DNA of 64,000 nucleotides from Pedococcus badiiscoriae (lineage in GTDB: Bacteria > Actinomycetota > Actinomycetes > Actinomycetales > Dermatophilaceae): the NCBI RefSeq assembly GCF_013408925.1, contig NZ_JACCAB010000001.1, positions 2,170,001 through 2,234,000 of the forward strand. The letters are read 5' to 3'. The notes under the pieces are model-generated. The model was not told the origin of the DNA. It saw nothing but the letters and a program-made list of their open reading frames with translations, and made no database searches. Positions within the stretch are counted from its first letter, which is position 1. Each line of letters begins with the position of its first letter. Shown in pieces: positions 1 through 64,000 of this stretch. Position numbers and translations under genes: made by a program.

Positions 1-1
1 G

Positions 2-463
2 AACCGCATCCTCGGTCACCAGACCGAGGCGCCCAACGTCAAGGGCCAGCTCATCGACGCCGCCGCGGCCAAGGCCGACACCGAGCGCATCGTCAAGACC
101 TACGACGTGCGCACCCCTTCCATTTTCGTCACGGCGGGCTCGCTCTCAGGCGGCAACCAGCAGAAGCTCATCATCGGCCGCGAGATGAGCCACCAACCCA
201 AGGTCCTCATCGCCGCCCACCCGACCCGGGGCGTCGACGTCGGCGCTCAGTCGAGCATCTGGGACCTCATCCGCGACGCCCGCCGCGAGGGGCTTGCGGT
301 GCTGCTCATCTCGGCCGACCTGGAGGAGCTGATCGGCTTGTCCGACACCATCCGCGTCATCCTGCGAGGCAAGCTCTCCGGTGACTTCGACCCGGACCAC
401 GTGACGGCCGAGGACCTCGGTGCGGCGATGACCGGAGCCGGCGAGAAGGAGGAGTCGCGGTGA
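2..463 (+). CDS. Nucleoside ABC transporter ATP-binding protein, C-terminal part (5' truncated)
   Basis: Only the last 153 residues are in the window; the reading frame is open from base 2. The visible part is the second nucleotide-binding domain of a double-ABC sugar/nucleoside importer ATPase (YufO/RbsA type). It has the signature LSGGNQQK, a Walker B/D-loop stretch reading HPTRGVDVGA, where this family carries PTRG instead of DEPT, and an ISADLEEL switch region. The stop overlaps the next start (GTGA), which implies translational coupling to the two permeases. Nucleoside specificity is inferred from those permeases and the downstream catabolic genes. Confidence 0.9.
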   Translation, partial: NRILGHQTEAPNVKGQLIDAAAAKADTERIVKTYDVRTPSIFVTAGSLSGGNQQKLIIGREMSHQPKVLIAAHPTRGVDVGAQSSIWDLIRDARREGLAVLLISADLEELIGLSDTIRVILRGKLSGDFDPDHVTAEDLGAAMTGAGEKEESR

Positions 464-1578
464 AGCCGCTCAACGTGCGCCGGATCCTGATGAGCATGGC
501 CGCACCGGTCCTTGCCCTCGTCGTCGCGTTCGTCGTCACCTCGCTGGTGCTCGCGGCGGTCGGGGACCCGGTGTGGGACGTCTGGAAGACCATCCTCGCC
601 GTGCCCAAGCCGCGCCAGATGGTCAACGTGGTCAACGCCGCCTCGGTCTTCTACCTCTCCGCGATCGCCGTCGCGGTGGGGTTCCGGATGAACCTGTTCA
701 ACATCGGGGTCGACGGCCAGTACCGCGTGGCCGTCTTCGCCGCAGCCGTCTTCGCAGGCCAGGCGTGGCTGCCCGGCTGGCTGAACATCCTCGCGTCGAT
801 CGCCATCGCGATGGTGGCCGGTGGGCTGTGGGCCAGCATCGCGGCATACCTGAAGGTGAAACGCGGTGTGTCCGAGGTGATCTCCACCATCATGCTCAAC
901 GCCATCGCCACCGGCGTGGTGAGCTGGCTGCTGGTGACGGTGTCCGATCGGCACGCCGGCTCCAACAGCATCGAGACCAAGACCATCCCGGACTCCTCCC
1001 AGCTCCAGGGCTTCACGCTGATCCCGGGAGCGACCAACCGCGTCTACACGCTGATCGTGCTGTCGCTGCTCGTCGGGTTCCTCTACTGGTTCGTCCTCGG
1101 CAAGACGCGGTTCGGCTTCGACCTCCGCGCCACCGGTCGGTCCGAGAGCGCGGCCGTCGCCAGCGGCGTGAAGGTGCCGCGGATGGTGACGACCGCGATG
1201 ATCGCCTCGGGTGCGCTCGCGGGCCTGGTCGGGATGCCGCTGCTGTTCGGGCAGGACCACAACTACGGCACGACCTTCCAGGCGGGGCTTGGCTTCGCCG
1301 GCATTGCCATCGCCCTGCTGGGCCGGAACAACGCGGTCGGGATCGCCTTCGCCTCGATCCTGTGGGCGTTCCTGGACGTGCAGTCCAACGCCCTGCAGAT
1401 CCAGGCGAACGTCGCCCAGGAGCTCGTCAACATCATCCAGGGCGTGATCCTGTTCGCCGTGGTCATCGCCTACGAGCTGATCCGGCGGGCCGACAAGCGC
1501 CTCGAGCAGGCCCGGGTCGCCCGTGAGCTCGCCGCCCAGCGACAAGCCGCCTCGGTCACGGAAGGAGCCCCCGCATGA
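460..1578 (+). CDS. Nucleoside ABC transporter permease 1 (YufP/NupP type)
   Basis: A 372-residue integral membrane protein of the BPD_transp_2 family. It has an N-terminal membrane segment at about 14-34, the family motif NLFNIGVDGQ at 78-87 and further hydrophobic helices up to about 340, followed by a charged tail. With the next permease it should form the membrane channel of a nucleoside importer. The GTG start overlaps the ATPase stop and the stop overlaps the next ATG (ATGA), so the three genes are one coupled unit. Purine versus pyrimidine preference cannot be read from the sequence. Confidence 0.92.
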   Translation: MKPLNVRRILMSMAAPVLALVVAFVVTSLVLAAVGDPVWDVWKTILAVPKPRQMVNVVNAASVFYLSAIAVAVGFRMNLFNIGVDGQYRVAVFAAAVFAGQAWLPGWLNILASIAIAMVAGGLWASIAAYLKVKRGVSEVISTIMLNAIATGVVSWLLVTVSDRHAGSNSIETKTIPDSSQLQGFTLIPGATNRVYTLIVLSLLVGFLYWFVLGKTRFGFDLRATGRSESAAVASGVKVPRMVTTAMIASGALAGLVGMPLLFGQDHNYGTTFQAGLGFAGIAIALLGRNNAVGIAFASILWAFLDVQSNALQIQANVAQELVNIIQGVILFAVVIAYELIRRADKRLEQARVARELAAQRQAASVTEGAPA

Positions 1579-2840
1579 GCGCCGCCGGACTCGAAGTCGG
1601 CACCCAGACCGTGCTGGACCGTCCCCGTCGTCGTCGGTTCGGCCCGCGCGAGTACGCCGTCGTCGCTGTCGGTGCGCTCCTCGTCATCTCGGTGCTGCGA
1701 CTGGTGACCGGCGCCGACGACATCGCCTCGTCCGGCGCCCTCGCCGCCGCGATCGGTCTGGCCGTCCCGATCGGCCTGGCCGGTCTCGGCGGCCTGTGGT
1801 CCGAACGCGCGGGCGTGGTCAACATCGGGCTCGAGGGCATGATGATCCTCGGGACCTGGGGGGCCGGGTTCTTCGGCTACCACATGGGCCCGTGGGCGGG
1901 CGTCCTCGGCGCGATCCTCATGGGCATGCTCGGCGGCCTGATCCACGCGACCGCCACGGTGACCTTCGGGGTCGACCACATCGTCTCGGGTGTCGCCATC
2001 AACATCATCGGCCTGGGCGTCGCGAAGTACCTTGCGGCCCGCTTCTTCAACGGGCTGCCCGGCGGTGGTCCCACGCAGTCGCCGCAGATCCGGTCGCTGC
2101 CGAACTTCACCCTGCCCGGGGTGTCCAGTGGGCTCGGCACGGTGGAGCGGAAGAACTGGTTCTTCGTCAGCGACCTGGCGGCGGTGCTGCGTGCCCTGTG
2201 CACCAACATGTCGATCCTGACCATCATCGCGCTGCTGTTGTTCGTCGGGACGTGGTGGGTCCTGTGGCGCTCGTCGTTCGGCCTGCGCCTGCGCTCGGTC
2301 GGGGAGTCCCCGGTCGCGGCGGAGTCGCTCGGCGTCAACGTGCTGCGCTACAAGTTCCTCGCCGTCATCATCTCCGGGGGTCTCGCCGGTCTCGGCGGTG
2401 GCTTCCTGGCTCTCGTCGCGGCGAACATCTACCGCGACGGCCAGACCGGTGGCCGTGGCTACATCGGCCTCGCGGCCATGATCTTCGGCAACTGGCGACC
2501 CGGTGGCCTGCTCACCGGCGCCGCGCTGTTCGGCTACACCGACGCGGTACAGCTGCGCGGCGGCGCCACGGTGCACGCCTTCCTGCTCCTGTTCGCGGTC
2601 CTGCTCGTGGCCGTCGGAGTGTGGCAGATCGTGCGCAACCAGCGGATCGTGCAGGGGGCCCTGGCCATCGCGGTCGGGGTCCTCGTCGGCTGGTGGTACT
2701 TCGCCTCCGACGCCGTGCCGGCCGAGCTCACCGGCACCACCCCGTACGTCACCACGCTGCTGGTGCTCGCCTTCGCCTCGCAGCGGTTGCGCATGCCGGC
2801 GGCCGACGGCCAGATCTACCGCAAGGGCGAGGGGCACTAG
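1575..2840 (+). CDS. Nucleoside ABC transporter permease 2 (YufQ/NupQ type)
   Basis: A 421-residue membrane protein of the same permease family as its upstream neighbour. The conserved ERAGVVNIGLEGMM block lies at residues 77-90, with many hydrophobic helices before and after. The C-terminus (about 320-400) has extra hydrophobic segments, making it longer than a minimal family member. The ATG overlaps the upstream stop by four bases; the TAG is followed directly by the cdd GTG, so import and deamination are expressed together. Confidence 0.92.
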   Translation: MSAAGLEVGTQTVLDRPRRRRFGPREYAVVAVGALLVISVLRLVTGADDIASSGALAAAIGLAVPIGLAGLGGLWSERAGVVNIGLEGMMILGTWGAGFFGYHMGPWAGVLGAILMGMLGGLIHATATVTFGVDHIVSGVAINIIGLGVAKYLAARFFNGLPGGGPTQSPQIRSLPNFTLPGVSSGLGTVERKNWFFVSDLAAVLRALCTNMSILTIIALLLFVGTWWVLWRSSFGLRLRSVGESPVAAESLGVNVLRYKFLAVIISGGLAGLGGGFLALVAANIYRDGQTGGRGYIGLAAMIFGNWRPGGLLTGAALFGYTDAVQLRGGATVHAFLLLFAVLLVAVGVWQIVRNQRIVQGALAIAVGVLVGWWYFASDAVPAELTGTTPYVTTLLVLAFASQRLRMPAADGQIYRKGEGH

Positions 2841-3326
2841 GTGTCTCCCGACCCTGAGGGCCAGCCGGGCGACGGGTATGCCGCGGAGCCGGCTTCGCGG
2901 CATACCGCACCTCCCGCTCCAGAGGATGTGGACTGGGAAGCCTTGCGCGCCAAGGCGATCGACATCATGGGCAAGGCCTACGCCCCCTACTCGAACTTCC
3001 CGGTGGGCGTTGCGGGCATCGTCGACGACGGTCGCGTCGTCGCCGGGTGCAACGTGGAGAACGCGGCCTACGGCGTCGGGCTGTGCGCCGAGTGCGGCAT
3101 GGTCTCGGAGCTGCACGCGACCGGCGGCGGACGGCTCGTCGCCGTCTCCTGCGTCGGGGGCGACGGGCAACCACTCATGCCCTGTGGCCGCTGTCGCCAG
3201 CTGCTCTGGGAGAACGGCGGACCTGACTGCCTGCTGCTGACTCCCGAGGGCGTGCTGCCGATGCGCGAGGTGCTGCCCCAGGCCTTCGGCCCGGACAACC
3301 TGACCGCGGCCGCACACCCGGCCTGA
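2841..3326 (+). CDS. cdd: Cytidine deaminase
   Basis: Zn-dependent deaminase converting (deoxy)cytidine to (deoxy)uridine. The 161-residue protein has the small-tetramer layout: NVENAAYG then CAE (Cys82 ligand, Glu84 proton shuttle) and PCGRC (Cys115 and Cys118 ligands). The GTG start abuts the permease stop and has GAGGGG six bases upstream. Residues 1-31 are a low-complexity extension absent from typical family members. It is encoded largely by a near-palindromic repeat at 2875-2906, so the repeat appears to have been absorbed into the reading frame. GTG2928 would remove it but has a purine-rich stretch only two bases away, so 2841 is preferred. Confidence 0.94.
   Translation: MSPDPEGQPGDGYAAEPASRHTAPPAPEDVDWEALRAKAIDIMGKAYAPYSNFPVGVAGIVDDGRVVAGCNVENAAYGVGLCAECGMVSELHATGGGRLVAVSCVGGDGQPLMPCGRCRQLLWENGGPDCLLLTPEGVLPMREVLPQAFGPDNLTAAAHPA
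2875..2906. repeat. REP-like near-palindrome inside cdd
   Basis: Two 16-base arms read GGTATGCCGCGGAGCC and GGCTTCGCGGCATACC; they are reverse complements except for one base and directly adjacent. Each outer end is the heptamer GTATGCC/GGCATAC that is frequent in this window. In frame it encodes AAEPASRHT. A half-copy with the same core lies at about 36144-36163 within the accE coding region. Confidence 0.75.
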
Positions 3327-3379
3327 ACCCCGCCCTAGTACCTGGCCTGGGTCTCACGACGATCTGACACGATGGCCAC

Positions 3380-4669
3380 ATGAGTGAAGCCTTCGACGCC
3401 GTCGACGTGATCATCACCAAGCGGGGCAACAGCGAGCTGTCCGACGGGCAGATCGACTGGGTCATCGACGCCTACACGCGCGGGGCCGTCGCCGACGAGC
3501 AGATGTCCAGCCTGGCGATGGCGATCCTGCTCAACGGGATGAACCGGCGCGAGATCGCCCGCTGGACGTCGGCCATGATCAACAGCGGTGAGCGGATGGA
3601 CTTCTCGTCCCTGTCGCGCCCGACGGCCGACAAGCACTCGACCGGCGGGGTCGGCGACAAGATCACGCTTCCGCTGGCGCCGCTCGTGGCCGCGTGTGGG
3701 GTGGCCGTCCCGCAGCTCTCGGGCCGCGGACTCGGCCACACCGGTGGCACCCTCGACAAGCTCGAGTCGATCCCCGGCTGGCGGGCGGCGATGAGCAACG
3801 AGCAGATGATGAGGCAGCTCGAAGAGGTCGGCGCCGTCATCTGTGCCGCCGGCGACGGTCTCGCACCGGCCGACAAGAAGCTCTACGCCCTGCGTGACGT
3901 CACGGGCACCGTCGAAGCCATCCCGCTCATCGCCTCCTCGATCATGAGCAAGAAGATCGCCGAGGGCACCGGCGCGCTGGTGCTCGACGTGAAGGTCGGC
4001 AGCGGCGCCTTCATGAAGACCGTCGACGACGCCCGCGAGCTCGCGCGCACCATGGTCGACCTCGGCACCGATGCGGGCGTCACGACGGTCGCGATGCTGA
4101 CCAACATGCAGGTTCCCCTCGGGCTCACCGCGGGCAACGCGCTCGAGGTGCGCGAGTCCGTAGAGGTGCTCGCGGGTGGCGGGCCCGAGGACGTCGTCGA
4201 GCTGACGCTGGCCCTGGCTCGCGAGATGCTCGCCGCTGCAGGTCGCGAGGAGGTCGACCCGGCCGACGCGCTCAAGGACGGCCGGGCCATGGACGCGTGG
4301 AAGGCGATGATCCGGGCCCAGGGCGGAGACCCCGACGCCGAGCTGCCCGTCGCCAAGGAGACCCACGAGGTGCTGGTGCCCGCGGACGGCGTGCTGACCG
4401 AGCTCGACGCCCTCAAGATCGGCGTGGCTGCCTGGCGTCTCGGCGCCGGCCGGGCGCGCAAGGAGGACCCGGTCCAGGCCGGCGCCGGTGTGGTCATGCA
4501 CGCCAAGCCGGGTGCCACCGTCCGGGGTGGCGAGCGCCTGCTGACCCTGCACACCGACACCCCCGAGCGCTTCGAGCGGGCCCTGGAGTCGCTCGAGGGC
4601 GCCTTCACCATCGCCCCCGAGGGGTCGCGCCCCGACCTGCTGCCGCTCGTCATCGAGAAGATCTCCTGA
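3380..4669 (+). CDS. deoA: Thymidine phosphorylase
   Basis: Reversible phosphorolysis of thymidine (and in related enzymes uridine or deoxyuridine) to base plus (deoxy)ribose-1-phosphate. The 429 residues match the family length. The phosphate-binding DKHSTGGVGDK lies at 84-94 and the signature containing SGRGLGHTGGTLDKLESIPG at 114-133. The C-terminal domain is present. A 53-base gap separates it from cdd, so it may have its own promoter as well as readthrough. No strong ribosome binding site is visible, and ATG3380 follows a GACACGAT-like stretch. Confidence 0.95.
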   Translation: MSEAFDAVDVIITKRGNSELSDGQIDWVIDAYTRGAVADEQMSSLAMAILLNGMNRREIARWTSAMINSGERMDFSSLSRPTADKHSTGGVGDKITLPLAPLVAACGVAVPQLSGRGLGHTGGTLDKLESIPGWRAAMSNEQMMRQLEEVGAVICAAGDGLAPADKKLYALRDVTGTVEAIPLIASSIMSKKIAEGTGALVLDVKVGSGAFMKTVDDARELARTMVDLGTDAGVTTVAMLTNMQVPLGLTAGNALEVRESVEVLAGGGPEDVVELTLALAREMLAAAGREEVDPADALKDGRAMDAWKAMIRAQGGDPDAELPVAKETHEVLVPADGVLTELDALKIGVAAWRLGAGRARKEDPVQAGAGVVMHAKPGATVRGGERLLTLHTDTPERFERALESLEGAFTIAPEGSRPDLLPLVIEKIS

Positions 4670-4703
4670 CGACAGCGGGTCGGTAGGCTCCCACGCTCGG
4701 GGC

Positions 4704-4709
4704 TAGGGT
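4704..4709 (+). promoter_or_regulatory. Putative -10 box of a leaderless transcript (cupin-add)
   Basis: TAGGGT ends six bases before the GTG of the cupin gene, with no ribosome binding site between. The same arrangement recurs at many starts in this window. Confidence 0.5.
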
Positions 4710-4715
4710 GGCCGT

Positions 4716-5078
4716 GTGCCTGAGCTCATCGCGAAACCCACGACCATCCCCGTGCCCGGCGGCAAGATCATCGACGAACACGTCGGCCGGGTGAACACCG
4801 GCAGCGAGGCCGTCTCGGTGGCCCACATGAAGGCGCCGGCCGACTGGACGGAGCCGTTCCAGGCGCCCGCGTTCGACGAGATCACCCTCGTCATCTCCGG
4901 GGCCGTGCTGGTCGACCACGACGGCGGCACCCTGCGCGTCGAGGCCGGTCAGAGCGTGGTCACCCGGGCTGGTGAGCGGATCCGCTACTCCACCGGTTCC
5001 GAGGGTGCCGAGTACGTCGCCGTCTGCCTCCCGGCGTTCAGTCCCGACACCGTCAACCGCGAGGAGGAGGGCGCGTGA
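4716..5078 (+). CDS. EutQ-like single-domain cupin protein
   Basis: A 120-residue cupin fold resembling the C-terminal domain of ethanolamine-utilization EutQ. After an N-terminal strand there is a [12 protein letters not shown] core and a second motif [20 protein letters not shown]. The usual metal-binding histidines of the first cupin motif are mostly absent, so metal binding is doubtful. It lies between thymidine phosphorylase and adenosine deaminase and overlaps the latter (GTGA), so it belongs to the nucleoside operon. Its role is unknown. A link to acetaldehyde or acetate handling, which both ethanolamine and deoxyribose breakdown produce, is only a guess. Confidence 0.8.
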
Positions 5079-6256
5079 TCTTCGGTCGCAAGGGCTCCGA
5101 CGGGGCCTCCGACCCGAGCGCGACGGCCCTGGATGACCAGGTGCGGCGCGCACCGAAGGCGCTGCTGCACGACCACCTCGACGGTGGCCTGCGTCCGCAG
5201 ACCATCATCGAGATCGCCGACGAGATCGGGTATGCCGGTTTGCCGGCCACCGACGCCGACAGCCTGGGCGCGTGGTTCCGTGAGAGTGCGGACTCCGGCT
5301 CGCTGGTGCGGTATCTCGAGACCTTCGACCACACGCTGGCGGTCATGCAGACCACCGGAGGGCTGCGTCGGGTGGCCCGCGAGAGCGTCCTGGACCTCGC
5401 CACCGACGGCGTCGTCTACGCCGAGAGCCGGTATGCCCCGGAGCAGCACCTCTCGCAGGGTCTGTCGCTCGAGGACGTCGTCGAAGCGGTCAACGCCGGG
5501 TTCCGCGAGGGCGAGGACCTGGCTGCCCAGGCCGGCACGCCCATCCGGGTCACCGCCCTGCTGACGGCGATGCGGCACGCCGCCAAGAGCACCGAGATTG
5601 CCGAGCTCGCGGTCCGGTACCGCGACCGGGGGGTCGCGGGGTTCGACATCGCGGGGGCGGAGGCGGGCTTCCCTCCGACTCGCCACCTCGACGCCTTCGA
5701 GTATCTCCGTCGCGAGAACGCGCACTTCACGATCCACGCCGGAGAGGCGTTCGGGCTCCCGAGCATCTGGGAGGCGATCCAGTGGTGCGGGGCCGACCGG
5801 CTCGGTCACGGGGTGCGGATCGTGGACGACATCACGGTCGGTGACAAGGCCTTCGGTGAGGACGTGGCGGCGGCGGTCTCGGCCGAGGCGGCCGAGGTGC
5901 ACCTCGGCCGCCTCGCGGCATACGTCAGGGACACCCGGATCCCGCTGGAGATGTGCCCGAGCAGCAACGTGCAGACCGGTGCCGCGGAATCCGTGGCGCT
6001 GCACCCGATCTCGCTGCTCAAGCGGTTGCGGTTCCGGGTGACGGTCAACACCGACAACCGGCTGATGAGCGGCACCTCGATGTCTCGCGAGATGGGACTG
6101 CTGGTCCAGGACGCGGGCTGGACCATGGAGGACCTGCGCTGGGTCACCATCAACGCGATGAAGTCCGCGTTCATCCCGTTCGAGGAGCGCCTGGCGATCA
6201 TCGAGGGTGTCGTGAAGCCCGGCTACGCCGCCCTGTCCGAGCACGCGCAGGCCTGA
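5075..6256 (+). CDS. add: Adenosine deaminase
   Basis: Zn-dependent hydrolytic deamination of (deoxy)adenosine to (deoxy)inosine. The 393-residue TIM-barrel protein shows the metal-binding HDHLDGG (His32, His34), the catalytic HAGE (His221), a GHGVRI segment and NTDN with Asp327. The first 20 residues are a short extension. GTG5075 overlaps the cupin stop by four bases, giving coupled translation. Product inosine or deoxyinosine would be the substrate of the purine nucleoside phosphorylase at 12247-13098. Confidence 0.95.
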
Positions 6257-6260
6257 CCAG

Positions 6261-6323
6261 GCCCGAGATCCCAGCTCTCGGGCCTGTGGACCCGCCACGG
6301 TGCCGAGAGCTGGGATCTCGGGC
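6261..6323. repeat. 21-bp inverted repeat between convergent genes, copy A (possible bidirectional terminator)
   Basis: Arms 6261-6281 and 6303-6323 are perfect 21-base reverse complements around a 21-base loop. Each arm is itself quasi-palindromic around CCAGCT, so either two small hairpins or one long stem can form. It lies between the convergent add and kinase genes. A second copy with one mismatch sits at 29837-29895, also between convergent genes. Confidence 0.8.
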
Positions 6324-6371
6324 GTCAGCCGATCGGGTCGGGGGGCAGGAGCCCGGTGGTGGGTGCCCCGG

Positions 6372-6983
6372 TCAGCGTGCGAGGGCGGAGAGCAGGGGCT
6401 CGAGGTCCTTGGCGCGGGCCGAGACCGCTCCCAGGGACTCCTGGCGCGCGACGACGCGGGGTTCGTCGCGCATCAGCGCCAGGCCGCGGCGGACCAGCGT
6501 CCACGGCGGCTTGCGGTGCTCGGACAGGTCGCGCAGCAGCCGCCAGACGAACGTGACCCCGCGGTGGTGGTGCACGCAGTAGGCGCCGGCGAGCAGCCCG
6601 CGCTCGCGCAGGTCAGGGATGATCTCGGCCGCGAAGATGCCCTCCGCGAGGATCAGGTCGTCCGGCGAGGCACGGACGGTCGTGGTGTCGACTGCCCTGC
6701 TGTGCGCGATGTCGTACACCGGGGTCTCGACCTCGCCCGTCGCGACCAAGGCTTGGATGGCGTCGACGGCGGCCGAGCGGTTCCAGGAGTCGGGGTGGTC
6801 CCAGTCGACGATGCCCAGCTCCTCGCTGCGCGGCATGGCCGGGTCGTCCTCATCGCGGTAGAAGTCGTCCAGCCGCACGATCGGCCAGCCGTGGGCACCC
6901 TGGAGGCGTGCGGCGAGCCGTGACTTGCCGGCGCCGCTGGGACCCGCGAGGACCACCACGCGGGCCCGGGTCGCCGGAGTCAA
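6372..6983 (-). CDS. Uridine kinase-like P-loop phosphotransferase
   Basis: About 203 residues with Walker A GPSGAGKS near the N-terminus, the substrate-side motif LDDFYRDEDDP and a conserved EGIFAAEII block, as in uridine/phosphoribulokinase-type kinases. Nucleoside phosphorylation would fit the locus, but the substrate is unproven. The start is uncertain: TTG6983 overlaps the stop of the upstream aldehyde dehydrogenase (TTGA), and GTG6959 is an alternative. It is the last gene of the leftward unit that begins at deoC. Confidence 0.8.
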   Translation of the reverse strand: MTPATRARVVVLAGPSGAGKSRLAARLQGAHGWPIVRLDDFYRDEDDPAMPRSEELGIVDWDHPDSWNRSAAVDAIQALVATGEVETPVYDIAHSRAVDTTTVRASPDDLILAEGIFAAEIIPDLRERGLLAGAYCVHHHRGVTFVWRLLRDLSEHRKPPWTLVRRGLALMRDEPRVVARQESLGAVSARAKDLEPLLSALAR

Positions 6984-7915
6984 CGGCCCTTGGGGTGCCA
7001 GACCGTCTTGGTCTCGAGGAAAGCCGTGACGCGTGCGAGGTCCGGGGTGCGCGACCAGTCGGGCTCGACCGCGTCGGAACCCTCGCCCGCAGGCCGCAGG
7101 ACCCGCTTGAGGTTCTCGGCTGCCGCCAGCTCGAGGTCGCCCCAGCTGACCCCCTCGGCGTCCGCGGCACCGGTGAGGTCGATCGCGTTGACGTCGCGGT
7201 GGGACGCCAGCCACGGTGCGACCTCGGCGGTCCGTCCGGTGATGAGGTTGATGACCCCGCCGGGGACGTCGGAGGTGGCCAGCGCCTCGGACAGGGTGAC
7301 CGCCGGCAGTGGACGCCGCTCGCTGGTCAGGACGACCGCGGTGTTGCCGGAGCAGACCACCGGGGCGAGCACCGAGACGAGGCCGAGCAGCGAGCTGCCC
7401 TGCGGCGCAAGGACGGCCACGACGCCGGTCGGCTCGGGGGCGGAGATGTCGAAGTAGGGTCCTGCGACGGGGTTGAGCCCGCCGAGGATCTGCGCGAGCT
7501 TGTCGGTCCACCCGGCATACCAGACCCAGCGGTCGATGGCCTCGGACACGATGGTCTCGGCGCGACGCTCGGTGACACCCTCGCTGGCCCGCACCTCTGC
7601 CACGAACTGGTCGCGGCGGCCCTCCATCACCTCGGCGACGCGATAGAGCACCTGCCCCCGGTTGTATGCCGTGGCGCCGGCCCAGCCGCCGAACGCACCC
7701 CGGGCGGCGACGACCGCGTCACGGGCGTCCTTGCGCGAACCCTGCGCGGCGTTCGCGAGGAACCGACCCCGGCTGTCGACGACCTCGTAGGAGCGGCCCG
7801 ACTCGGAGCGGGGGAACTTGCCGCCGATGTAGAGCTTGTAGGTCTTCCTCACGTCGACGCGTGCGCTGTCTGTCGACCGCGTGGTGCCTGTCGACCGCGT
7901 GGCGGTGGGGCTCAC
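6980..7915 (-). CDS. Short aldehyde dehydrogenase-family protein lacking the catalytic half (ALDH16 C-terminal-domain-like)
   Basis: A 311-residue protein that aligns with the N-terminal NAD-binding part of aldehyde dehydrogenases (YIGGKF start, GVVAVLAPQ, GNTAVVLTSE, a GGVINLITG block). It ends before the catalytic Cys region and terminates with TVWHPKG. The GTG overlaps the stop of the full-length enzyme (GTGA), so the two are made together. In ALDH16 proteins a complete ALDH domain is followed by a truncated, cysteine-less one; here the halves are separate genes. It is probably a structural partner rather than an enzyme. The first 20 residues hold a Ser/Thr-rich repeat (STGTTRST) from a short DNA duplication. 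Confidence 0.88.
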   Translation of the reverse strand: MSPTATRSTGTTRSTDSARVDVRKTYKLYIGGKFPRSESGRSYEVVDSRGRFLANAAQGSRKDARDAVVAARGAFGGWAGATAYNRGQVLYRVAEVMEGRRDQFVAEVRASEGVTERRAETIVSEAIDRWVWYAGWTDKLAQILGGLNPVAGPYFDISAPEPTGVVAVLAPQGSSLLGLVSVLAPVVCSGNTAVVLTSERRPLPAVTLSEALATSDVPGGVINLITGRTAEVAPWLASHRDVNAIDLTGAADAEGVSWGDLELAAAENLKRVLRPAGEGSDAVEPDWSRTPDLARVTAFLETKTVWHPKGR

Positions 7916-9360
7916 TTGCTGTCTCCCGTCGTGACGTAGGCGGCGAGGCCGTGGCGGCCACCCTCCCGGCCGTAGCCCGACTCCTTGTAGCCACCGAAGG
8001 GGCTGGTCGGGTCGAACTTGTTGAACGTGTTGGCCCAGACGACGCCGGCCCGCAGCTGGTCGGCCATCCAGAGGATGCGCGAGCCCTTCTCGGTCCAGAT
8101 CCCCGCGGACAGTCCGTAGGGCGTGTTGTTGGCCTTGGCCACCGCCTCGTGCGGCGTGCGGAAGGTCAGCACCGACAGGACCGGCCCGAAGATCTCCTCC
8201 TGGGCGATCCGGTGGCCCTGGCTGACGCCGGTGAAGACCGTCGGCCGGAACCAGAAGCCCTTGCTGGGCAGCTCGCAGCCGTTGTCCCAGCGCTCGGCGC
8301 CCTCGGCCTCACCGGCGGCGGTGAGCTCGACGATCCGGTCGAGCTGAGCCTTGGAGTTGATCGCGCCGACATCGGTGTTCTTGTCGAGCGGGTCGCCCAC
8401 CCGCAGCGTCTGCAGGCGGCGCTTGAGGCGCTTCTCGACCTCGTCCGCGATGCTCTCCTGCACGAGCAGGCGGGACCCTGCGCAGCAGACGTGGCCCTGG
8501 TTGAAGAAGATCCCGTTGACGATGCCCTCGACCGCCTGGTCGAGCGGGGCGTCGTCGAAGACGATGTTGGCCGCCTTGCCGCCGAGCTCGAGCGTGGCCT
8601 TCTTGCGCGTGCCCGCGATGGACCGGGCGATCATCTTGCCGACGCCCGTCGAGCCGGTGAACGCCAGCTTGTCGATGTCGGGGTGGTCGACGATGGCCTG
8701 ACCGGTCGCGCCCGCACCCGTGATGATGTTGACGACACCCGGGGGCAGGTCGGCCTGCTGGACCACCTCGGCGAACAGCAGCGCCGTCAGCGGGGTGGTC
8801 TCGGCCGGCTTGAGCACGACCGTGTTGCCGGTGGCCAGCGCGGGAGCGATCTTCCACGCCAGCATGAGGATCGGGAAGTTCCACGGGATGACCTGGCCCA
8901 CGACACCATGCGGGCGGGGGTTGGTGCCCAGCCCGGCGTAGTCCAGCTTGTCGGCCCACCCTGCGTGGTAGAAGAAGTGCGCCGCGGCCAGCGGCACGTC
9001 GACGTCGCGGCTCTCCTTGATCGGCTTGCCGTTGTCGAGGCTCTCCAGCACCGCGAACTCGCGCGCGCGTTCCTGCAGGATGCGGGCGATGCGGAAGAGG
9101 TACTTGCCACGGTCGGCACCGGACATCCGGCCCCACGCACCGTTGTAGGCGCGCCGCGCCGCGGCCACCGCACGGTCGACGTCGGCGTCGCTGGCCGACG
9201 TGATCTCCGCGAGGACCTCCTCGCTGGACGGGTTGATCGACTTGAAGGCCGATCCGCCCTGGGAGTCGGTGAACTCGCCGTTGATGAACAACCCGTAGGA
9301 GGGCTTGATGTCGACGACCGCGCGCGACTCCGGCGCCGGTGCGTACTCGAACGTGGCCAT
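7912..9360 (-). CDS. NAD-dependent aldehyde dehydrogenase (ALDH16 N-terminal-domain-like)
   Basis: A complete 482-residue aldehyde dehydrogenase. It shows PWNFP, the FTGSTGVGK cofactor loop, LELGGKAA with the general-base Glu, FNQGHVCCAGSR with the nucleophile Cys292, and EEIFGPVLSV. It lies between deoC and the short ALDH-like gene. The likely substrate is therefore acetaldehyde released by DeoC, oxidised to acetate, but this is inferred from context. Start ATG9360 has no strong ribosome binding site; an 18-bp tandem repeat separates it from the deoC stop. Confidence 0.93.
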   Translation of the reverse strand: MATFEYAPAPESRAVVDIKPSYGLFINGEFTDSQGGSAFKSINPSSEEVLAEITSASDADVDRAVAAARRAYNGAWGRMSGADRGKYLFRIARILQERAREFAVLESLDNGKPIKESRDVDVPLAAAHFFYHAGWADKLDYAGLGTNPRPHGVVGQVIPWNFPILMLAWKIAPALATGNTVVLKPAETTPLTALLFAEVVQQADLPPGVVNIITGAGATGQAIVDHPDIDKLAFTGSTGVGKMIARSIAGTRKKATLELGGKAANIVFDDAPLDQAVEGIVNGIFFNQGHVCCAGSRLLVQESIADEVEKRLKRRLQTLRVGDPLDKNTDVGAINSKAQLDRIVELTAAGEAEGAERWDNGCELPSKGFWFRPTVFTGVSQGHRIAQEEIFGPVLSVLTFRTPHEAVAKANNTPYGLSAGIWTEKGSRILWMADQLRAGVVWANTFNKFDPTSPFGGYKESGYGREGGRHGLAAYVTTGDSK

Positions 9361-9395
9361 GGCTTCAGGTTCCTCGGGATCCGTCGGGGGCAGGG

Positions 9396-9467
9396 AGCTG
9401 CTGGGGAGCAGCGAGCTGCTGGGGAGCAGGCAGCTGCTGGGGAGCAGGGAGCTGCTGGGGGGCTCGC
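9396..9467. repeat. 18-bp tandem repeat (about four units) between deoC and aldehyde dehydrogenase
   Basis: Units start at 9396, 9414, 9432 and 9450; the first three share AGCTGCTGGGGAGCAG and the fourth decays after GCTGCTGGGG. Each unit contains CTGCT-N4-AGCAG, able to fold into a small hairpin in the leftward transcript. It fills the gap between the deoC stop and the next start. It might act as attenuator or mRNA spacer, and its copy number could vary between strains. Confidence 0.85.
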
Positions 9468-9470
9468 ATG

Positions 9471-10487
9471 TCAGTACAGGCTGGGCGAGTCGTCGGTGAC
9501 GTAGTCCGCGCCGGAGTAGGCGCCGATCGCCATCCGCTGGCGTTGCAGGATGAGGTCGTTGAGCAGGCTCGAAGCGCCGAACCGGAACCAGTGCGGGTCC
9601 AGCCAGTCCCCGCCGGCGACCTCGCTCACCGTGACCAGGAACTTGAGCGCGTCCTTGCTGGTGCGGATGCCACCGGCAGGCTTGACGCCGACCATCTCGC
9701 CGGTGAGGTCACGCCAGTCGCGCACCGCCTCGAGCATGACCAGGGTGACGGGCAGGGTGGCGGCGGGGGAGACCTTGCCGGTGGAGGTCTTGATGAAGTC
9801 GCCCCCGGCCAGCATGGACAGCCAGGAGGCTCGTCTGACGTTGTCGTAGGTGACCAGCTCGCCGGTCTCCATGATCACCTTGAGCCTGGCCCGTGAGCCG
9901 TCCTTGCGGACGCACGCCTCCGCGACCTCGGCGATCTGGCGGAACACCGTGAGGTAGTCCCCGGACAGGAACGCGCCACGGTCGATCACCATGTCGATCT
10001 CGTCGGCTCCGGCGGCCACGGCGTCGCGGGTGTCGGCCAGCTTGACCGGCAGGAGGGCGCGGCCGCTGGGGAACGCCGTCGCGACCGCGGCGACGTTGAC
10101 GCCGCTCTGGCCGAGGGCCTCCTTGGCGGTGGCGACCATGTCCCCGTACACGCAGACGGCCGCGGGCCGGGGGGTGTCGGGGTAGCCCGGGTCGGGGTTG
10201 AGCGCCTTGGCGCACAGGCCGCGGACCTTGCCCGCGGTGTCAGCACCCTCGAGGGTCGTCAGGTCGATCATCGAGATCGCCAGGTCGATGCCCCAGGCCT
10301 TCGAGGTCGTCTTGATGGACCGGGTGCCCAGGGCCGCGGCCCGCGCCTCGCAGCCCACCTGGTCGACCCCGGGCAGGCCGTGCAGCCAGCTCGTGACGGC
10401 CGCGTTGGTGAGGCGGGAGACGCCGAGGAGGTCGCGCGCCCGGGTCGTCGCGTCGACGGAGGGGGGCGCAGCTGTGGGGGTGCTCAC
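9471..10487 (-). CDS. deoC: Deoxyribose-phosphate aldolase
   Basis: Class I aldolase splitting 2-deoxyribose-5-phosphate into glyceraldehyde-3-phosphate and acetaldehyde. The 338-residue form is of the longer type. Motifs are the DEIDMVID block, KVIMETGEL, FIKTSTGK with the Schiff-base Lys, and VGVKPAGGIR with the second Lys. GTG10487 is chosen because TAGGAT lies six bases upstream. It is first in a leftward unit with the two aldehyde dehydrogenase genes and the kinase, a logical order for disposing of acetaldehyde. Confidence 0.95.
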   Translation of the reverse strand: MSTPTAAPPSVDATTRARDLLGVSRLTNAAVTSWLHGLPGVDQVGCEARAAALGTRSIKTTSKAWGIDLAISMIDLTTLEGADTAGKVRGLCAKALNPDPGYPDTPRPAAVCVYGDMVATAKEALGQSGVNVAAVATAFPSGRALLPVKLADTRDAVAAGADEIDMVIDRGAFLSGDYLTVFRQIAEVAEACVRKDGSRARLKVIMETGELVTYDNVRRASWLSMLAGGDFIKTSTGKVSPAATLPVTLVMLEAVRDWRDLTGEMVGVKPAGGIRTSKDALKFLVTVSEVAGGDWLDPHWFRFGASSLLNDLILQRQRMAIGAYSGADYVTDDSPSLY

Positions 10488-10493
10488 CGAGCA

Positions 10494-10499
10494 ATCCTA
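10494..10499 (-). promoter_or_regulatory. Putative leaderless -10 box for deoC
   Basis: On the minus strand TAGGAT lies six bases before the deoC GTG, with no ribosome binding site. Confidence 0.5.
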
Positions 10500-10507
10500 G
10501 CCGTGTC

Positions 10508-12220
10508 TCAGATGGCGGTCAGCAGGCCCATCGCCGCCTTGAGCTCTGCCAGCCGGGTGCTGGCCGTGGCGCGGGACTCCCGCAGTGCGTCGGCGCCGGC
10601 CACCGGTTCGACCACCTCGAGGTAGACCTTGAGCTTGGGCTCGGTGCCCGAGGGTCGCACGATGATCCGCGAGTCGTCCTCGAGGTAGTAGCGCAGCCCG
10701 TCGGTCGGCGGGAGGGCCTCACTGCCGACGGCGAGGTCGTCCACCCGCGAGACCGCGATCCCCGCCACCTCCTGCGGCGGGTCGTCGCGGAGCCGGGCCA
10801 TCACGGTGCCGATCAGCGACAGGTCTGCGACCCGCACCGCCAGCGCGTCGGTGGCGTGGACCCCGTGCTCCACCGCCAGGTCGTCGAGCAGGTCGGTCAG
10901 CGAGCGCCCCTGCGACTTGAGGGTCGCCGTCATCTCGGCCACCACGAGCGCGGCACTGACGCCGTCCTTGTCCCGCACGTGGCGCGGGTCGACGCAGTAG
11001 CCGAGCGCCTCCTCGTAGCCGTAGCGCAGTCCCTCGACGCGCGAGATCCACTTGAACCCGGTCAGCGTCTCCTCGTGCCGCACCCCGGCGGTCCTGGCCA
11101 TCGCCGCGAGCAGTCGGGACGACACGATCGAGTTGGCGAAGACCGCATCGCCGTCCACCCCGCCGGCCAGGATGTGCGCCCCCAGCAGGACCCCGACCTC
11201 GTCGCCGCGCAGCATCCGCCAGCCGCCGGGACCGGGTACCGCGACGGCGCACCGGTCGGCATCGGGGTCGTTGGCGATGACGACGTCCGGTCCGGTCTGC
11301 TCGGCGAGCTCGAGCGCGGCGTCCATCGCGCCGGGCTCCTCCGGGTTCGGGAAGTGCACCGTCGGGAACATCGGGTCGGGCTCGGCCTGGCTGGCGACGG
11401 GGATCGGCGCGGCATACCCGGCCCGCACGAACGCCTTGGCCACCGTCTCGGACCCCACCCCGTGCAGCGCGGTGTGGACGACCGTGACGTCGCGCGGGGT
11501 GTCCGCGGCCACGACCGTGACGACGTCCTCGAGGTAGGCGGCGAGCACGTCGTCCCCGAGGGTCTCCCAGCCGTCCGTCGCCAGTGGGACGTCCGCGACC
11601 GCAGTGACGCGCGCGATCTGGGCGGCGATCCCGCTGTCGGACGGCGGCACGATCTGCGAGCCGTCGCCGAGGTAGACCTTGTAGCCGTTGTCCTCGGGCG
11701 GGTTGTGGCTGGCGGTCACCATCACGCCGGCGTCCGCGCCGAGGAACCGGATCGCGTAGGCCAGCACCGGGGTCGGCAGCGGCTTGGGGAGGATCGCTGC
11801 GCGACCCCCGGCCCCCACCACGACGGCCGCGGTGTCGCGCGCGAACACGTCGGAGTTCTTGCGCGCGTCGTAGCCCACCACGACGAACGGTTCCGGCGTG
11901 AGCGTCTTGACGTATGCCGTGAGGCCGGCTGCCGCCCGGATGACGACCGAGCGGTTCATCCGGTTGGGACCGGCGCCGAGGGCCCCGCGCAGCCCGGCCG
12001 TGCCGAACTCGAGCATCCCCGCGAACCGGTCCGCGAGGTCTTCGACCGCCCGCTTCTTGCCCTTCTTCGCCCTCGCGAGGACTTCGCCCAGCTCGACGCG
12101 GGTCTCGTGGTCGGGGTCGTCGTCGACCCAGGCCTGGGCGGCGTCGATCAGCTCCTGGACCTGGGCCTCGTCGGAGGACGGCGAGTCAGCTCCGCGGCCG
12201 TGCCGCGCGGCGTACGTCAT
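10508..12220 (-). CDS. Phospho-sugar mutase of the alpha-D-phosphohexomutase family (PGM2/PmmB-like)
   Basis: A 570-residue, four-domain mutase. It has the phosphoserine loop VTASHNP (Ser171), the Mg-binding DPDADR, the sugar-binding GFKWI and EEALGY, and the phosphate-binding RPSGTEPK near the C-terminus. Length and motifs place it with the PGM2/PmmB branch. Human PGM2 acts as a phosphopentomutase, and no DeoB is seen here, so it could interconvert (deoxy)ribose-1- and -5-phosphate between the phosphorylases and DeoC. A phosphogluco- or phosphomannomutase role is the alternative. ATG12220 is preceded by GAGAGGACGTCC, a plausible binding site. Confidence 0.92.
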   Translation of the reverse strand: MTYAARHGRGADSPSSDEAQVQELIDAAQAWVDDDPDHETRVELGEVLARAKKGKKRAVEDLADRFAGMLEFGTAGLRGALGAGPNRMNRSVVIRAAAGLTAYVKTLTPEPFVVVGYDARKNSDVFARDTAAVVVGAGGRAAILPKPLPTPVLAYAIRFLGADAGVMVTASHNPPEDNGYKVYLGDGSQIVPPSDSGIAAQIARVTAVADVPLATDGWETLGDDVLAAYLEDVVTVVAADTPRDVTVVHTALHGVGSETVAKAFVRAGYAAPIPVASQAEPDPMFPTVHFPNPEEPGAMDAALELAEQTGPDVVIANDPDADRCAVAVPGPGGWRMLRGDEVGVLLGAHILAGGVDGDAVFANSIVSSRLLAAMARTAGVRHEETLTGFKWISRVEGLRYGYEEALGYCVDPRHVRDKDGVSAALVVAEMTATLKSQGRSLTDLLDDLAVEHGVHATDALAVRVADLSLIGTVMARLRDDPPQEVAGIAVSRVDDLAVGSEALPPTDGLRYYLEDDSRIIVRPSGTEPKLKVYLEVVEPVAGADALRESRATASTRLAELKAAMGLLTAI

Positions 12221-12246
12221 GGTGGACGTCCTCTCGGGATGGGCTC

Positions 12247-13098
12247 TCAGATGGTGGCGACGACGGCTGCGAGCAGCGTGCCGCACCGCTCGGCGGCGGC
12301 CTGACCGGCCTCGAGCACCTCGGCGTGCGACAGCGGCTGGTCGCTGATCCCGGCGGCCAGGTTGGTCACCAGGGAGATGCCCAGGACCTCCATGCCCGCC
12401 TGGCGCGCCGCGATGGCCTCGAGGGTGGTCGACATGCCCACGAGATCGCCGCCGATGACCTTGGCCATCTGCACCTCGGCCGGGGTCTCGTAGTGCGGCC
12501 CGGTGAACTGGACGTAGACGCCCTCGTCGAGGTCGGCGTCGACCTGACGGGCCAGGTCGCGCAGCCGCGGGGAGTAGAGGTCGGTCAGGTCCACGAAGTT
12601 CGGGCCCTCGATCGGCGAGTGCGCCGTGAGGTTGATGTGGTCGCGGATGAGCACGGGCGTGCCGGGGCCCCACGCCCGGTTGAGCCCGCCGCACCCGTTG
12701 GTCAGCACGATCGTCGAGCAGCCTGCCGCGGCGGCGGTCCGGACGGCGTGGACGACGGCGCGGACGCCCTTGCCCTCGTAGAAGTGGGTGCGGGTGCCGA
12801 AGACCAGGGCGCGCCGACCCGTGTCACCGATGGCCACCGAGCGCATCGTGCCGGAGTGGCCGGCGACGGCGGCCTTGGCGAAGCCGGGGACCTCGGCGTT
12901 GTCGATGGACGCGAGCGTCTCGCCGATGCGGTCGCCGGTCTGGCCCCAGCCGGAACCGAGGACGAGCGCCACGTCGTGTCGGTCGGTGCCGCTGCGTTCG
13001 GCGATCACTGCGGCCGCCGCGCGGGCCACCTCGAACGGGTCGGTAGCCGGGTCGGCCAGGTCGGGGATGCCCTCGGACGGGCTGTTCTGCTCGCTCAC
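12247..13098 (-). CDS. punA: Purine nucleoside phosphorylase (trimeric type)
   Basis: Phosphorolysis of (deoxy)inosine and (deoxy)guanosine to base and (deoxy)ribose-1-phosphate. The 283-residue protein shows GSGWG phosphate binding, HSGT, RTHFYEGK, TNGCGG, the GPHYETPAE motif and the late VTNLAAGI segment typical of low-molecular-mass trimeric enzymes. It lies 26 bases upstream of the mutase and is probably co-transcribed with it. GTG13098 is supported by TAGTCT six bases upstream. Confidence 0.94.
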   Translation of the reverse strand: MSEQNSPSEGIPDLADPATDPFEVARAAAAVIAERSGTDRHDVALVLGSGWGQTGDRIGETLASIDNAEVPGFAKAAVAGHSGTMRSVAIGDTGRRALVFGTRTHFYEGKGVRAVVHAVRTAAAAGCSTIVLTNGCGGLNRAWGPGTPVLIRDHINLTAHSPIEGPNFVDLTDLYSPRLRDLARQVDADLDEGVYVQFTGPHYETPAEVQMAKVIGGDLVGMSTTLEAIAARQAGMEVLGISLVTNLAAGISDQPLSHAEVLEAGQAAAERCGTLLAAVVATI

Positions 13099-13104
13099 TC
13101 CCGA

Positions 13105-13110
13105 AGACTA
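13105..13110 (-). promoter_or_regulatory. Putative leaderless -10 box for punA
   Basis: On the minus strand TAGTCT sits six bases before the punA GTG; there is no ribosome binding site in the gap. Confidence 0.45.
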
Positions 13111-13177
13111 TCCATCCCCGGGATCGGGTGGCGCGACGGTGGCGGCGCGCCCCGGACGGCCCGGAGCCGCCTCGGGC

Positions 13178-14263
13178 TCACGCGCCCGCGGTCACCGCCA
13201 GGGCGGGCTCGCCGGTCGGTTGCACCCTGACCCGGCTGCCCGGTGCGTACGACGAGACCGAGCCGCTGGGCACCTGGACGATGGCCTGTCCACCCTGGCC
13301 GAGCTCGACGATGACGCGACCGTGCGCTCCGAGGAAGCTGCCGCTCGTCACGGTGTCGGGGCCGCTCGGATCAGCATGCACCACAAGGTGTTCCGGTCGG
13401 ACGAGCACGACGACGGGACCGGACGTGGCCGACCCGCTGAGCAGTGGGACCGAGCCCCCGAGCACGGTCGCGGCCTGCGCCTGCGCCTCGCCGGGAAGTC
13501 GGTTGGTCACTCCCACGAAGTCGGCCACGAAGTCGTTCGCCGGTCGCGAGTAGAGCTCCTCGGGAGCGGCGATCTGTTCGAGGCGGCCGTTGCGCATGAC
13601 CCCGACGCGGTCCGCCACGGCGAGGGCCTCCTCCTGGTCGTGGGTGACGAACAGGGTGGTCGTGCCGACCTCGAGCTGGATCCGACGGATCTCGTCCCGC
13701 AGCTGCACCCGGACCTTCGCGTCCAGGGCGGACAGCGGCTCGTCGAGCAGGAGCACCTGCGGCTCGATGGCGAGAGCGCGGGCCAGGGCGACGCGCTGCT
13801 GCTGACCGCCCGACATCTGGTGGGCGTACCGGTCGGCCTGGCTGCTCAGGCCGACCAGCTCGAGCATCTCGGCGGCGCGCGCACGTCGGCGCTCGCTGGC
13901 CTGCCCGCGAAGCTGCAGCCCGAACTCGACGTTCTGCCGGGCGGTCAGGTGCGGGAACAGGCTGTAGGCCTGGAAGACCATTCCCATGTCTCGGCGGTTG
14001 GTGGCGACGGCCGTGATGTCCTTGCCTCCCACCTCGATCCGCCCGGCGTCGGGGTCCTCGAGCCCGGCAAGGCATCGCAGTGCGGTCGTCTTGCCGCATC
14101 CTGACGGGCCGAGCAGGGCAACCAGCTCGCCCGGGGCCAGCCGCAGCGTCAGGTCGTCCAGCGCGACGACCTCGCCGTACGTCCGGCGCAGACGGGTGAG
14201 CTCGACCGCGACACCGCGCCCGCTGTCCGGGGTGCGAGGTGCGGCGGGGGCGGTGGCACTCAT
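13178..14263 (-). CDS. ABC importer ATP-binding protein (PotA/FbpC type)
   Basis: A 361-residue ATPase with Walker A GPSGCGKT, Q-loop FQAYSLFPH, signature MSGGQQQR, Walker B LLLDEPLSALD and H-loop FVTHDQEEAL, followed by a C-terminal TOBE-like domain (from about 275) as in PotA, FbpC and related importers. ATG14263 overlaps the upstream permease stop (ATGA). It is the last gene of a leftward four-gene importer operon. Substrate is not deducible beyond the polyamine, ferric iron or phosphonate group. Confidence 0.92.
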   Translation of the reverse strand: MSATAPAAPRTPDSGRGVAVELTRLRRTYGEVVALDDLTLRLAPGELVALLGPSGCGKTTALRCLAGLEDPDAGRIEVGGKDITAVATNRRDMGMVFQAYSLFPHLTARQNVEFGLQLRGQASERRRARAAEMLELVGLSSQADRYAHQMSGGQQQRVALARALAIEPQVLLLDEPLSALDAKVRVQLRDEIRRIQLEVGTTTLFVTHDQEEALAVADRVGVMRNGRLEQIAAPEELYSRPANDFVADFVGVTNRLPGEAQAQAATVLGGSVPLLSGSATSGPVVVLVRPEHLVVHADPSGPDTVTSGSFLGAHGRVIVELGQGGQAIVQVPSGSVSSYAPGSRVRVQPTGEPALAVTAGA

Positions 14264-15117
14264 GAGGGCTCCTTGCGGGGACGGCGTAGCCGGGCGAGTG
14301 GGGCGACCGCACCCCGTTGGCCGCCGGCGAAGGACAGGGCGAACAGCACGACGAAGGAGAAGACGAGGAACGCCAGTCCGACCGCGACCGAGATCTGGGC
14401 GTCGGACTTGCCCAGGAGGTACATGGCGACCTGCAGGTTGGTGCGGCTGAACAGGCTGGCGATCGTGAACTCGCCGAGGGTGAGGGCCACCGCCAGGAAC
14501 GACGCGGACAGAACTGCCGTGCGCACGTTGGGCAGGATGACCCGCACCATGACCGTGAGCCACCCCGCGCCGAGCGACCGGGCCGCCTCGCTCAGCGTCC
14601 GGACGTCGATCGCCCGCAGCCCGGCGTCCAGCGAGCGGTACGCGTACGGGAGCACGAGGACCACGTAGGCGAAGGCCAGCCAGATGGTCGACTCCCCGAG
14701 GAAGTAGGTGACCCACGCGTAGACCGGCGTCAGGCCGACCACCAGGACGATGGCGGGGACCGTGAGCGGCAGCAGGCACAGGAACTCCACCAGGCGGCTG
14801 GCTCCCGGCACCCGCAGCCGCACCCAGGTCATCGTCGGGACCAGGAGGAGGAGCATGATCGCGGGAGTCAGGACCGCCAGACCGGCGGACGCGAGGAACC
14901 CGGTCTGCAGGTCGGGGTAGCGGGAGGAGATCGCGCCCACGTCGAGCAGGGTCGACCAGGTCTGGGTCGACCGGTGGCCGCCGGCGTCACGGGTGGTGAA
15001 GTCCAGGCTGCCGGCCAGCGGGGCCAGGAAGAACAGCACGACGACGGTGACGACGACCCACCGGAAGAGGTCCTGTCGTCGTCGGAAGGCCGCTCGCTGT
15101 CCGCGCGCCGCGCTCAC
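14260..15117 (-). CDS. ABC importer permease 2 (PotC type)
   Basis: A 285-residue inner-membrane permease of the BPD_transp_1 family with about six helices. The EAA-type cytoplasmic loop reads EAARSLGAGWLTVMVRVILPN around residues 185-205. A first segment at about 20-37 is followed by a long external stretch. GTG15117 overlaps the stop of the first permease (GTGA), and its stop overlaps the ATPase start, so subunit stoichiometry is probably held by coupling. Confidence 0.9.
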   Translation of the reverse strand: MSAARGQRAAFRRRQDLFRWVVVTVVVLFFLAPLAGSLDFTTRDAGGHRSTQTWSTLLDVGAISSRYPDLQTGFLASAGLAVLTPAIMLLLLVPTMTWVRLRVPGASRLVEFLCLLPLTVPAIVLVVGLTPVYAWVTYFLGESTIWLAFAYVVLVLPYAYRSLDAGLRAIDVRTLSEAARSLGAGWLTVMVRVILPNVRTAVLSASFLAVALTLGEFTIASLFSRTNLQVAMYLLGKSDAQISVAVGLAFLVFSFVVLFALSFAGGQRGAVAPLARLRRPRKEPS

Positions 15118-15998
15118 CGGACCAACCACCGGGAGGCGCGCCGGTCGAGCAGGACGTACGCGGTCATCACGATGGCGACGACCACCACCATCTCCAGGGC
15201 CATGGCCTTGCCGACGTTCTCCTGGCCCAGGACCACCTCGGAGCTCAGCGTGTTGCCGATCGCCAGCGGCAGCAGCGGGGATCCCTGCGAGACGAGGGCG
15301 GCAGCCGTGGCATACGCGCTGAAGGCGTTGGTGAACAACAGCAGCAGTCCACCGATGAACGACGGCAGCAGGATCGGGCCGGCCACCTTGCGCCAGTAGA
15401 CGAAGGTGCTTCCGCCGAGGGTCTCGGCGGCCTCGCGCCACTGGGGCTTCAGGCCCTCGACCGCCGGCAGGAAGACGATGAGCATCAGCGGTATCTGGAA
15501 GTACAGGTAGACGAGCATGAGGCCCTGGTTCCACTCGTACAGCCACAGGCCGCCGTTGGAGTTGAGACCCGCACTGGTCAGGAGCTTCGTCAGGTACCCC
15601 TCGGCGCTGAACGTCGCGAGGAAGGCGAACGCGAGCGCGACCCCGCCGAACTGGGCCAGGACTCCGCTGAGCGAGGTGATGAACCGCTTGAGTATGCCGT
15701 CGGGGCGCCCCGTCGACACGGCATACGCGAGCACGGCCCCGATCACGGCACCGGCCACCGCGGTGACGGCCGAGAGGATCACCGAGTGCCACAGCGCGGA
15801 GGTGACGGCAGGGTTTCCGAGCGCGCGGACGTTGGCCAGGGTGAGCCCACCGTCGTGGCCGACGAAGGCGCCGAACACCACCACGAGGGTGGGGATGACG
15901 AGGAAGACCGTGACGTAGGCGAAGAAGGGCACCACGCCGAGCAGGGCGCCCGATGGCCGACGGCCACCGAACGCCCTGCGCAGGCGAGCGTCAGCCAA
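15114..15998 (-). CDS. ABC importer permease 1 (PotB type)
   Basis: A 294-residue permease paired with the next gene. It has a first membrane segment at about 20-45 and an EAA loop reading EAAETLGGSTFVYWRKVAGPI in the C-terminal half. The start is a TTG at 15998 that overlaps the end of the binding-protein gene by eight bases. TTG is an unusual start, but no better in-frame codon precedes the first helix. Confidence 0.88.
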   Translation of the reverse strand: MADARLRRAFGGRRPSGALLGVVPFFAYVTVFLVIPTLVVVFGAFVGHDGGLTLANVRALGNPAVTSALWHSVILSAVTAVAGAVIGAVLAYAVSTGRPDGILKRFITSLSGVLAQFGGVALAFAFLATFSAEGYLTKLLTSAGLNSNGGLWLYEWNQGLMLVYLYFQIPLMLIVFLPAVEGLKPQWREAAETLGGSTFVYWRKVAGPILLPSFIGGLLLLFTNAFSAYATAAALVSQGSPLLPLAIGNTLSSEVVLGQENVGKAMALEMVVVVAIVMTAYVLLDRRASRWLVR

Positions 15999-17124
15999 CG
16001 GCGTTGGCCCAGTTGGCGGCGAGGTAGGCCTTCGCCTTCGTCGTGTCGTCCTGGCTGGGGATCGTCGGCGTGCCGGAGACTGCCGGCAGCTTGGCGGCGG
16101 CCGCCTGGTCGAGCGTGCCGGCCTTCTTCATGTCGTCGAACCGGACCGGACGAGCGCCACCGTTGAGCCACAGGTTCTGGCCCGCGTCGGAGTAGAGGAA
16201 CTCCTCCCACAGCCGGGCCGCGGCGGGGTGCGGGGCGTCCTTGTTGATGGCCTGGAAGTAGTAGCCGCCCAGCACCGCGTTCTGCGGGACGAACACCTTC
16301 CAGCTCTTGACCTTGGCGGTCTGAGCAGCGTTGAGGTAGTCCCAGTCGAAGACGACCGGGGTCTGGCCCGAGGCGATGGTGGCAGGCGTCGGGTCGACGG
16401 GCAGGAAGTTGCCGGCGGCCTTGAGCTTCTTGAAGAACTCGACGCCCTTGGTGATGTCAGCGGCTGTGCCGCCATTGGCCATGGACACCATCTGCACCCC
16501 GGCGAAGGCCGCACCCGCCTTGGTCGGGTCCCCGTTGAGAGCCACCTTGCCCTTGTAGGCGGGCTTGAGCAGGTCGGTCACCGAGGTGGGCGCCGGGACC
16601 TTGGAGGAGTCGTAGCCGATGGACATGTAGCCGCCGTAGTCGTTGACCCACGCCCCACCGGCCTCCTTGAGGTTCGCCGGCACGGAGTCGAACTTCGCGA
16701 CCTTGTAGGGCGCGAACATGTCCGTGTGGGCAAGAGCGACGGAGGCTCCCACGTCGAAGACGTCGGGTGCGCTGGACTGACCCTTGAGCCGAGTGGCCGC
16801 GGTGATCTCGTCCGCGCTGCTCGCGTCGGGCTGCGCGCTGTTGACCTTGATGCCGTACTTGTCGCCGAAGGCCTTGATGATCGCGCCGTAGTTGGCCCAG
16901 TCCGGCGGGAGGGCGATGACGTTGAGCGTCCCCTCCTTCTTGGCGGCGGCGACCAGGGCGTCCATGCCGCCCAGGTCTGCGGCCGAGGTGGCGGTGCCGG
17001 CCTTGGCGGCGGCGCTCGAGCCCCCCGAGCTGGTCTTCGCGGGGGGAGCGCACGCCGAGACAGCGAGGAATGAGGCTGCGGCGACCACGGCGACGAGGGC
17101 CGTGTGGCGGGGGCGAGCTGGCAT
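15991..17124 (-). CDS. Extracellular solute-binding lipoprotein of the PotD/AfuA family
   Basis: A 377-residue periplasmic-binding-fold protein exported as a lipoprotein: Arg-rich start, hydrophobic stretch and lipobox LAVSAC around residues 22-27, then a Ser/Ala-rich linker. The mature part has GTLNVIALPPDW and a W/Y-rich binding region (VFDWDYLN) as in polyamine or ferric-iron receptors. ATG17124 is preferred to ATG17133 because AGGA lies eight bases upstream of it, whereas the earlier ATG has its AGG directly adjacent. It is first in the importer operon. Confidence 0.88.
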   Translation of the reverse strand: MPARPRHTALVAVVAAASFLAVSACAPPAKTSSGGSSAAAKAGTATSAADLGGMDALVAAAKKEGTLNVIALPPDWANYGAIIKAFGDKYGIKVNSAQPDASSADEITAATRLKGQSSAPDVFDVGASVALAHTDMFAPYKVAKFDSVPANLKEAGGAWVNDYGGYMSIGYDSSKVPAPTSVTDLLKPAYKGKVALNGDPTKAGAAFAGVQMVSMANGGTAADITKGVEFFKKLKAAGNFLPVDPTPATIASGQTPVVFDWDYLNAAQTAKVKSWKVFVPQNAVLGGYYFQAINKDAPHPAAARLWEEFLYSDAGQNLWLNGGARPVRFDDMKKAGTLDQAAAAKLPAVSGTPTIPSQDDTTKAKAYLAANWANAVG

Positions 17125-17282
17125 GTGTTCCATCCTGACTATGGTGCCCTTTCGGCGGGCGGCGGTAGGTACCGTTGCGGAACTTAATGTCTGCTATTGG
17201 ACCTTAAGCCCCACAGCCCGTGGCGGGAAGGCAAAAACCACGTGACGATCAGGCGTCGCCAGCAGGATGGTTGGATGGTCGC
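17125..17282. promoter_or_regulatory. Divergent promoter region between importer operon and lpdA
   Basis: This gap is notably AT-richer than its surroundings. It holds CTTAA (17183-17187) and TTAAG (17204-17208) as an inverted pair 16 bases apart, with CTGCTATTGG between, which could be an operator overlapping promoters for both directions. A purine-rich AGGATGG lies just upstream of lpdA. The regulator is unknown. Confidence 0.4.
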
Positions 17283-18689
17283 GTGAACGCGCCCCAGTCC
17301 TCAGTGGTCATCCTCGGCGGTGGCCCCGGTGGCTACGAGGCCGCCCTCGTCGCGGCCCACCTGGGTGCCGCCGTGACGGTGGTCGACCGGGACGGGGTCG
17401 GCGGCGCCGCGGTGCTGACCGACTGCGTGCCGTCCAAGACCCTCATCTCGACGGCCGACTTCATGAGCCAGTTCGAGACGGCGTCCGACCTCGGCGTGCA
17501 CCTCGAGGACAACGAGGGTGACGAGGTCTCCGACTCCGTCGCCGAGCTGGCCGCCGTCAACCGCCGCATCCTGGCGCTGGCTGCCGCGCAGTCGCGCGAC
17601 ATCGGGGCACGTCTCGCCGGGGACGGCGTCACGGTGCTGCCCGGCGCCGGACGGCTGGTCGGCACCGGCGAGGTCCTGGCGACGCTCGCCGACGGGTCGA
17701 CCCGGACCCTGACCGCCGACGTGGTGCTCATCGCGACCGGCGCGACCCCACGGGTCGTCCCGACGGCCCAGCCCGACGGCGAGCGCATCCTCACCTGGCA
17801 GCAGATCTACACTCTGGCCGAGCTGCCCGAGCACCTCGTGGTGGTCGGGTCGGGTGTCACCGGCGCCGAGCTGGCGCAGGCCTACCTCGGCCTCGGCTCG
17901 CGCGTCACCCTCGTGTCCTCCCGGGACCGGGTGCTCCCGGGTGAGGACGCCGATGCGGCCAGCGTCATCGAGGACGTGTTCCGCAAGCGCGGGATGGACG
18001 TGCTCGGGCGCTCGCGGATGGCCTCGGTGTCCCGCACGGACTCCGGCGTCGTGGTCCGGCTCGAGGACGGCCGCGAGGTCGAGGGCAGCCACGCGCTGCT
18101 CGCGGTCGGCTCGGTCCCGCAGACCACCGGCATCGGCCTCGAGGACGTGGGCGTGCGCGTGAGCGCGTCCGGACACGTGGTGGTCGACAAGGTCTCCCGC
18201 ACCTCCGTCCGAGGCGTGTATGCCGCGGGCGACTGCACCGGGGTGCTGCCCCTGGCGTCGGTGGCCGCGATGCAGGGGCGCATCGCCATGGCGCACGCGC
18301 TGGGTGACGCGGTGGCCCCGCTCAACCTGCGTGCCGTCTCGGCCAACATCTTCACCGACCCCGAGATCGCCACGGTCGGCTTCTCCCAGAAGGACCTCGA
18401 CGAGGGCACCGTGGATGCGACGTCCGTGATGCTCCCCCTGTCGACCAACCCGCGCGCGAAGATGCAGGGCATCACCGACGGCTTCGTCAAGCTGTTCGCG
18501 CGCAAGGGTGGCGGCACGGTCGTGGGCGGCGTGGTCGTCGCCCCCCGCGCATCAGAGCTCATCTACCCGGTGACCCTGGCGGTGCAGCACGGCCTGACCG
18601 TCGACCAGCTGGCCGGCACCTTCACGGTGTACCCGTCGCTGTCCGGGTCGGTGGCGGAGGCCGCCCGGCAGCTCCACCAGCGCGACTGA
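17283..18689 (+). CDS. lpdA: NAD(P)H-quinone dehydrogenase LpdA (lipoamide-dehydrogenase-like flavoprotein)
   Basis: A 468-residue FAD/NAD(P) two-dinucleotide-binding protein: FAD motif GGGPGGYEA at the N-terminus, NAD motif GSGVTGAELA, FAD motif YAAGDCTG and a dimerisation domain. In place of the CxxxxC redox disulfide of lipoamide dehydrogenases it reads GGAAVLTDCVPSK. This matches the mycobacterial Rv3303c family of quinone reductases (from memory). GTG17283 starts the protein directly at the FAD fold; the frame is open to 17220, but the extra residues look untranslated. Transcribed divergently from the importer. Confidence 0.9.
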   Translation: MNAPQSSVVILGGGPGGYEAALVAAHLGAAVTVVDRDGVGGAAVLTDCVPSKTLISTADFMSQFETASDLGVHLEDNEGDEVSDSVAELAAVNRRILALAAAQSRDIGARLAGDGVTVLPGAGRLVGTGEVLATLADGSTRTLTADVVLIATGATPRVVPTAQPDGERILTWQQIYTLAELPEHLVVVGSGVTGAELAQAYLGLGSRVTLVSSRDRVLPGEDADAASVIEDVFRKRGMDVLGRSRMASVSRTDSGVVVRLEDGREVEGSHALLAVGSVPQTTGIGLEDVGVRVSASGHVVVDKVSRTSVRGVYAAGDCTGVLPLASVAAMQGRIAMAHALGDAVAPLNLRAVSANIFTDPEIATVGFSQKDLDEGTVDATSVMLPLSTNPRAKMQGITDGFVKLFARKGGGTVVGGVVVAPRASELIYPVTLAVQHGLTVDQLAGTFTVYPSLSGSVAEAARQLHQRD

Positions 18690-18796
18690 CCGCGCCCCGG
18701 TGACTGTGGCAGGTCCGGTCATTCCCGCTCATTCATGAGTAGTGTCCGAGCTGGGCGTGCTCAGGCGCGCCGACCCTGATGTTCTGAGGAAAGGGC

Positions 18797-19363
18797 ATGA
18801 CCATGGCAGGCGGTTGGCTGGACAAGATCAAGGACCTCGCCAAGGGCAATCCGCAGCAGGCGGAGACTGTCATCGAGAAGGTCGAGGACCTCGTCGACAA
18901 GCAGACCGGCGGCAAGTACGCCGACCAGGTCGAGCAGGGTGCGGGCGCCCTGCGCGAGCAGCTGGGCCTGCCCGCGGAGCAGCCGGCACCCGCTCCGACC
19001 CCCGCTCCCGAGCCGGCGCCGACCCCGGCGCCTGAGCCCCCACCTGCGCCAGCGCCCGCTCCGAGCCCCGGCGGCCCTGCGCCATCTGAGCCGGCCCCGG
19101 ACCGTCCCAGCTGGGACGAGCCCGCGCCGACCACTCCGGCACCGAACCCGTCGCCCGCCACCGGAGACCCCCAGCCGGGTTCCAGCGACGGCCCTCTGAT
19201 CCCGGGTGAGCCGCAGCAGCCGGGCCAGCCGGGCGGCCCGCTCGACCCCGGTCAGCTCCCTGGTTATGGTGCCGGTGCCAGTGGCAGCACGGTGCCCGAG
19301 CCGGGGCCCGATACGGGGGAGACCACCGAAGGCACCAAGGAGCTGCCACCGTTCGGTCGCTGA
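18797..19363 (+). CDS. MT0933-type antitoxin-domain protein with long Pro/Ala-rich tail
   Basis: A 188-residue protein. Residues 5-45 (WLDKIKDLAKG, then VEDLVDKQTGGKYADQVEQG) match the small MT0933/Rv0909-type antitoxin domain. Residues from about 60 are a Pro/Ala/Glu-rich disordered tail with PAPTPAPEP-like repeats, ending in ELPPFGR. AGGAAAGGG lies just upstream of ATG18797. No toxin gene of the usual SRPBCC type is adjacent, so function as an antitoxin is not supported; it may be a stress protein sharing the motif. Confidence 0.8.
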   Translation: MTMAGGWLDKIKDLAKGNPQQAETVIEKVEDLVDKQTGGKYADQVEQGAGALREQLGLPAEQPAPAPTPAPEPAPTPAPEPPPAPAPAPSPGGPAPSEPAPDRPSWDEPAPTTPAPNPSPATGDPQPGSSDGPLIPGEPQQPGQPGGPLDPGQLPGYGAGASGSTVPEPGPDTGETTEGTKELPPFGR

Positions 19364-19392
19364 CCGCGCGCGGTCTGCCCGCGGCATACGAC

Positions 19393-19428
19393 AGCGGCGC
19401 CGTCTCCCCGCTGGGAGGCGGCGCCGCT
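19393..19428. terminator. 15-bp stem hairpin between convergent genes
   Basis: Arms 19393-19407 and 19414-19428 pair over 15 bases with one G-U position and a six-base loop. There is no T tract, which is common in high-GC terminators. It lies between the convergent MT0933-type gene and accA3, so it could serve both. Confidence 0.75.
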
Positions 19429-19449
19429 CGTGTCGGTGCTGTCGGTCCG

Positions 19450-21243
19450 TCAGTCCTTGATCTCGGCGATCACGGCGCCGTTGGTGACGGTCTGGCCGAC
19501 CTCGGCGGCCAGACCGGTGATGGTGCCGGCCTTGTGGGCGTTGATCGGCTGCTCCATCTTCATGGCCTCGAGGACGACGACGAGCTCGCCGGCGGCGACC
19601 TGCTGGCCCTCCTGCACGGCGATCTTGACGATGGTGCCCTGCATGGGGGCGGTGAGGGAGTCACCGGAGGCGGCGGCGCCGGTCCTGGAGCCCCCGGATC
19701 GGCGCGGCGCCTTCTTCTTCGCCGCGCTGGGGCCGCCACCCAGCGAGAGACCGCCGGGTAGGACCACTTCGAGGCGCTTGCCGCCGACCTCGACGACGAC
19801 ACTCTGGCGCTCGCCGGATTCTTCGGGGACCTCGGCTACCGGGCCGGAGTAGGGCTCGATCTGGTTGTCGAACTCGGTCTCGATCCACCGGGTGTGCACC
19901 GAGAAGGGCTTGTCCCCCTCGGGGGCGAACGCGGGGTCGGACACGATGACGCGGTGGAACGGCAGGACGGTGGGCATGCCGTCGACGGTGAACTCGGCCA
20001 GCGCCCGACGCGAGCGCTCCAGCGCCTGGTGCCGGTCACGGCCGGTGACGATGAGCTTGGCCAGCATCGAGTCGAACGCGCCGCCGATGACGTCGCCGGC
20101 GACGACACCCGAGTCGAGGCGCACGCCGGGCCCGGACGGGGGCTCGAACACGGTGACGACACCGGGGGCGGGCAGGAACCCGCGGCCGGCGTCCTCGCCG
20201 TTGATCCGGAACTCGAACGAGTGACCGGTCGGGGTGGGGTCGTCGTAGCCGAGGGCCTCGCCGTTGGCGATGCGGAACTGCTCGCGGACCAGATCGATGC
20301 CGGTGACCTCCTCGGTCACCGGGTGCTCGACCTGCAGGCGGGTGTTGACCTCGAGGAAGGAGATGGTGCCGTCCTGGCCGACGAGGAACTCGCACGTCCC
20401 GGCGCCGGTGTAGCCGGCCTCGGCGAGGATGGCCTTGGAGGCGCGGCGCAGCTCGGCGTTCTGCTCCTCGGACAGGAACGGCGCGGGGGCCTCCTCGACG
20501 AGCTTCTGGTGGCGGCGCTGCAGCGAGCAGTCGCGGGTCGAGACCACGACGACGTTTCCATGGGTGTCGGCCAGGCACTGGGTCTCGACGTGGCGGGGCT
20601 TGTCGAGGTAGCGCTCGACGAAGCACTCGCCGCGACCGAACGCGGCGACGGCCTCGCGGGTGGCGGAGTCGAACAGCTCGGGGATCTCCTCGATGGTGCG
20701 CGCGACCTTCAGGCCGCGGCCGCCACCGCCGAAGGCCGCCTTGATCGCCACCGGCAGGCCGTGCTCCTTGGCGAACGCGACGATCTCGTCGGCATCGGCG
20801 ACCGGGTCTGCGGTGCCGGGCACCAGCGGGGCGTTGGCGCGCGCGGCGATGTGCCGGGCCTTGACCTTGTCGCCCAAGGAGTCGATGGCCTCGGGGGAGG
20901 GGCCGATCCAGGTCAGCCCGGCGTCGAGGACGGCCTGGGCGAAGGAGGCGTTCTCGGCGAGGAAGCCGTAGCCGGGGTGGACCGCGTCCGCTCCGGACTT
21001 GCGGGCCACCTCAAGGAGCTTCTCCTGGACCAGGTAGGAGTCACCGGGGGTCGAGCCGCCGAGCGCGTACGCCTCGTCGGCCACTTTGACGTGCAGGGCG
21101 TCGCGGTCCGGATCGGCATACACGGCAACGGAGCCGATGCCGCTGTCGGCGCAGGCGCGCGCGATGCGGACGGCGATCTCGCCACGGTTGGCAATGAGAA
21201 CCTTGGAGATCGGTTTCGTCGTCGACTCGGAGATGGGCGCCAT
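19450..21243 (-). CDS. accA3: Acyl-CoA carboxylase alpha subunit (biotin carboxylase plus biotin carrier)
   Basis: A 597-residue protein that carboxylates its own biotin using ATP and bicarbonate, serving acetyl-/propionyl-CoA carboxylase beta subunits. It starts [19 protein letters not shown], has the ATP-grasp GGGGRGLK, and [14 protein letters not shown]. The C-terminal carrier domain has EAMKMEQP with the biotinyl Lys562. A Pro/Lys-rich linker separates the domains. ATG21243 is preceded by TAGGCT seven bases away. Beta (36320-37984), epsilon and BirA are encoded elsewhere in this window. Confidence 0.96.
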
Positions 21244-21250
21244 GCGCCGG

Positions 21251-21256
21251 AGCCTA
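21251..21256 (-). promoter_or_regulatory. Putative leaderless -10 box for accA3
   Basis: GGCTAGGCTC on the minus strand places TAGGCT seven bases before the accA3 ATG. The same GGCTAGGCTC precedes the carboxylase beta-subunit gene at 37992-37997. Confidence 0.55.
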
Positions 21257-21343
21257 GCCCGTTTCCGTGACGGCACCCCCACCCGCGGGGTGTGGCCTCG
21301 CCAACACTCTCTCGCCAGAACAGGCGGTCAGCGTGCGGCGCCA

Positions 21344-21349
21344 TAGGGT
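21344..21349 (+). promoter_or_regulatory. Putative leaderless -10 box for tryptophan dioxygenase
   Basis: TAGGGT ends six bases before ATG21356; no ribosome binding site is present. Confidence 0.55.
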
Positions 21350-21355
21350 GACGCC

Positions 21356-22210
21356 ATGAGCGGTGACGACGCGCGGTCGGTGCGTGAGATCGAAGAGGGC
21401 GTGCAGCGGGACTTCTCCGGGGCGATGTCCTACGGCGACTACCTCAGCCTGGACCAGCTCCTCACGGCGCAGCACCCCCGGAGCCGTCCGGAGCAGCACG
21501 ACGAGCTGCTCTTCATCATCCAGCACCAGACGTCCGAGCTCTGGCTCAAGCTCATGCTGCACGAGCTGCGCTCGGCCCGCTCGCTGCTCGCCGGTGACGA
21601 GCTCGCCCCGGCCCTCAAGCGGCTGGCCCGGGTCAAGCGCATCCAGGAGGTCCTCACCGACCAGTGGTCGGTGCTGGCCACGCTGACGCCGAGCGAGTAC
21701 GCCGAGATCAGGCCCTTCCTCGCCACCAGCTCGGGGTTCCAGTCCTGGCAGTACCGCGCCGTCGAGTTCCTGCTCGGCAACAAGAACGCCGACATGGTCA
21801 AGGTCTTCGACCACGACGAGACGGCGCGCTCGATGCTCGCGCAGCTGCTCGAGCAGCCGAGTCTCTACGACGAGTTCCTGCGCTACCTCGACCGCCACGG
21901 GTATGCCGTGCCCGCCGAGCTGCTCGACCGCGACTTCACCCAGCCCTACCGGGAGAACGACGCACTGGTCGACACCTTCGCGGCCGTGTATGCCAGCCCG
22001 GCCGAGCACTGGGGCGTCTACGAGACCTGCGAGGAGCTCGTGGACCTCGAGGACAACTTCCAGCAGTGGCGCTTCCGGCACCTGCAGGTGGTGACGCGCA
22101 CCATCGGGCACAAGAGGGGGACCGGCGGCTCGTCCGGGGTCGACTTCCTGCGCCGGGCCCTCGACCTGACGTTCTTCCCCGAGCTCTACTCGGTGCGCAG
22201 CCGCGTCTGA
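21356..22210 (+). CDS. kynA: Tryptophan 2,3-dioxygenase
   Basis: Heme enzyme opening the indole ring of L-tryptophan to N-formylkynurenine. The 284 residues match the bacterial family length. The conserved N-terminal YGDYLSLDQLL, the FIIQHQTSELWLKLMLHEL heme-pocket helix, SGFQSWQYR and the C-terminal HKRGTGGSSGVDFL substrate loop are all visible. No kynureninase or formamidase is adjacent, so the rest of the pathway must lie elsewhere. It is monocistronic, divergent from accA3. Confidence 0.95.
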   Translation: MSGDDARSVREIEEGVQRDFSGAMSYGDYLSLDQLLTAQHPRSRPEQHDELLFIIQHQTSELWLKLMLHELRSARSLLAGDELAPALKRLARVKRIQEVLTDQWSVLATLTPSEYAEIRPFLATSSGFQSWQYRAVEFLLGNKNADMVKVFDHDETARSMLAQLLEQPSLYDEFLRYLDRHGYAVPAELLDRDFTQPYRENDALVDTFAAVYASPAEHWGVYETCEELVDLEDNFQQWRFRHLQVVTRTIGHKRGTGGSSGVDFLRRALDLTFFPELYSVRSRV

Positions 22211-22270
22211 GCCTGCGGGGACGCGGCCTCGAGGGACGCGGCCTCTGGGGACGCGGCGTCTGGGGAGGCG
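22211..22270. repeat. 15-bp tandem repeat, four units
   Basis: Units at 22211, 22226, 22241 and 22256 read GCCTGCGGGGACGCG, GCCTCGAGGGACGCG, GCCTCTGGGGACGCG and GCGTCTGGGGAGGCG. It begins immediately after the tryptophan dioxygenase stop and ends ten bases from the convergent dehydrogenase stop. It may be a decayed minisatellite. No gene is read through it. Confidence 0.85.
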
Positions 22271-22279
22271 GTCTGCCGA

Positions 22280-23659
22280 CTACGGCGTGAGCCAGCCCTC
22301 GGGGCCGGTGGACCCCGCGGGATACGTCTCGAGCGGCACCCGGTCCTGCGCCCAGGCCTTGATGACCGGGGCCACGATCCGCCAGCACTCCTGCGCGGCG
22401 TCCCCGCGCACGGTGAGCAGCTGGCTGCCGTCGAAGATCTGCGCCAGGACCTCCCCGTAGGGCTGCATCCGCGGCGCGGCGAGGGTCGCGGTGAGGGTCT
22501 TCTGCTCGAGGTCGAGCGGGTCGCCCTCGGCGTTCATCGTCAGGGTGAGGGAGACGGCACCGGGCTTGAGGTCGATGGTCAGCCGGTCGCCGGCTGCGCC
22601 CCCGGTGAAGCCGGTCGGCAGGTGCGGGACGTCGCGGAAGTGCGCGACGATCTGCTTGCGCGGCGCGCCCATGGCCTTGCCGCTGCGCAGCACGAACGGC
22701 ACGCCCGCCCACCGCGAGTTCGCGACCTCGAGGGTGACCTGGGCGAGGGTCTCGGTGGAGCGCTTGGGGTCGACTCCCGCCTCCTTGGCGTAGTCCGGCA
22801 CCCTCCGGCGACCGAGGGTTCCCGCGGTGTACCGCGCCCGTCGCGAGGAGCGCTTCGGGGAGCCTCCCCAGACCTTCGTGGCGCGCAGCACCTGGGCCTT
22901 CTGGTCCTGCAGCTCGCGGGCGTCCAAGGTGGCGATCGACTCCATCGCGAAGAGCGCGAGCACCTGGAGCAGATGGCTCTGCAGCATGTCCTTGAGGGCT
23001 CCCGCACCGTCGTAGTAGCCGGCGCGCCCCTCGAGTGCGAGGTCCTCGTCGTAGACGATCTCCACCCGCTCGATGTGCTCCCCGCTCCAGATCGGGGCGA
23101 GCATCCGGTTGGCGAAGCGAAGGCCCACGAGGTTGAAGACCGTTGCCACGCCGAGGAAGTGGTCGATCCGGAAGATCTCCTCCTCGGGCACCAGCCGGTG
23201 CAGCAGGGCGTTGAACCGCACTGCGGAGGCGTGGTCGGTGCCGAACGGCTTCTCCAGCGCGAGCCGGGTGACCTCGGGCAGGTCGACATGTTGCAGCACG
23301 TCGCAGACCTTCATCGTCACCTGCGGAGGCAGGGCGAAGAAGATGACCAGGGGACCGTCGCCACAGCTGTCCACCAGCTCGCGCAGCGCAGCCTCGTCCA
23401 GCACGTCGGTCTGGACGTATGCCGTGTGCTTGGTGACCGCGCTCGTCACCTTCGCCGGCGCACCGGCGTCACCGAAGGAGTCCTTGACGCGCGCCTTCCA
23501 CTGCGCAGCAGTGAAGTCGACCCGGTCGGCGCCGACGACCCGGACGCGGCGCTCCGGCTCGACCACGAGCAGGCTGGCCAGTCCGGGCAGCAGCAACCGG
23601 TGGGTCAGGTCACCCCCGGCGCCGAGGATGAGCAGGGTCGTCTCCGGTGCAGTCGCCAT
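22280..23659 (-). CDS. zwf: Glucose-6-phosphate dehydrogenase family protein (short variant)
   Basis: Oxidation of glucose-6-phosphate to 6-phosphogluconolactone is the family reaction. The 459 residues are shorter than the usual 480-510. The dinucleotide loop reads GAGGDLTHRLLLP, where the family usually has GASGDLA. The catalytic RIDHFLG and the EKPFG substrate Lys are present. No opcA, tal or tkt is adjacent, unlike the usual actinobacterial zwf, so this may be a paralogue with altered cofactor or substrate. ATG23659 is chosen; ATG23671 in frame is an alternative. Confidence 0.85.
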   Translation of the reverse strand: MATAPETTLLILGAGGDLTHRLLLPGLASLLVVEPERRVRVVGADRVDFTAAQWKARVKDSFGDAGAPAKVTSAVTKHTAYVQTDVLDEAALRELVDSCGDGPLVIFFALPPQVTMKVCDVLQHVDLPEVTRLALEKPFGTDHASAVRFNALLHRLVPEEEIFRIDHFLGVATVFNLVGLRFANRMLAPIWSGEHIERVEIVYDEDLALEGRAGYYDGAGALKDMLQSHLLQVLALFAMESIATLDARELQDQKAQVLRATKVWGGSPKRSSRRARYTAGTLGRRRVPDYAKEAGVDPKRSTETLAQVTLEVANSRWAGVPFVLRSGKAMGAPRKQIVAHFRDVPHLPTGFTGGAAGDRLTIDLKPGAVSLTLTMNAEGDPLDLEQKTLTATLAAPRMQPYGEVLAQIFDGSQLLTVRGDAAQECWRIVAPVIKAWAQDRVPLETYPAGSTGPEGWLTP

Positions 23660-23735
23660 GCGGTGCAGCATTCCACGACTGCCTGCGCTCGGGAGGGGGA
23701 GCACCCGTCCGCGCCGCCCGGCATACTCGCTCGGC

Positions 23736-24728
23736 ATGACCACCCACGCGCCCGTGCCCGATGACGCACCGGTCCCGCGGGTCATCCACACCGCGCAGGC
23801 GCTGGTCGACGAGGTGGTCACGGTCGACGCGCTGCCGGCGCGCGGAGGCAACGCGGTGGCGCGGACCTACGGGCGGTATGCCGGTGGAGCGGTGAACATC
23901 CTCGTGGCCGCCTCCCGTTCCGGGGCGCGGGCGGTCCTGGCCGGTTCAGTGGGGACTGGCCCCAACGGTGACCTGGTGCGGGCGGCTCTGGCGGCCGAGG
24001 GAGTCACCGTGAGCAGCCCACCGGTCACCGACCTCGACACGGGGATCTGCTTCGTGATGGTCGAGCCGAGCGCCGAACGCACCTTCGTGACGACGCAGGG
24101 GGCCGAGCGACGGATCAGCATCGAGTCCCTCCAGACGTCGGCACCGGTGGCGGGGGATCTGGTGTGCCTGAGCGGCTTCTCGCTGGTCGGGCGCACCCGG
24201 GATCCGTTGGTGGCCTGGCTGGAGAGTCTCGAGCCCGCGGTGGTGGTGGTCCTCGATCCGGGCGCGGCCTTTGCGGACCTGCCTGCCGACGTCCGGGAGC
24301 GGGCGCTCGCCCGCACCACCGTGTGGACCAGCAACGCCGAGGAAGCCGGACAGCTGACGGGGCACGCCGATCCTGCGGCCTCGGTCGAGGCGCTGACCGC
24401 CGTCCTGCCGGCGGGCGCCGTCGTCATCGTGCGCGACGGCCCGCGGGGCTGCCACCTGCACGAGGGTGGCCGCACGACCTCCCTGCAGGGTTATCCGCAG
24501 GAGGCGATCGACACCAACGGTGCAGGGGACACCCACACCGGGGTGCTGGTGGCGTGCCGGGCGGCGGGCGCCGACTGGGAGACGGCGGCGACACGGGCCA
24601 ACGCCGCCGGGGCGATCAAGGTGACCAGGCGGGGTCCGGCCACGGCACCCACTGCCGCGGAGATCGACGAGCTCCTGGCCGGGCAGGGTCGCGCCGGGCA
24701 GAGGCGCCGGCCTAGGCAGGGGCGCTAA
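23736..24728 (+). CDS. PfkB-family carbohydrate kinase
   Basis: A 330-residue ribokinase-fold kinase. An N-terminal glycine pair (GRYAGGAVNILVAASR) contacts the sugar. The C-terminal signature DTNGAGDTHTG holds the catalytic base Asp and anion hole. Both family signatures are present, so activity is likely; the sugar is unknown. Divergent from the zwf-like gene; its ATG follows CATACT by eight bases with no ribosome binding site. Its TAA overlaps the stop of the convergent M50 gene. Confidence 0.88.
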   Translation: MTTHAPVPDDAPVPRVIHTAQALVDEVVTVDALPARGGNAVARTYGRYAGGAVNILVAASRSGARAVLAGSVGTGPNGDLVRAALAAEGVTVSSPPVTDLDTGICFVMVEPSAERTFVTTQGAERRISIESLQTSAPVAGDLVCLSGFSLVGRTRDPLVAWLESLEPAVVVVLDPGAAFADLPADVRERALARTTVWTSNAEEAGQLTGHADPAASVEALTAVLPAGAVVIVRDGPRGCHLHEGGRTTSLQGYPQEAIDTNGAGDTHTGVLVACRAAGADWETAATRANAAGAIKVTRRGPATAPTAAEIDELLAGQGRAGQRRRPRQGR

Positions 24729-25429
24729 CCCCAGGCGGCGGCCACCTCGACAGCGGCCAGCCAGGTCGCCGCCGCGCAGGCGAGGACGAACGAGGCGTTC
24801 CACACCAGGGCGGGCACGTGCGTCAGCGAGGCGAGGACGGCCGGGTCGCTGCCGCGGGTGCGCGAGGACATCACGGCGCCGAGGTGCCGCCAGGCGCCCA
24901 CGAGGAGCACGATCCCCGTGGCCACCATCACCTGGGCCTGCACCGAGTCGTCCCGCCACCACCACAGGGCTGCGGTCGCCGCGAGTGCCACCATCATGAC
25001 GGCGGCCGTGAGCAGTGACCGCACCCGGACCAGGGTCAGCAGCCAGATGACGAGCAGGACGGTCAGCACCGGCGCCGCCCAGCCACGGGCGGCGGTCCAG
25101 ACCAGCGCGGCTCCGACGACTGCGGGAGCCGGGTATCCCGACCAGGTCGACAGGACCCGGCCCGGGCCGCGCGCGGGCCCCACGGTCACGGCGTGCCCGG
25201 ACATGTCTCCTCGGAGCACGAACCCGGTGAAGCGGCGTCCCACCGCCAGACCCACGAGGGCGTGACCCAGCTCGTGGACGAGCGTCACCGCGACTCGCAG
25301 CACCAGCCACACGGGCGGCACCGCGACCACGAGGACCGCCGCGACCACGGCCACCGTCACGGCGGGTGCGCCCATCGCGACGTCGCCGGGCGCGGTGACG
25401 ACCCTGCTGCGCAGCACCTCCCAGTCCAC
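24725..25429 (-). CDS. M50-type zinc metalloprotease, membrane protein
   Basis: A 234-residue membrane protein with HELGH at about residues 46-50 inside an N-terminal hydrophobic region, the zinc motif of M50B-like site-2 proteases, followed by five or so further helices and a SGYPAPAVVG loop. There is no PDZ domain. GTG25429 is supported by TAGGTT seven bases upstream and gives the usual VDWE-type start; the frame is open further upstream but codes nothing recognisable. Substrate unknown. Confidence 0.85.
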   Translation of the reverse strand: MDWEVLRSRVVTAPGDVAMGAPAVTVAVVAAVLVVAVPPVWLVLRVAVTLVHELGHALVGLAVGRRFTGFVLRGDMSGHAVTVGPARGPGRVLSTWSGYPAPAVVGAALVWTAARGWAAPVLTVLLVIWLLTLVRVRSLLTAAVMMVALAATAALWWWRDDSVQAQVMVATGIVLLVGAWRHLGAVMSSRTRGSDPAVLASLTHVPALVWNASFVLACAAATWLAAVEVAAAWG

Positions 25430-25436
25430 GGCCGCG

Positions 25437-25442
25437 AACCTA
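25437..25442 (-). promoter_or_regulatory. Putative leaderless -10 box for the M50 protease
   Basis: TAGGTT on the minus strand, seven bases before GTG25429, with no ribosome binding site. Confidence 0.5.
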
Positions 25443-25461
25443 GCCGACGCGGCTGTGGCGG

Positions 25462-26451
25462 TCAGACCCGGTGGGCGGCGACGAGCCGGTCGTAGAGCGC
25501 GTCGAGGTCGGCGTCGACCCGCTTGCGGGCCGGGTCCGCGTCGTGCCAGTCGACGATCTCCTGCGCGCCCTGGCGGAACGGCACCCGAGCGGCCCAACCC
25601 GGCACCAGCGTGCGGATCTTGCTGTTGTCGAACACCATCGAGTGGGCCTTGTCGCCCAGCAGGCTGGCGCCGAAGTCCTCGTCGACGGCGGCGATGGCCT
25701 CGGACGGCACGTGCACCAGCTGTGGCTCCACCCCGGCAGCCTCGGCGATGTCGGCGTAGATCTGGTTCCAGGTCGGGGCCTCGTCACCGGTGATGTGGAA
25801 CGCCTCGCCGATCGCCTCCCCACGACCCAGGAGCCCGACGAAGGCCCGCGCGAAGTCCGTGTGGTGGGTGATGGTCCACAGCGAGGTTCCGTCGCCGTGG
25901 ACCACGACGGGCCTGCCCTGGCGCATCCGCTCGACCACGGTCCAGCGTCCCTCGAAAGGCGGCAGCGTGTGGTCGTAGGTGTGCGAGGGCCGCACGATCG
26001 TCATCGGGAGCCCGCGCTCGCGGTAGGCCGCCACGAGCAGGTCCTCGCAGGCGATCTTGGCCCGCGAGTAGGCCCAGAACGGGTTGCGCAGGGGAGTGGA
26101 CTCGGTGACGGGCAGCCTGCTCGGCGGCGTCTGGTAGGCCGATGCCGAGCTGATGAACACGTACTGGCCGGTCCTGTCCACGAACGCGTCGAGCTGCTGC
26201 TGCACCTGGTCCGGGGTGAACGAGAGGAAGTCGACCACGACGTCGAACGCCCTGCTGCCGACGACCTCCCGGACGGCCGCGGCGTCGCGGACATCGGCGT
26301 GCAGCCGCTCGGCGTCGGGATGCGGTGGATGGGTGGTGCTGGTGCCGCGGTTGAGGATCGTGACGCGGTGCCCGCACGCGACCGCTTCGGCGACGCACGC
26401 CGAGCTGATCACGCCGGTGCCACCGATGAACAGGACGCGCAGACCGGTCAT
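25462..26451 (-). CDS. NAD-dependent epimerase/dehydratase (extended SDR)
   Basis: A 329-residue extended short-chain dehydrogenase. It has the nucleotide-binding FIGGTGVISSACV near residue 7, VDFLSF, the catalytic-region SSASAYQTP and an active-site YSRAK motif (Tyr and Lys). It resembles NAD-dependent epimerases acting on nucleotide sugars or related substrates; the exact reaction is not deducible. Monocistronic; TAGGCT lies eight bases before ATG26451. Confidence 0.86.
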   Translation of the reverse strand: MTGLRVLFIGGTGVISSACVAEAVACGHRVTILNRGTSTTHPPHPDAERLHADVRDAAAVREVVGSRAFDVVVDFLSFTPDQVQQQLDAFVDRTGQYVFISSASAYQTPPSRLPVTESTPLRNPFWAYSRAKIACEDLLVAAYRERGLPMTIVRPSHTYDHTLPPFEGRWTVVERMRQGRPVVVHGDGTSLWTITHHTDFARAFVGLLGRGEAIGEAFHITGDEAPTWNQIYADIAEAAGVEPQLVHVPSEAIAAVDEDFGASLLGDKAHSMVFDNSKIRTLVPGWAARVPFRQGAQEIVDWHDADPARKRVDADLDALYDRLVAAHRV

Positions 26452-26459
26452 GCCCGCTG

Positions 26460-26465
26460 AGCCTA
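26460..26465 (-). promoter_or_regulatory. Putative -10 box for the epimerase gene
   Basis: TAGGCT on the minus strand, eight bases upstream of ATG26451. Confidence 0.4.
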
Positions 26466-26491
26466 AGGCCGCAGGTCCCGAAGGGGCAGCG

Positions 26492-26893
26492 TCAGCCCAG
26501 GCGACGCAGGTCGGCGCGGCAGCGGCGCTCGAACTCACCGAGCTCGGTGATGGCGTCCTCGAGGTCACGGCGGCGCTGCTCGAGGTCACTGCGCCGCTCG
26601 TCGATCTGGTCCAGGACGTACTCGAGCTGGCTGGCCTTGCCCCGCGGCCGGTCGTACAGGTCGATGATCGTGCGGATCTCCTCCAGGGGGAAACCCAGCC
26701 GCTTGCCGCGCAGGATCAGCGCCAGCCGGGTCCGGTCACGGCGGTGGTAGACGCGGGTCGTCCCCCGGCGCTCCGGCGTGATCAGCCCGAGGTCCTCGTA
26801 GTGGCGCACCGTCCGGTGCGTCACGCCGAACTCGTCCGCGATCTCCCGGATCGTCCAGGTCTCCTGGACGGCTGTGGCTGCGGGGGCTGGCAT
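26492..26893 (-). CDS. MerR-family transcriptional regulator
   Basis: A 133-residue regulator. It has an N-terminal winged helix (WTIREIADEFGVTHRTVRHYE at about 13-33), wing (GTTRVYHRRD), then a coiled-coil helix and a basic C-terminus (CRADLRRLG). It lacks the conserved cysteine set of metal sensors. It is transcribed divergently from an acyl-CoA dehydrogenase/carboxylase pair, with a near-perfect palindrome between. The layout resembles LiuR-type regulators of branched-chain amino acid catabolism, so an acyl-CoA-type effector is plausible. Confidence 0.9.
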   Translation of the reverse strand: MPAPAATAVQETWTIREIADEFGVTHRTVRHYEDLGLITPERRGTTRVYHRRDRTRLALILRGKRLGFPLEEIRTIIDLYDRPRGKASQLEYVLDQIDERRSDLEQRRRDLEDAITELGEFERRCRADLRRLG

Positions 26894-26904
26894 ACCCGTG
26901 AGTA

Positions 26905-26934
26905 TTGCTTTACGTTTACGTCAACGTCAAGCAA
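26905..26934. promoter_or_regulatory. 30-bp palindromic operator between MerR gene and acyl-CoA dehydrogenase
   Basis: The half-sites TTGCTTTACGTTTAC and GTCAACGTCAAGCAA are reverse complements at 13 of 15 positions. The centre holds ACGT repeated at six-base steps. It lies 11 bases from the MerR gene start and 57 bases before ATG26992, so bound regulator could act on both promoters. MerR-family LiuR sites of similar ACGT-rich design are known from memory. Confidence 0.85.
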
Positions 26935-26991
26935 CCACAGCATGCCGCGTGGCTGGGTGACCCCCGGCGCGCACCCCACGAAGGAGACACG

Positions 26992-28173
26992 ATGTTCGAG
27001 CTGAGCAAGGAGCACGAGGACTTCCGCAAGGTCGTCCGGGAGTTCGCCGAGGCAGAGGTCGAGCCGCACATCGCCAAGTGGGACAAGGACCACCACTTCC
27101 CGAGCGACCTGGTCCCGAAGATGGGCGAGCTGGGGCTGTTCGGCCTCGTCGTGCCCGAGGAGTTCGGCGGGATGGGCGACGACGGTGACTTCACGTCGCT
27201 CTGCGTGGCCATCGAGGAGCTCGGCCGGGTCGACCAGTCGATCGGCATCACGCTGTCGGCCGGTGTCGGCCTGGGCATCAACCCGATCCTCACCTACGGC
27301 TCGCAGGAGCAGAAGGAGCGCTTCCTGCCCGACCTGGTGGCCGGGCGTGCGCTCGCCGGCTTCGGCCTCACCGAGCCGGACGCCGGCTCCGACGCCGGTG
27401 CCACCCGCACCAAGGCGGTCCGCGAGGGCGACGAGTGGGTCGTCAACGGCTCCAAGGCGTTCATCACCAACTCCGGCACCGACATCACCTCGGTCGTCAC
27501 GGTCACCGCCCGCACCGGCACGAACGAGGACGGCTCCGCCCAGCTCAGTGCGATCATGATCCCTTCCGGCACACCGGGGTTCACCGTCGAGCCGGCCTAC
27601 GACAAGCTCGGCTGGCACGCCTCGGACACGCACGGCCTGACCTTCGAGAGCTGCCGCGTCCCGGCCGGCAACCTGCTCGGCAACGAGGGCGAGGGCTTCA
27701 GGCAGTTCCTCAAGACCCTCGACGACGGCCGCATCGCCATCTCCGCCCTCGCGGTCGGCATGAGCCAGCGGATGCTCGAGGAGACCACGGCCTACGCGAA
27801 GACCCGCAAGGCGTTCGGCAAGCCGATCGGTGTCAACCAGGGCGTGTCCTTCCAGATCGCCGACCTCGCCGTCATGGTCGAGGCGTCTCGCCAGCTGACC
27901 TACAAGGCCGCGTGGCTCAAGGACGAGCTCGAGCACGGCCGCCGTTCGGTCAAGGAGGTCAAGCAGGCCGCCGCGATCTGCAAGCTCTACTCCACCGAGG
28001 CCGCCGTGACAGCCACCCGCATCGCCACCCAGGTCTTCGGTGGCAACGGCTTCATGGAGGAGTACCCGGTGGCCCGGTTCTACCGCGACGCGAAGATCCT
28101 CGAGATCGGCGAGGGCACCTCCGAGGTGCAGCGCATGGTCATCGCCCGCCACCTCGGCCTGCCCACCGCGTGA
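26992..28173 (+). CDS. Acyl-CoA dehydrogenase (MerR-controlled)
   Basis: FAD-dependent alpha,beta-desaturation of an acyl-CoA. The 393-residue protein shows the substrate/FAD motif GFGLTEPDAGSDAG, WVVNGSKAFITN and, near the C-terminus, IGEGTSEVQR with Glu at the usual catalytic-base position. Retention of that Glu argues against the classic isovaleryl-CoA type, where the base is moved. A perfect AAGGAG precedes ATG26992. The frame is open back to 26905, but that stretch is the operator. Likely co-transcribed with the carboxyltransferase downstream. Confidence 0.92.
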   Translation: MFELSKEHEDFRKVVREFAEAEVEPHIAKWDKDHHFPSDLVPKMGELGLFGLVVPEEFGGMGDDGDFTSLCVAIEELGRVDQSIGITLSAGVGLGINPILTYGSQEQKERFLPDLVAGRALAGFGLTEPDAGSDAGATRTKAVREGDEWVVNGSKAFITNSGTDITSVVTVTARTGTNEDGSAQLSAIMIPSGTPGFTVEPAYDKLGWHASDTHGLTFESCRVPAGNLLGNEGEGFRQFLKTLDDGRIAISALAVGMSQRMLEETTAYAKTRKAFGKPIGVNQGVSFQIADLAVMVEASRQLTYKAAWLKDELEHGRRSVKEVKQAAAICKLYSTEAAVTATRIATQVFGGNGFMEEYPVARFYRDAKILEIGEGTSEVQRMVIARHLGLPTA

Positions 28174-28199
28174 GCGCCGGAGTGCGAGAGGGTATGCCG

Positions 28200-29813
28200 G
28201 TGACCTCCACCTCGTCGTCCGGCGCGTCCACCCCTGCGGTCCAGCCACCGTTCGCGGTGGGGCAGGACTCCGGCACCGACCCCAAGGTGACCGACGTCCG
28301 CGAGCGGCTCGCCGCGGCCTACCAGGCCTCCGCGGTCGCGCCGGAGAAGGCGCAGGCCAAGCTGGACTCGCAGGGCAAGCTCTACGTCCGCGACCGGATC
28401 GCGATGCTGTTCGACGAGGGCAGCTTCGTCGAGGACGCGCGCTACGCCAACGCCACGGCCAGCGGTCTGCCGGCCGACGGCGTGGTCACCGGCCGCGGCA
28501 CCGTCGACGGGCGACCGGCGATCGTCATCGCCAACGACCCGACGGTCAAGGCCGGATCATGGGGTGCGCGCACCGTCGAGAAGATCGTCCGGGCGACCGA
28601 GATGGCGCTGCGCGAGGAGCTGCCGGTCTTCTGGTTCGTCGACTCGGCGGGCGCGCGGATCACCGACCAGGTCGAGATGTTCCCCGGCCGGCGTGGCGCC
28701 GGACGCATCTTCCACAACCAGGTCGCCCTGTCGGGCAAGGTGCCGCAGATCTGCTGCCTCTTCGGCCCGAGTGCTGCTGGTGGTGCGTACATCCCGTCGT
28801 TCACCGACCTCATCATCATGGTCGAGGGGAATGCCTCGATGTACCTCGGCAGCCCGCGCATGGCCGAGATGGTGGTGGGGGAGAAGGTCTCGCTCGAGGA
28901 CATGGGTGGCGCGCGGATGCACTGCACCGTCTCCGGGGTGGGGGACCTGCTCGTCGCCGACGACGCCGAGGCGATCGAGATGGCCAAGCTGTACTTCTCC
29001 TACCTGCCGCCGAGCTGGCGATCGGACCTGCCGACCTACGCACCCGAGGAGCCTTCGAAGCCGCTGACCCGGCACACCGTGCCCGAGCGCGAGAGCCAGC
29101 CCTTCGACATCCACGAGGTCATCGACGGCCTCGCCGACGAGGAGTCGTTCTTCGAGGTCAAGCCGCTGTTCGCTCCCGAGCTCGTGATCGGGTTCGGCCG
29201 CATGGCGGGCGAGACCGTCGGGATCGTCGCCAATAACTCCGTGGTCAAGGGCGGCGTGCTGTTCACGGACAGTGCGGACAAGGCGGCCCGGTTCATCTGG
29301 CTCTGCGACGCCTACTCGATCCCGCTGATCTACCTCGCCGACGTGCCGGGGTTCATGATCGGGTCGGAGGTCGAGCGCGGGGGGATCATCCGGCACGGCG
29401 CCAAGATGGTGCACGCGGTGTCCTCGGCGACGGTTCCGCAGTTCTGCGTGATCGTCCGCAAGGCCTACGGGGCTGGGCTCTACGCGATGGGCGGCCCCGG
29501 CTTCGGACCGGATGCGACCATCGCGCTGCCGACCGCGCGGATCGCCGTGATGGGTCCGGAGGCGGCCGTCAACGCCGTCTACGCCAACAAGATCGCGGCG
29601 ATCGACGACCCCGCCGAGCGCGAGCAGTTCGTCCAGGACATGCGTCGCGAGTACGAGGAGGACGTCGACCTCGAGCGGCTCGCCGCCGACCTGGTCCTCG
29701 ACCAGATCATCGAGGCGGACGCCCTGCGTGGCGAGCTGCTGCTCCGGCTGCGCTACGCCAAGGCTCGCGACCGCCACTTCGCCACCAAGCGCCGCGACAT
29801 CCCCCCGGTCTGA
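28200..29813 (+). CDS. Acyl-CoA carboxylase beta subunit (carboxyltransferase), methylcrotonyl/acyl-CoA type
   Basis: A 537-residue carboxyltransferase moving CO2 from biotin to an acyl-CoA. Two crotonase-like halves are visible: the acyl-CoA oxyanion region with FVDSAGARI and GPSAAGGAYIPSFTD, and the biotin-side half with DVPGFMIG and RKAYGAGLYAMGG. GTG28200 has AGAGGG eight bases upstream; in-frame GTG28170 overlaps the previous stop and ATG28194 is another option. Pairing with an acyl-CoA dehydrogenase and MerR gene suggests leucine/isovalerate or odd-chain breakdown. It must borrow an alpha subunit, perhaps the one at 19450-21243. Confidence 0.9.
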   Translation: MTSTSSSGASTPAVQPPFAVGQDSGTDPKVTDVRERLAAAYQASAVAPEKAQAKLDSQGKLYVRDRIAMLFDEGSFVEDARYANATASGLPADGVVTGRGTVDGRPAIVIANDPTVKAGSWGARTVEKIVRATEMALREELPVFWFVDSAGARITDQVEMFPGRRGAGRIFHNQVALSGKVPQICCLFGPSAAGGAYIPSFTDLIIMVEGNASMYLGSPRMAEMVVGEKVSLEDMGGARMHCTVSGVGDLLVADDAEAIEMAKLYFSYLPPSWRSDLPTYAPEEPSKPLTRHTVPERESQPFDIHEVIDGLADEESFFEVKPLFAPELVIGFGRMAGETVGIVANNSVVKGGVLFTDSADKAARFIWLCDAYSIPLIYLADVPGFMIGSEVERGGIIRHGAKMVHAVSSATVPQFCVIVRKAYGAGLYAMGGPGFGPDATIALPTARIAVMGPEAAVNAVYANKIAAIDDPAEREQFVQDMRREYEEDVDLERLAADLVLDQIIEADALRGELLLRLRYAKARDRHFATKRRDIPPV

Positions 29814-29836
29814 CACGACAGTCCTGCCCTGGCTCC

Positions 29837-29895
29837 CCGAGAGCCCAGCTCTCGGGCCGCCAGGCCCTCCGGGACGCCGAGAGCTGGGATCTCGG
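29837..29895. repeat. Inverted repeat between convergent genes, copy B
   Basis: Arms 29837-29855 and 29877-29895 (19 bases, one mismatch) match the arms of copy A at 6261-6323; the right arms of both copies read CCGAGAGCTGGGATCTCGG. It lies between the carboxyltransferase stop and the convergent maf stop and could terminate both. The loop sequences of the two copies differ. Confidence 0.8.
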
Positions 29896-29903
29896 CGGCT
29901 CGC

Positions 29904-30575
29904 TCAGGCGCGCTCGACGTGGGCGCCCTGCGCGCCCCGGTGCGCCGAGCTGCGCAGGTCGTGCCACGCGAGGCCGAGCTCCATGAGCAGCTCGCGCAGC
30001 AGCGGCAGGGAGATGCCGACGACGTTGCTCGGGTCTCCCTCGATGCTGCTGACATAGGGGGCGCCGAGCCCGTCGAGGGTGAACGCCCCGGCCACGCGCA
30101 GGGGCTCGCCGGTCTCGACGTACGCGTCGATCTCGTCGTCGGTCAGCTTGGCGAAGTGCACGGTCGTGGACGCGGTGGCCCCGAGGGTCGCGCCCGTCCC
30201 GCCGTGGTCCTCGTCGCGGGTGTCGACGACCCAGTGCCCGGTGTGCAGGATGCCGGACCGGCCGCGCATCTGGCGCCACCGGGAGACGGCCTCCGCCGCC
30301 GAGGAGGGCTTGCCGTGGATCGCCCCGTCCAGGTCGAGGACCGAGTCGCACCCGATGATCACCGCGTCGTCGATCTGGTCGGCCACGTCCTCGGCCTTGG
30401 CCCTCGCGAGCAGCAGCGCGACGTCCTCGGCGACCAGCTCGCCATAGGTCTCCCGGGCCGCGGCGGTCACCGCCGACTCGTCCACGCCGCTCACGACGAT
30501 GCTGGGTTCGAGCCCCGCGGCCACGAGCAGTCGGCGACGGGCGGGGGAGGCGGAGGCGAGCACGAGGGACGTCAC
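29904..30575 (-). CDS. maf: Maf-family nucleoside triphosphate pyrophosphatase
   Basis: Hydrolyses non-canonical or modified (d)NTPs and restrains septation. The 223-residue protein begins VTSLVLASASPARRRLL, the family phosphate motif, and has CDSVLDLDG, GKPSSAAEA and EGDPSNVVGISLP. GTG30575 is preferred because TACCCT lies seven bases upstream and the protein then starts at the conserved ASASPAR strand; a GTG 18 bases earlier is possible. In mycobacteria maf also lies near accA3 and the accD/accE pair. Confidence 0.94.
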   Translation of the reverse strand: MTSLVLASASPARRRLLVAAGLEPSIVVSGVDESAVTAAARETYGELVAEDVALLLARAKAEDVADQIDDAVIIGCDSVLDLDGAIHGKPSSAAEAVSRWRQMRGRSGILHTGHWVVDTRDEDHGGTGATLGATASTTVHFAKLTDDEIDAYVETGEPLRVAGAFTLDGLGAPYVSSIEGDPSNVVGISLPLLRELLMELGLAWHDLRSSAHRGAQGAHVERA

Positions 30576-30582
30576 GAGGGTG

Positions 30583-30588
30583 AGGGTA
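30583..30588 (-). promoter_or_regulatory. Putative leaderless -10 box for maf
   Basis: TACCCT on the minus strand seven bases before GTG30575; no ribosome binding site. Confidence 0.4.
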
Positions 30589-30624
30589 CCCACCCCTGGC
30601 GCCCCGGCGGCATACCCGACGTCG

Positions 30625-32526
30625 TCAGCCGAGCTGGTCGTCCACGAAGCACCAGCGCCAGGACTCCCCGGGCTCGAAGCTGCGCATCACCGGATGGTCA
30701 CTCTCGTGGAAGTGGCCCGTCGCGTGCTTCTGGGGCGAGGAGTCGCAGCACCCCACGTGCCCGCAGTCGAGGCAGAGCCGCAGGTGGACCCAGGTCGTGC
30801 CGTCGCGCAGGCACTCCTCGCAGCCGTGCGGGCTGGTCGGCGCGACGAACCGGTCGTGGTGGGCGGCGAGGTGCTCGCACTCGTCCTCGCCGCGCTCGGG
30901 AGGCAGCAGCGGCTCCTCACGCAGCTCGTCGGAACGCTCCTCGATCCGGTCGAGCATGGACTCCTCGATGTCGAGCTGCGCCAGGACGTGGGCCAGCACC
31001 TCGTGGTCGACCGTGCCGGCGTCACGGATGCGCAGGAGCTCGGCGCGCTCGGCGGCCAACATGATCAGGCGCACCCGGCGGTAGGTCGCGCTGGGCGTCT
31101 CGACGGCGTCGACCCGCCCCTGGCCGAGTCGCTCCCAGACGATGTTGGTGCGGTTCTCGGCGCGTCGGCGCAGCGTCTCGATGACGTCGGCGTCGACGTC
31201 GTGGTGCTCTTCGAGGGCCTTGAGGCCGGCCGCCACCGACGCCTGCAGGATGGTGGCCTCCTGCAGGGCGTCCTCGCGGGGGTCGGGGCCGCGTACGCCC
31301 AGCGTCCTGGCCAGCCACGGCAGCGAGAGTCCTTGCAGGAGAAGGGTGGCGACCGTCACCGTCATGGCGGCCAGCACCAGGGTCGACCGCTCGGGGGTGG
31401 CCGCCGGCAGGGTGAACGCCGCGGCGAGGGTCACCACCCCCCGCATCCCGGCCCACGAGATCACCGCTGCTGCCTTCGGGTGGAACTTGCCCTCGTGCTT
31501 GCCGAGCTTGGCCTGCAGCAGCTTGAACGGGAAGACCCAGATCGGGCGCAGGACCACCACGGTGGCCAGGACGGCCACGCACACCAGGATGACCCGACCC
31601 CAGCCAGGGCCGGTGTGGCCGGCGTCCTCGACCAGCCGTCGCATCTGCATGCCCAGCATGAGGAAGACGGCGTTCTCGAGGATGAACTGGATCGTCGTCC
31701 AGTTGATCCGCTCGCTCAGCCGGGACGACGCGTTCTGGACGATCGGCGACTTGTGGCCCAGGATCAGCCCCGCCACGACGACGGCCAGCACGCCGGAGCC
31801 GTGGTAGTGCTCAGCCGGCAGGTAGGCGAGGTAGGGCACGATGAACGAGATCGAGGTGTCGATGGCCGACTCGGTGACCTTGCTGCGGATGGAGGCGATC
31901 ACGATCCCGACCAGCACCCCGAACCCGACGCCCAGCACCACGGCCCGGCCGAAGTCGAAGGCGACAGACCCCATGGTCACCGTGGTGGCGTGGCTGCCGG
32001 AGGCGACCGCCGTCGCGGCCAGGGGGAAGGCGGCGACGGCCGTGCGCAGCGAGACCAGGGCGGTCGCGTCGTTCACCAGCGACTCGCCCTCGAGGATGGT
32101 CACGATCCGCCGAGGCAGCCCGATCCTGCGTGCCACCGCCGTCGCGGCGACCGCGTCCGGCGGTGCCACGATGGCACCCAGCGCGAAGGCCACCGCGAAC
32201 GGCACGTGGAGCAACCACCAGGTCACCAGGCCCACGCCTGCGGCGGTGAACAGGACCAGGCCCACCGACAGGCTCAGGATCGGCGTCCAGTTGGCGCGGA
32301 AGTCCACCAGCGACGTCCGGATCGCCGCGGCATACAGCAGGGGCGGCAGCAGGCCGACCAACACGACCTGGGCACTCAGCTCGGGCTCGGGGATGAACGA
32401 GATGTAGCTGACCACCACCCCCACCACGAGCAGGGCCAGGGGCGCAGCGACCCGCCACCGCTGGGCGATGCCGGCCACGACGATGACGGTCCCGACGATG
32501 GCGACGATGGCCACAGCTGTTTCCAC
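30625..32526 (-). CDS. Na+/H+ antiporter (CPA1) with C-terminal UBP-type zinc finger
   Basis: A 633-residue fusion. Residues 1 to about 410 form a CPA1 antiporter with about 12 helices, including the ion-binding ESLVNDATALV motif and GMRGVVTLAAAF. A helical cytoplasmic region (about 420-550) follows. The end is a zf-UBP domain with spaced Cys/His pairs: CEHL, CEECL, CLDCGHVGCCD, then HATGHFHESDHP. GTG32526 has GAGGA seven bases upstream, whereas GTG32532 has it almost adjacent. Bacteria lack ubiquitin, so the finger is probably a zinc-dependent sensor or docking module. Confidence 0.92.
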   Translation of the reverse strand: METAVAIVAIVGTVIVVAGIAQRWRVAAPLALLVVGVVVSYISFIPEPELSAQVVLVGLLPPLLYAAAIRTSLVDFRANWTPILSLSVGLVLFTAAGVGLVTWWLLHVPFAVAFALGAIVAPPDAVAATAVARRIGLPRRIVTILEGESLVNDATALVSLRTAVAAFPLAATAVASGSHATTVTMGSVAFDFGRAVVLGVGFGVLVGIVIASIRSKVTESAIDTSISFIVPYLAYLPAEHYHGSGVLAVVVAGLILGHKSPIVQNASSRLSERINWTTIQFILENAVFLMLGMQMRRLVEDAGHTGPGWGRVILVCVAVLATVVVLRPIWVFPFKLLQAKLGKHEGKFHPKAAAVISWAGMRGVVTLAAAFTLPAATPERSTLVLAAMTVTVATLLLQGLSLPWLARTLGVRGPDPREDALQEATILQASVAAGLKALEEHHDVDADVIETLRRRAENRTNIVWERLGQGRVDAVETPSATYRRVRLIMLAAERAELLRIRDAGTVDHEVLAHVLAQLDIEESMLDRIEERSDELREEPLLPPERGEDECEHLAAHHDRFVAPTSPHGCEECLRDGTTWVHLRLCLDCGHVGCCDSSPQKHATGHFHESDHPVMRSFEPGESWRWCFVDDQLG

Positions 32527-32627
32527 GGCCACATCCTCGCAGGCACCCCCAGGTGTGCCGGGTGCCCACGGACGCGGGGCGGCCCGCCACCGATGGCGGA
32601 CCGCCCCGAGGACGCGTGAGCGAGGGG

Positions 32628-34340
32628 TCAGCCGAGCTCGCCGAGCACCGCCTCGCGCAGCGTGTCGAGGCCGACGCCACCGATGTCGAGCGCCCGGCGA
32701 TGGAAGTCCTTGAGCGAGAACGCCGCACCCTCACGCTCCGCGACCTGGTCGCGCAGCTGCATCCAGAGTCGCTCGCCGATCTTGTACGACGGCGCCTGCC
32801 CCGGCCAGCCGAGGTAGCGGTCGAGCTCGAACCGCAGCCAGGCCTCGCCCTGGTTGGCGTGGTCGGTGAGGTACTGCCAGGCCTTGTCGTAGGTCCACTC
32901 GCCACCGCCGACCTCCGCCGGGGCCTCGAACCCGCAGTGGACTCCGATGTCGATGACGACTCGCGCGGCGCGCAGCGACTGGCTGTCGAGCAGGCCCATC
33001 TTGGCGCCCGGGTCGTCCATGTAGCCGAGCTCGTCCATGAGCCGCTCGGCGTACAGGGCCCATCCCTCGCCGTGGCCCGAGGTCCAGGCGAGCATCCGTC
33101 GCCACTTGTTGAGCAGCTCGGAACGGAAGACGGTCTGGGCGACCTGGAGATGGTGCCCGGGAACCCCCTCGTGGTAGACGGTCGTGAGCTCCTTCCAGGT
33201 GCCGAACTCGGTCACACCCTTGGGGACCGACCACCACATGCGCCCGGGCCGCGAGAAGTCCTCCGAGGGGCCCGTGTAGTAGATGCCGCCCGTCTGGGTG
33301 GGCGCGATGAGGCACTCGATGGTGCGCACCGGGTCGGGGATGTCGAAGTGCGTGCCGGCGAGGTTGGCGATCGCCTCGTCGGCGCGCTGCTGCATCCACG
33401 CCTTCAGCTCGTCGGTGCCGTGCAGCTGGTATGCAGGGTCGGCGTCGAGCGCGGCGATGGCCTCCTTGACGGTGCTGCCGGGCTTGATCCGGTCGGCGAC
33501 CTCCTCCATCTGCGCCGTGATCCGCTCGACCTCCTGCTGCCCCCACGCGTAGGTCTCGGCGAGGTCGACCCGGGCCCCGAGGAACGACCGGGACAGCAGG
33601 GCGTACCGCTCCTGACCGCACGCGTCGGCCTCGGGCGCGTCGTCGAGCAGGTGGTCCTTGAGCCAGCCGCGGAGCTCGGCGTAGGCCGCCGCGGCAGCCT
33701 CGGCGGCAGCTGCCAGCGTCTCGCGGGTCGCAGCGGCCAGCTCACCGGGGCCGGTGGCCTCGGCCAGCCGGGCGTCCGCGACGAGGTGGGCGAAGTAGCC
33801 GTCGTCCGCGACGAGGTCGGCGCACTGCTGGATGCAGGCCTCGACCTGGCGACGGGGGGCGATGTTGCCCTTGGCCGAGGCGCTCAGCAGGCTTTCCTTC
33901 CACCCGCGCAGGGCGTCGGGCACCCGCTGCAGACGCCGGCTGATGACGCCCCAGTCCTCGTCGGTGGCCGTGGGCATGAGGTCGAAGCAACCGCGCACCT
34001 CCTGCATCGGGGAGGCGATGACGTTGAGGGACATCTCGTCGATCCCGGCCCGGTGGGTCTCCTCCGCGAGGCCGAGGCGCTCACGCATGGCGGCCAGGGT
34101 GACCCGGTCGATGTCGTCCACGGGCTCGACCTGGTCGAGCTGCGCGAGGGTCTCGGCCCGCAGCGCGGCATGCGCCTCGTGACCGGCCGGGGAGAAGTCA
34201 TCGAGCTCCTCGTCATGGCCGGGGATGCCGAGGTAGGTCGCGGTGATCGGGCTGAGGGCCACGAACTTCGCCAGGAAGTCGTCGGCGATGCGGTCGAGGT
34301 TGGTGGCCGGGCGGGCGGCGATGGTGGTCTCTGTGCTCAC
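32628..34340 (-). CDS. DUF885-family zinc metalloprotease-like protein
   Basis: A 570-residue mostly helical protein. The HExxxHH zinc motif appears in YHEGVPGHHLQ and a distal GHGEGWALYAE supplies further ligands, as in DUF885 proteins related to M2/M3 carboxypeptidases. There is no signal peptide, so it is likely cytoplasmic. The substrate is unknown. GTG34340 is backed by TACGTT seven bases upstream. Monocistronic, divergent from the MOSC gene. Confidence 0.88.
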   Translation of the reverse strand: MSTETTIAARPATNLDRIADDFLAKFVALSPITATYLGIPGHDEELDDFSPAGHEAHAALRAETLAQLDQVEPVDDIDRVTLAAMRERLGLAEETHRAGIDEMSLNVIASPMQEVRGCFDLMPTATDEDWGVISRRLQRVPDALRGWKESLLSASAKGNIAPRRQVEACIQQCADLVADDGYFAHLVADARLAEATGPGELAAATRETLAAAAEAAAAAYAELRGWLKDHLLDDAPEADACGQERYALLSRSFLGARVDLAETYAWGQQEVERITAQMEEVADRIKPGSTVKEAIAALDADPAYQLHGTDELKAWMQQRADEAIANLAGTHFDIPDPVRTIECLIAPTQTGGIYYTGPSEDFSRPGRMWWSVPKGVTEFGTWKELTTVYHEGVPGHHLQVAQTVFRSELLNKWRRMLAWTSGHGEGWALYAERLMDELGYMDDPGAKMGLLDSQSLRAARVVIDIGVHCGFEAPAEVGGGEWTYDKAWQYLTDHANQGEAWLRFELDRYLGWPGQAPSYKIGERLWMQLRDQVAEREGAAFSLKDFHRRALDIGGVGLDTLREAVLGELG

Positions 34341-34347
34341 GCGAGCG

Positions 34348-34353
34348 AACGTA
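34348..34353 (-). promoter_or_regulatory. Putative leaderless -10 box for the DUF885 gene
   Basis: TACGTT on the minus strand, seven bases before GTG34340. Confidence 0.4.
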
Positions 34354-34402
34354 CCCCAGGGTCCTGACGGTGGCACCGCGATATCCGGTTGCCCCGGATC
34401 CC

Positions 34403-34408
34403 TAGGGT
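34403..34408 (+). promoter_or_regulatory. Putative leaderless -10 box for the MOSC gene
   Basis: TAGGGT ends six bases before ATG34415; no ribosome binding site. Confidence 0.55.
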
Positions 34409-34414
34409 GGGTCC

Positions 34415-35098
34415 ATGGCTGCACACCTGTTGTCGCTCAATGTCGGGCGCGCCGAACCCAGCACCGCCAAGAACGTCGGCGTCACGGGCATCGCGAAGCG
34501 CCCCGTCGAGTCCGCCCAGCTGCGCGCTCCGGGGCCGAAGCACGGTGGGCTCGGCAGCGGGGTCGAGGGCGACTTCCTCGGCGACACGCGGCACCATGGC
34601 GGCGACTACCAGGCGGTGTATGCGTTTGCGCGGGAGGAGCTCGACTGGTGGGCCGACCAGCTCGGTCGCGAGCTGCCCCACGGCATGTTCGGGGAGAACT
34701 TCACGACCAGCGGTCTGGATGTCGACGGCGCGATCCTCGGCGAGCGCTGGGCGGTCGGCGACGACGTCGTGCTCGAGGTCTGCGGTCCCAGGGTCCCCTG
34801 TGCCACGTTCGCGGCGCGGATGGGTGAGCCGGGCTGGGTCAAGCGGTTCACCGACATCGGGCGCACCGGGGCCTACCTGTCCGTCGTGACGGGAGGGACG
34901 GTGCGTCCGGGCGACGAGATCGAGGTGGTCTCGCGACCGCAGCACGCCATCACCGTGCCCGACACGTTCCGCGCCTTCATGGGTGACCTCGCTGCCGCCG
35001 AGCGGGTGCTCGCCGCCGACTGCCTGGTCGAGGTCGAGGCGGCCGAGCTGCGCGAGAGGGTGCAGCGACGCCAGGCCGCGGGCACCGAGCTCGACTGA
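34415..35098 (+). CDS. MOSC-domain protein (YiiM-like)
   Basis: A 227-residue protein with a MOSC beta-barrel from about residue 25 to 165: VEGDFLGDTRHHGGDYQAVYAFA, GMFGENFTT, and CGPRVPCATFAARM with the conserved cysteine expected to bind sulfur or molybdenum cofactor. The family (YiiM, YcbX) detoxifies N-hydroxylated compounds. The last 50 residues form a helical tail. Monocistronic with its own leaderless-type promoter. Confidence 0.9.
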   Translation: MAAHLLSLNVGRAEPSTAKNVGVTGIAKRPVESAQLRAPGPKHGGLGSGVEGDFLGDTRHHGGDYQAVYAFAREELDWWADQLGRELPHGMFGENFTTSGLDVDGAILGERWAVGDDVVLEVCGPRVPCATFAARMGEPGWVKRFTDIGRTGAYLSVVTGGTVRPGDEIEVVSRPQHAITVPDTFRAFMGDLAAAERVLAADCLVEVEAAELRERVQRRQAAGTELD

Positions 35099-35170
35099 CC
35101 TGCGTCCCGCCTCTCGCCTGGCGCCCCCAGCGCGCTCCCGGGAGCAGTCGTAGGGGTCAGTCGGGTGGGG

Positions 35171-35662
35171 TCATCGGGCTCGGCCGAAAGTGACGTCGCT
35201 GGTCCAGATCTTCACCTTCGCCACGACCTTGCCGGGCCTTGGTGCGTGCCAGACGTAGCCCGCCCCTGCATAGATGCCCACGTGGTAGACCGTCGTCGGC
35301 GAGGAGTGGAAGAAGACCAGGTCGCCCGCGCGTGCCGACCGAGGAGTGACGGCGGCGCTGGCCCGGTACTGCTCCTCGGCGGTGCGCGGCACCACCTTGG
35401 CGGCTTGTGAGTACACGTACTTCACGTAGCCGGAGCAGTCGAACCCGGTCTGCGGCGTCGTGCCGCCATACCGGTAGGGCACGCCGACCTGCGCAGCCGC
35501 GACGCGGGTCACGGTGCCGAACTGGACGGTCGTGAGGATCGCGGCATCGGCGCGGTCGGCGCCGAACGGGCCGGTCGACAGTGCTGCGACGGCGACGGTC
35601 GCCAGCAGGAGGGCGATCAGGCGGCGCGGCAGGGCAGGGCGGAGCGAGGGATGACGGGACAC
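35171..35662 (-). CDS. Secreted NlpC/P60 cell-wall hydrolase
   Basis: A 163-residue exported endopeptidase. A signal peptide (basic start, LIALLLATVAVAAL, cleavage near ADA) is followed directly by an NlpC/P60 domain. The catalytic Cys lies in FDCSGYVKYVYSQ, the His in HVGIYAG and a third polar residue in WHAPRPG. There is no LysM or SH3 binding domain, so it is a minimal enzyme cutting D-Glu-diaminopimelate-type bonds. GTG35662 gives a normal signal peptide. The mRNA leader carries a probable ydaO riboswitch. Confidence 0.92.
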   Translation of the reverse strand: MSRHPSLRPALPRRLIALLLATVAVAALSTGPFGADRADAAILTTVQFGTVTRVAAAQVGVPYRYGGTTPQTGFDCSGYVKYVYSQAAKVVPRTAEEQYRASAAVTPRSARAGDLVFFHSSPTTVYHVGIYAGAGYVWHAPRPGKVVAKVKIWTSDVTFGRAR

Positions 35663-35683
35663 GGGAGGGCCATTTCTTTCGGA

Positions 35684-35850
35684 CCGCCTGCGAAGAGTGA
35701 CCTGTCGGGTTCGGGCGCGGAGCGTGCTGCTCCGTCCGAAACTGCCCGGCCGCCGGCTGGTGCCAGTGGCTTGACCCCAAGGAAGCGCGACTTCCGCTTC
35801 CGTCGTACCTGGGTTCTCCGTCCCCGACACTCTCGGCAAGGATCGCTTGC
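35684..35850 (-). ncRNA. Probable ydaO/yuaA (cyclic di-AMP) riboswitch upstream of the NlpC/P60 gene
   Basis: On the minus strand the leader contains, in order, GGGACGGAGAACCCAGGT (about 35807-35824), TTGGGGTCAAGCC (35768-35780), CCGAACCCGACAGGTCAC (35697-35714) and CTTCGCAGGCGG (35684-35695). These match the ydaO-class core in the right order, with a variable GC-rich stem in between. The 5' boundary is approximate. In actinobacteria this class commonly precedes cell-wall hydrolase genes and turns them off when c-di-AMP is high. No gene is seen in 35851-36056 apart from possible promoter sequence. Confidence 0.85.
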
Positions 35851-36056
35851 CATCCACACGGGTGTCGGGGCTCGGCGACCGCGGGGACCGCCCCACCTGG
35901 CCGGTGGGGACTCTGTCCACGGTAGGTCGGTCGCCGCGCGGTTCCCACTCCTGAGGCGAAGATGGCCCGTACGGCCGAGGGCCGGGGCAGTCCTACCGGC
36001 CCGGGTTCGTGGCGTGTCGCGGCGTGTCGCCGTCCCCGGCCGCGGAGCGGGAATGG

Positions 36057-36319
36057 TCAGGAGGGCCAGCCGGAGGCGCGCCAGGCGCCCGGTCCCGGGT
36101 GCAGCGGACGCCGCATCGCGCGCTCGCGGGAGCTCCACTGCGAGGTATGCCGCGGGGCCGGCTCGGGTGCGCCCGCCGTCACCGCGGAGAGCACCGCCAG
36201 CACCGCGGCGACCTCCTCCGGGGTCGCATCGCCGTGGACCAGCCGCATCGGGGGACGTTGCGCGGGCACCGCCTCGTGGTCCGTCACCGTCTCGTGGTCC
36301 GTCACCGCCTCGTGGTCCG

Positions 36320-36323
<4 letters not shown>
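36057..36323 (-). CDS. accE: Acyl-CoA carboxylase epsilon subunit
   Basis: A small 88-residue accessory subunit of actinobacterial acyl-CoA carboxylase. The family core [21 protein letters not shown] spans about residues 28-48 and a basic, Trp/Ser-containing tail ([13 protein letters not shown]) follows. GTG36323 overlaps the beta-subunit stop (GTGA), giving stoichiometric coupling. The first 18 residues are a perfect threefold VTDHE(A/T) repeat encoded by an 18-bp tandem duplication, so two more in-frame GTG starts exist. A half REP-like element encodes EPAPRHT in the middle. Confidence 0.9.

Positions 36324-36324
<1 letters not shown>
36271..36324. repeat. 18-bp tandem triplication over the accE start
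   Basis: Units 36271-36288, 36289-36306 and 36307-36324 share CTCGTGGTCCGTCAC on the plus strand and differ at one or two bases. The last unit contains the accD stop and the accE GTG. Each copy supplies an in-frame GTG on the minus strand. Confidence 0.9.
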
Positions 36325-37984
<1,660 letters not shown>

Positions 37985-37991
37985 GTCGGCG

Positions 37992-37997
37992 AGCCTA
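37992..37997 (-). promoter_or_regulatory. Putative leaderless -10 box for accD/accE
   Basis: GGCTAGGCTC on the minus strand, with TAGGCT seven bases before ATG37984, identical to the element before accA3. Confidence 0.55.
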
Positions 37998-38008
37998 GCC
38001 TTGCCTCC

Positions 38009-38791
38009 ATGCGCGAATCGCTCGACCGTGAGGCATTGCACGAGGCGTTGGTCACGCCGGGTCAGCCCTGGACGGGGGTCGACGTCCACCCCAGCCTCGG
38101 TTCCACCAACGTCGAGGCGGCGCGGCTCGCGCAGCCGTGGCGGGTCGTGGTCACCGACCACCAGGAGGCCGGGCGAGGCCGGCTCGGCCGCACGTGGGAG
38201 ACCCCGGCCAACACCGCGGTGACCCTCTCGGTCCTCCTGCCGGCCCCCGAGCAGGGCCGCGGCTGGCTGCCCTTGGCCACCGGTCTGGCGGTCCGCGACG
38301 CGCTGACCGAGGTCGCAGGGGTCGACAGTGCGCTCAAGTGGCCCAACGACGTGCTCCTGCCGGCCGACGACGACCGCAAGGTGTGCGGCATCCTCTGCGA
38401 GCTCCAGCCGGCCGGCGTCGTGGTGGGGCTGGGCATCAACGTCGACCAGGACCGCGACGAGCTCCCCGTCGACACCGCCACCTCGCTGCGGCTGGCGGGC
38501 GCGCTCGAGGTCAGCCGGGAGCGCCTGGTGGTGGCGGTGCTCACCCACCTGGCCCGTTGGCACGCCGACCTCAGCGGCGCCGCGCCGGCGCGCGCCGGTG
38601 TCCACGCGGCATACCGCAGGGCCTGTTCGACCATCGGTCGCGAGGTCGATCTGCACGTGGCGGGTGGTGAGGTGCGACGCGTGCGGGCGGTCGGGGTCGA
38701 CGACGAAGGTCGCCTGGTCGTTAGCAGCGCGGGCAGTGAGTATGCCGTGGCGGCCGGTGACGTCGTCCACGTGCGCTCCACCACTGGCTAG
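38009..38791 (+). CDS. birA: Biotin-[acetyl-CoA-carboxylase] ligase
   Basis: Activates biotin with ATP and attaches it to the carrier Lys of AccA3. The 260-residue protein lacks the N-terminal DNA-binding domain of the E. coli repressor, so it is a pure ligase. Motifs are SLGSTN, the GRGRLGR biotinyl-AMP loop, [16 protein letters not shown] and VGLGINV. A C-terminal SH3-like domain is present. Divergent from accD by 24 bases. Its TAG is part of a TAGGGT promoter element for the next gene. Confidence 0.95.
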
Positions 38792-38794
38792 GGT
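38789..38794 (+). promoter_or_regulatory. Putative leaderless -10 box for the cyclase gene, containing the birA stop
   Basis: TAGGGT begins with the TAG stop of birA and ends six bases before GTG38801. Confidence 0.55.
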
Positions 38795-38800
38795 GGCCGC

Positions 38801-39904
38801 GTGAGCGAGGTTGGCCGGCACCGGGTGGTGCGACCGGAGGACTTCGCGGCGTTGCGCCCTGACGACCTCGAGGCGCGACTGCTCGGCAAGCCGGCCACGA
38901 TGGCGCGCCGGGACGTCTCCCGCGGCGCGGAGGTGTCGCTGCTGTCGGCCAGGAAGTTCTGGCACGCCCTCGGCTTCCCGAACGTCGAGGACGAGGACGC
39001 CATGTTCACCGAGGCCGACCAGTTCGCCCTGGTGGCCGTCGCCCGGCTGGTCCGCGAGCAGGAGCTCGACGAGACCACGGCCCTGGCGATGACGCGGGCA
39101 TTCGCCCGGACCACGGACCGCCTCGCCGTGTGGCAGACCCAGCTGATGGCCGAGGCCCTGGCCGACCCCGCGCTCGAGGCGGCGCTGGACGAGGCCGATG
39201 CCCGGGCGGTGCCGAACCTGGCCGCCGCCGAAGCCGCCGCGCGCAAGCTCACCGACATGGCCGACGAGCTCGAGCCGCTGCTCATCTACGCCTGGCGACG
39301 CCACCTCACCGCGGCCATCTCCCGCATGCTGGCCGATGCGGACCCGCAGCAGTCGGCCCAGGGGGTGCGCCGCGTCGTCGGGTTCGCCGACCTGGTCAAC
39401 TTCACCTCGCTGGTGCGGCGGATGACCGAACGCCAGCTGGCCGTGATGGTGCAGCGGTTCGAGGCCCTGGCGACGGACATCGTGACGGCCCACGGGGGAC
39501 GCGTCATCAAGACCGTGGGCGACGAGATCCTGTTCGTCACCATCGACGCCGCGCCGGCCGCGGCCGTCGCGCTGGACCTCGTGGAGACGATGGCCGAGGA
39601 CGAGCTCCTGCCCGACGTGCGGGTGGGCATGGCCGTCGGGCCGGTCCTGTCCCGGCTCGGTGACGTCTTCGGCACCACGGTCAACCGCGCCAGCCGGCTG
39701 ACCAGCGTGGCGCCGGGTGGGGGCGTGCTCGTGGATGACGCCCTCGCGTCCGCGCTCGCCGCACTGTCCGGCTTCGAGACGACTGCACTGCGTCGTCGCA
39801 CCCTGCGCGGCATCGGACCGGTCACCCCGAGCGAGCTGCGTCGCGCGGCCGGCGGTCGCCAGGCGACCGCTTCCGCCATCTCCTCCCGAAAGGCTTCCTC
39901 ATGA
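38801..39904 (+). CDS. Class III adenylate/guanylate cyclase with N-terminal regulatory domain
   Basis: A 367-residue cytosolic cyclase, probably making cAMP. Residues 1 to about 180 form a helical regulatory domain like that of mycobacterial Rv1264. The catalytic domain has both metal-binding Asp residues, Asp197 in [10 protein letters not shown] and Asp241 in KTVGDEILF, plus the transition-state pair in [10 protein letters not shown]. It should act as a homodimer. Its TGA overlaps the ATG of the enoyl-CoA hydratase (ATGA), an unexpected coupling to lipid catabolism. Confidence 0.92.
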
Positions 39905-40689
39905 CAGAGCTGGTCCGGATCGACCACCACGGCGACGGCGGCCACGTGGCCGAGCTCGTCCTCGACCGGCCGGAGGCGATGAACGCCGTCTCCACCGCCA
40001 TGGCCCAGGCGATCGCCGCGGCGACCGCCGAGCTGAGCCAGGACCCGACGGTCCGGGCGGTGGTGCTGTCCTCGACCCACCCCAGGGCCTTCTGCGTGGG
40101 CGCCGACCTCAAGGAGCGCAACTCCTTCACCGACGACGAGCTGCGCGCCCAGCGCCCGCTGGCCCAGGCGGCATACCGGGGGGTGCTGGACCTCCCCGTG
40201 CCGGCGATCGCCGCCGTGGACGGCTACGCGCTCGGGGGTGGCTTCGAGCTGGCCCTGTCCTGCGATGTGGTCGTGTGCGGTGAGGACGCGGTGGTGGGTC
40301 TGCCCGAGGTGAGTGTCGGGGTGATCCCCGGGGGAGGCGGCACCCAGCTGCTGCCCCGCCGGGTGGGCTGGTCCCGGGCCGCGCAGATGATCTTCACGGC
40401 CCAGCGGTATGCCGCCCACGACGCCTGCCGGCTGGGGGCCGTGGACGAGGTGGTGGCGGCCGGGACGGCGCGCGAGCGCGCCCTCGAGCTGGCGACCATG
40501 GTCGCGTCGCACTCACCGGTCGGGGTGCGCAGCGCCAAGGCGGCCATGCGGCGCGGCCTGGACACGGACCTCGACGCAGGGCTGCGTATCGAGGACGAGA
40601 TGTGGGCGGCCACCGCCTTCTCCGGAGACCGCGCCGAGGGGGTCGCGGCTTTCAACGAGAAACGCCGTCCCGTGTGGCCTGGTCGCTGA
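39901..40689 (+). CDS. Enoyl-CoA hydratase/isomerase family protein
   Basis: A 262-residue crotonase. The oxyanion-hole segments FCVGADLKER and GYALGGGFELALSCD are present, and LPEVSVGVIPGGGGTQ carries the acidic catalytic residue; the C-terminal helices include an EDEMWAATAFSGDRAEGVAAF stretch typical of the family. Translationally coupled to the upstream cyclase. Hydration of enoyl-CoA is likely, but related activities cannot be excluded. Confidence 0.92.
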   Translation: MTELVRIDHHGDGGHVAELVLDRPEAMNAVSTAMAQAIAAATAELSQDPTVRAVVLSSTHPRAFCVGADLKERNSFTDDELRAQRPLAQAAYRGVLDLPVPAIAAVDGYALGGGFELALSCDVVVCGEDAVVGLPEVSVGVIPGGGGTQLLPRRVGWSRAAQMIFTAQRYAAHDACRLGAVDEVVAAGTARERALELATMVASHSPVGVRSAKAAMRRGLDTDLDAGLRIEDEMWAATAFSGDRAEGVAAFNEKRRPVWPGR

Positions 40690-40706
40690 GATGGGTCCCT
40701 ACTACA

Positions 40707-40712
40707 TAGCAT
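40707..40712 (+). promoter_or_regulatory. Putative leaderless -10 box for the response regulator
   Basis: TAGCAT within an AT-rich ACTACATAGCAT stretch ends seven bases before ATG40720; no ribosome binding site is present. Confidence 0.5.
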
Positions 40713-40719
40713 CACCCTC

Positions 40720-41397
40720 ATGACCCGTGTGCTCCTCGCTGAGGATGACCCTGCCATCTCCGAGCCGCTAGCTCGCGCCCTGCGCCGCGAGGGGTATGAC
40801 GTGGACGTCCGGGCCGACGGACGGGCCGCGCTGGAGGCATCCTCGGAGAACCCGGACCTGGTGGTCCTCGACCTCGGTCTGCCCTATGTCGACGGGCTCG
40901 AGGTGTGCCGTCGGATCCGGGCCGAGGGCCGCACCGTCCCGGTGCTGATCCTCACGGCCCGCGCCGACGAGGTCGACACGGTCGTGGGCCTGGACGCCGG
41001 CGCCGACGACTACGTCACCAAGCCGTTCCGGCTGGCCGAGCTGCTGGCCCGGGTGCGCGCGCTGCTGCGGCGCAACCCCACCGACGCACCCTCGGCGCAC
41101 GAGCTCGTCCGCATCGACCCCGAGGGTCGCAGGGCCTGGTTCAAGGAGCAGGAGCTCCAGCTGACCGCCAAGGAGTTCGACCTCCTGCGGGTGCTGGTGC
41201 GCGAGCAGGGCAAGGTCGTCTCCCGCGAGCAGCTGATGCGCGAGATCTGGGAGACCGCGTGGTTCGGCTCGACGAAGACCCTCGACATGCACATCTCGGT
41301 GCTGCGTCGAAAGCTCGGCGACGATGCCGCGCAACCCCGGTACATCGCCACCGTCCGGGGGGTCGGGTTCCGGTTCGAGCGCGGCGACGAGATCTGA
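40720..41397 (+). CDS. OmpR-family response regulator
   Basis: A 225-residue regulator. The receiver domain has the acidic pocket EDD, phosphoacceptor Asp51 in VVLDLGLP, Thr79 and Lys101. The C-terminal winged helix contains LTAKEFDLLRVL, SREQLMREIW, the recognition helix STKTLDMHISVLRRKLGD and RGVGFRF. It is followed 10 bases later by its likely kinase. Target genes unknown. Confidence 0.93.
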   Translation: MTRVLLAEDDPAISEPLARALRREGYDVDVRADGRAALEASSENPDLVVLDLGLPYVDGLEVCRRIRAEGRTVPVLILTARADEVDTVVGLDAGADDYVTKPFRLAELLARVRALLRRNPTDAPSAHELVRIDPEGRRAWFKEQELQLTAKEFDLLRVLVREQGKVVSREQLMREIWETAWFGSTKTLDMHISVLRRKLGDDAAQPRYIATVRGVGFRFERGDEI

Positions 41398-41407
41398 CCG
41401 CCTGACG

Positions 41408-42430
41408 ATGCGCCAGCAGCTGATCCGCTCGACGGTCCTCGCGGTGACCCTGGCGATCCTGATCACCATGACCCCGGTGGCGTTCGCCATCTGGCACGCG
41501 ACGGTCCACGGCAAGGGCACCGTCGCCAAGTGGCTCGAGAACGGCACCCCGACCGCGACGTCGGTCCGGCTGGTGCTCATCGTCGTCGCGCTGGGAGCGG
41601 TGGCCCTGGGGGTGGGCGTCCTGGTGGCGATCCGCCAGGCGCACCGGATGTCACGCCCCATCACCCTGCTCGCGGAGCGCGCCGAACGGCTCGGCGCGGG
41701 CGAGTCCAGGATCCAGCCGATCAACTCGGGCATCGCCGAGCTGGACCAGGTGTCGGAGGTGCTGTCGCGCAGCGCCCAGCGACTGACCAAGTCACTCGCC
41801 TCGGAACGAGATTTCGCTGCGGACGCCTCCCACCAGCTGCGCACCCCCCTCACCGCCCTGCTGATGCGCCTGGAGGAGATCGCCGCCACCGACGACCTCG
41901 AGGTGGCCCAGGAGGAGGCCAGCATCGCCATGGACCAGGTCGAGCGCCTGACCAAGGTCGTCGACGACCTGATGGCGCGCACCCGCCGCGGCGGCGACGA
42001 GTCCAAGGCCACCGTTTCGCTCGACTCCGTCATCGCGGCCCTGCAGCGGGAGTGGCAGCCGGCGTTCGAGCAGGCACGTCGCAGCGTGCGCGTCCACGGC
42101 GAGCGCGGACTGGTTGTCCAGGCCAAGCCGGTCGACCTCTCCCAGGTGCTGTCCACGCTGCTCGAGAACTCCCTCGCCCACGGCCGGGGCACCGTCGACG
42201 TCCACGCGCGACGCAGCGGCCCCTCCGTCGTCGTCGAGGTGAGCGACCAGGGTGAGGGGGTCCCGTCCTCGATCGCGCCGCACATCTTCGAACGCTCGGT
42301 CACCACGACCGGCACCGGTCTGGGGCTCGCGCTGGCGCGCGACCTGGCCGAGTCCAACGGCGGCAGGCTCGAGCTCATCCAGGCCCAGCCGGCGATCTTC
42401 GCGTTGTTCCTCAGCGAGTCCGACGCCTGA
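41408..42430 (+). CDS. Sensor histidine kinase
   Basis: A 340-residue membrane kinase. Helix 1 is at about 9-29, a very short external loop (30-52) follows, and helix 2 is at about 53-76. A HAMP-like linker then leads to the phospho-acceptor His142 in DASHQLRTPL and the ATP-binding domain (LENSLAHG, DQGEGVP, TGLGLALARDL). The tiny external loop suggests sensing of membrane state or a partner protein. Cognate to the response regulator just upstream. Confidence 0.92.
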   Translation: MRQQLIRSTVLAVTLAILITMTPVAFAIWHATVHGKGTVAKWLENGTPTATSVRLVLIVVALGAVALGVGVLVAIRQAHRMSRPITLLAERAERLGAGESRIQPINSGIAELDQVSEVLSRSAQRLTKSLASERDFAADASHQLRTPLTALLMRLEEIAATDDLEVAQEEASIAMDQVERLTKVVDDLMARTRRGGDESKATVSLDSVIAALQREWQPAFEQARRSVRVHGERGLVVQAKPVDLSQVLSTLLENSLAHGRGTVDVHARRSGPSVVVEVSDQGEGVPSSIAPHIFERSVTTTGTGLGLALARDLAESNGGRLELIQAQPAIFALFLSESDA

Positions 42431-42448
42431 CCGCTGAAGGGCCGCGGA

Positions 42449-42958
42449 TCAGACCTGCGGTGTCTCCGCCAGCGGCGAGGTGTCCGCGAGCGGCTCCTGC
42501 CTGAAGACGAACTGACGATAGGCCCAGAACCGGAACAGCGTCCCGAGGGCGATGCCGACGAGCTTGGCGACGTTCTCCGCCACCAGGCTCTCCTGGCCCA
42601 GCACGTGGTGGGAGAAGCCGACGCAGCCCGCCTGGATGAGCAGCGCCACGCCGTTGGTCAGGGCGAACAGGAGCGCCTCGTGGTGGACCGGCCGGTTGTG
42701 ACGGTGCCGGAAGGTCCACATCCGGTTGCCGATCCAGGCGATGCAGGTCGCGACGGCCGCGGAGATGATCGTCGCGAAGACCGCCCGGGAGATCGGACCG
42801 TTGCCGTAGCCGGACAGCGCGGTGCGACGCAGGATGTTGAAGAGCCCGATGTCGACGACGAAGGCCACACCCCCGACGATCCCGAACTTGATCATCTCGC
42901 GGTACAGGACGTCGACCGTGCCGCGCAGGCGGGCGACGATGGAGTGGTTCTCGGACAC
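42449..42958 (-). CDS. GtrA-family membrane protein
   Basis: A 169-residue protein with four hydrophobic helices (FGIVGGVAFVVDIGLF, a second around residues 60-77, FALTNGVALLIQAG, VAKLVGIALGTLF) and the family's conserved NRMWTFRHR and FWAYRQFVF motifs. GtrA proteins are thought to flip lipid-linked sugars across the membrane. GTG42958 has TAGGCT six bases upstream. In mycobacteria a GtrA gene likewise precedes purK (from memory). Confidence 0.92.
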   Translation of the reverse strand: MSENHSIVARLRGTVDVLYREMIKFGIVGGVAFVVDIGLFNILRRTALSGYGNGPISRAVFATIISAAVATCIAWIGNRMWTFRHRHNRPVHHEALLFALTNGVALLIQAGCVGFSHHVLGQESLVAENVAKLVGIALGTLFRFWAYRQFVFRQEPLADTSPLAETPQV

Positions 42959-42964
42959 CCGAGG

Positions 42965-42970
42965 AGCCTA
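42965..42970 (-). promoter_or_regulatory. Putative leaderless -10 box for gtrA
   Basis: TAGGCT on the minus strand, six bases before GTG42958. Confidence 0.5.
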
Positions 42971-42985
42971 TCCGTCCGTGGGCGT

Positions 42986-42991
42986 TATCCT
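42986..42991 (+). promoter_or_regulatory. Putative leaderless -10 box for purK
   Basis: TATCCT ends six bases before GTG42998, without a ribosome binding site. It lies 16 bases from the divergent gtrA element. Confidence 0.5.
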
Positions 42992-42997
42992 CGCCGC

Positions 42998-44206
42998 GTG
43001 ACGTCACCGCAGCGCGCCCCCGGAGGATTCCCGGTCGTCGGGATCGTCGGCGGGGGTCAGCTGGCGCGGATGTGCGCCGCCCCCGCGGCCGAGCTCGCGA
43101 TCACGCTCAGCGTCCTCGCCGAGTCGCCGGACGCCGCCGCCGCGCAGGTCATCCCCTCCGCGCCGGTCGGGGACCACACCGACGTCGACGCGGTGCTGGC
43201 CTTCGCCAGGGAGTGCGACGTCGTCACCTTCGACCATGAGCACGTCCCGGCCGACGTGTTGGAAGCCCTGGTCGCAGAGGGGATCCCGCTGCACCCGACG
43301 CCCCAGGCGCTGCGGTTCGCCCAGGACAAGCTGGCGATGCGTGAGCGGCTCACCGAGATCGGCGTCGCCTGCCCGGACTGGACCCGTGTCGGGACCGCCG
43401 CCGAGGTCGATGCCTTCGCCGCCCGGGTCGGGTGGCCGGTCGTTGCCAAGACGCCCCGCGGTGGGTATGACGGCAAGGGCGTGCGGGTGATCGGTTCAGC
43501 CGCGGAGGTCGAGGACTGGCTGGCGATGGTCGAGGAGCAGCAGGGGACGTCCGGCCCGCTCGCCGACGGGATCCTGCTCGAGGAGAGGGTCGACTTCGTC
43601 CGCGAGCTGGCCGTGCTCATCGCCCGCAGCCCCTCCAACCAGGCCGCCGCGTGGCCGGTCGTCGAGACCGTGCAGACCGACAGCATCTGCACCGAGGTGC
43701 TGGCCCCCGCGCCAGACCTGGACCCGGCCCTGGCCGCGCTGGCCACCGAGGCGGGGCTGCGCATCGCCGAGAACCTGGGTGTGACCGGTGTCTTCGCCGT
43801 CGAGATGTTCGAGGTGAGGGACCCGGGGACCGGCGCCCCGGGATACGTCGTCAACGAGCTGGCCATGCGCCCGCACAACAGCGGGCACTGGTCCATGGAC
43901 GGCGCGGTGACCGGCCAGTTCGAGCAGCACCTGCGCGCGGTGCTGGACCTGCCGCTCGGCGCACCCACACCGAGGGAGCCGCACACGGTGATGGCCAACG
44001 TGCTCGGGGGCGACTACCCCGAGCTCTACCCGGCCTATCGCCACGTCATGGCCAGGGACCCCGGGCTGAAGGTGCACCTCTACGGCAAGGGCGTCCGCCC
44101 CGGCCGCAAGATCGGTCACGTCAACGTCTCCGGCACCGACCTCGCGCAGCTGCGCGAGCGCGCCGCCCACGCGGCCGACTACCTCGCAGGAGTGATCACC
44201 GAATGA
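42998..44206 (+). CDS. purK: N5-carboxyaminoimidazole ribonucleotide synthase
   Basis: ATP-grasp enzyme carboxylating AIR to N5-CAIR in purine synthesis. The 402 residues contain the N-terminal [24 protein letters not shown] glycine-rich ATP loop, ELAVLIARS, and [23 protein letters not shown]42998 is supported by a TATCCT element. Coupled to purE by an ATGA overlap. Confidence 0.96.
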
Positions 44207-44748
44207 GCGCATCCGCCACCGGCCCCGCGACCCCGTCGAGCCCGTTGGTCGGACTCGTCATGGGCAGCGACAGCGACTGGCCCGTGATGGAGCTGGCGGC
44301 CCAGGCGCTGGAGGAGTTCGGCGTCGCCTACGAGGCCGACGTGGTCTCGGCCCATCGCATGCCCGAGGAGATGATCGCCTACGGGCAGAACGCAGCTGGG
44401 CGTGGACTCCGGGTGCTCATCGCGGGTGCGGGCGGGGCGGCTCACCTGCCCGGCATGCTGGCGGCGGTCACGCCGTTGCCGGTCATCGGCGTGCCCGTGC
44501 CCCTGAAGTACCTCGACGGCATGGACTCCCTGCTCTCGATCGTCCAGATGCCTGCCGGTGTCCCCGTCGCGACGGTCTCCATCGGCGGGGCCCGCAACGC
44601 CGGGCTGCTGGCGGCGCGCATCCTCGCCGCCGGTGAGGGGGAGTATGCCGCGCGGCTGCGTGAGCGGATGAGCGCCTTCCAGGCCGACCTGCGCGACCAG
44701 GCCCACGCCAAGGGAGCGGCTCTGCGGGCACGGCGCGGCGGCTCCTGA
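44203..44748 (+). CDS. purE: N5-carboxyaminoimidazole ribonucleotide mutase
   Basis: Moves the carboxylate of N5-CAIR to C4, the step after PurK. The 181-residue class I PurE shows [34 protein letters not shown] and PVKYLDG-like [23 protein letters not shown]. The C-terminus carries a basic extension. The start overlaps the purK stop by four bases. Confidence 0.96.
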
Positions 44749-44779
44749 CCGGCAGCGCCGGGCGCAACCCCGGCGGGGC

Positions 44780-45235
44780 CTAACGCGCCATTCCAGCCGA
44801 GCGGACGCCGCGCCACTCGATCCGCGGGCAGGTGTCCATCACGACGTCCAGCCCGGCGGCGCGAGCGCGGTCGGCGGCGGCCTCGTCCACGACACCGAGC
44901 TGCATCCAGATCGCGTCGATCTTCAACCGGTCCTTGTTGGCGATCGCCTCGTCCACGACGGCCCCGACGTGCTCGGAGTTGACGAAGCAGTCGACGACCT
45001 TGATGTCCGTGCCGTCGGGGATGTCGGACAACGAGGCGTAGCCCTGTTCGCCGTGCACGACCTCGGCCTTGGGGTGGACCGGGATCAGACCCTTGCCGAG
45101 CTCGACCTTGAGCCACCGCGAGACCCCGAACGCCTCACGCTCCTGGTTGTCCGAGAGGCCGACGACCACCCAGATGCCGGGGTCGATCAGGAGCTCGCGG
45201 ATGAGGTCGGGGTCGTTCTGGTGACGAAAACTCAT
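44780..45235 (-). CDS. CoA-binding domain protein (YccU-like)
   Basis: A 151-residue Rossmann-fold protein. IWVVVGLSDNQEREAFGVSRWL near residue 21 is the CoA-binding loop, and DCFVNSEHVGAVVDEAI and IWMQLGVVDEAAADRA are conserved blocks of the family, which resembles the N-terminal domain of succinyl-CoA synthetase alpha. Function unknown. Divergent from the luciferase-like gene. Confidence 0.88.
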   Translation of the reverse strand: MSFRHQNDPDLIRELLIDPGIWVVVGLSDNQEREAFGVSRWLKVELGKGLIPVHPKAEVVHGEQGYASLSDIPDGTDIKVVDCFVNSEHVGAVVDEAIANKDRLKIDAIWMQLGVVDEAAADRARAAGLDVVMDTCPRIEWRGVRSAGMAR

Positions 45236-45316
45236 GATCTCAGCATCACACGGTGAGGAGCCGATGGGGAGAGCCGAGACGTGGGGCCTTGGGCAGTGGG
45301 CCGCGGGGGAAGGCAG

Positions 45317-45322
45317 TAACGT
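45317..45322 (+). promoter_or_regulatory. Putative leaderless -10 box for the LLM oxidoreductase
   Basis: TAACGT ends seven bases before ATG45330. Confidence 0.4.
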
Positions 45323-45329
45323 CGCCACC

Positions 45330-46391
45330 ATGAAGTTCGGACTGTTCGTGCCACAGGGCTGGCGCATGGATCTTGTCGGGATCGACCCCAGCCAGCACTG
45401 GGGCGTGATGGCCGGGCTGGCGCGACGGGCCGACGCCAACGAGGACTGGTCCTCGATCTGGGTGTTCGACCACTTCCACACAGTGCCGATCCCCAGCGAG
45501 GAGGCGACTCACGAGGCGTGGACGCTGATGGCCGCCTTCGCCGCTGTCACCGGACGCGTGCGCCTGGGGCAGATGTGCACCTGCATGGCCTACCGGAACC
45601 CCGCCTACCTCGCCAAGGTCGCCGCCACGGTCGACATCATCTCCGAGGGTCGGCTCGAGATGGGCATCGGGGCTGGCTGGTACGAGCACGAGTGGCGCGC
45701 CTACGGCTACGGGTTCCCGCGTGCCGGCGAGCGCCTGCGGGCCCTGGACGAGGGGGTCCAGATCTTCCGCCAGATGTGGACGACCGGCACGGCGACGCTG
45801 GACGGCACGCACTTCCAGGTCGACGGCGCCCGCTGCTACCCCCAGCCCCTGCAGGGCACTTCGGCTCCCGGCTCCAAGCACAACGGCATCCCGATGTGGA
45901 TCGCCGGCGGCGGCGAGAAGAAGACGCTGCGGATCGCGGCGCAGTACGCCGACTACACCAACTTCGACCCCAGCCCGGAGGGTTTCGCGTACAAGAGTGC
46001 GGTCCTCAAGGGGCATTGTGACGACCTCGGGCGCGACTTCGGCGAGATCGTCCGCAGCGTCAACCTCAACGTGTTCATCGGCAGTGACGAGCGGGAGGTC
46101 GAGGAGCGCTTCAGGGTGGTGCGGGAGCGACTGCTGTCCGTCGGCTCACCGCAGGCGCGGGTCGACCAGCTGCTCGCTGAGTACCGCAGCCAGGCGACGG
46201 TCGGGACACCGGAGCAGATCGTCGAGAAGCTCACCGCGTTGCAGGACCTCGGCATGACGTACGCGATCCTCAACTTCCCCGAGGCGGCGTACGACACGAC
46301 CGGGATGGCGATGTTCGAGCGCGACGTGATGCCCGAGCTGCTCGACCGCGAGGAGCACGGGCACCTCTGGCACCTGTCGCGCCGTCGCTGA
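45330..46391 (+). CDS. LLM-class F420-dependent oxidoreductase
   Basis: A 353-residue luciferase-like TIM-barrel protein. It has MKFGLFVPQG, SIWVFDHFHT, LGQMCTCMAYRNPAYLAK, GRLEMGIGAGWYEHEW and PMWIAGGGEKKTLRIAA. These blocks are typical of actinobacterial F420-dependent enzymes rather than flavin monooxygenases, but the cofactor is inferred. Substrate unknown. The frame is open to 45234, but ATG45330 starts the conserved first strand. Confidence 0.9.
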   Translation: MKFGLFVPQGWRMDLVGIDPSQHWGVMAGLARRADANEDWSSIWVFDHFHTVPIPSEEATHEAWTLMAAFAAVTGRVRLGQMCTCMAYRNPAYLAKVAATVDIISEGRLEMGIGAGWYEHEWRAYGYGFPRAGERLRALDEGVQIFRQMWTTGTATLDGTHFQVDGARCYPQPLQGTSAPGSKHNGIPMWIAGGGEKKTLRIAAQYADYTNFDPSPEGFAYKSAVLKGHCDDLGRDFGEIVRSVNLNVFIGSDEREVEERFRVVRERLLSVGSPQARVDQLLAEYRSQATVGTPEQIVEKLTALQDLGMTYAILNFPEAAYDTTGMAMFERDVMPELLDREEHGHLWHLSRRR

Positions 46392-46479
46392 ACGGGCCGT
46401 CTGCGCGGGCCCCCGCAGTGTCCGGCGCCACACCCGTCGCCGGCACGCGACGGCATACCAGCGGGTAACCTGAGGGACT

Positions 46480-47646
46480 GTGAGCACCGGTAACCGCGAC
46501 TTCGACCTGTTCAGGATCTCCGAGGACCACGAGGCCCTCCGGGAGGCGGTGCGCGCCGTCGCCGAGGACAAGATCGCGCCGTACGCCGCGGCCGTGGACG
46601 AGGACGCGCGGTACCCGCAGGAGGCGCACGACGCCCTGGTGGCCTCGGACTTCTTCGCCCCGCACATCGCCGAGGAGTTCGGTGGGGTCGGCGCCGACGC
46701 GCTCGCGACGTGCATCGTCATCGAGGAGGTCGCCCGCGTCGACGCCTCCGCCTCGCTCATCCCGGCCGTCAACAAGCTGGGCAGCATGCCGCTGATCCTG
46801 GCCGCGAACGACGACGTGAAGAAGCGCTACCTCACGCCGCTGGCGGAGGGGAGGACGACGTTCTCCTACGGCCTCTCCGAGCGGGAGGCCGGCTCCGACA
46901 CCGCCGCCATGAAGACGCGCGCGCGGCGCGACGGTGACGACTGGGTCGTCAACGGGCAGAAGTCCTGGATCACCAACGCCGGGGTCTCCGAGTACTACAC
47001 CGTGCTCGCGGTGACCGACCCGGACGGCAAGCGCGGCAACAACGTGACCGCGTTCGTGCTGGAGAAGTCCGACGAGGGCTTCACCTTCGGGGAGAAGGAG
47101 CGCAAGCTCGGCATCAAGGGCTCCCCGACCCGCGAGCTCCACTTCGACAACGTCCGCATCCCCGGCGACCGCATCGTGGGTGCCGAGGGCGAGGGCCTCA
47201 AGATCGCGCTCGCGACCCTCGACCACACCCGGGTCACCATCGGGGCGCAGGCAGTCGGGATCGCGCAGGGGGCGCTGGACTTCGCGGTCTCCTACGTCAA
47301 GGAGCGCAAGCAGTTCGGCAAGCACATCGCCGAGTTCCAGGGCATCCAGTTCATGCTCGCCGACATGGCGATGGCCGTCGAGGCGGCCCGCCAGATGGTC
47401 TACGTCGCGGCCGCCAAGTCCGAGCGCGGTGACAAGGACCTGCCCTTCTTCGGCGCGGCCGCCAAGTGCTACGCCTCGGACGTCGCGATGCAGGTGACCA
47501 CCGACGCGGTCCAGCTGCTCGGTGGCGCGGGCTACGTGCGCGACTTCCCCGTCGAGCGCATGATGCGCGACGCCAAGATCACCCAGATCTACGAGGGCAC
47601 CAACCAGATCCAGCGCATCGTGATGGCCCGCCAGATCCTGAAGTAG
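46480..47646 (+). CDS. Acyl-CoA dehydrogenase (FadE25-like)
   Basis: A 388-residue FAD enzyme desaturating acyl-CoA. It shows YGLSEREAGSDTAAMKTRA, WVVNGQKSWITNAG, and IYEGTNQIQRIVMARQ with the catalytic Glu in the canonical place. GTG46480 has GAGGG six bases upstream and TAACCT eight bases upstream, so either leadered or leaderless expression is possible. Following purK-purE it matches the mycobacterial purK-purE-fadE25 order (from memory). Confidence 0.94.
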   Translation: MSTGNRDFDLFRISEDHEALREAVRAVAEDKIAPYAAAVDEDARYPQEAHDALVASDFFAPHIAEEFGGVGADALATCIVIEEVARVDASASLIPAVNKLGSMPLILAANDDVKKRYLTPLAEGRTTFSYGLSEREAGSDTAAMKTRARRDGDDWVVNGQKSWITNAGVSEYYTVLAVTDPDGKRGNNVTAFVLEKSDEGFTFGEKERKLGIKGSPTRELHFDNVRIPGDRIVGAEGEGLKIALATLDHTRVTIGAQAVGIAQGALDFAVSYVKERKQFGKHIAEFQGIQFMLADMAMAVEAARQMVYVAAAKSERGDKDLPFFGAAAKCYASDVAMQVTTDAVQLLGGAGYVRDFPVERMMRDAKITQIYEGTNQIQRIVMARQILK

Positions 47647-47822
47647 TCACACGCGACCCGGGATGCGCGAGCCGGGCCGCACGCCGAAGGCAGTCATAGG
47701 CCGTCAACGGGCTGCCCTCAGGCCTCGCCGCTGTGGACGTCCCCCTTGTCTGAACGCCGATCTCATGGCGGCGCGATCGTGTGCTTTTCCGGGGGCTGAG
47801 TGGGGCGCACGTGCGTCGGGAG

Positions 47823-48278
47823 TCAGGGGCGGCGGCGCAGCAGCGCTCGTGTGCGCCATGTCAGCCGCCCGAAGCGCGGGACTGGGATGAACAGGTAGGT
47901 CGCCAACCCGGCGTAGGCGCTCTCGTGCCTGTGGGCGGCCAAGGAGGTCGCCCAGGCGGTCCCGAGGCTGAAGACCACTGCCAGGGCCGCGAACATGGCC
48001 CAGCGAAGGCGCGGGCGCTCCATGGTCGCGAGTCGTTGGTCCAACGAAACGGCCGCGCGAGTGGGGTTGCGACGAAGCTCCTCGTGCTGGCTTTCTCGTA
48101 CCCGGTGGATCCACGTGCCGCTGATGAGCAGGGCTCCAGCAAGCGCCAGAGGCAGGGCAACGCCGGCGCGGGCGCCCGGACTGAGGCCCACGAGAAACTG
48201 GGCGCCGGAGCTCGCGAAGAGTAGGACAGCTCCAGCGACCCTGTACGGCCATCGTCCCCAGCGCGAACCATCACCCAT
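47823..48278 (-). CDS. Hypothetical membrane protein
   Basis: A 151-residue protein I do not recognise. It has four probable helices (VAGAVLLFASSGAQFLVGL, GVALPLALAGALLISGTWI, a third around 95-115, and AYAGLATYLFIPVPRF) and a basic C-terminus ending TRALLRRRP. A polar stretch between helices 2 and 3 is charged. ATG48278 lacks a strong ribosome binding site. Codon use is less GC-biased than the neighbours. It could be a recently acquired or fast-evolving gene. Confidence 0.55.
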   Translation of the reverse strand: MGDGSRWGRWPYRVAGAVLLFASSGAQFLVGLSPGARAGVALPLALAGALLISGTWIHRVRESQHEELRRNPTRAAVSLDQRLATMERPRLRWAMFAALAVVFSLGTAWATSLAAHRHESAYAGLATYLFIPVPRFGRLTWRTRALLRRRP

Positions 48279-48600
48279 GGCGCAACCCACTCTCCCCCTT
48301 GGCCACGCGAGTAAGGCACCGCTGGCCGGACCACGGGGAGCTCTCCGTATTTGGGCCCTGTGCATCCCCGATTCATTCATCGGCAGACCGCGCGGATCGC
48401 CGCATGATCGGACGTTTCCATAGGTGGCATAGAGCCGCCAACTCTCGCCAAGGGATCGTGATCGGCGTCGACGCGATAGCGGCAAGCGACGCGTCGCAAC
48501 CCGCCGCCACCCCCGGGAGGGGTGACGAGTCCCCTGGCTTCTGGCGGCGCTTGTTCCGCCGGTAGCCAAGCACTCAACGCGGCATGAGCGAGCTTTTCGA
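48279..48600. other. Stretch without a convincing gene, lower GC
   Basis: About 320 bases with more A/T than the rest of the window (for example GTATTTGGG and CGATTCATTCATCGG, a small palindrome). An 88-codon plus-strand frame at 48299-48565 ends in GDESPGFWRRLFRR, a plausible C-terminus, but its upstream part looks random. It may be a gene remnant. No RNA gene is seen. Confidence 0.4.
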
Positions 48601-49068
48601 TCACCCGCCGGTGGTGAACTGGAAGATCGCGTTGAGCACCAGGAAGACCCAGAACCCGAGCATCAGCCACCACGGAGCCCACACGGCGGTGACCATCGGC
48701 CCCTGGGGCAGTCCAGCAGTCTCAGCCCACCTACTGAGATAGGCGCGGGACAGACGGGTCGCCGATGCGACCTCTGACAACCACGGAACGTGACCCTTCT
48801 CATCAGGTCTCGGGTCTTCGTCAACCACGCGATCGCCCAGCCTGAGGATCGCGACGGCAGCAGCCGCCCCAACTCCGAAGGGAACAGCACTCCAGCTTGC
48901 CTTGTCGTCGAGCCACGTGGTCAGCCCACCACCGGCAACGACGAGCCAACCCGGAAGCGCGCTGACCACCAAGGTGAGTCTGGGAGATGCCGCGTGAGCT
49001 TGCGATGGCATGCGATGCAGCATGGCATGGCCATAGCCATCAGAAGTCCGCTCATCGGCATGTCCCAC
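48601..49068 (-). CDS. Hypothetical membrane protein
   Basis: A 155-residue protein of unknown function. Predicted helices lie at about 32-53 (LTLVVSALPGWLVVAGGGL), 60-77 (VPFGVGAAAAVAILRLG) and at the C-terminus (WWLMLGFWVFLVLNAIF), with a soluble loop between the second and third. The start is unsure: GTG49068 gives a His/Met-rich lead, and internal ATGs give a shorter form beginning MPSQAHAASPRL. The start region contains near-repeats of GCATGGCATGG. Context gives no clue to function. Confidence 0.55.
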   Translation of the reverse strand: MGHADERTSDGYGHAMLHRMPSQAHAASPRLTLVVSALPGWLVVAGGGLTTWLDDKASWSAVPFGVGAAAAVAILRLGDRVVDEDPRPDEKGHVPWLSEVASATRLSRAYLSRWAETAGLPQGPMVTAVWAPWWLMLGFWVFLVLNAIFQFTTGG

Positions 49069-49195
49069 AACCGCGAGCGCCGAAGCGCGGCAGGAGAACC
49101 CGGGTCATCTGGGGGTGTACATGCCGTGCATGCGGTGCGACTCTGACCCAGAGCACCCGGCCCGGGGGAGACGGGCCCCAATCGGGGAGAGAACC

Positions 49196-50842
49196 ATGAA
49201 CAGGAAGCTCGGTATCGTCGGCGCAGCCGGCATCGTCGCAGGGCTGATGCTCGCCAGCGCGCCCGCGCAGGCACAGAGCAGCGCACCGTCGCCCGCTGCC
49301 CGCACCCACGTCGCGGCATACGTCCCGCCGCCCATCGCGTGGGGCCCGTGCAGCAGCTCGACGCTGCAGCAGTTCGGCGCCCAGTGCGGCATGCTGACCG
49401 TCCCCTTGGACTACGCGCACCCGGCCGGCACCAAGATCCAGCTCGCGGTGTCACGGGTGACGCACACGACCCCCAGCTCGCAGTACCAGGGAGTGGTGCT
49501 GGTCAACCCAGGCGGCCCGGGTGGCTCCGGTCTCGTGTACTCCATCTTCCAGTCGTTCATCCCGAACGACGGGGGCATGTCCTATGACTGGATCGGCTTC
49601 GACCCGCGCGGTGTCGGGTCCAGCGTCCCGTCCCTGACCTGCGACGGAAACTACTTCGGCTTCAACCGGCCCTCGTTCGTTCCGGTCAACGAGCGGGTTG
49701 AGCACGCGTGGTTGGTCAAGACCCGGAACTACACCAGGGCGTGCAAGGCGGCCGGAGGGGCGCTGCTGGAGCATCTCAAGACGACCGACTCGGTCGCCGA
49801 CATGGAAAGCATCCGGATCGCGCTGGGGCAGTCGAAGATCAACTACTACGGGTTCTCGTACGGCACCTACCTGGGCCAGGTGTACGCCACGCTGCACCCG
49901 AACCGGGTTCGCCGGTTCATCTTGGACTCGAACGTCGACCCGCGCCGCGTCTGGTACCAGGCCAACCTCGACCAGGACTACGCCTTCGACAAGAACCTGG
50001 GTATCTACCTGAACTGGGTCGCGGCCCACGACAGCAGCTACCACCTGGGGACCAGCGGCGCCGCGCTGCTCAGGACCTACTACCGCGTCCTGAACCGGCT
50101 GCGGACCCACCCCCAGGCCGGTGGCCTTGTCGGGCCGGACGAGTGGACTGACGCCATCGTCCCGGCCGCGTACTACGTGTATGGCTGGGACACCACAGCC
50201 CAGGCCATTGCTGCGGCAGTCAACGGCGGTGACTTCACCGCCATCCGTGACCTGTATGTCAGCTCGACCGGTGGCCAGGGTCCGGGGGCCGACAACGGGT
50301 ACGCCGTGTACCTGGCCGTGCAGTGCTCGGACGTCCGGTGGCCCCAGGCGTGGTCGACGTGGGAGAGGGACAACAACCGGGTGTACTCGCGGGCGCCGTT
50401 CCTGACCTGGGACAACGCCTGGTACAACGCCCCGTGCCGCGGTTGGGGTGCCAAGCCGGGCACGCCGGTGACGGTCAACGGTCAGCGGTCGCCGGCGATG
50501 CTGCTGGTCGATGAGACCAACGACGCCGCCACCCCGTACGCCGGCAGCCTGTACGTCCGCAGCATCTTCCCGAAGTCAGTGCTCATCGAAGGAGTCGGCG
50601 GCACCACCCACGCGGGTTCGCTGTCGGGAGTGGCCTGCACCGACGACAAGATCGCGGCTTACCTGGCGACGGGTGCGCTGCCGAAGCGGGTGTCCGGCAA
50701 CCGCTCGGACGTGCAGTGCGCGCCGGTGCCGCCGCCCACGCCGACCGTCGCGGCCGCGACCGCAAGCCGGAAGGCCACCACGAAGCCGGCGCGGGTCGGG
50801 ACCCTTCGGCAGGTTCTCGGACCCATCGGCCGAGACCGCTGA
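49196..50842 (+). CDS. Secreted alpha/beta-hydrolase, tripeptidyl aminopeptidase (TAP-like, S33)
   Basis: A 548-residue exported peptidase. The signal peptide (MNRKLGIVGAAGIVAGLMLASAPAQA) probably ends near residue 26. The fold shows NPGGPGGSG oxyanion loop, FDPRGVGSS, nucleophile Ser in YYGFSYGTYLG, acid Asp in DETNDAATPY and His in TTHAGSLSG. The C-terminal TAP-like domain follows, ending in a Pro/Thr tail. Four cysteines may form disulfides. GGGGAGAG precedes ATG49196. It probably releases tripeptides outside the cell. Confidence 0.92.
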   Translation: MNRKLGIVGAAGIVAGLMLASAPAQAQSSAPSPAARTHVAAYVPPPIAWGPCSSSTLQQFGAQCGMLTVPLDYAHPAGTKIQLAVSRVTHTTPSSQYQGVVLVNPGGPGGSGLVYSIFQSFIPNDGGMSYDWIGFDPRGVGSSVPSLTCDGNYFGFNRPSFVPVNERVEHAWLVKTRNYTRACKAAGGALLEHLKTTDSVADMESIRIALGQSKINYYGFSYGTYLGQVYATLHPNRVRRFILDSNVDPRRVWYQANLDQDYAFDKNLGIYLNWVAAHDSSYHLGTSGAALLRTYYRVLNRLRTHPQAGGLVGPDEWTDAIVPAAYYVYGWDTTAQAIAAAVNGGDFTAIRDLYVSSTGGQGPGADNGYAVYLAVQCSDVRWPQAWSTWERDNNRVYSRAPFLTWDNAWYNAPCRGWGAKPGTPVTVNGQRSPAMLLVDETNDAATPYAGSLYVRSIFPKSVLIEGVGGTTHAGSLSGVACTDDKIAAYLATGALPKRVSGNRSDVQCAPVPPPTPTVAAATASRKATTKPARVGTLRQVLGPIGRDR

Positions 50843-50872
50843 CAGCAAGGACAACTGACCGCTGACAGCAAG
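50834..50872. repeat. 16-bp direct repeat across the peptidase stop codon
   Basis: GACCGCTGACAGCAAG occurs at 50834-50849 and 50857-50872, 23 bases apart. The first copy contains the TGA stop of the peptidase gene, so the stop region appears to have been duplicated. Confidence 0.85.
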
Positions 50873-50931
50873 AAGACTGGTGGGGCGCCCGCGCGGCATA
50901 CCTGGTCGGCTCAGCCGAGGGGCGATGGTGC

Positions 50932-52104
50932 TCAGCCTCCGGAGGGCTTGCCGTTCGTGCCGGCGGGGGGCGCCTCGAGGGGCTGGTCGTTGCGCAGCAT
51001 GGTGAACAGCGCCTTGGCGCGCTGGGTGTCCCACTTGACCGAGTCGCCTGCCGACGTCTGGTAGTTCACGCTCTGGATCGGGACGACGAGGCTGAGTCCC
51101 TGCCCCTTGGAGACCGCCCGCATGGCCAGCAGCACCCGGGTGGCGTCACGCAGGGAGGTGTCCTGCCCGACGATCAGGCCCTGGGCCGCGGCATGCGTGA
51201 AGCCCCAGTAGCGCGTCGGGATGAGCACGGTGGCAGGCGTCAGGGCCTGCTTCATGATGGCGGCGAGGAACTGACGCTGCCGTTCCGCGCGCCCGATGTC
51301 CCCGCGCGGGTCCGAGTAGCGGGCCCGGACGAAGCCCAGGGCGTTCTTGCCGTCGAGGACCTGGCAGCCCTTCTGCAGGTTGATGCCGGCCTTGTGGTCG
51401 TCCATGTGGAAAGGCACGCAGATGTTGACGCCGCCGACGCTGTCCACCACGGAGGCGAAGCCCGCGAAGCCGATCTCGACGTACCCATCGATGTGCAGGT
51501 CGGTGACGTGCTCGATGGTCTGCACCAGCAGGTTGGGCCCGCCGAACGCGAAGGCGGCATTGATCTTGTTGCTGCCGTGTCCCGGGATCGGCACGTAGCT
51601 GTCGCGGGGGATGGAGATGAGGGCGGGCTTGCCGCCGTCCTGCGGGACGTGGACCAGGATGATCGAGTCGGTTCGGCGTCCGACCGCCTTGCCGGTCCTG
51701 AGCTCCCTGCGCTGGGCCGCGGTGAGGCCGGCGCGGCTGTCCGAGCCGACGAGCAGGTAGTTGAAGCCCTTGGTGTCAGCCGGGCGGGTCCCAGCGGGTG
51801 TGGTGTCGACCTTGGCCACGGCGTTCCAGGCGTGCAGGGGGGTGAAGATCATGAACGCCAGCCACGCCGCCACGAGCACCAGCACGATGCGCACGACGGG
51901 GAGACGGCGCCGCCGAGGCCCTTCGTCGCGTGCCTCGTCCGGCGCTCCCGGTCCGGACCGCGCTCGCCGACGGCCGCGGACGTCGACGGTGTACACCCCG
52001 TCTGCGGTGCCCGCTTCGGTCCCGTCGTAACCCCGACGGTCTCCGCCGGCGTCCCGCTGGGGGATGGCTCGTGCGTCGTCCGGGCGGGTCTGGCGTCCAG
52101 TCAT
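50932..52104 (-). CDS. LytR-CpsA-Psr (LCP) family cell-wall glycopolymer ligase
   Basis: A 390-residue LCP protein. It has a disordered Arg/Asp-rich cytoplasmic tail (1-68), one membrane helix (about 70-90) and an extracellular LCP domain with GSDSR, the RTDSIILVHVP strand, SIPRDSYVPIPG, FAFGGP, and RARYSDPRGDIGRAERQRQ with the Arg pair that binds pyrophosphate. It transfers wall polymers from lipid carrier to peptidoglycan. Divergent from a second LCP gene at 52293. Confidence 0.92.
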   Translation of the reverse strand: MTGRQTRPDDARAIPQRDAGGDRRGYDGTEAGTADGVYTVDVRGRRRARSGPGAPDEARDEGPRRRRLPVVRIVLVLVAAWLAFMIFTPLHAWNAVAKVDTTPAGTRPADTKGFNYLLVGSDSRAGLTAAQRRELRTGKAVGRRTDSIILVHVPQDGGKPALISIPRDSYVPIPGHGSNKINAAFAFGGPNLLVQTIEHVTDLHIDGYVEIGFAGFASVVDSVGGVNICVPFHMDDHKAGINLQKGCQVLDGKNALGFVRARYSDPRGDIGRAERQRQFLAAIMKQALTPATVLIPTRYWGFTHAAAQGLIVGQDTSLRDATRVLLAMRAVSKGQGLSLVVPIQSVNYQTSAGDSVKWDTQRAKALFTMLRNDQPLEAPPAGTNGKPSGG

Positions 52105-52243
52105 GCTGTCCAGTCTCGGGTGCGAGCATGCAGGCTGGCAAAACGCCTCGACGGCCGGAGCTGGTGGTCCGGGTGACCGGAAACCGTCTCGAACCCCCGC
52201 AAAGCCGCCGGTCATCGCTCTGGCTGGCGCGACACTCGGTAAA

Positions 52244-52266
52244 TCACACGCGTCACAGAAATCACA
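52244..52266. promoter_or_regulatory. Three TCACA boxes at exact 9-bp spacing between divergent LCP genes
   Basis: TCACA occurs at 52244, 52253 and 52262, giving units TCACACGCG, TCACAGAAA and TCACACTGG. This resembles the 9-bp GTCACA-type direct repeats I recall for the actinobacterial response regulator MtrA, which controls cell-wall genes. It lies 27 bases before ATG52293 and 140 bases from the divergent start. Confidence 0.45.
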
Positions 52267-52292
52267 CTGGTGTACCCCGATACTGGTCGACC

Positions 52293-53840
52293 ATGAGGGC
52301 CACCGAGGTCGCGTCGACGCGTGAAGAGACTGGTTTGTACGTGTCCGAGCGCAGCACCACGGCCCTGGCCGACGGCGGGGTGCTCACCCCACGGATGCGA
52401 CGGCGGCGCGCCTTCGCCCTCGTCCTGCTGACCCTCGTGTTGCCGGGTAGCGCCCAGCTCGTCGCCGGTCGTCGTGACCTCGGGCGCTTCGCACTGCGGG
52501 TCTGGGGTCTGGTCGTGGGGGTCTGCCTGCTGGTCGGCGTCGTCTTCCTGGTGCAGCGCTCCCTGGCCCTCAGTCTCTTCAGCCGGGGTGCTGTCCTGAC
52601 GTTCGTGGAGTCGGTCTTCTTCGCCCTGGCCGCACTCTGGGCGCTGTTGTTCCTCGACGCGTGGCGGCTGGGACAGCCGACCACCCTCGTCGTCCGGGCC
52701 CGCCGCTGGCTGACCGCCATCACCGCGGTGCTCCTGGTCATGACCTCGGGCAGCCTGGTCTACGCGGCCTCCAACGTGGGTGCCGGACGCGACGCGCTCG
52801 ACTCGATGTTCCAGGGCACCACGGCCGCCAAGGCGACCAAGGGCCGCTACAACATCCTGGTGCTCGGAGGCGACTCCGGGGCCGACCGCGTCGGGACCCG
52901 GCCCGACAGCATCCAGCTCGTCAGCGTGGATGCCACGACGGGGCGGGCGGTCACGTTCGGCTTCTCCCGCGACACCGAGAACATCAACTTCCGCCCCGGC
53001 TCGACGATGAAGCGGCTGATGCCGGCGGGGTGGAACTGCGGCGACCAGTGCCTGCTCAACGGCCTGTTCACGTGGGCCACGGACCACAAGGCGATGTTCC
53101 CCCCGGGGACCCGGGACCCCGGTGTCCTGGCGACGAGGGAGGCGGTCGAAGCGCTGTCGGGCCTCGATGTGCAGTACTTCGTGCTCATCGACCTGCGAGG
53201 TTTCAGCGGTCTGATCGACGCGCTGGGTGGGCTCGACGTGAACGTCCAGAAGCGCACCCCGATCGGAGGTGGCACGTCACGGATCAGCGGATGGATCGAG
53301 CCCGGCCTCCAGCACCTTGATGGCACCCACGCGCTCTGGTACGCCCGGGCCCGTGAGGGCTCGTCGAACTACGACCGGATGGCGCGTCAGCGCTGCGTGA
53401 TGACCGCGATGGTGCAACAGGTCGACCCGCAGGCCCTGGTGCTCCACTTCGCCGGCATCGCCGCCGCGACCAAGGGCGTGCTCAAGACAGACCTGCCCCA
53501 GTCCGAGCTCGGCTACTTTGCCGACCTGGCCCTGAAGACCCGCGCGCAGAAGATCAAGAGCGTCAACTTCGTCCCGCCCCTGATCAAGCCGTGGCACTAC
53601 GACCCGGCCATCATCCGGTCCACGGTGGCCTCGACGATCCAGGCCTCGGAGGACGGGACCAGCGCCTCGGAGTCAGTGGCCCGCAAGGCTGCCGCGGGCT
53701 CGGCGTCCGCGGCCCGCTCGGGTACCACAGCGGGGACGCCCAGCGCGGCCACCCCGGCGCCCGATGCCTCGGTCGGGACGCCGAGCGCCCCCGCGAACGC
53801 GAAGACCACCGACCTCGGCGGGATCTGTTCTGCGGGATGA
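52293..53840 (+). CDS. LCP family protein with multi-helix N-terminal domain
   Basis: A 515-residue protein. Unlike its neighbour it has about four membrane helices (roughly 41-57, 70-87, 104-122 and 139-158) before the extracellular LCP domain that starts near residue 186 (YNILVLGGDSG, TRPDSIQLVS, FGFSRDTENI, WYARAREGSSNYDRMARQRC). The active-site Asp/Arg pattern is present. The tail is Ala/Ser/Pro/Thr-rich and ends ICSAG. ATG52293 is chosen; GTG52341 is possible. It probably attaches the polymer made by the downstream glycosyltransferase/exporter genes. Confidence 0.9.
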   Translation: MRATEVASTREETGLYVSERSTTALADGGVLTPRMRRRRAFALVLLTLVLPGSAQLVAGRRDLGRFALRVWGLVVGVCLLVGVVFLVQRSLALSLFSRGAVLTFVESVFFALAALWALLFLDAWRLGQPTTLVVRARRWLTAITAVLLVMTSGSLVYAASNVGAGRDALDSMFQGTTAAKATKGRYNILVLGGDSGADRVGTRPDSIQLVSVDATTGRAVTFGFSRDTENINFRPGSTMKRLMPAGWNCGDQCLLNGLFTWATDHKAMFPPGTRDPGVLATREAVEALSGLDVQYFVLIDLRGFSGLIDALGGLDVNVQKRTPIGGGTSRISGWIEPGLQHLDGTHALWYARAREGSSNYDRMARQRCVMTAMVQQVDPQALVLHFAGIAAATKGVLKTDLPQSELGYFADLALKTRAQKIKSVNFVPPLIKPWHYDPAIIRSTVASTIQASEDGTSASESVARKAAAGSASAARSGTTAGTPSAATPAPDASVGTPSAPANAKTTDLGGICSAG

Positions 53841-53850
53841 TCGTGTCCTC

Positions 53851-54846
53851 ATGAGCTCCCATCCCCCCGCCGAGACCCCCGCCCACGCACCATCCGTCAG
53901 CGTCATCGTGCCCGTGCTCAACGAGGAACGACACCTGCGCGACGCCGTGGAGATGATCCTCGCCCAGGACTACCCCGGCCCCCTCGAGGTCGTGCTGGCG
54001 CTGGGCCCCTCGAGGGACCGCACCGATGCGGTGGCCGCAGAGCTCGCGGCGGCCGACCCCCGCGTGCGCACCGTGCCGAACCCGAGCGGGAAGACGCCGA
54101 ACGGCCTCAACGCCGCCATCGCGGCCTCTCGGCACGAGGTCGTGGCGCGGGTTGACGGGCACGCCGAGATCCCCACCGACTACGTCGCGACGGCGGTGGC
54201 CGAGCTGACCCGCGTGGATGCCGACAACGTCGGGGGACTGATGCTGGCCGAGGGTCGTACGGCGTTCGAGCGGGCCGTGGCGTGTGCGATGCGCAGCCCC
54301 ATCGGCGTCGGCAACGCCCGGTTCCACGTCGGGGGCGGCGCAGGCGAGGCCGACACGGTGTACCTCGGCGTCTTCCGGCGCAGTGCCCTGGAACGGGTGG
54401 GTGGGTACGACGAGCACTTCGCCCGCGCCCAGGACTGGGAGATGAACCACCGGATCCGGCAGACGGGCGGCCGGGTGTGGTTCACGCCCGACCTCAAGGT
54501 GACCTACCGCCCGCGGAGCACGTTCGCGGCGCTGGGCAAGCAGTACTTCTACTACGGGCGCTGGCGCCGCGTCGTGGCCAGGCACCACGTCGGCACCATC
54601 AACGTCCGCTACCTGGCACCGCCGGTCATGGTGGCCGGCACGACGGTCGCCATCGCGGCAGGCTTCCTGTGGTGGCCCGCCTGGCTGGTGCCCGCGGCAT
54701 ACGGCGTCGCCATCACGGCCGGTGGCCTGGCGATCAGCAGCGGTGAGTCGCTGCGCACCCGCCTCCTGACCCCCCTCGCGCTCGGCGTCATGCACTGGTC
54801 GTGGGGGATCGGATTCATCACGAGCCCACCCGGACTGGCACGCTGA
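53851..54846 (+). CDS. Family 2 glycosyltransferase with C-terminal membrane helices
   Basis: A 331-residue GT-A glycosyltransferase. It starts SVSVIVPVLNEERHL, has a divalent-metal site in VARVDGHAEIP, and an acceptor-side motif AQDWEMNHRIRQTGG (EDxE-like). Two or three hydrophobic helices lie near the C-terminus (about 255-320). It transfers a sugar to a lipid-linked acceptor at the membrane. It begins ten bases after the LCP gene and is followed four bases later by another glycosyltransferase. Confidence 0.92.
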   Translation: MSSHPPAETPAHAPSVSVIVPVLNEERHLRDAVEMILAQDYPGPLEVVLALGPSRDRTDAVAAELAAADPRVRTVPNPSGKTPNGLNAAIAASRHEVVARVDGHAEIPTDYVATAVAELTRVDADNVGGLMLAEGRTAFERAVACAMRSPIGVGNARFHVGGGAGEADTVYLGVFRRSALERVGGYDEHFARAQDWEMNHRIRQTGGRVWFTPDLKVTYRPRSTFAALGKQYFYYGRWRRVVARHHVGTINVRYLAPPVMVAGTTVAIAAGFLWWPAWLVPAAYGVAITAGGLAISSGESLRTRLLTPLALGVMHWSWGIGFITSPPGLAR

Positions 54847-54850
54847 CCCC

Positions 54851-55990
54851 ATGCGCGTTCTCATGCTCGTGGCCACCTCGGTGGCCACCGACACCAGGGT
54901 GCTCCGTGAGGCGGCCACCCTGGTCGCCGACGGACACGAGGTGCACATCGTCGGCAAGAGCGTGCCCACCGACTTCTCGCCGCCACCCGGGGTGACCGTG
55001 TCCAGCGTCGGCACCTCATCGGTGTTCCGGGCCGAGGGCGCCGAGTCGGCCGGCCACCGCAGGCTCGCGCCGCACCTGCGGCTGGCCCGCTGGGTCCTGC
55101 TTCCACAGCACCGCAACTCCGCCTTCGGGCGGTGGGCGCAGGGCGCGGTGGCGGATGCGCGGGCCCGCAGCTTCGACGTCGTCCACGCCCACGACTTCAC
55201 CGCCCTCGAGGCGGGGGCGACGCTGGCCGAACACCGTGGCGTGCCGCTCGTCTACGACAGCCACGAGCTCTGGGCCGGCCGTCCGCGGCAGTACCGCCCC
55301 ACCCCGGTGCAGGACTGGCGCGAACGCCGCGTCGAGGCGCGCCTCGGCGCCAGGGCGGCCGCGGTCGTGACGGTGGGGGAGGGCGTCGCCGACGTCCTGC
55401 GGCGGCGTTACGGGTGGTCCCACGTGGTCGTCGTGCGCAACACCTTCGAGGCCGTCGAGGGTGGCCCGCCCGCCACCCCCACGGCAGCGGTGTATGCCGG
55501 TCGGCTGGCTCCCTACCGCGAGCTCGAGGTGATCGCGCAGGCGTCGCGCACCAGCCCGCTGCCGATCACGCTCGTGGGGCCGAGCGACCCGTCCTGGCTG
55601 GCCCGCTTCGAGCCCGGTGACACGACCGTCCGCAGCGCGGTCGGGGTGGCGGAGGTCACCCACCTCCTCCAGGAGGCCGGCATCGCCCTCGTCACGCACG
55701 GTGACAACTTCGACAACCTGCGCCTCGCCCTGCCGAACAAGGCCTTCCAGGCCGTCGCGGCGGGGGTGCCCGTCGTTGCCACGGACGTGGGGGAGCTGGC
55801 GGCCCTGGTGCGCGAGCACGGGATCGGCGCGCTCTACGCCCCCGGCGACGCGGCGGGGCTGGTCCGCGCCATCGAGTCGGTCGTCGCGGACTACCCGCGC
55901 TGGTGCGCCCAGGTGGCGTCGGCGAGATCAGCCCTAGGGTGGGAAGTGGATGCCCAGAGGTTGCGCGAGGTCTACCACCGCGTGGCCTGA
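54851..55990 (+). CDS. Family 4-type glycosyltransferase
   Basis: A 379-residue GT-B glycosyltransferase. The N-terminal half shows VATSVATDTRVLREAATLVADGHEV and DVVHAHDFTALEAG. The C-terminal donor-binding half has VYAGRLAPYREL and NKAFQAVAAGVPVVATDVGELAALV. It is probably co-transcribed with the family 2 enzyme upstream. Donor and acceptor sugars are unknown. Confidence 0.92.
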   Translation: MRVLMLVATSVATDTRVLREAATLVADGHEVHIVGKSVPTDFSPPPGVTVSSVGTSSVFRAEGAESAGHRRLAPHLRLARWVLLPQHRNSAFGRWAQGAVADARARSFDVVHAHDFTALEAGATLAEHRGVPLVYDSHELWAGRPRQYRPTPVQDWRERRVEARLGARAAAVVTVGEGVADVLRRRYGWSHVVVVRNTFEAVEGGPPATPTAAVYAGRLAPYRELEVIAQASRTSPLPITLVGPSDPSWLARFEPGDTTVRSAVGVAEVTHLLQEAGIALVTHGDNFDNLRLALPNKAFQAVAAGVPVVATDVGELAALVREHGIGALYAPGDAAGLVRAIESVVADYPRWCAQVASARSALGWEVDAQRLREVYHRVA

Positions 55991-56059
55991 GGGCCGTCGC
56001 GGGTCGTCTAGACTCTGTCGGTCGGTGACGGCCGATGGGCGAAATCGAGAGCGAGGAAA

Positions 56060-56947
56060 ATGAGCAGCGATCACCAAGTGGTGCTCAGCGAACCGGAGAA
56101 CCAGTTCACGACGACACACCACGTCTACGAACCACACCGGGCAGGCATCCCTCCGTTGCGCTCCTACGCGACCGAGCTCTTCCGCCGCCGTGAGTTCGCG
56201 GCGGAGATGTCGCGCTCGAACCTTCGTGCGGCCAACTCCACGACGGTGTTCGGACAGATCTGGCTGATCCTCAACCCGCTGCTGCTCGCCGGCGTGTACT
56301 TCGTCCTCGTGCAGGTGCTGAGCGGTGGCAACCGCGGACTCGAGTTCTTCGCCAAGCTGACCGCGGGACTGTTCACGTTCTACTTCGTGGCCGGCTCGAT
56401 GTCGACGGGCGCCGCCTCCGTCGTCAGTGGCGGCAAGCTCCTGATGAACACCGCGTTCCCCCGACTCCTGATGCCGTTCTCGGCCGTGCGCACCGCGTTC
56501 TTCCGGTTCCTGCCGACCGCCTTCGTCTACTTCGTCTTCCACATCGCGGCGGGGCGCCCCTGGAGGCTCGCGACGCTGGCAGCCTTGCCCTTCCTCCTGC
56601 TGCTGGTCATCTTCTCGCTCGGGCTCGCGTCGTTCTTCGCGACGATGCAGGTGTACTTCCGCGACACCACCAGCTTCATGCCGTACGTCAACCGCATCTG
56701 GCTCTACCTCTCGCCGGTGCTGTGGACGCTCGACGGCGTGCCGCACCGGTTCCAGCGCTTCACCGACGTGCTCGTGGTGATCAACCCGTTGTTCTCCCTG
56801 CTGGGCGGTTTCAGCCAGGCGCTGGTCGACGGGGTGGTGCCGGAGCTCAAGGTCTGGCTGATCGCGATGGCGTGGGCTTTCGGCACGTTCGCCATCGGTA
56901 CGTTGTTCTTCATGTCGAGGGAGCGTGAGTTCGCTGTCCGCCTCTAG
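56060..56947 (+). CDS. wzm: Polysaccharide/teichoic acid ABC exporter permease (Wzm/TagG type)
   Basis: A 295-residue ABC-2 permease. The N-terminal amphipathic FRRREFAAEMSRSNLRAANS is the ATPase-contacting helix of the family. Six helices follow, with the conserved VFGQIWLILNPLLLAGVYF, GLFTFYFVAGS, and late GGFSQALVDG block. GAGGA lies upstream of ATG56060. Its 3' end overlaps the ATPase gene by 23 bases. It exports a lipid-linked glycan to the outer face, where LCP proteins could attach it. Confidence 0.93.
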   Translation: MSSDHQVVLSEPENQFTTTHHVYEPHRAGIPPLRSYATELFRRREFAAEMSRSNLRAANSTTVFGQIWLILNPLLLAGVYFVLVQVLSGGNRGLEFFAKLTAGLFTFYFVAGSMSTGAASVVSGGKLLMNTAFPRLLMPFSAVRTAFFRFLPTAFVYFVFHIAAGRPWRLATLAALPFLLLLVIFSLGLASFFATMQVYFRDTTSFMPYVNRIWLYLSPVLWTLDGVPHRFQRFTDVLVVINPLFSLLGGFSQALVDGVVPELKVWLIAMAWAFGTFAIGTLFFMSREREFAVRL

Positions 56948-57716
56948 CCACAACTCGGTGGTCAAGGTCGAGAACCTCTCGATCACCTACCGAACCACGT
57001 TCGAACGGGTGCCCACGTTCAAGAACGCCATCACCCGCTTGGGCCATGGCCAGCGCGCGGTCCGCGAGATCCAGGCGCTCAAGAACGTCAGCTTCGACGT
57101 GCCCGACGGCACCGCCCTCGGCATCATCGGCAACAACGGCGCCGGCAAGTCGACCCTCATGCGGGCCATGGCGGGGATCCTGCCGCCCACCGAGGGGCGC
57201 ATCGAGGTCCACGGCCGGGTCAGTCCGCTGCTCTCGCTCGGCGTCGGCTTCAACGCCCAGCTCTCCGGTCGCGAGAACATCATCCTGGGTGGTCTGGCCA
57301 GCGGGCTGTCGCGCAAGGCTGTCGCTGCCCGTGCCGAGCAGGTCACGGAGTTCGCGGACCTGCAGGAGTTCATCGACGCCCCGATGCGCACCTACTCCTC
57401 GGGCATGTACAGCCGGCTGGGCTTCTCGGTCGCCGTGCACATGGACCCCGACATCCTCATGATCGACGAGGCACTGTCCGCCGGGGACGCCTCCTTCAAG
57501 TCCAAGGCCGCCGCGAAGATGGCCGAGCTGCGCTCCAACGCCCGCGCCTTCTTCCTCGTGAGCCACTCGCTGTCCTCGATCAACGAGCTGTGCAACGACG
57601 CCATCTGGCTGCACAAGGGCCAGGTGATGATGCGGGGCACGCCCGAGGAAGTCACCGAGAAGTACACCGAGTTCGTCAACGTGGGCCAGTCCGCCGTCGT
57701 CCTCGAGGACCTGTGA
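56925..57716 (+). CDS. wzt: Polysaccharide/teichoic acid ABC exporter ATPase (Wzt/TagH type)
   Basis: A 263-residue ATPase. Walker A is GNNGAGKST, the family-specific LSLGVGFNAQLSGREN block follows, signature YSSGMYSRLGFSVA, Walker B DILMIDEALSAGD and switch His in FLVSHSLSS. It lacks the C-terminal carbohydrate-binding domain of larger Wzt proteins, which argues for export without a chain-end recognition step. GTG56925 is preceded by GAGGGA and lies inside the permease gene. Confidence 0.93.
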   Translation: MSSLSASSHNSVVKVENLSITYRTTFERVPTFKNAITRLGHGQRAVREIQALKNVSFDVPDGTALGIIGNNGAGKSTLMRAMAGILPPTEGRIEVHGRVSPLLSLGVGFNAQLSGRENIILGGLASGLSRKAVAARAEQVTEFADLQEFIDAPMRTYSSGMYSRLGFSVAVHMDPDILMIDEALSAGDASFKSKAAAKMAELRSNARAFFLVSHSLSSINELCNDAIWLHKGQVMMRGTPEEVTEKYTEFVNVGQSAVVLEDL

Positions 57717-57722
57717 CCTGAG

Positions 57723-58853
57723 GTGGTCGACGTCAGCGTCGTCACCAGTGGTCACGACGTGTCCGACGCCCGGCTCCACCGCGTCTGCGCAGCCCTGCTC
57801 GGGCACGGCCTGACCGTCGAGGTGATCGGCCTGGGTGACGCCGGGCAGGGCCCCGACGGTGCCGAGGTGCACACCACCCCGCGCGGCGGCATGGCGGCAC
57901 GGGCGCTGGCTGCGCCCCGCAAGGCCGCCGCTGCCCGCGGCGCCGTGCTCCTCGCGCTCGACCCCGACTCGCTGCTGGCCAGCCTCGTCGTGGGCCGGCT
58001 GCGCCGTCGCAGGGTCGTGGCCGACGTCCACGAGGACTACGCGGCGCTGCTGTCCGACCGGTCCTGGGCCGCAGGCTGGCGCGGCACCGTGGGGCGGGCG
58101 CTCGCCGGGCTGGCCACGGCCGCCGCGCGGCGGGCCGACCTCGTCGTCGTGGCGGACGACCACCTGCCGCCGCTCACCGCACGCCACCGGTTCGTCCTGC
58201 GCAACCTCCCCGACCTGGCCATGCTGCCGCCGCTCGGCGCGCCCGACCCCCAGCCGCGGGCCCTCTACGTGGGAGACGTGCGCGGGTCCCGCGGGCTCTG
58301 GTCCATGCTCGATGCCATCGAGCAGGCCCCCGCCTGGCACCTCGACGTCGTGGGCCCGGTGGCCGGCGGCGACGCCGACGAGCTGGCGGCCCGGCTACGC
58401 CGCTCCGGGCTCGACGACCGGGTGCGGTTCCACGGCCGGCTGCCCCCACGCCAGGCATGGGCCGTGGCCGAGGGCGCGTGGTGTGGTCTGGCCCTGCTCG
58501 AGGACACCCCGGCGTTCCGTGCCGCCACGCCCAGCAAGCTCTACGAGTACCTCGGGTGTGGGCTGGCCGTCGTCGTCACCGACCTGCCGCGCCAGGCCGA
58601 GCTCGTGCGCGACTCGGGCGGTGGGCAGGTCGTGCCACCGGGACCGCTCGCTGGGTCCGCCACGGCCGCCGTGCTGAACGATTGGGTCCAGGACCCGGCA
58701 ACGCTGGCTGACCGGCGGACCGCAGCAGGCCGGTGGCGGTCGCAGGCGCTGCAGGACAACCCGTATGCCGACCTTGCTCGGCGGGTCGCGGCGCTCGGCG
58801 AGGCGCGCGCGGGTGCGGACCCCGCCGCCGGACCTCCGGCTCACAGACCCTAG
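57723..58853 (+). CDS. Glycosyltransferase (GT4-like)
   Basis: A 376-residue GT-B protein. The N-terminal domain has VVADVHEDYAALL, and the C-terminal domain has ALYVGDVRGSRGLWSML, VRFHGRLPPRQAW, and the nucleotide-sugar EX7E-like TPSKLYEYLGCGLAVVVTDLP. It follows the exporter ATPase by six bases and overlaps the stop of the convergent unknown gene. Possibly builds the exported glycan. Confidence 0.88.
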   Translation: MVDVSVVTSGHDVSDARLHRVCAALLGHGLTVEVIGLGDAGQGPDGAEVHTTPRGGMAARALAAPRKAAAARGAVLLALDPDSLLASLVVGRLRRRRVVADVHEDYAALLSDRSWAAGWRGTVGRALAGLATAAARRADLVVVADDHLPPLTARHRFVLRNLPDLAMLPPLGAPDPQPRALYVGDVRGSRGLWSMLDAIEQAPAWHLDVVGPVAGGDADELAARLRRSGLDDRVRFHGRLPPRQAWAVAEGAWCGLALLEDTPAFRAATPSKLYEYLGCGLAVVVTDLPRQAELVRDSGGGQVVPPGPLAGSATAAVLNDWVQDPATLADRRTAAGRWRSQALQDNPYADLARRVAALGEARAGADPAAGPPAHRP

Positions 58854-59590
58854 GACTGCTGGTCTGCGAGCCTCTCGACGCGAGCCTGGAGGCATCGCGA
58901 CGCGGCAGCCAGTCCGACGACCACGTCGGGTGCCGGGTGGCGACGGGCCAGCAACCACGCCGCACGGTGCGTGGGGGTGTCCAGGGCCACGACGACGTCG
59001 GCCACCCGAAGCACGTCGTCCACGTGGCGCGACGCCAGGCACGCGGCGGCATACCTGCTGGCGAGGGTCCCGCGCGCTGCGGCCTTGCGCACCCGGCGGA
59101 CCTTGGCGGAGCCGACCACCCTCCCCACGACCGGCTGCCCCTTGAGGGTGGTGCTCAGGCGGTTGGTCCGCGAGCGGACCGCTCGACGCACGCGGTTGCT
59201 GCGCCAGCGGAGGGCGTGCGTCACTCCGGCCCGGGTGAACTTGGAAGCCCTCGCGGGGGGTGTGGAGGGCTCGGCGGGCTCGGCGGCCTCGTCGGCGAAC
59301 GCGGTTTCGGGCTCCTCCTCCGGACCCCCGGGACCCAGGGCCAGCCCGGTGGAACCGTCGGGGTCGAGCTCCGACGGGGCGACCGGGATGGCGGCGTCGA
59401 CCACGGGAAGGGTGCGGCCACCCCCGATGGCGCGCACGAGGATGTGCTGGTCCACCGGAAGCGGTCGCCCCGGTCGGTGCCAGGAGACGACCGTCAGCCG
59501 GGCGTCGGGGTCGGCCCGCAGCTGGTGCCGTGCCTCCTCGATCTGGCCGGCCCGCAGCGGAGGTCCGGCGCTGAGCAGGACGACGTTCAC
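58850..59590 (-). CDS. Unknown protein of the glycan cluster
   Basis: A 246-residue protein I do not recognise. It begins MNVVLLSAGPPLRAGQIEEA with a short Rossmann-like strand, has an acidic/Pro-rich middle (GGPEEEPETAFADEAAEPAEP, about 88-109) and a very basic helical stretch (about 118-175). A second alpha/beta piece follows, DVVVALDTPTHRAAWLLARR and DVVVGLAAASRCL. The outer pieces look like two halves of a glycosyltransferase-type fold with a disordered insert. GTG59590 overlaps the stop of the glycosyltransferase upstream (GTGA), so it probably works with it. Confidence 0.7.
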   Translation of the reverse strand: MNVVLLSAGPPLRAGQIEEARHQLRADPDARLTVVSWHRPGRPLPVDQHILVRAIGGGRTLPVVDAAIPVAPSELDPDGSTGLALGPGGPEEEPETAFADEAAEPAEPSTPPARASKFTRAGVTHALRWRSNRVRRAVRSRTNRLSTTLKGQPVVGRVVGSAKVRRVRKAAARGTLASRYAAACLASRHVDDVLRVADVVVALDTPTHRAAWLLARRHPAPDVVVGLAAASRCLQARVERLADQQS

Positions 59591-60957
59591 GATGCCTCCG
59601 TGGTGAGGGTCTCGGGGTGGTCCGCACCCGTGCGGGGCCGGATGCCGTCGGCCAGTGCCGCGATGCGTGGTGCGAGCTGGAGCTCACGTGAGTACTTCAC
59701 CGCGAAGTCCCGGCAGCTGGCCCGCACCTCGTCACTGGCGTTGAGCGCGGCTTCGCCGGCCTTCTCCAGGGCCGTGGCCACCGTCTCCGGCTCCAGGTCG
59801 GCCACCGGGAACCACAACGGGTAGCCCTCGAGGACGTCGCTCGCGGCGTTGCGCGGGTCGTGGACCGAGACGATCGGCAGGGCGCTCGCGGTGTACTCGA
59901 AGACCTTGCCGCTGGTGACGTAGAGGCCGGCCCCGAGGATGAGCAGAGCCACGTCGAAGGTGTCGTAGACCTCCTTGACGCGCTGCTTGGCCAGAGGCCC
60001 GGCATAGCTGAGCCCCTCGTGGGCGTGGTCGGCGATGAGTCGCACCAGGTGGGGGCTGGGCGTCGCGTAGAAGCCGAGGTATCCCCACACCTCCGCGGTG
60101 GCGCCGGCCAGGGCGGAGGACCGACCACGAGCCAGTGACCACCCGGCGGCGAACTCGGCGAGCGGCACCTTGCTGCTGACCGTGCCGATGTAGCCGTAGC
60201 GAAGGGGCCGCGGGGGCTTGCGCGCCGCGAGTCGTGGGGTGGGCGCGAACTCGGGGTCGTAGCCGTTCGCGACCACGTGCATGCGGTCGGCCACCTCGGG
60301 GTAGCGCCGCTGGTGCCAGGCGCAGATCGGGGTGTTGACGAACCAGACCTCGGTGGCCGACTCGATCAGGTCCCGCTCGAGGACGGCGACCTTGGAACCC
60401 TCCTCGTGCACCTGGTGTCCGTCGAAGACGTCGAGCATCCAGGCGTCGCGATAGTCCATGACGTAGGGGACGCCCGCCGTCTCGTGCAGGTGCTGGGCGA
60501 CCGAGAAGTCGACGTTGGGGTTGGCCGAGGCGACGACGAGGTCGACCGGGTCGGCCGCGTGCACCTCGGCAGCGGCGCGCGTCAGCGGGCCCTTCCACGG
60601 TCCGTAGCCGACCTCGGGGAAGTCGCGTACGTCACGACGGACCCGCGAGCGCCACCACAGCCGCGGGGCGAAGGCCCGAAAGGCGCTCCACTCGCGCACG
60701 TCCATCTCCAGGCTGGGCCAGGCGAACGGCACGCGGACGACCTCGATGCTCGGGTCGACGAGGGCCTCGAGGGAGGTGTCCGCGCCGGTGTACTTCAGGA
60801 ACGTCTCGCGGTCGGCGGTGAGCGCGGTGACCCGGAAACCCTGCGCCGCGAAGCCGTTGGCCGTGGCGAGCGCCCGGTAGACGCCGCCACCCCGGCAGGG
60901 GGGAAAGCCCCAGGCGACGTAGAGGACGTGTGGTGCGTGCCCTTCGGCAGCAGCCAT
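59587..60957 (-). CDS. Glycosyltransferase (GT4-like)
   Basis: A 456-residue GT-B glycosyltransferase. The N-terminal glycine-rich VAWGFPPCRGGGVYRALATANGF contacts the nucleotide sugar, then YVMDYRDAW and NTPICAWHQRRYP. The C-terminal half has YGYIGTVSSKVPLAEF and SGKVFEYTASALPIVSVHDP (EX7E-type). It is divergent from the glycosyltransferase at 61039 and coupled to the unknown gene downstream. Specific sugars unknown. Confidence 0.9.
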   Translation of the reverse strand: MAAAEGHAPHVLYVAWGFPPCRGGGVYRALATANGFAAQGFRVTALTADRETFLKYTGADTSLEALVDPSIEVVRVPFAWPSLEMDVREWSAFRAFAPRLWWRSRVRRDVRDFPEVGYGPWKGPLTRAAAEVHAADPVDLVVASANPNVDFSVAQHLHETAGVPYVMDYRDAWMLDVFDGHQVHEEGSKVAVLERDLIESATEVWFVNTPICAWHQRRYPEVADRMHVVANGYDPEFAPTPRLAARKPPRPLRYGYIGTVSSKVPLAEFAAGWSLARGRSSALAGATAEVWGYLGFYATPSPHLVRLIADHAHEGLSYAGPLAKQRVKEVYDTFDVALLILGAGLYVTSGKVFEYTASALPIVSVHDPRNAASDVLEGYPLWFPVADLEPETVATALEKAGEAALNASDEVRASCRDFAVKYSRELQLAPRIAALADGIRPRTGADHPETLTTEAS

Positions 60958-61024
60958 GTGGAGAACCCTTTCTGGGGAAGATCGTGAGCGCCGCGACTCT
61001 CCGCGACTCGCCGCGTCGAGTGCC

Positions 61025-61030
61025 TAGACT
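61025..61030 (+). promoter_or_regulatory. Putative -10 box for the 61039 glycosyltransferase
   Basis: TAGACT ends eight bases before GTG61039, near the limit for a leaderless start. Confidence 0.4.
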
Positions 61031-61038
61031 AAGGCACC

Positions 61039-62163
61039 GTGTCCGACGTCTCCCGACCCACGACCTGGCCTCGGCCGGGCTCGCGGACCACCCAGCTGCT
61101 CGTCGGGCCGGCCAACTTCGCGGGCCAGGGACGAGGCTGGGCAGCGGCAGCCCGGCGACTGCCCGATGTGGACGCCCTGTCGTTCCAGGTCGCGACCTCG
61201 ACGACCTTGGCGGAGCCGGCCGACTTCGTCCTCGACCGCGTCGCCTTCGACGATCCGGGGCTGGCCAGGGCCCGCGAGTCGTGGGTGACCTCGTTCACTC
61301 ACGTCCTCGTCGAGGCCGGTCGTCCGGTGACGGGCACCCAGCACGGACTGGACGCCGCGGGGGACCTCGCCTTCCTCGAGGACGCGCGGGTGCGGGTGGG
61401 AATGGTGGCTCACGGCACGGACGTCCGCCGGCCCGACCGACACCTCGACGCCGAGCCAGACTCGCCCTTTGCCCGGATGGCCGACGACACGGTCCGGTTG
61501 CGACAGCGCCATGCCGACCGGATGGCCGGGCTGATGACGCGACGGGACTGGTCGTTCGTGTCGACGCCCGACCTGCTGCTCGACGTGCCCACGGCCCGGT
61601 GGCTGCCGGTCGTCGTCGACCCTGCCCGCTGGAGCCCGCAGCCGTGGGAGCCGGCGCCCGCCGGGCGCCCACCCCGTGTCGTCCACGTGCCCTCGCACCG
61701 CCAGGTCAAGGGCACCGCGCTCATCGAACCGGCCGTGCTGGAGCTGGCCCGGCGCGGACTCATCGACTACACGCCGCTGCACGACGTCGCGTGGGCCGAG
61801 ATGCCCGCCGTCATCGCGTCCGCCGACATCGTGCTCGACCAGTTCGCCCTCGGCGGGTATGGCGTGGCAGCGGTCGAGGCGATGGCCTCCGGTCGCGCGG
61901 TGGTCGGACACGTCCGCCCGGACGTGCGGGCCCACGTCCAGGCTGTCACGGGACGGGTGCTGCCAGTGGTCCAGAGCCGCGCGGCCGACGTCGCGGACGT
62001 CCTGATGGAGCTGGTGCAGGACCGCGACCGGTGGTTGGCGGTCGCCCGGCAGGGTGCCGAGTTCGCCTCCTGCGTGCACGACGGCCGGCTGTCCGCGGAG
62101 GTTCTGCGCACCTTCCTGCTGTCGAGGTCGACCGAGTCGCTGCCGCCCGCGCCCAGGCCGTAG
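61039..62163 (+). CDS. Glycosyltransferase-like protein
   Basis: A 374-residue protein with a weak GT-B pattern: TTQLLVGPANFAGQGRGWAAAAR at the start, RVGMVAHGTDVRRPDRH mid-way, then HVPSHRQVKGTALIEPAV and ALGGYGVAAVEAMASGRAVVGHV in the donor-binding half. It is more divergent than the other transferases here. Followed by a strong hairpin before the sugar-biosynthesis genes. Confidence 0.82.
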   Translation: MSDVSRPTTWPRPGSRTTQLLVGPANFAGQGRGWAAAARRLPDVDALSFQVATSTTLAEPADFVLDRVAFDDPGLARARESWVTSFTHVLVEAGRPVTGTQHGLDAAGDLAFLEDARVRVGMVAHGTDVRRPDRHLDAEPDSPFARMADDTVRLRQRHADRMAGLMTRRDWSFVSTPDLLLDVPTARWLPVVVDPARWSPQPWEPAPAGRPPRVVHVPSHRQVKGTALIEPAVLELARRGLIDYTPLHDVAWAEMPAVIASADIVLDQFALGGYGVAAVEAMASGRAVVGHVRPDVRAHVQAVTGRVLPVVQSRAADVADVLMELVQDRDRWLAVARQGAEFASCVHDGRLSAEVLRTFLLSRSTESLPPAPRP

Positions 62164-62171
62164 CCTGTGAC

Positions 62172-62193
62172 GCGCGCGGGGCCGCCCGCGCGC
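62172..62193 (+). terminator. Hairpin after the 61039 glycosyltransferase
   Basis: GCGCGCGGG (62172-62180), loop GCCG, CCCGCGCGC (62185-62193): a perfect nine-base GC stem nine bases after the stop. No T tract. It may end the upstream transcript or shape the leader of the next one. Confidence 0.55.
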
Positions 62194-62236
62194 CCTGGAA
62201 GCCGCGCGCCCGCGCGCCCGTTGAGAAGGACACCCC

Positions 62237-62833
62237 GTGGCTATACGAGTTCAGGACAGCGCGGACGTCTCGCCCGACGCCACCCTCGGCGACGGGACCT
62301 CCGTCTGGCACCTCGCGCAGGTCCGTGAGGCCGCCGTGCTGGGGCAGAACTGCATCGTCGGCCGGGGTGCGTACGTCGGCACCGGGGTCGTGATGGGCGA
62401 CAACTGCAAGCTGCAGAACTATGCCCTCGTCTACGAGCCGGCGGTGCTGGAGGACGGCGTCTTCGTCGGCCCCGCCGTGGTCTTCACCAACGACCACTAC
62501 CCGCGCTCGATCGACCCCGACGGCACCCTGAAGCGGGGCGACGACTGGGAGGCCGTCGGCGTGACGGTGCGCCAGGGTGCGTCGATCGGCGCACGCTCGG
62601 TGTGTGTCGCCCCGGTGACCATCGGACGCTGGGCGCTGGTCGCCGCAGGGTCGGTCGTGGTGCGCGATGTGCCCGACTTCGCGCTCGTGGCGGGTGTCCC
62701 GGCGAAGCGGCTAAGGTGGGTGGGCCGTGCCGGCGTCCCCCTCGAGCGGGATGCGGACGGCACTTGGGTTTGCCCGAAGACGGGCGAGCGATACATCGAA
62801 GAGAATGACCGCTTGATGGAGGCTGCACAGTGA
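62237..62833 (+). CDS. Hexapeptide-repeat N-acetyltransferase (WbpD/WlbB-like)
   Basis: A 198-residue left-handed beta-helix acyltransferase. The hexapeptide repeats run from about residue 15 to 140 (VWHLAQVREAAVLGQNCIVG, VYEPAVLEDGVFVGPAV, TNDHYPRS, VRQGASIGARSVCV, GAGSVV-type AAGSVVVRDVPD). The C-terminal part has VGRAGVPLE and WVCPKTGERY. It is probably the N-acetyltransferase that forms UDP-2,3-diacetamido-uronic acid. GAAGGA lies upstream of GTG62237. Confidence 0.88.
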   Translation: MAIRVQDSADVSPDATLGDGTSVWHLAQVREAAVLGQNCIVGRGAYVGTGVVMGDNCKLQNYALVYEPAVLEDGVFVGPAVVFTNDHYPRSIDPDGTLKRGDDWEAVGVTVRQGASIGARSVCVAPVTIGRWALVAAGSVVVRDVPDFALVAGVPAKRLRWVGRAGVPLERDADGTWVCPKTGERYIEENDRLMEAAQ

Positions 62834-63918
62834 CCGAATTCATCCCCCCGGCGAAGCCGCTGATCGGCGACGAGGAGCGCGAGGCAGTCGACCGCGTGCT
62901 CCGCAGCGGCATGCTGGCGCAGGGCCCTGAGGTGAAGGCCTTCGAGGAGGAGTTCTCCAGCCACTTCGGTCTCGACCGCGCATGCGTCGCCGTGAACTCC
63001 GGGACCTCCGGACTCCACCTCGGCCTGCTGTCCGCCGGGGTCAAGGCGGGCGACGAGGTCATCGTCCCCTCCTTCACCTTCGCCGCGACGTGCAACTCGG
63101 TCGCGCTCACCGGGGCCACCCCGGTCTTCGCCGACATCAGCGCCGACGACTTCTGCCTCGACCCGGCCGCGGTCGAGGCCGCCATCACCGACAAGACCGT
63201 CGGCATCATGCCGGTGCACCTGTACGGCCACCCGGCCAAGATGCCCGAGCTGCAGGCCATCGCCGACAAGCACGGCCTGAAGATCTACGAGGACGCCGCC
63301 CAGGCGCACGGGGCCTCCCTGAACGGCACGCCTGTCGGCGCGTTCGGCGAGTTCGCGATGTTCTCGCTGTACCCGACCAAGAACATGACCTCCGGTGAGG
63401 GTGGCATGGTCTCCGTCGCCAGCGCCGAGACCGAGCGGCTCATGCGCCTCTACCGCAACCAGGGCATGCAGCAGCAGTACCACAACGAGGTCGTCGGCTT
63501 CAACACGCGCATGACCGACATCCACGCGGCCATCGGCCGCGTCCAGCTGACCAAGGTCGGCGCCTGGACCGCCACCCGCCAGTCGAACGCCGCGTTCCTC
63601 TCGGCCAACCTCGAGGGCGTCACCCCGCCGCCGGTCGCCGACGGTGCGGTGCACGTCTACCACCAGTACACCGTGCGCGTCCCCAGCGACCGGGACGGCT
63701 TCAGCAAGGCGCTGCGCGAGGAGTACAACGTCGGGTCCGGCATGTTCTACCCCGTGCCGAACCACCAGCTCAAGCCGTTCCAGGTCGACGTCGACCTGCC
63801 GGAGACCGCCAAGGCCGCGGCCGAGTGCCTCTCCCTGCCGGTGCACCCGTCGCTGAGCCAGGACGACCTCGAGCGCATCGTGACCGCGGTCAACGCCCTC
63901 GCCAAGGCCGGTGCCTGA
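62830..63918 (+). CDS. DegT/DnrJ/EryC1-family sugar aminotransferase (WbpE/WlbC-like)
   Basis: A 362-residue PLP-dependent aminotransferase acting on a nucleotide-linked 3-keto sugar. It shows VNSGTSGLHLGL, EVIVPSFTFAATCN, YEDAAQAHGAS, and SLYPTKNMTSGEGGMV with the PLP Lys, plus NTRMTDIHAAIGRVQL. GTG62830 overlaps the acetyltransferase stop (GTGA) and the stop overlaps the next ATG (TGATG). With its neighbours it fits the three-step Wlb/Wbp pathway to a diacetamido-hexuronic acid. Confidence 0.93.
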   Translation: MTEFIPPAKPLIGDEEREAVDRVLRSGMLAQGPEVKAFEEEFSSHFGLDRACVAVNSGTSGLHLGLLSAGVKAGDEVIVPSFTFAATCNSVALTGATPVFADISADDFCLDPAAVEAAITDKTVGIMPVHLYGHPAKMPELQAIADKHGLKIYEDAAQAHGASLNGTPVGAFGEFAMFSLYPTKNMTSGEGGMVSVASAETERLMRLYRNQGMQQQYHNEVVGFNTRMTDIHAAIGRVQLTKVGAWTATRQSNAAFLSANLEGVTPPPVADGAVHVYHQYTVRVPSDRDGFSKALREEYNVGSGMFYPVPNHQLKPFQVDVDLPETAKAAAECLSLPVHPSLSQDDLERIVTAVNALAKAGA

Positions 63919-64000
63919 TGGCCAACCTGCGCGCAGGACTCATCGGCCTGGGCATGATGGGTCGCCACCACGCCCGCGTGCTGGGCTCTCTGCCGGGGGT
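63918..64000 (+). CDS. Gfo/Idh/MocA-family oxidoreductase, N-terminal fragment (WbpB/WlbA-like; 3' truncated)
   Basis: Only 27 complete codons are in the window: MANLRAGLIGLGMMGRHHAR and a few more residues. The GLIGLGMMG dinucleotide-binding loop and following HHARVL are typical of Gfo/Idh/MocA dehydrogenases. The ATG overlaps the aminotransferase stop (TGATG). It would supply the 3-keto substrate to the aminotransferase. Family call is good; substrate is inferred from the neighbours. Confidence 0.85.
   Translation, partial: MANLRAGLIGLGMMGRHHARVLGSLPG

What the first reader, a model, noticed from the sequence alone, without database searches (positions are those of the whole stretch)
6980..9360. 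Split ALDH16: a complete aldehyde dehydrogenase coupled to a cysteine-less half enzyme
Seen: a full ALDH (Cys292 nucleophile) whose stop overlaps (GTGA) the start of a 311-residue ALDH-like protein that ends before the catalytic region. Known: ALDH16 family proteins carry one complete and one truncated, catalytically dead ALDH domain in a single chain. Inference: this is a two-gene version in which the dead domain is a trans-acting structural subunit, placed after deoC to oxidise acetaldehyde. The short protein is too well kept to be a pseudogene.
Basis: partly seen in the sequence, partly recalled or inferred. Interest (0 to 1): 0.72.

Follow-up and report, generated by a model that had tools for sequence, protein, structure and literature searches.

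The report
Two-gene ALDH16 beside deoC
Many actinobacteria seem to make one aldehyde dehydrogenase as two separate proteins, a working enzyme that has lost its docking arm and a dead half-enzyme that has kept that arm; the pair sits after the gene that releases acetaldehyde from deoxyribose, and offers a clean way to ask what the dead half is for.

Summary
The full ALDH (7912-9360, minus) and the 311-aa protein (6980-7915, minus) each have Loktanella ALDH16 as best sequence match in the PDB: residues 10-475 and the C-terminal domain 491-766. The short protein is not a plain N-terminal half. It is an ALDH without catalytic domain that keeps the oligomerization flap, including the C-terminal strand (ETKTVWHP); the full enzyme keeps the catalytic domain but has lost the flap hairpin and that strand. 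Such complementary losses predict an obligate heterocomplex. In the window's phylum 84 of 396 genomes hold the short gene; deoC-ALDH-short order is kept in the loci fetched wherever the contig reaches, with one exception. In 99 family genomes the two genes co-occur except at three contig ends. Natural fusions arose repeatedly inside the split lineage, and fused proteobacterial ALDH16 follows deoC in 10 of 10 loci looked at. The complex and acetaldehyde oxidation are inferred, not shown; covariation within split pairs was at chance.

The parts
6980..7915 (-). short subunit: catalytic-domain-less ALDH16 C-terminal-domain homologue, 311 aa
7912..9360 (-). catalytic subunit: ALDH16-type ALDH, 482 aa, lacking the oligomerization flap
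7912..7915 (-). GTGA start/stop overlap of the two genes
8485..8487 (-). codon of catalytic Cys292
8887..8946 (-). residues 139-158 of the ALDH, where the flap hairpin of classical ALDHs is shortened (20 residues between DK and PWN; 28, 28, 28 and 32 in four PDB ALDHs)
7430..7480 (-). flap hairpin kept in the short subunit (residues 146-162; model strands 146-149 and 154-162)
6992..7018 (-). C-terminal oligomerization strand kept in the short subunit (residues 300-308, LETKTVWHP)
9471..10487 (-). deoC, deoxyribose-phosphate aldolase (source of acetaldehyde), directly upstream of the pair
   Evidence: TIGR00126 over cut-off; for conservation
10508..12244 (-). phosphohexomutase-family gene of the same gene string, below the cut-off of every NCBIfam model matched (a phosphopentomutase-like role is a guess)
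12247..13098 (-). purine-nucleoside phosphorylase
   Evidence: TIGR01698 over cut-off
3380..4669 (+). thymidine phosphorylase (deoA) of the divergent nucleoside gene string
   Evidence: NF004490 over cut-off

Best explanation
This is a two-gene ALDH16. The long protein carries NAD site and catalytic domain and oxidises the aldehyde; it has lost the 'arm' (oligomerization flap: internal hairpin plus C-terminal strand) that an ordinary ALDH lends to its dimer partner. The short protein is a duplicated ALDH that lost its catalytic domain and its PWN and Cys motifs (and in most members the TGS part of the NAD motif) but kept the Rossmann-like core and the whole arm. The two are expected to form a heterodimer shaped like one classical ALDH dimer, in which the dead subunit lends its arm to the live subunit's catalytic domain, and two such heterodimers a tetramer-like alpha2-beta2 particle, as fused ALDH16 does with two chains. 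Its likely job is to turn the acetaldehyde released by DeoC during deoxynucleoside breakdown into acetate. Shown here: sequence and fold relationship, complementary losses, synteny, co-occurrence, purifying selection, repeated natural fusion. Inferred: the physical complex, its need for activity, the substrate.
For: Best PDB match of both proteins is Loktanella ALDH16, each to its own half. Short-subunit model (pLDDT 90.9) matches the ALDH16 C-domain at 1.3 A over 269 residues and spans classical ALDHs from near their start to their C-terminal strand while skipping about 200 residues. In 157 split pairs (156 distinct): SHORT C-terminal strand motif in 156, the other one differing by one residue; a strand motif in the ALDH tail in 0 (median tail 5 residues); Cys motif in SHORT in 0. 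DK-PWN spacing is 20 in 140 of 149 measured ALDHs, 21-24 in seven and 29 in two with a Gly/Ser-rich loop, 8 not measured. Co-occurrence in the family: both 60, neither 36, ALDH only 3 (121, 254 and 214 bases from a contig end), SHORT only 0, of 99. Synteny: ALDH upstream on the same strand in 79 of 80 loci and deoC in 74 of 80, the misses at contig ends; named set 80 of 80 and 78 of 80. In-order fusions scattered in the split tree. The fused actinobacterial model has the ALDH16 domain arrangement. Proteobacterial fused ALDH16 follows deoC in 10 of 10 loci looked at.
Against: No complex was seen or predicted between two chains. AlphaFold2 has very likely seen 6mvr, so the fused model is not independent evidence. 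Mean-field covariation between the subunits shows flap-to-catalytic-domain enrichment only when proteobacterial fusions are included (10 of the top 50 against 2.3 expected); in split pairs alone it is at chance (2 against 1.8; 149 pairs, effective number 82), and likewise in split plus actinobacterial fused (3 against 1.8). The substrate rests on gene order alone. One named locus with room upstream has no deoC there.
Confidence: 0.8

Rival explanations
1. The short protein is a separate regulator or scaffold (for example it binds DeoC or a nucleotide with its Rossmann-like core) and the ALDH works as an ordinary homo-oligomer.
For: Gene order deoC-ALDH-short would fit a DeoC link too; the short Rossmann-like core is well kept; 10 of 157 SHORT sequences still show a TGS motif; split-only covariation does not show the docking interface.
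Against: The ALDH lacks both parts of the flap that ordinary homo-oligomers use, while the short protein keeps exactly that flap, with the core TVWHP of its last strand invariant or nearly so in 46 diverse rows; fused forms place it on the catalytic domain.
Confidence: 0.12
2. The short gene is a decaying leftover of a tandem ALDH duplication.
For: It lacks the catalytic domain and the active-site motifs.
Against: dN/dS 0.08-0.31, as deoC; present across the phylum sample; the same domain is kept in fused proteins.
Confidence: 0.02
3. Same heterocomplex, but the aldehyde is another one (for example a sugar aldehyde or a xenobiotic) and deoC adjacency reflects general carbon salvage.
For: No substrate was tested; Agrobacterium, Pacificitalea and Pseudochrobactrum loci also hold rbsK and aldose epimerase genes.
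Against: deoC is the constant neighbour in both phyla, fused or split, within a deoxynucleoside gene string in the window.
Confidence: 0.2

Closest known systems
Loktanella sp. ALDH16 (LsALDH16, PDB 6mvr/6mvs/6mvt/6mvu; Liu and Tanner 2019, paper not held; known from passages of the review PMC8160307 and from recall)
   Same: Both domains by sequence and fold; catalytic CCAG motif; dead Rossmann-like C-terminal domain with flap; same domain arrangement in the predicted actinobacterial fusion; deoC next to fused ALDH16 in ten related proteobacterial loci (Loktanella's own locus was not looked at).
   Different: One polypeptide there, two genes here; the actinobacterial short protein has a slightly longer hairpin segment and RSESGR / NPVAGPYF signatures.
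Classical ALDH dimers and tetramers (ALDH1/ALDH2)
   Same: Catalytic subunit fold and active-site motifs; the expected heterodimer copies the classical homodimer.
   Different: Classical subunits each own the flap; here it is only on the dead subunit.
Human ALDH16A1
   Same: Named ALDH16; described as a pseudoenzyme lacking the catalytic triad (PMC10650815, passages read).
   Different: No catalytic Cys in human; the actinobacterial catalytic subunit keeps it. Not aligned here.

Membership tests
ALDH16 family | Catalytic-type ALDH domain most similar to the ALDH16 N-terminal domain | tested here: met
   505 bits in that domain, next PDB entry 440
ALDH16 family | Second ALDH-like domain with Rossmann-like fold and flap but no catalytic domain | tested here: met
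   143.6 bits; 1.3 A over 269 residues to 6mvr 497-765
ALDH16 family | Both domains in one polypeptide | tested here: not met
   separate genes in the window and in the genome loci fetched with both genes readable (two script flags were in-frame stops); fusions exist in other records
ALDH16 family | C-terminal domain packs on the catalytic domain as the partner of a classical ALDH dimer does | tested here: inconclusive
   Only for a natural fusion by AlphaFold2; not for the two window chains; covariation inconclusive
ALDH16 family | Dimer that mimics the classical tetramer | not testable with these tools
   Feature from PMC8160307 (passages)
Active NAD-dependent ALDH | Catalytic Cys, Glu (ELGGK) and PWN motifs in the long subunit | tested here: met
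   Present in the window protein; Cys motif and ELGGK each in 153 of 157, PWN in 149 of 157, some sequences being cut by contig ends

The most novel reading that the evidence does not exclude
The two-gene form is the ancestral ALDH16: a tandem duplication of an ALDH gene beside deoC was followed by complementary loss (arm from one copy, catalytic domain from the other), which locked the two products into an obligate heterocomplex; later gene fusions, repeated in Actinomycetota and once towards the proteobacterial clade, made the one-chain ALDH16 known from the crystal structure and, by extension, the animal protein.
Probability: 0.3. Interest if true: 0.72.

Novelty: new variant of a known kind. 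Interest (0 to 1): 0.56.

Why it matters
The role of the dead domain of ALDH16 is not settled, and in humans the whole protein is described as a pseudoenzyme. In the one-chain form the domain cannot be left out cleanly. Here nature supplies it as a separate gene, so the live subunit can be made with and without it. The pair also links bacterial ALDH16 to a pathway (DeoC acetaldehyde in deoxynucleoside catabolism) in two phyla, and would be an example of an enzyme whose dimerization arm is owned only by a pseudoenzyme partner.

Tried and rejected
Ordinary N-terminal ALDH fragment: rejected. Pseudogene: rejected. Viral relatives: eight pattern matches, none a relative. Fusions: P0241, the top fused-length hit, is a frameshift product (its ALDH part goes out of frame). 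Of the 120 listed proteins (358 passed) 68 hold ALDH then SHORT in order by script; 55 with an intact G[RM]EGG motif were taken and 29 remained after thinning. Some of these may still be sequencing errors; the fused-only starred clades are P0266/P0290/P0302/P0308, P0309/P0319/P0320/P0329, P0254 and five more, P0243/P0245, and P0246/P0249, the last with linkers that could be read-through of the usual overlap. Two loci flagged 'fused' by script (L039, L046) have an in-frame stop between the genes.

Covariation between subunits. The single top pair (ALDH 242 with SHORT 269) is only K/R against mostly V/L/I and my tree test grouped K with R, so it tested nothing; I give the pair no weight. The flap-region enrichment vanished in the split-only set and in the actinobacterial set.

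Structure ranking: VIA-align puts some ordinary ALDHs level with ALDH16 for the short model, so the family call rests on sequence, tree and Foldseek order.

Other phyla: the genome search could not be centred outside the window's phylum, so fused ALDH16 elsewhere was sampled only from the protein search (the named ones among the 120 listed are Rhodobacterales or unspecified Proteobacteria) and from plasmid records. Eukaryotic ALDH16A1 was not aligned. NCBIfam: none of the 25 best models shown for either protein is passed. Promoter/terminator scan: no promoter-like site and two terminator-like sites against one expected, both inside the ALDH gene. Literature; I saw listings (capped) and passages, not all papers that matched. 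No listed title or abstract start joins ALDH16 with deoC, Streptomyces or a two-gene form; the one paper each is unrelated by title. The library misses most subscription papers, including the LsALDH16 paper.

Full report
WHAT IS THERE. The window holds, on the minus strand, purine-nucleoside phosphorylase (12247-13098), a phosphohexomutase-family gene (10508-12244), deoC (9471-10487), a 482-aa ALDH (7912-9360), a 311-aa ALDH-like protein (6980-7915) and a kinase-like gene with sub-threshold similarity to uridine kinase. Divergent to them, on the plus strand, lie cytidine deaminase, thymidine phosphorylase, a small gene without an NCBIfam match and adenosine deaminase. This reads as a deoxynucleoside breakdown locus. 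The ALDH stop and the short start share GTGA.

WHICH FAMILY. In a sequence search of the PDB the short protein's best hit is Loktanella ALDH16, in its C-terminal domain 491-766 (143.6 bits for that stretch, against 44.0 for the same entry's N-terminal domain; the best ordinary ALDH reaches about 100 bits). The full ALDH's best hit is the same entry, residues 10-475 (505 bits in that domain; next entry 440 bits). None of the 25 best NCBIfam models shown for either protein is passed.

DISTRIBUTION AND SYNTENY. Of 396 genomes drawn evenly from the window's phylum (Actinomycetota, judged from the named relatives), 84 hold the short gene at E <= 1e-40, one copy each. I fetched surroundings for 80 of these 84, window included; the four left out lie close to contig ends. 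ALDH lies upstream on the same strand in 79 of 80 and deoC in 74 of 80; the misses are at contig ends. deoC is within 400 bases of the ALDH in 64, farther in 10. In four loci 0.5-2.1 kb separate ALDH and SHORT, yet both are kept. In 80 named loci (Pedococcus, Knoellia, Streptomyces, Nocardioides, Amycolatopsis, Blastococcus and others; the best 80 of 592, a list that was itself cut) the counts are 80 of 80 and 78 of 80, none fused; of the two without deoC one is at a contig start and one is not. The two sets share at least one genome. In 99 genomes of the window's family 60 have SHORT and 63 the ALDH16-type ALDH (E <= 1e-130). All 60 SHORT genomes have the ALDH next to it on the same strand (at most 190 bases between matches), and the three ALDH-only genomes have it 121, 254 and 214 bases from a contig end; I did not look for a SHORT remnant there. 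Obligate partnership is the simple reading. SHORT is under purifying selection (dN/dS 0.08-0.31; ALDH 0.05-0.30; deoC 0.09-0.27, six relatives).

EVOLUTION. A tree of 123 rows (quick method, SH-aLRT only) has the proteobacterial C-domains as one clade (99) and the actinobacterial SHORT domains as the rest (83). The 29 actinobacterial fused rows are scattered among 66 split rows: 14 changes between split and fused in all, at least 7 for the fused-actinobacterial label forced by starred branches. The early actinobacterial branches are split, with weak support (81-83), so fusion is most simply derived there, several times; for the family as a whole the ancestral state is open. SHORT, C-domains and ALDH16 catalytic domains lie together against five other ALDHs of the genome (95), as expected from a duplication within the lineage, but long branches meet there and the program warns of it.

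FUNCTION. Fused ALDH16 on ten proteobacterial plasmid or chromid records (Agrobacterium, Marivivens, Nitratireductor, Pacificitalea, Caballeronia, Sinorhizobium, Pseudochrobactrum, Phyllobacterium, Paracoccus, Shinella; ten that I picked from 155 records with a match) lies directly downstream of deoC in all ten, annotated in eight and found by tblastn in ten. DeoC yields acetaldehyde and glyceraldehyde 3-phosphate (PMC6365646, passages read). The most likely reaction is acetaldehyde to acetate. Loktanella ALDH16 is an active enzyme (recalled from Liu and Tanner 2019); human ALDH16A1 is described as inactive (PMC10650815 and PMC8160307, passages read).

WHAT WAS AGAINST. Mean-field covariation across 314 pairs (149 split, 55 actinobacterial fused, 110 Loktanella-type) put 10 of the top 50 inter-subunit pairs between flap and catalytic domain (2.3 expected), but with split pairs only it was 2 against 1.8, and with split plus actinobacterial fused 3 against 1.8. 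The signal therefore comes from the difference between phyla and does not prove contact in trans.

NOVELTY. It works like ALDH16 and belongs to that lineage by both domains, but fails the one-polypeptide feature: a new, two-gene variant. Nothing in the listings of ten paper searches describes it (calls under Tried and rejected); the library is partial and the listings are capped.

Noticed in passing
window 9386-9460: 18-bp tandem repeat (4.2 copies, 91% matches) fills most of the gap between deoC and the ALDH start, in the leader of the ALDH gene. Conservation in relatives not checked.
   Followed up: partly
window 2875-2906: 16-nt inverted repeat with no spacer inside the first codons of the cytidine deaminase reading frame; may be a small inserted palindrome.
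   Followed up: no
window 6375-7001: Kinase-like gene after the short subunit matches uridine kinase models only far below their cut-offs; it directly follows SHORT in the same-genus relative L034 and lies apart or is not seen in others.
   Followed up: no
L056, L060, L062, L064: In four loci 0.5-2.1 kb lies between ALDH and SHORT; in L056 one frame there reads to me like a PIN-domain protein and in L064 like a phosphoesterase (by eye, no family search).
   Followed up: partly
P0254-P0274 (proteins): Many fused actinobacterial proteins carry linkers of roughly 65-110 residues rich in Ala, Asp and Glu; P0324, also a fusion, is named Nakamurella sp..
   Followed up: partly
P0241: An apparent metagenome fusion is a frameshift product that joins ALDH and SHORT out of frame; others with an early-ending ALDH match are probably alike. 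A trap for automatic fusion counts.
   Followed up: partly
G000:C1:1848175-1848300: Short ALDH-like match with a stop inside in the window's genome.
   Followed up: no
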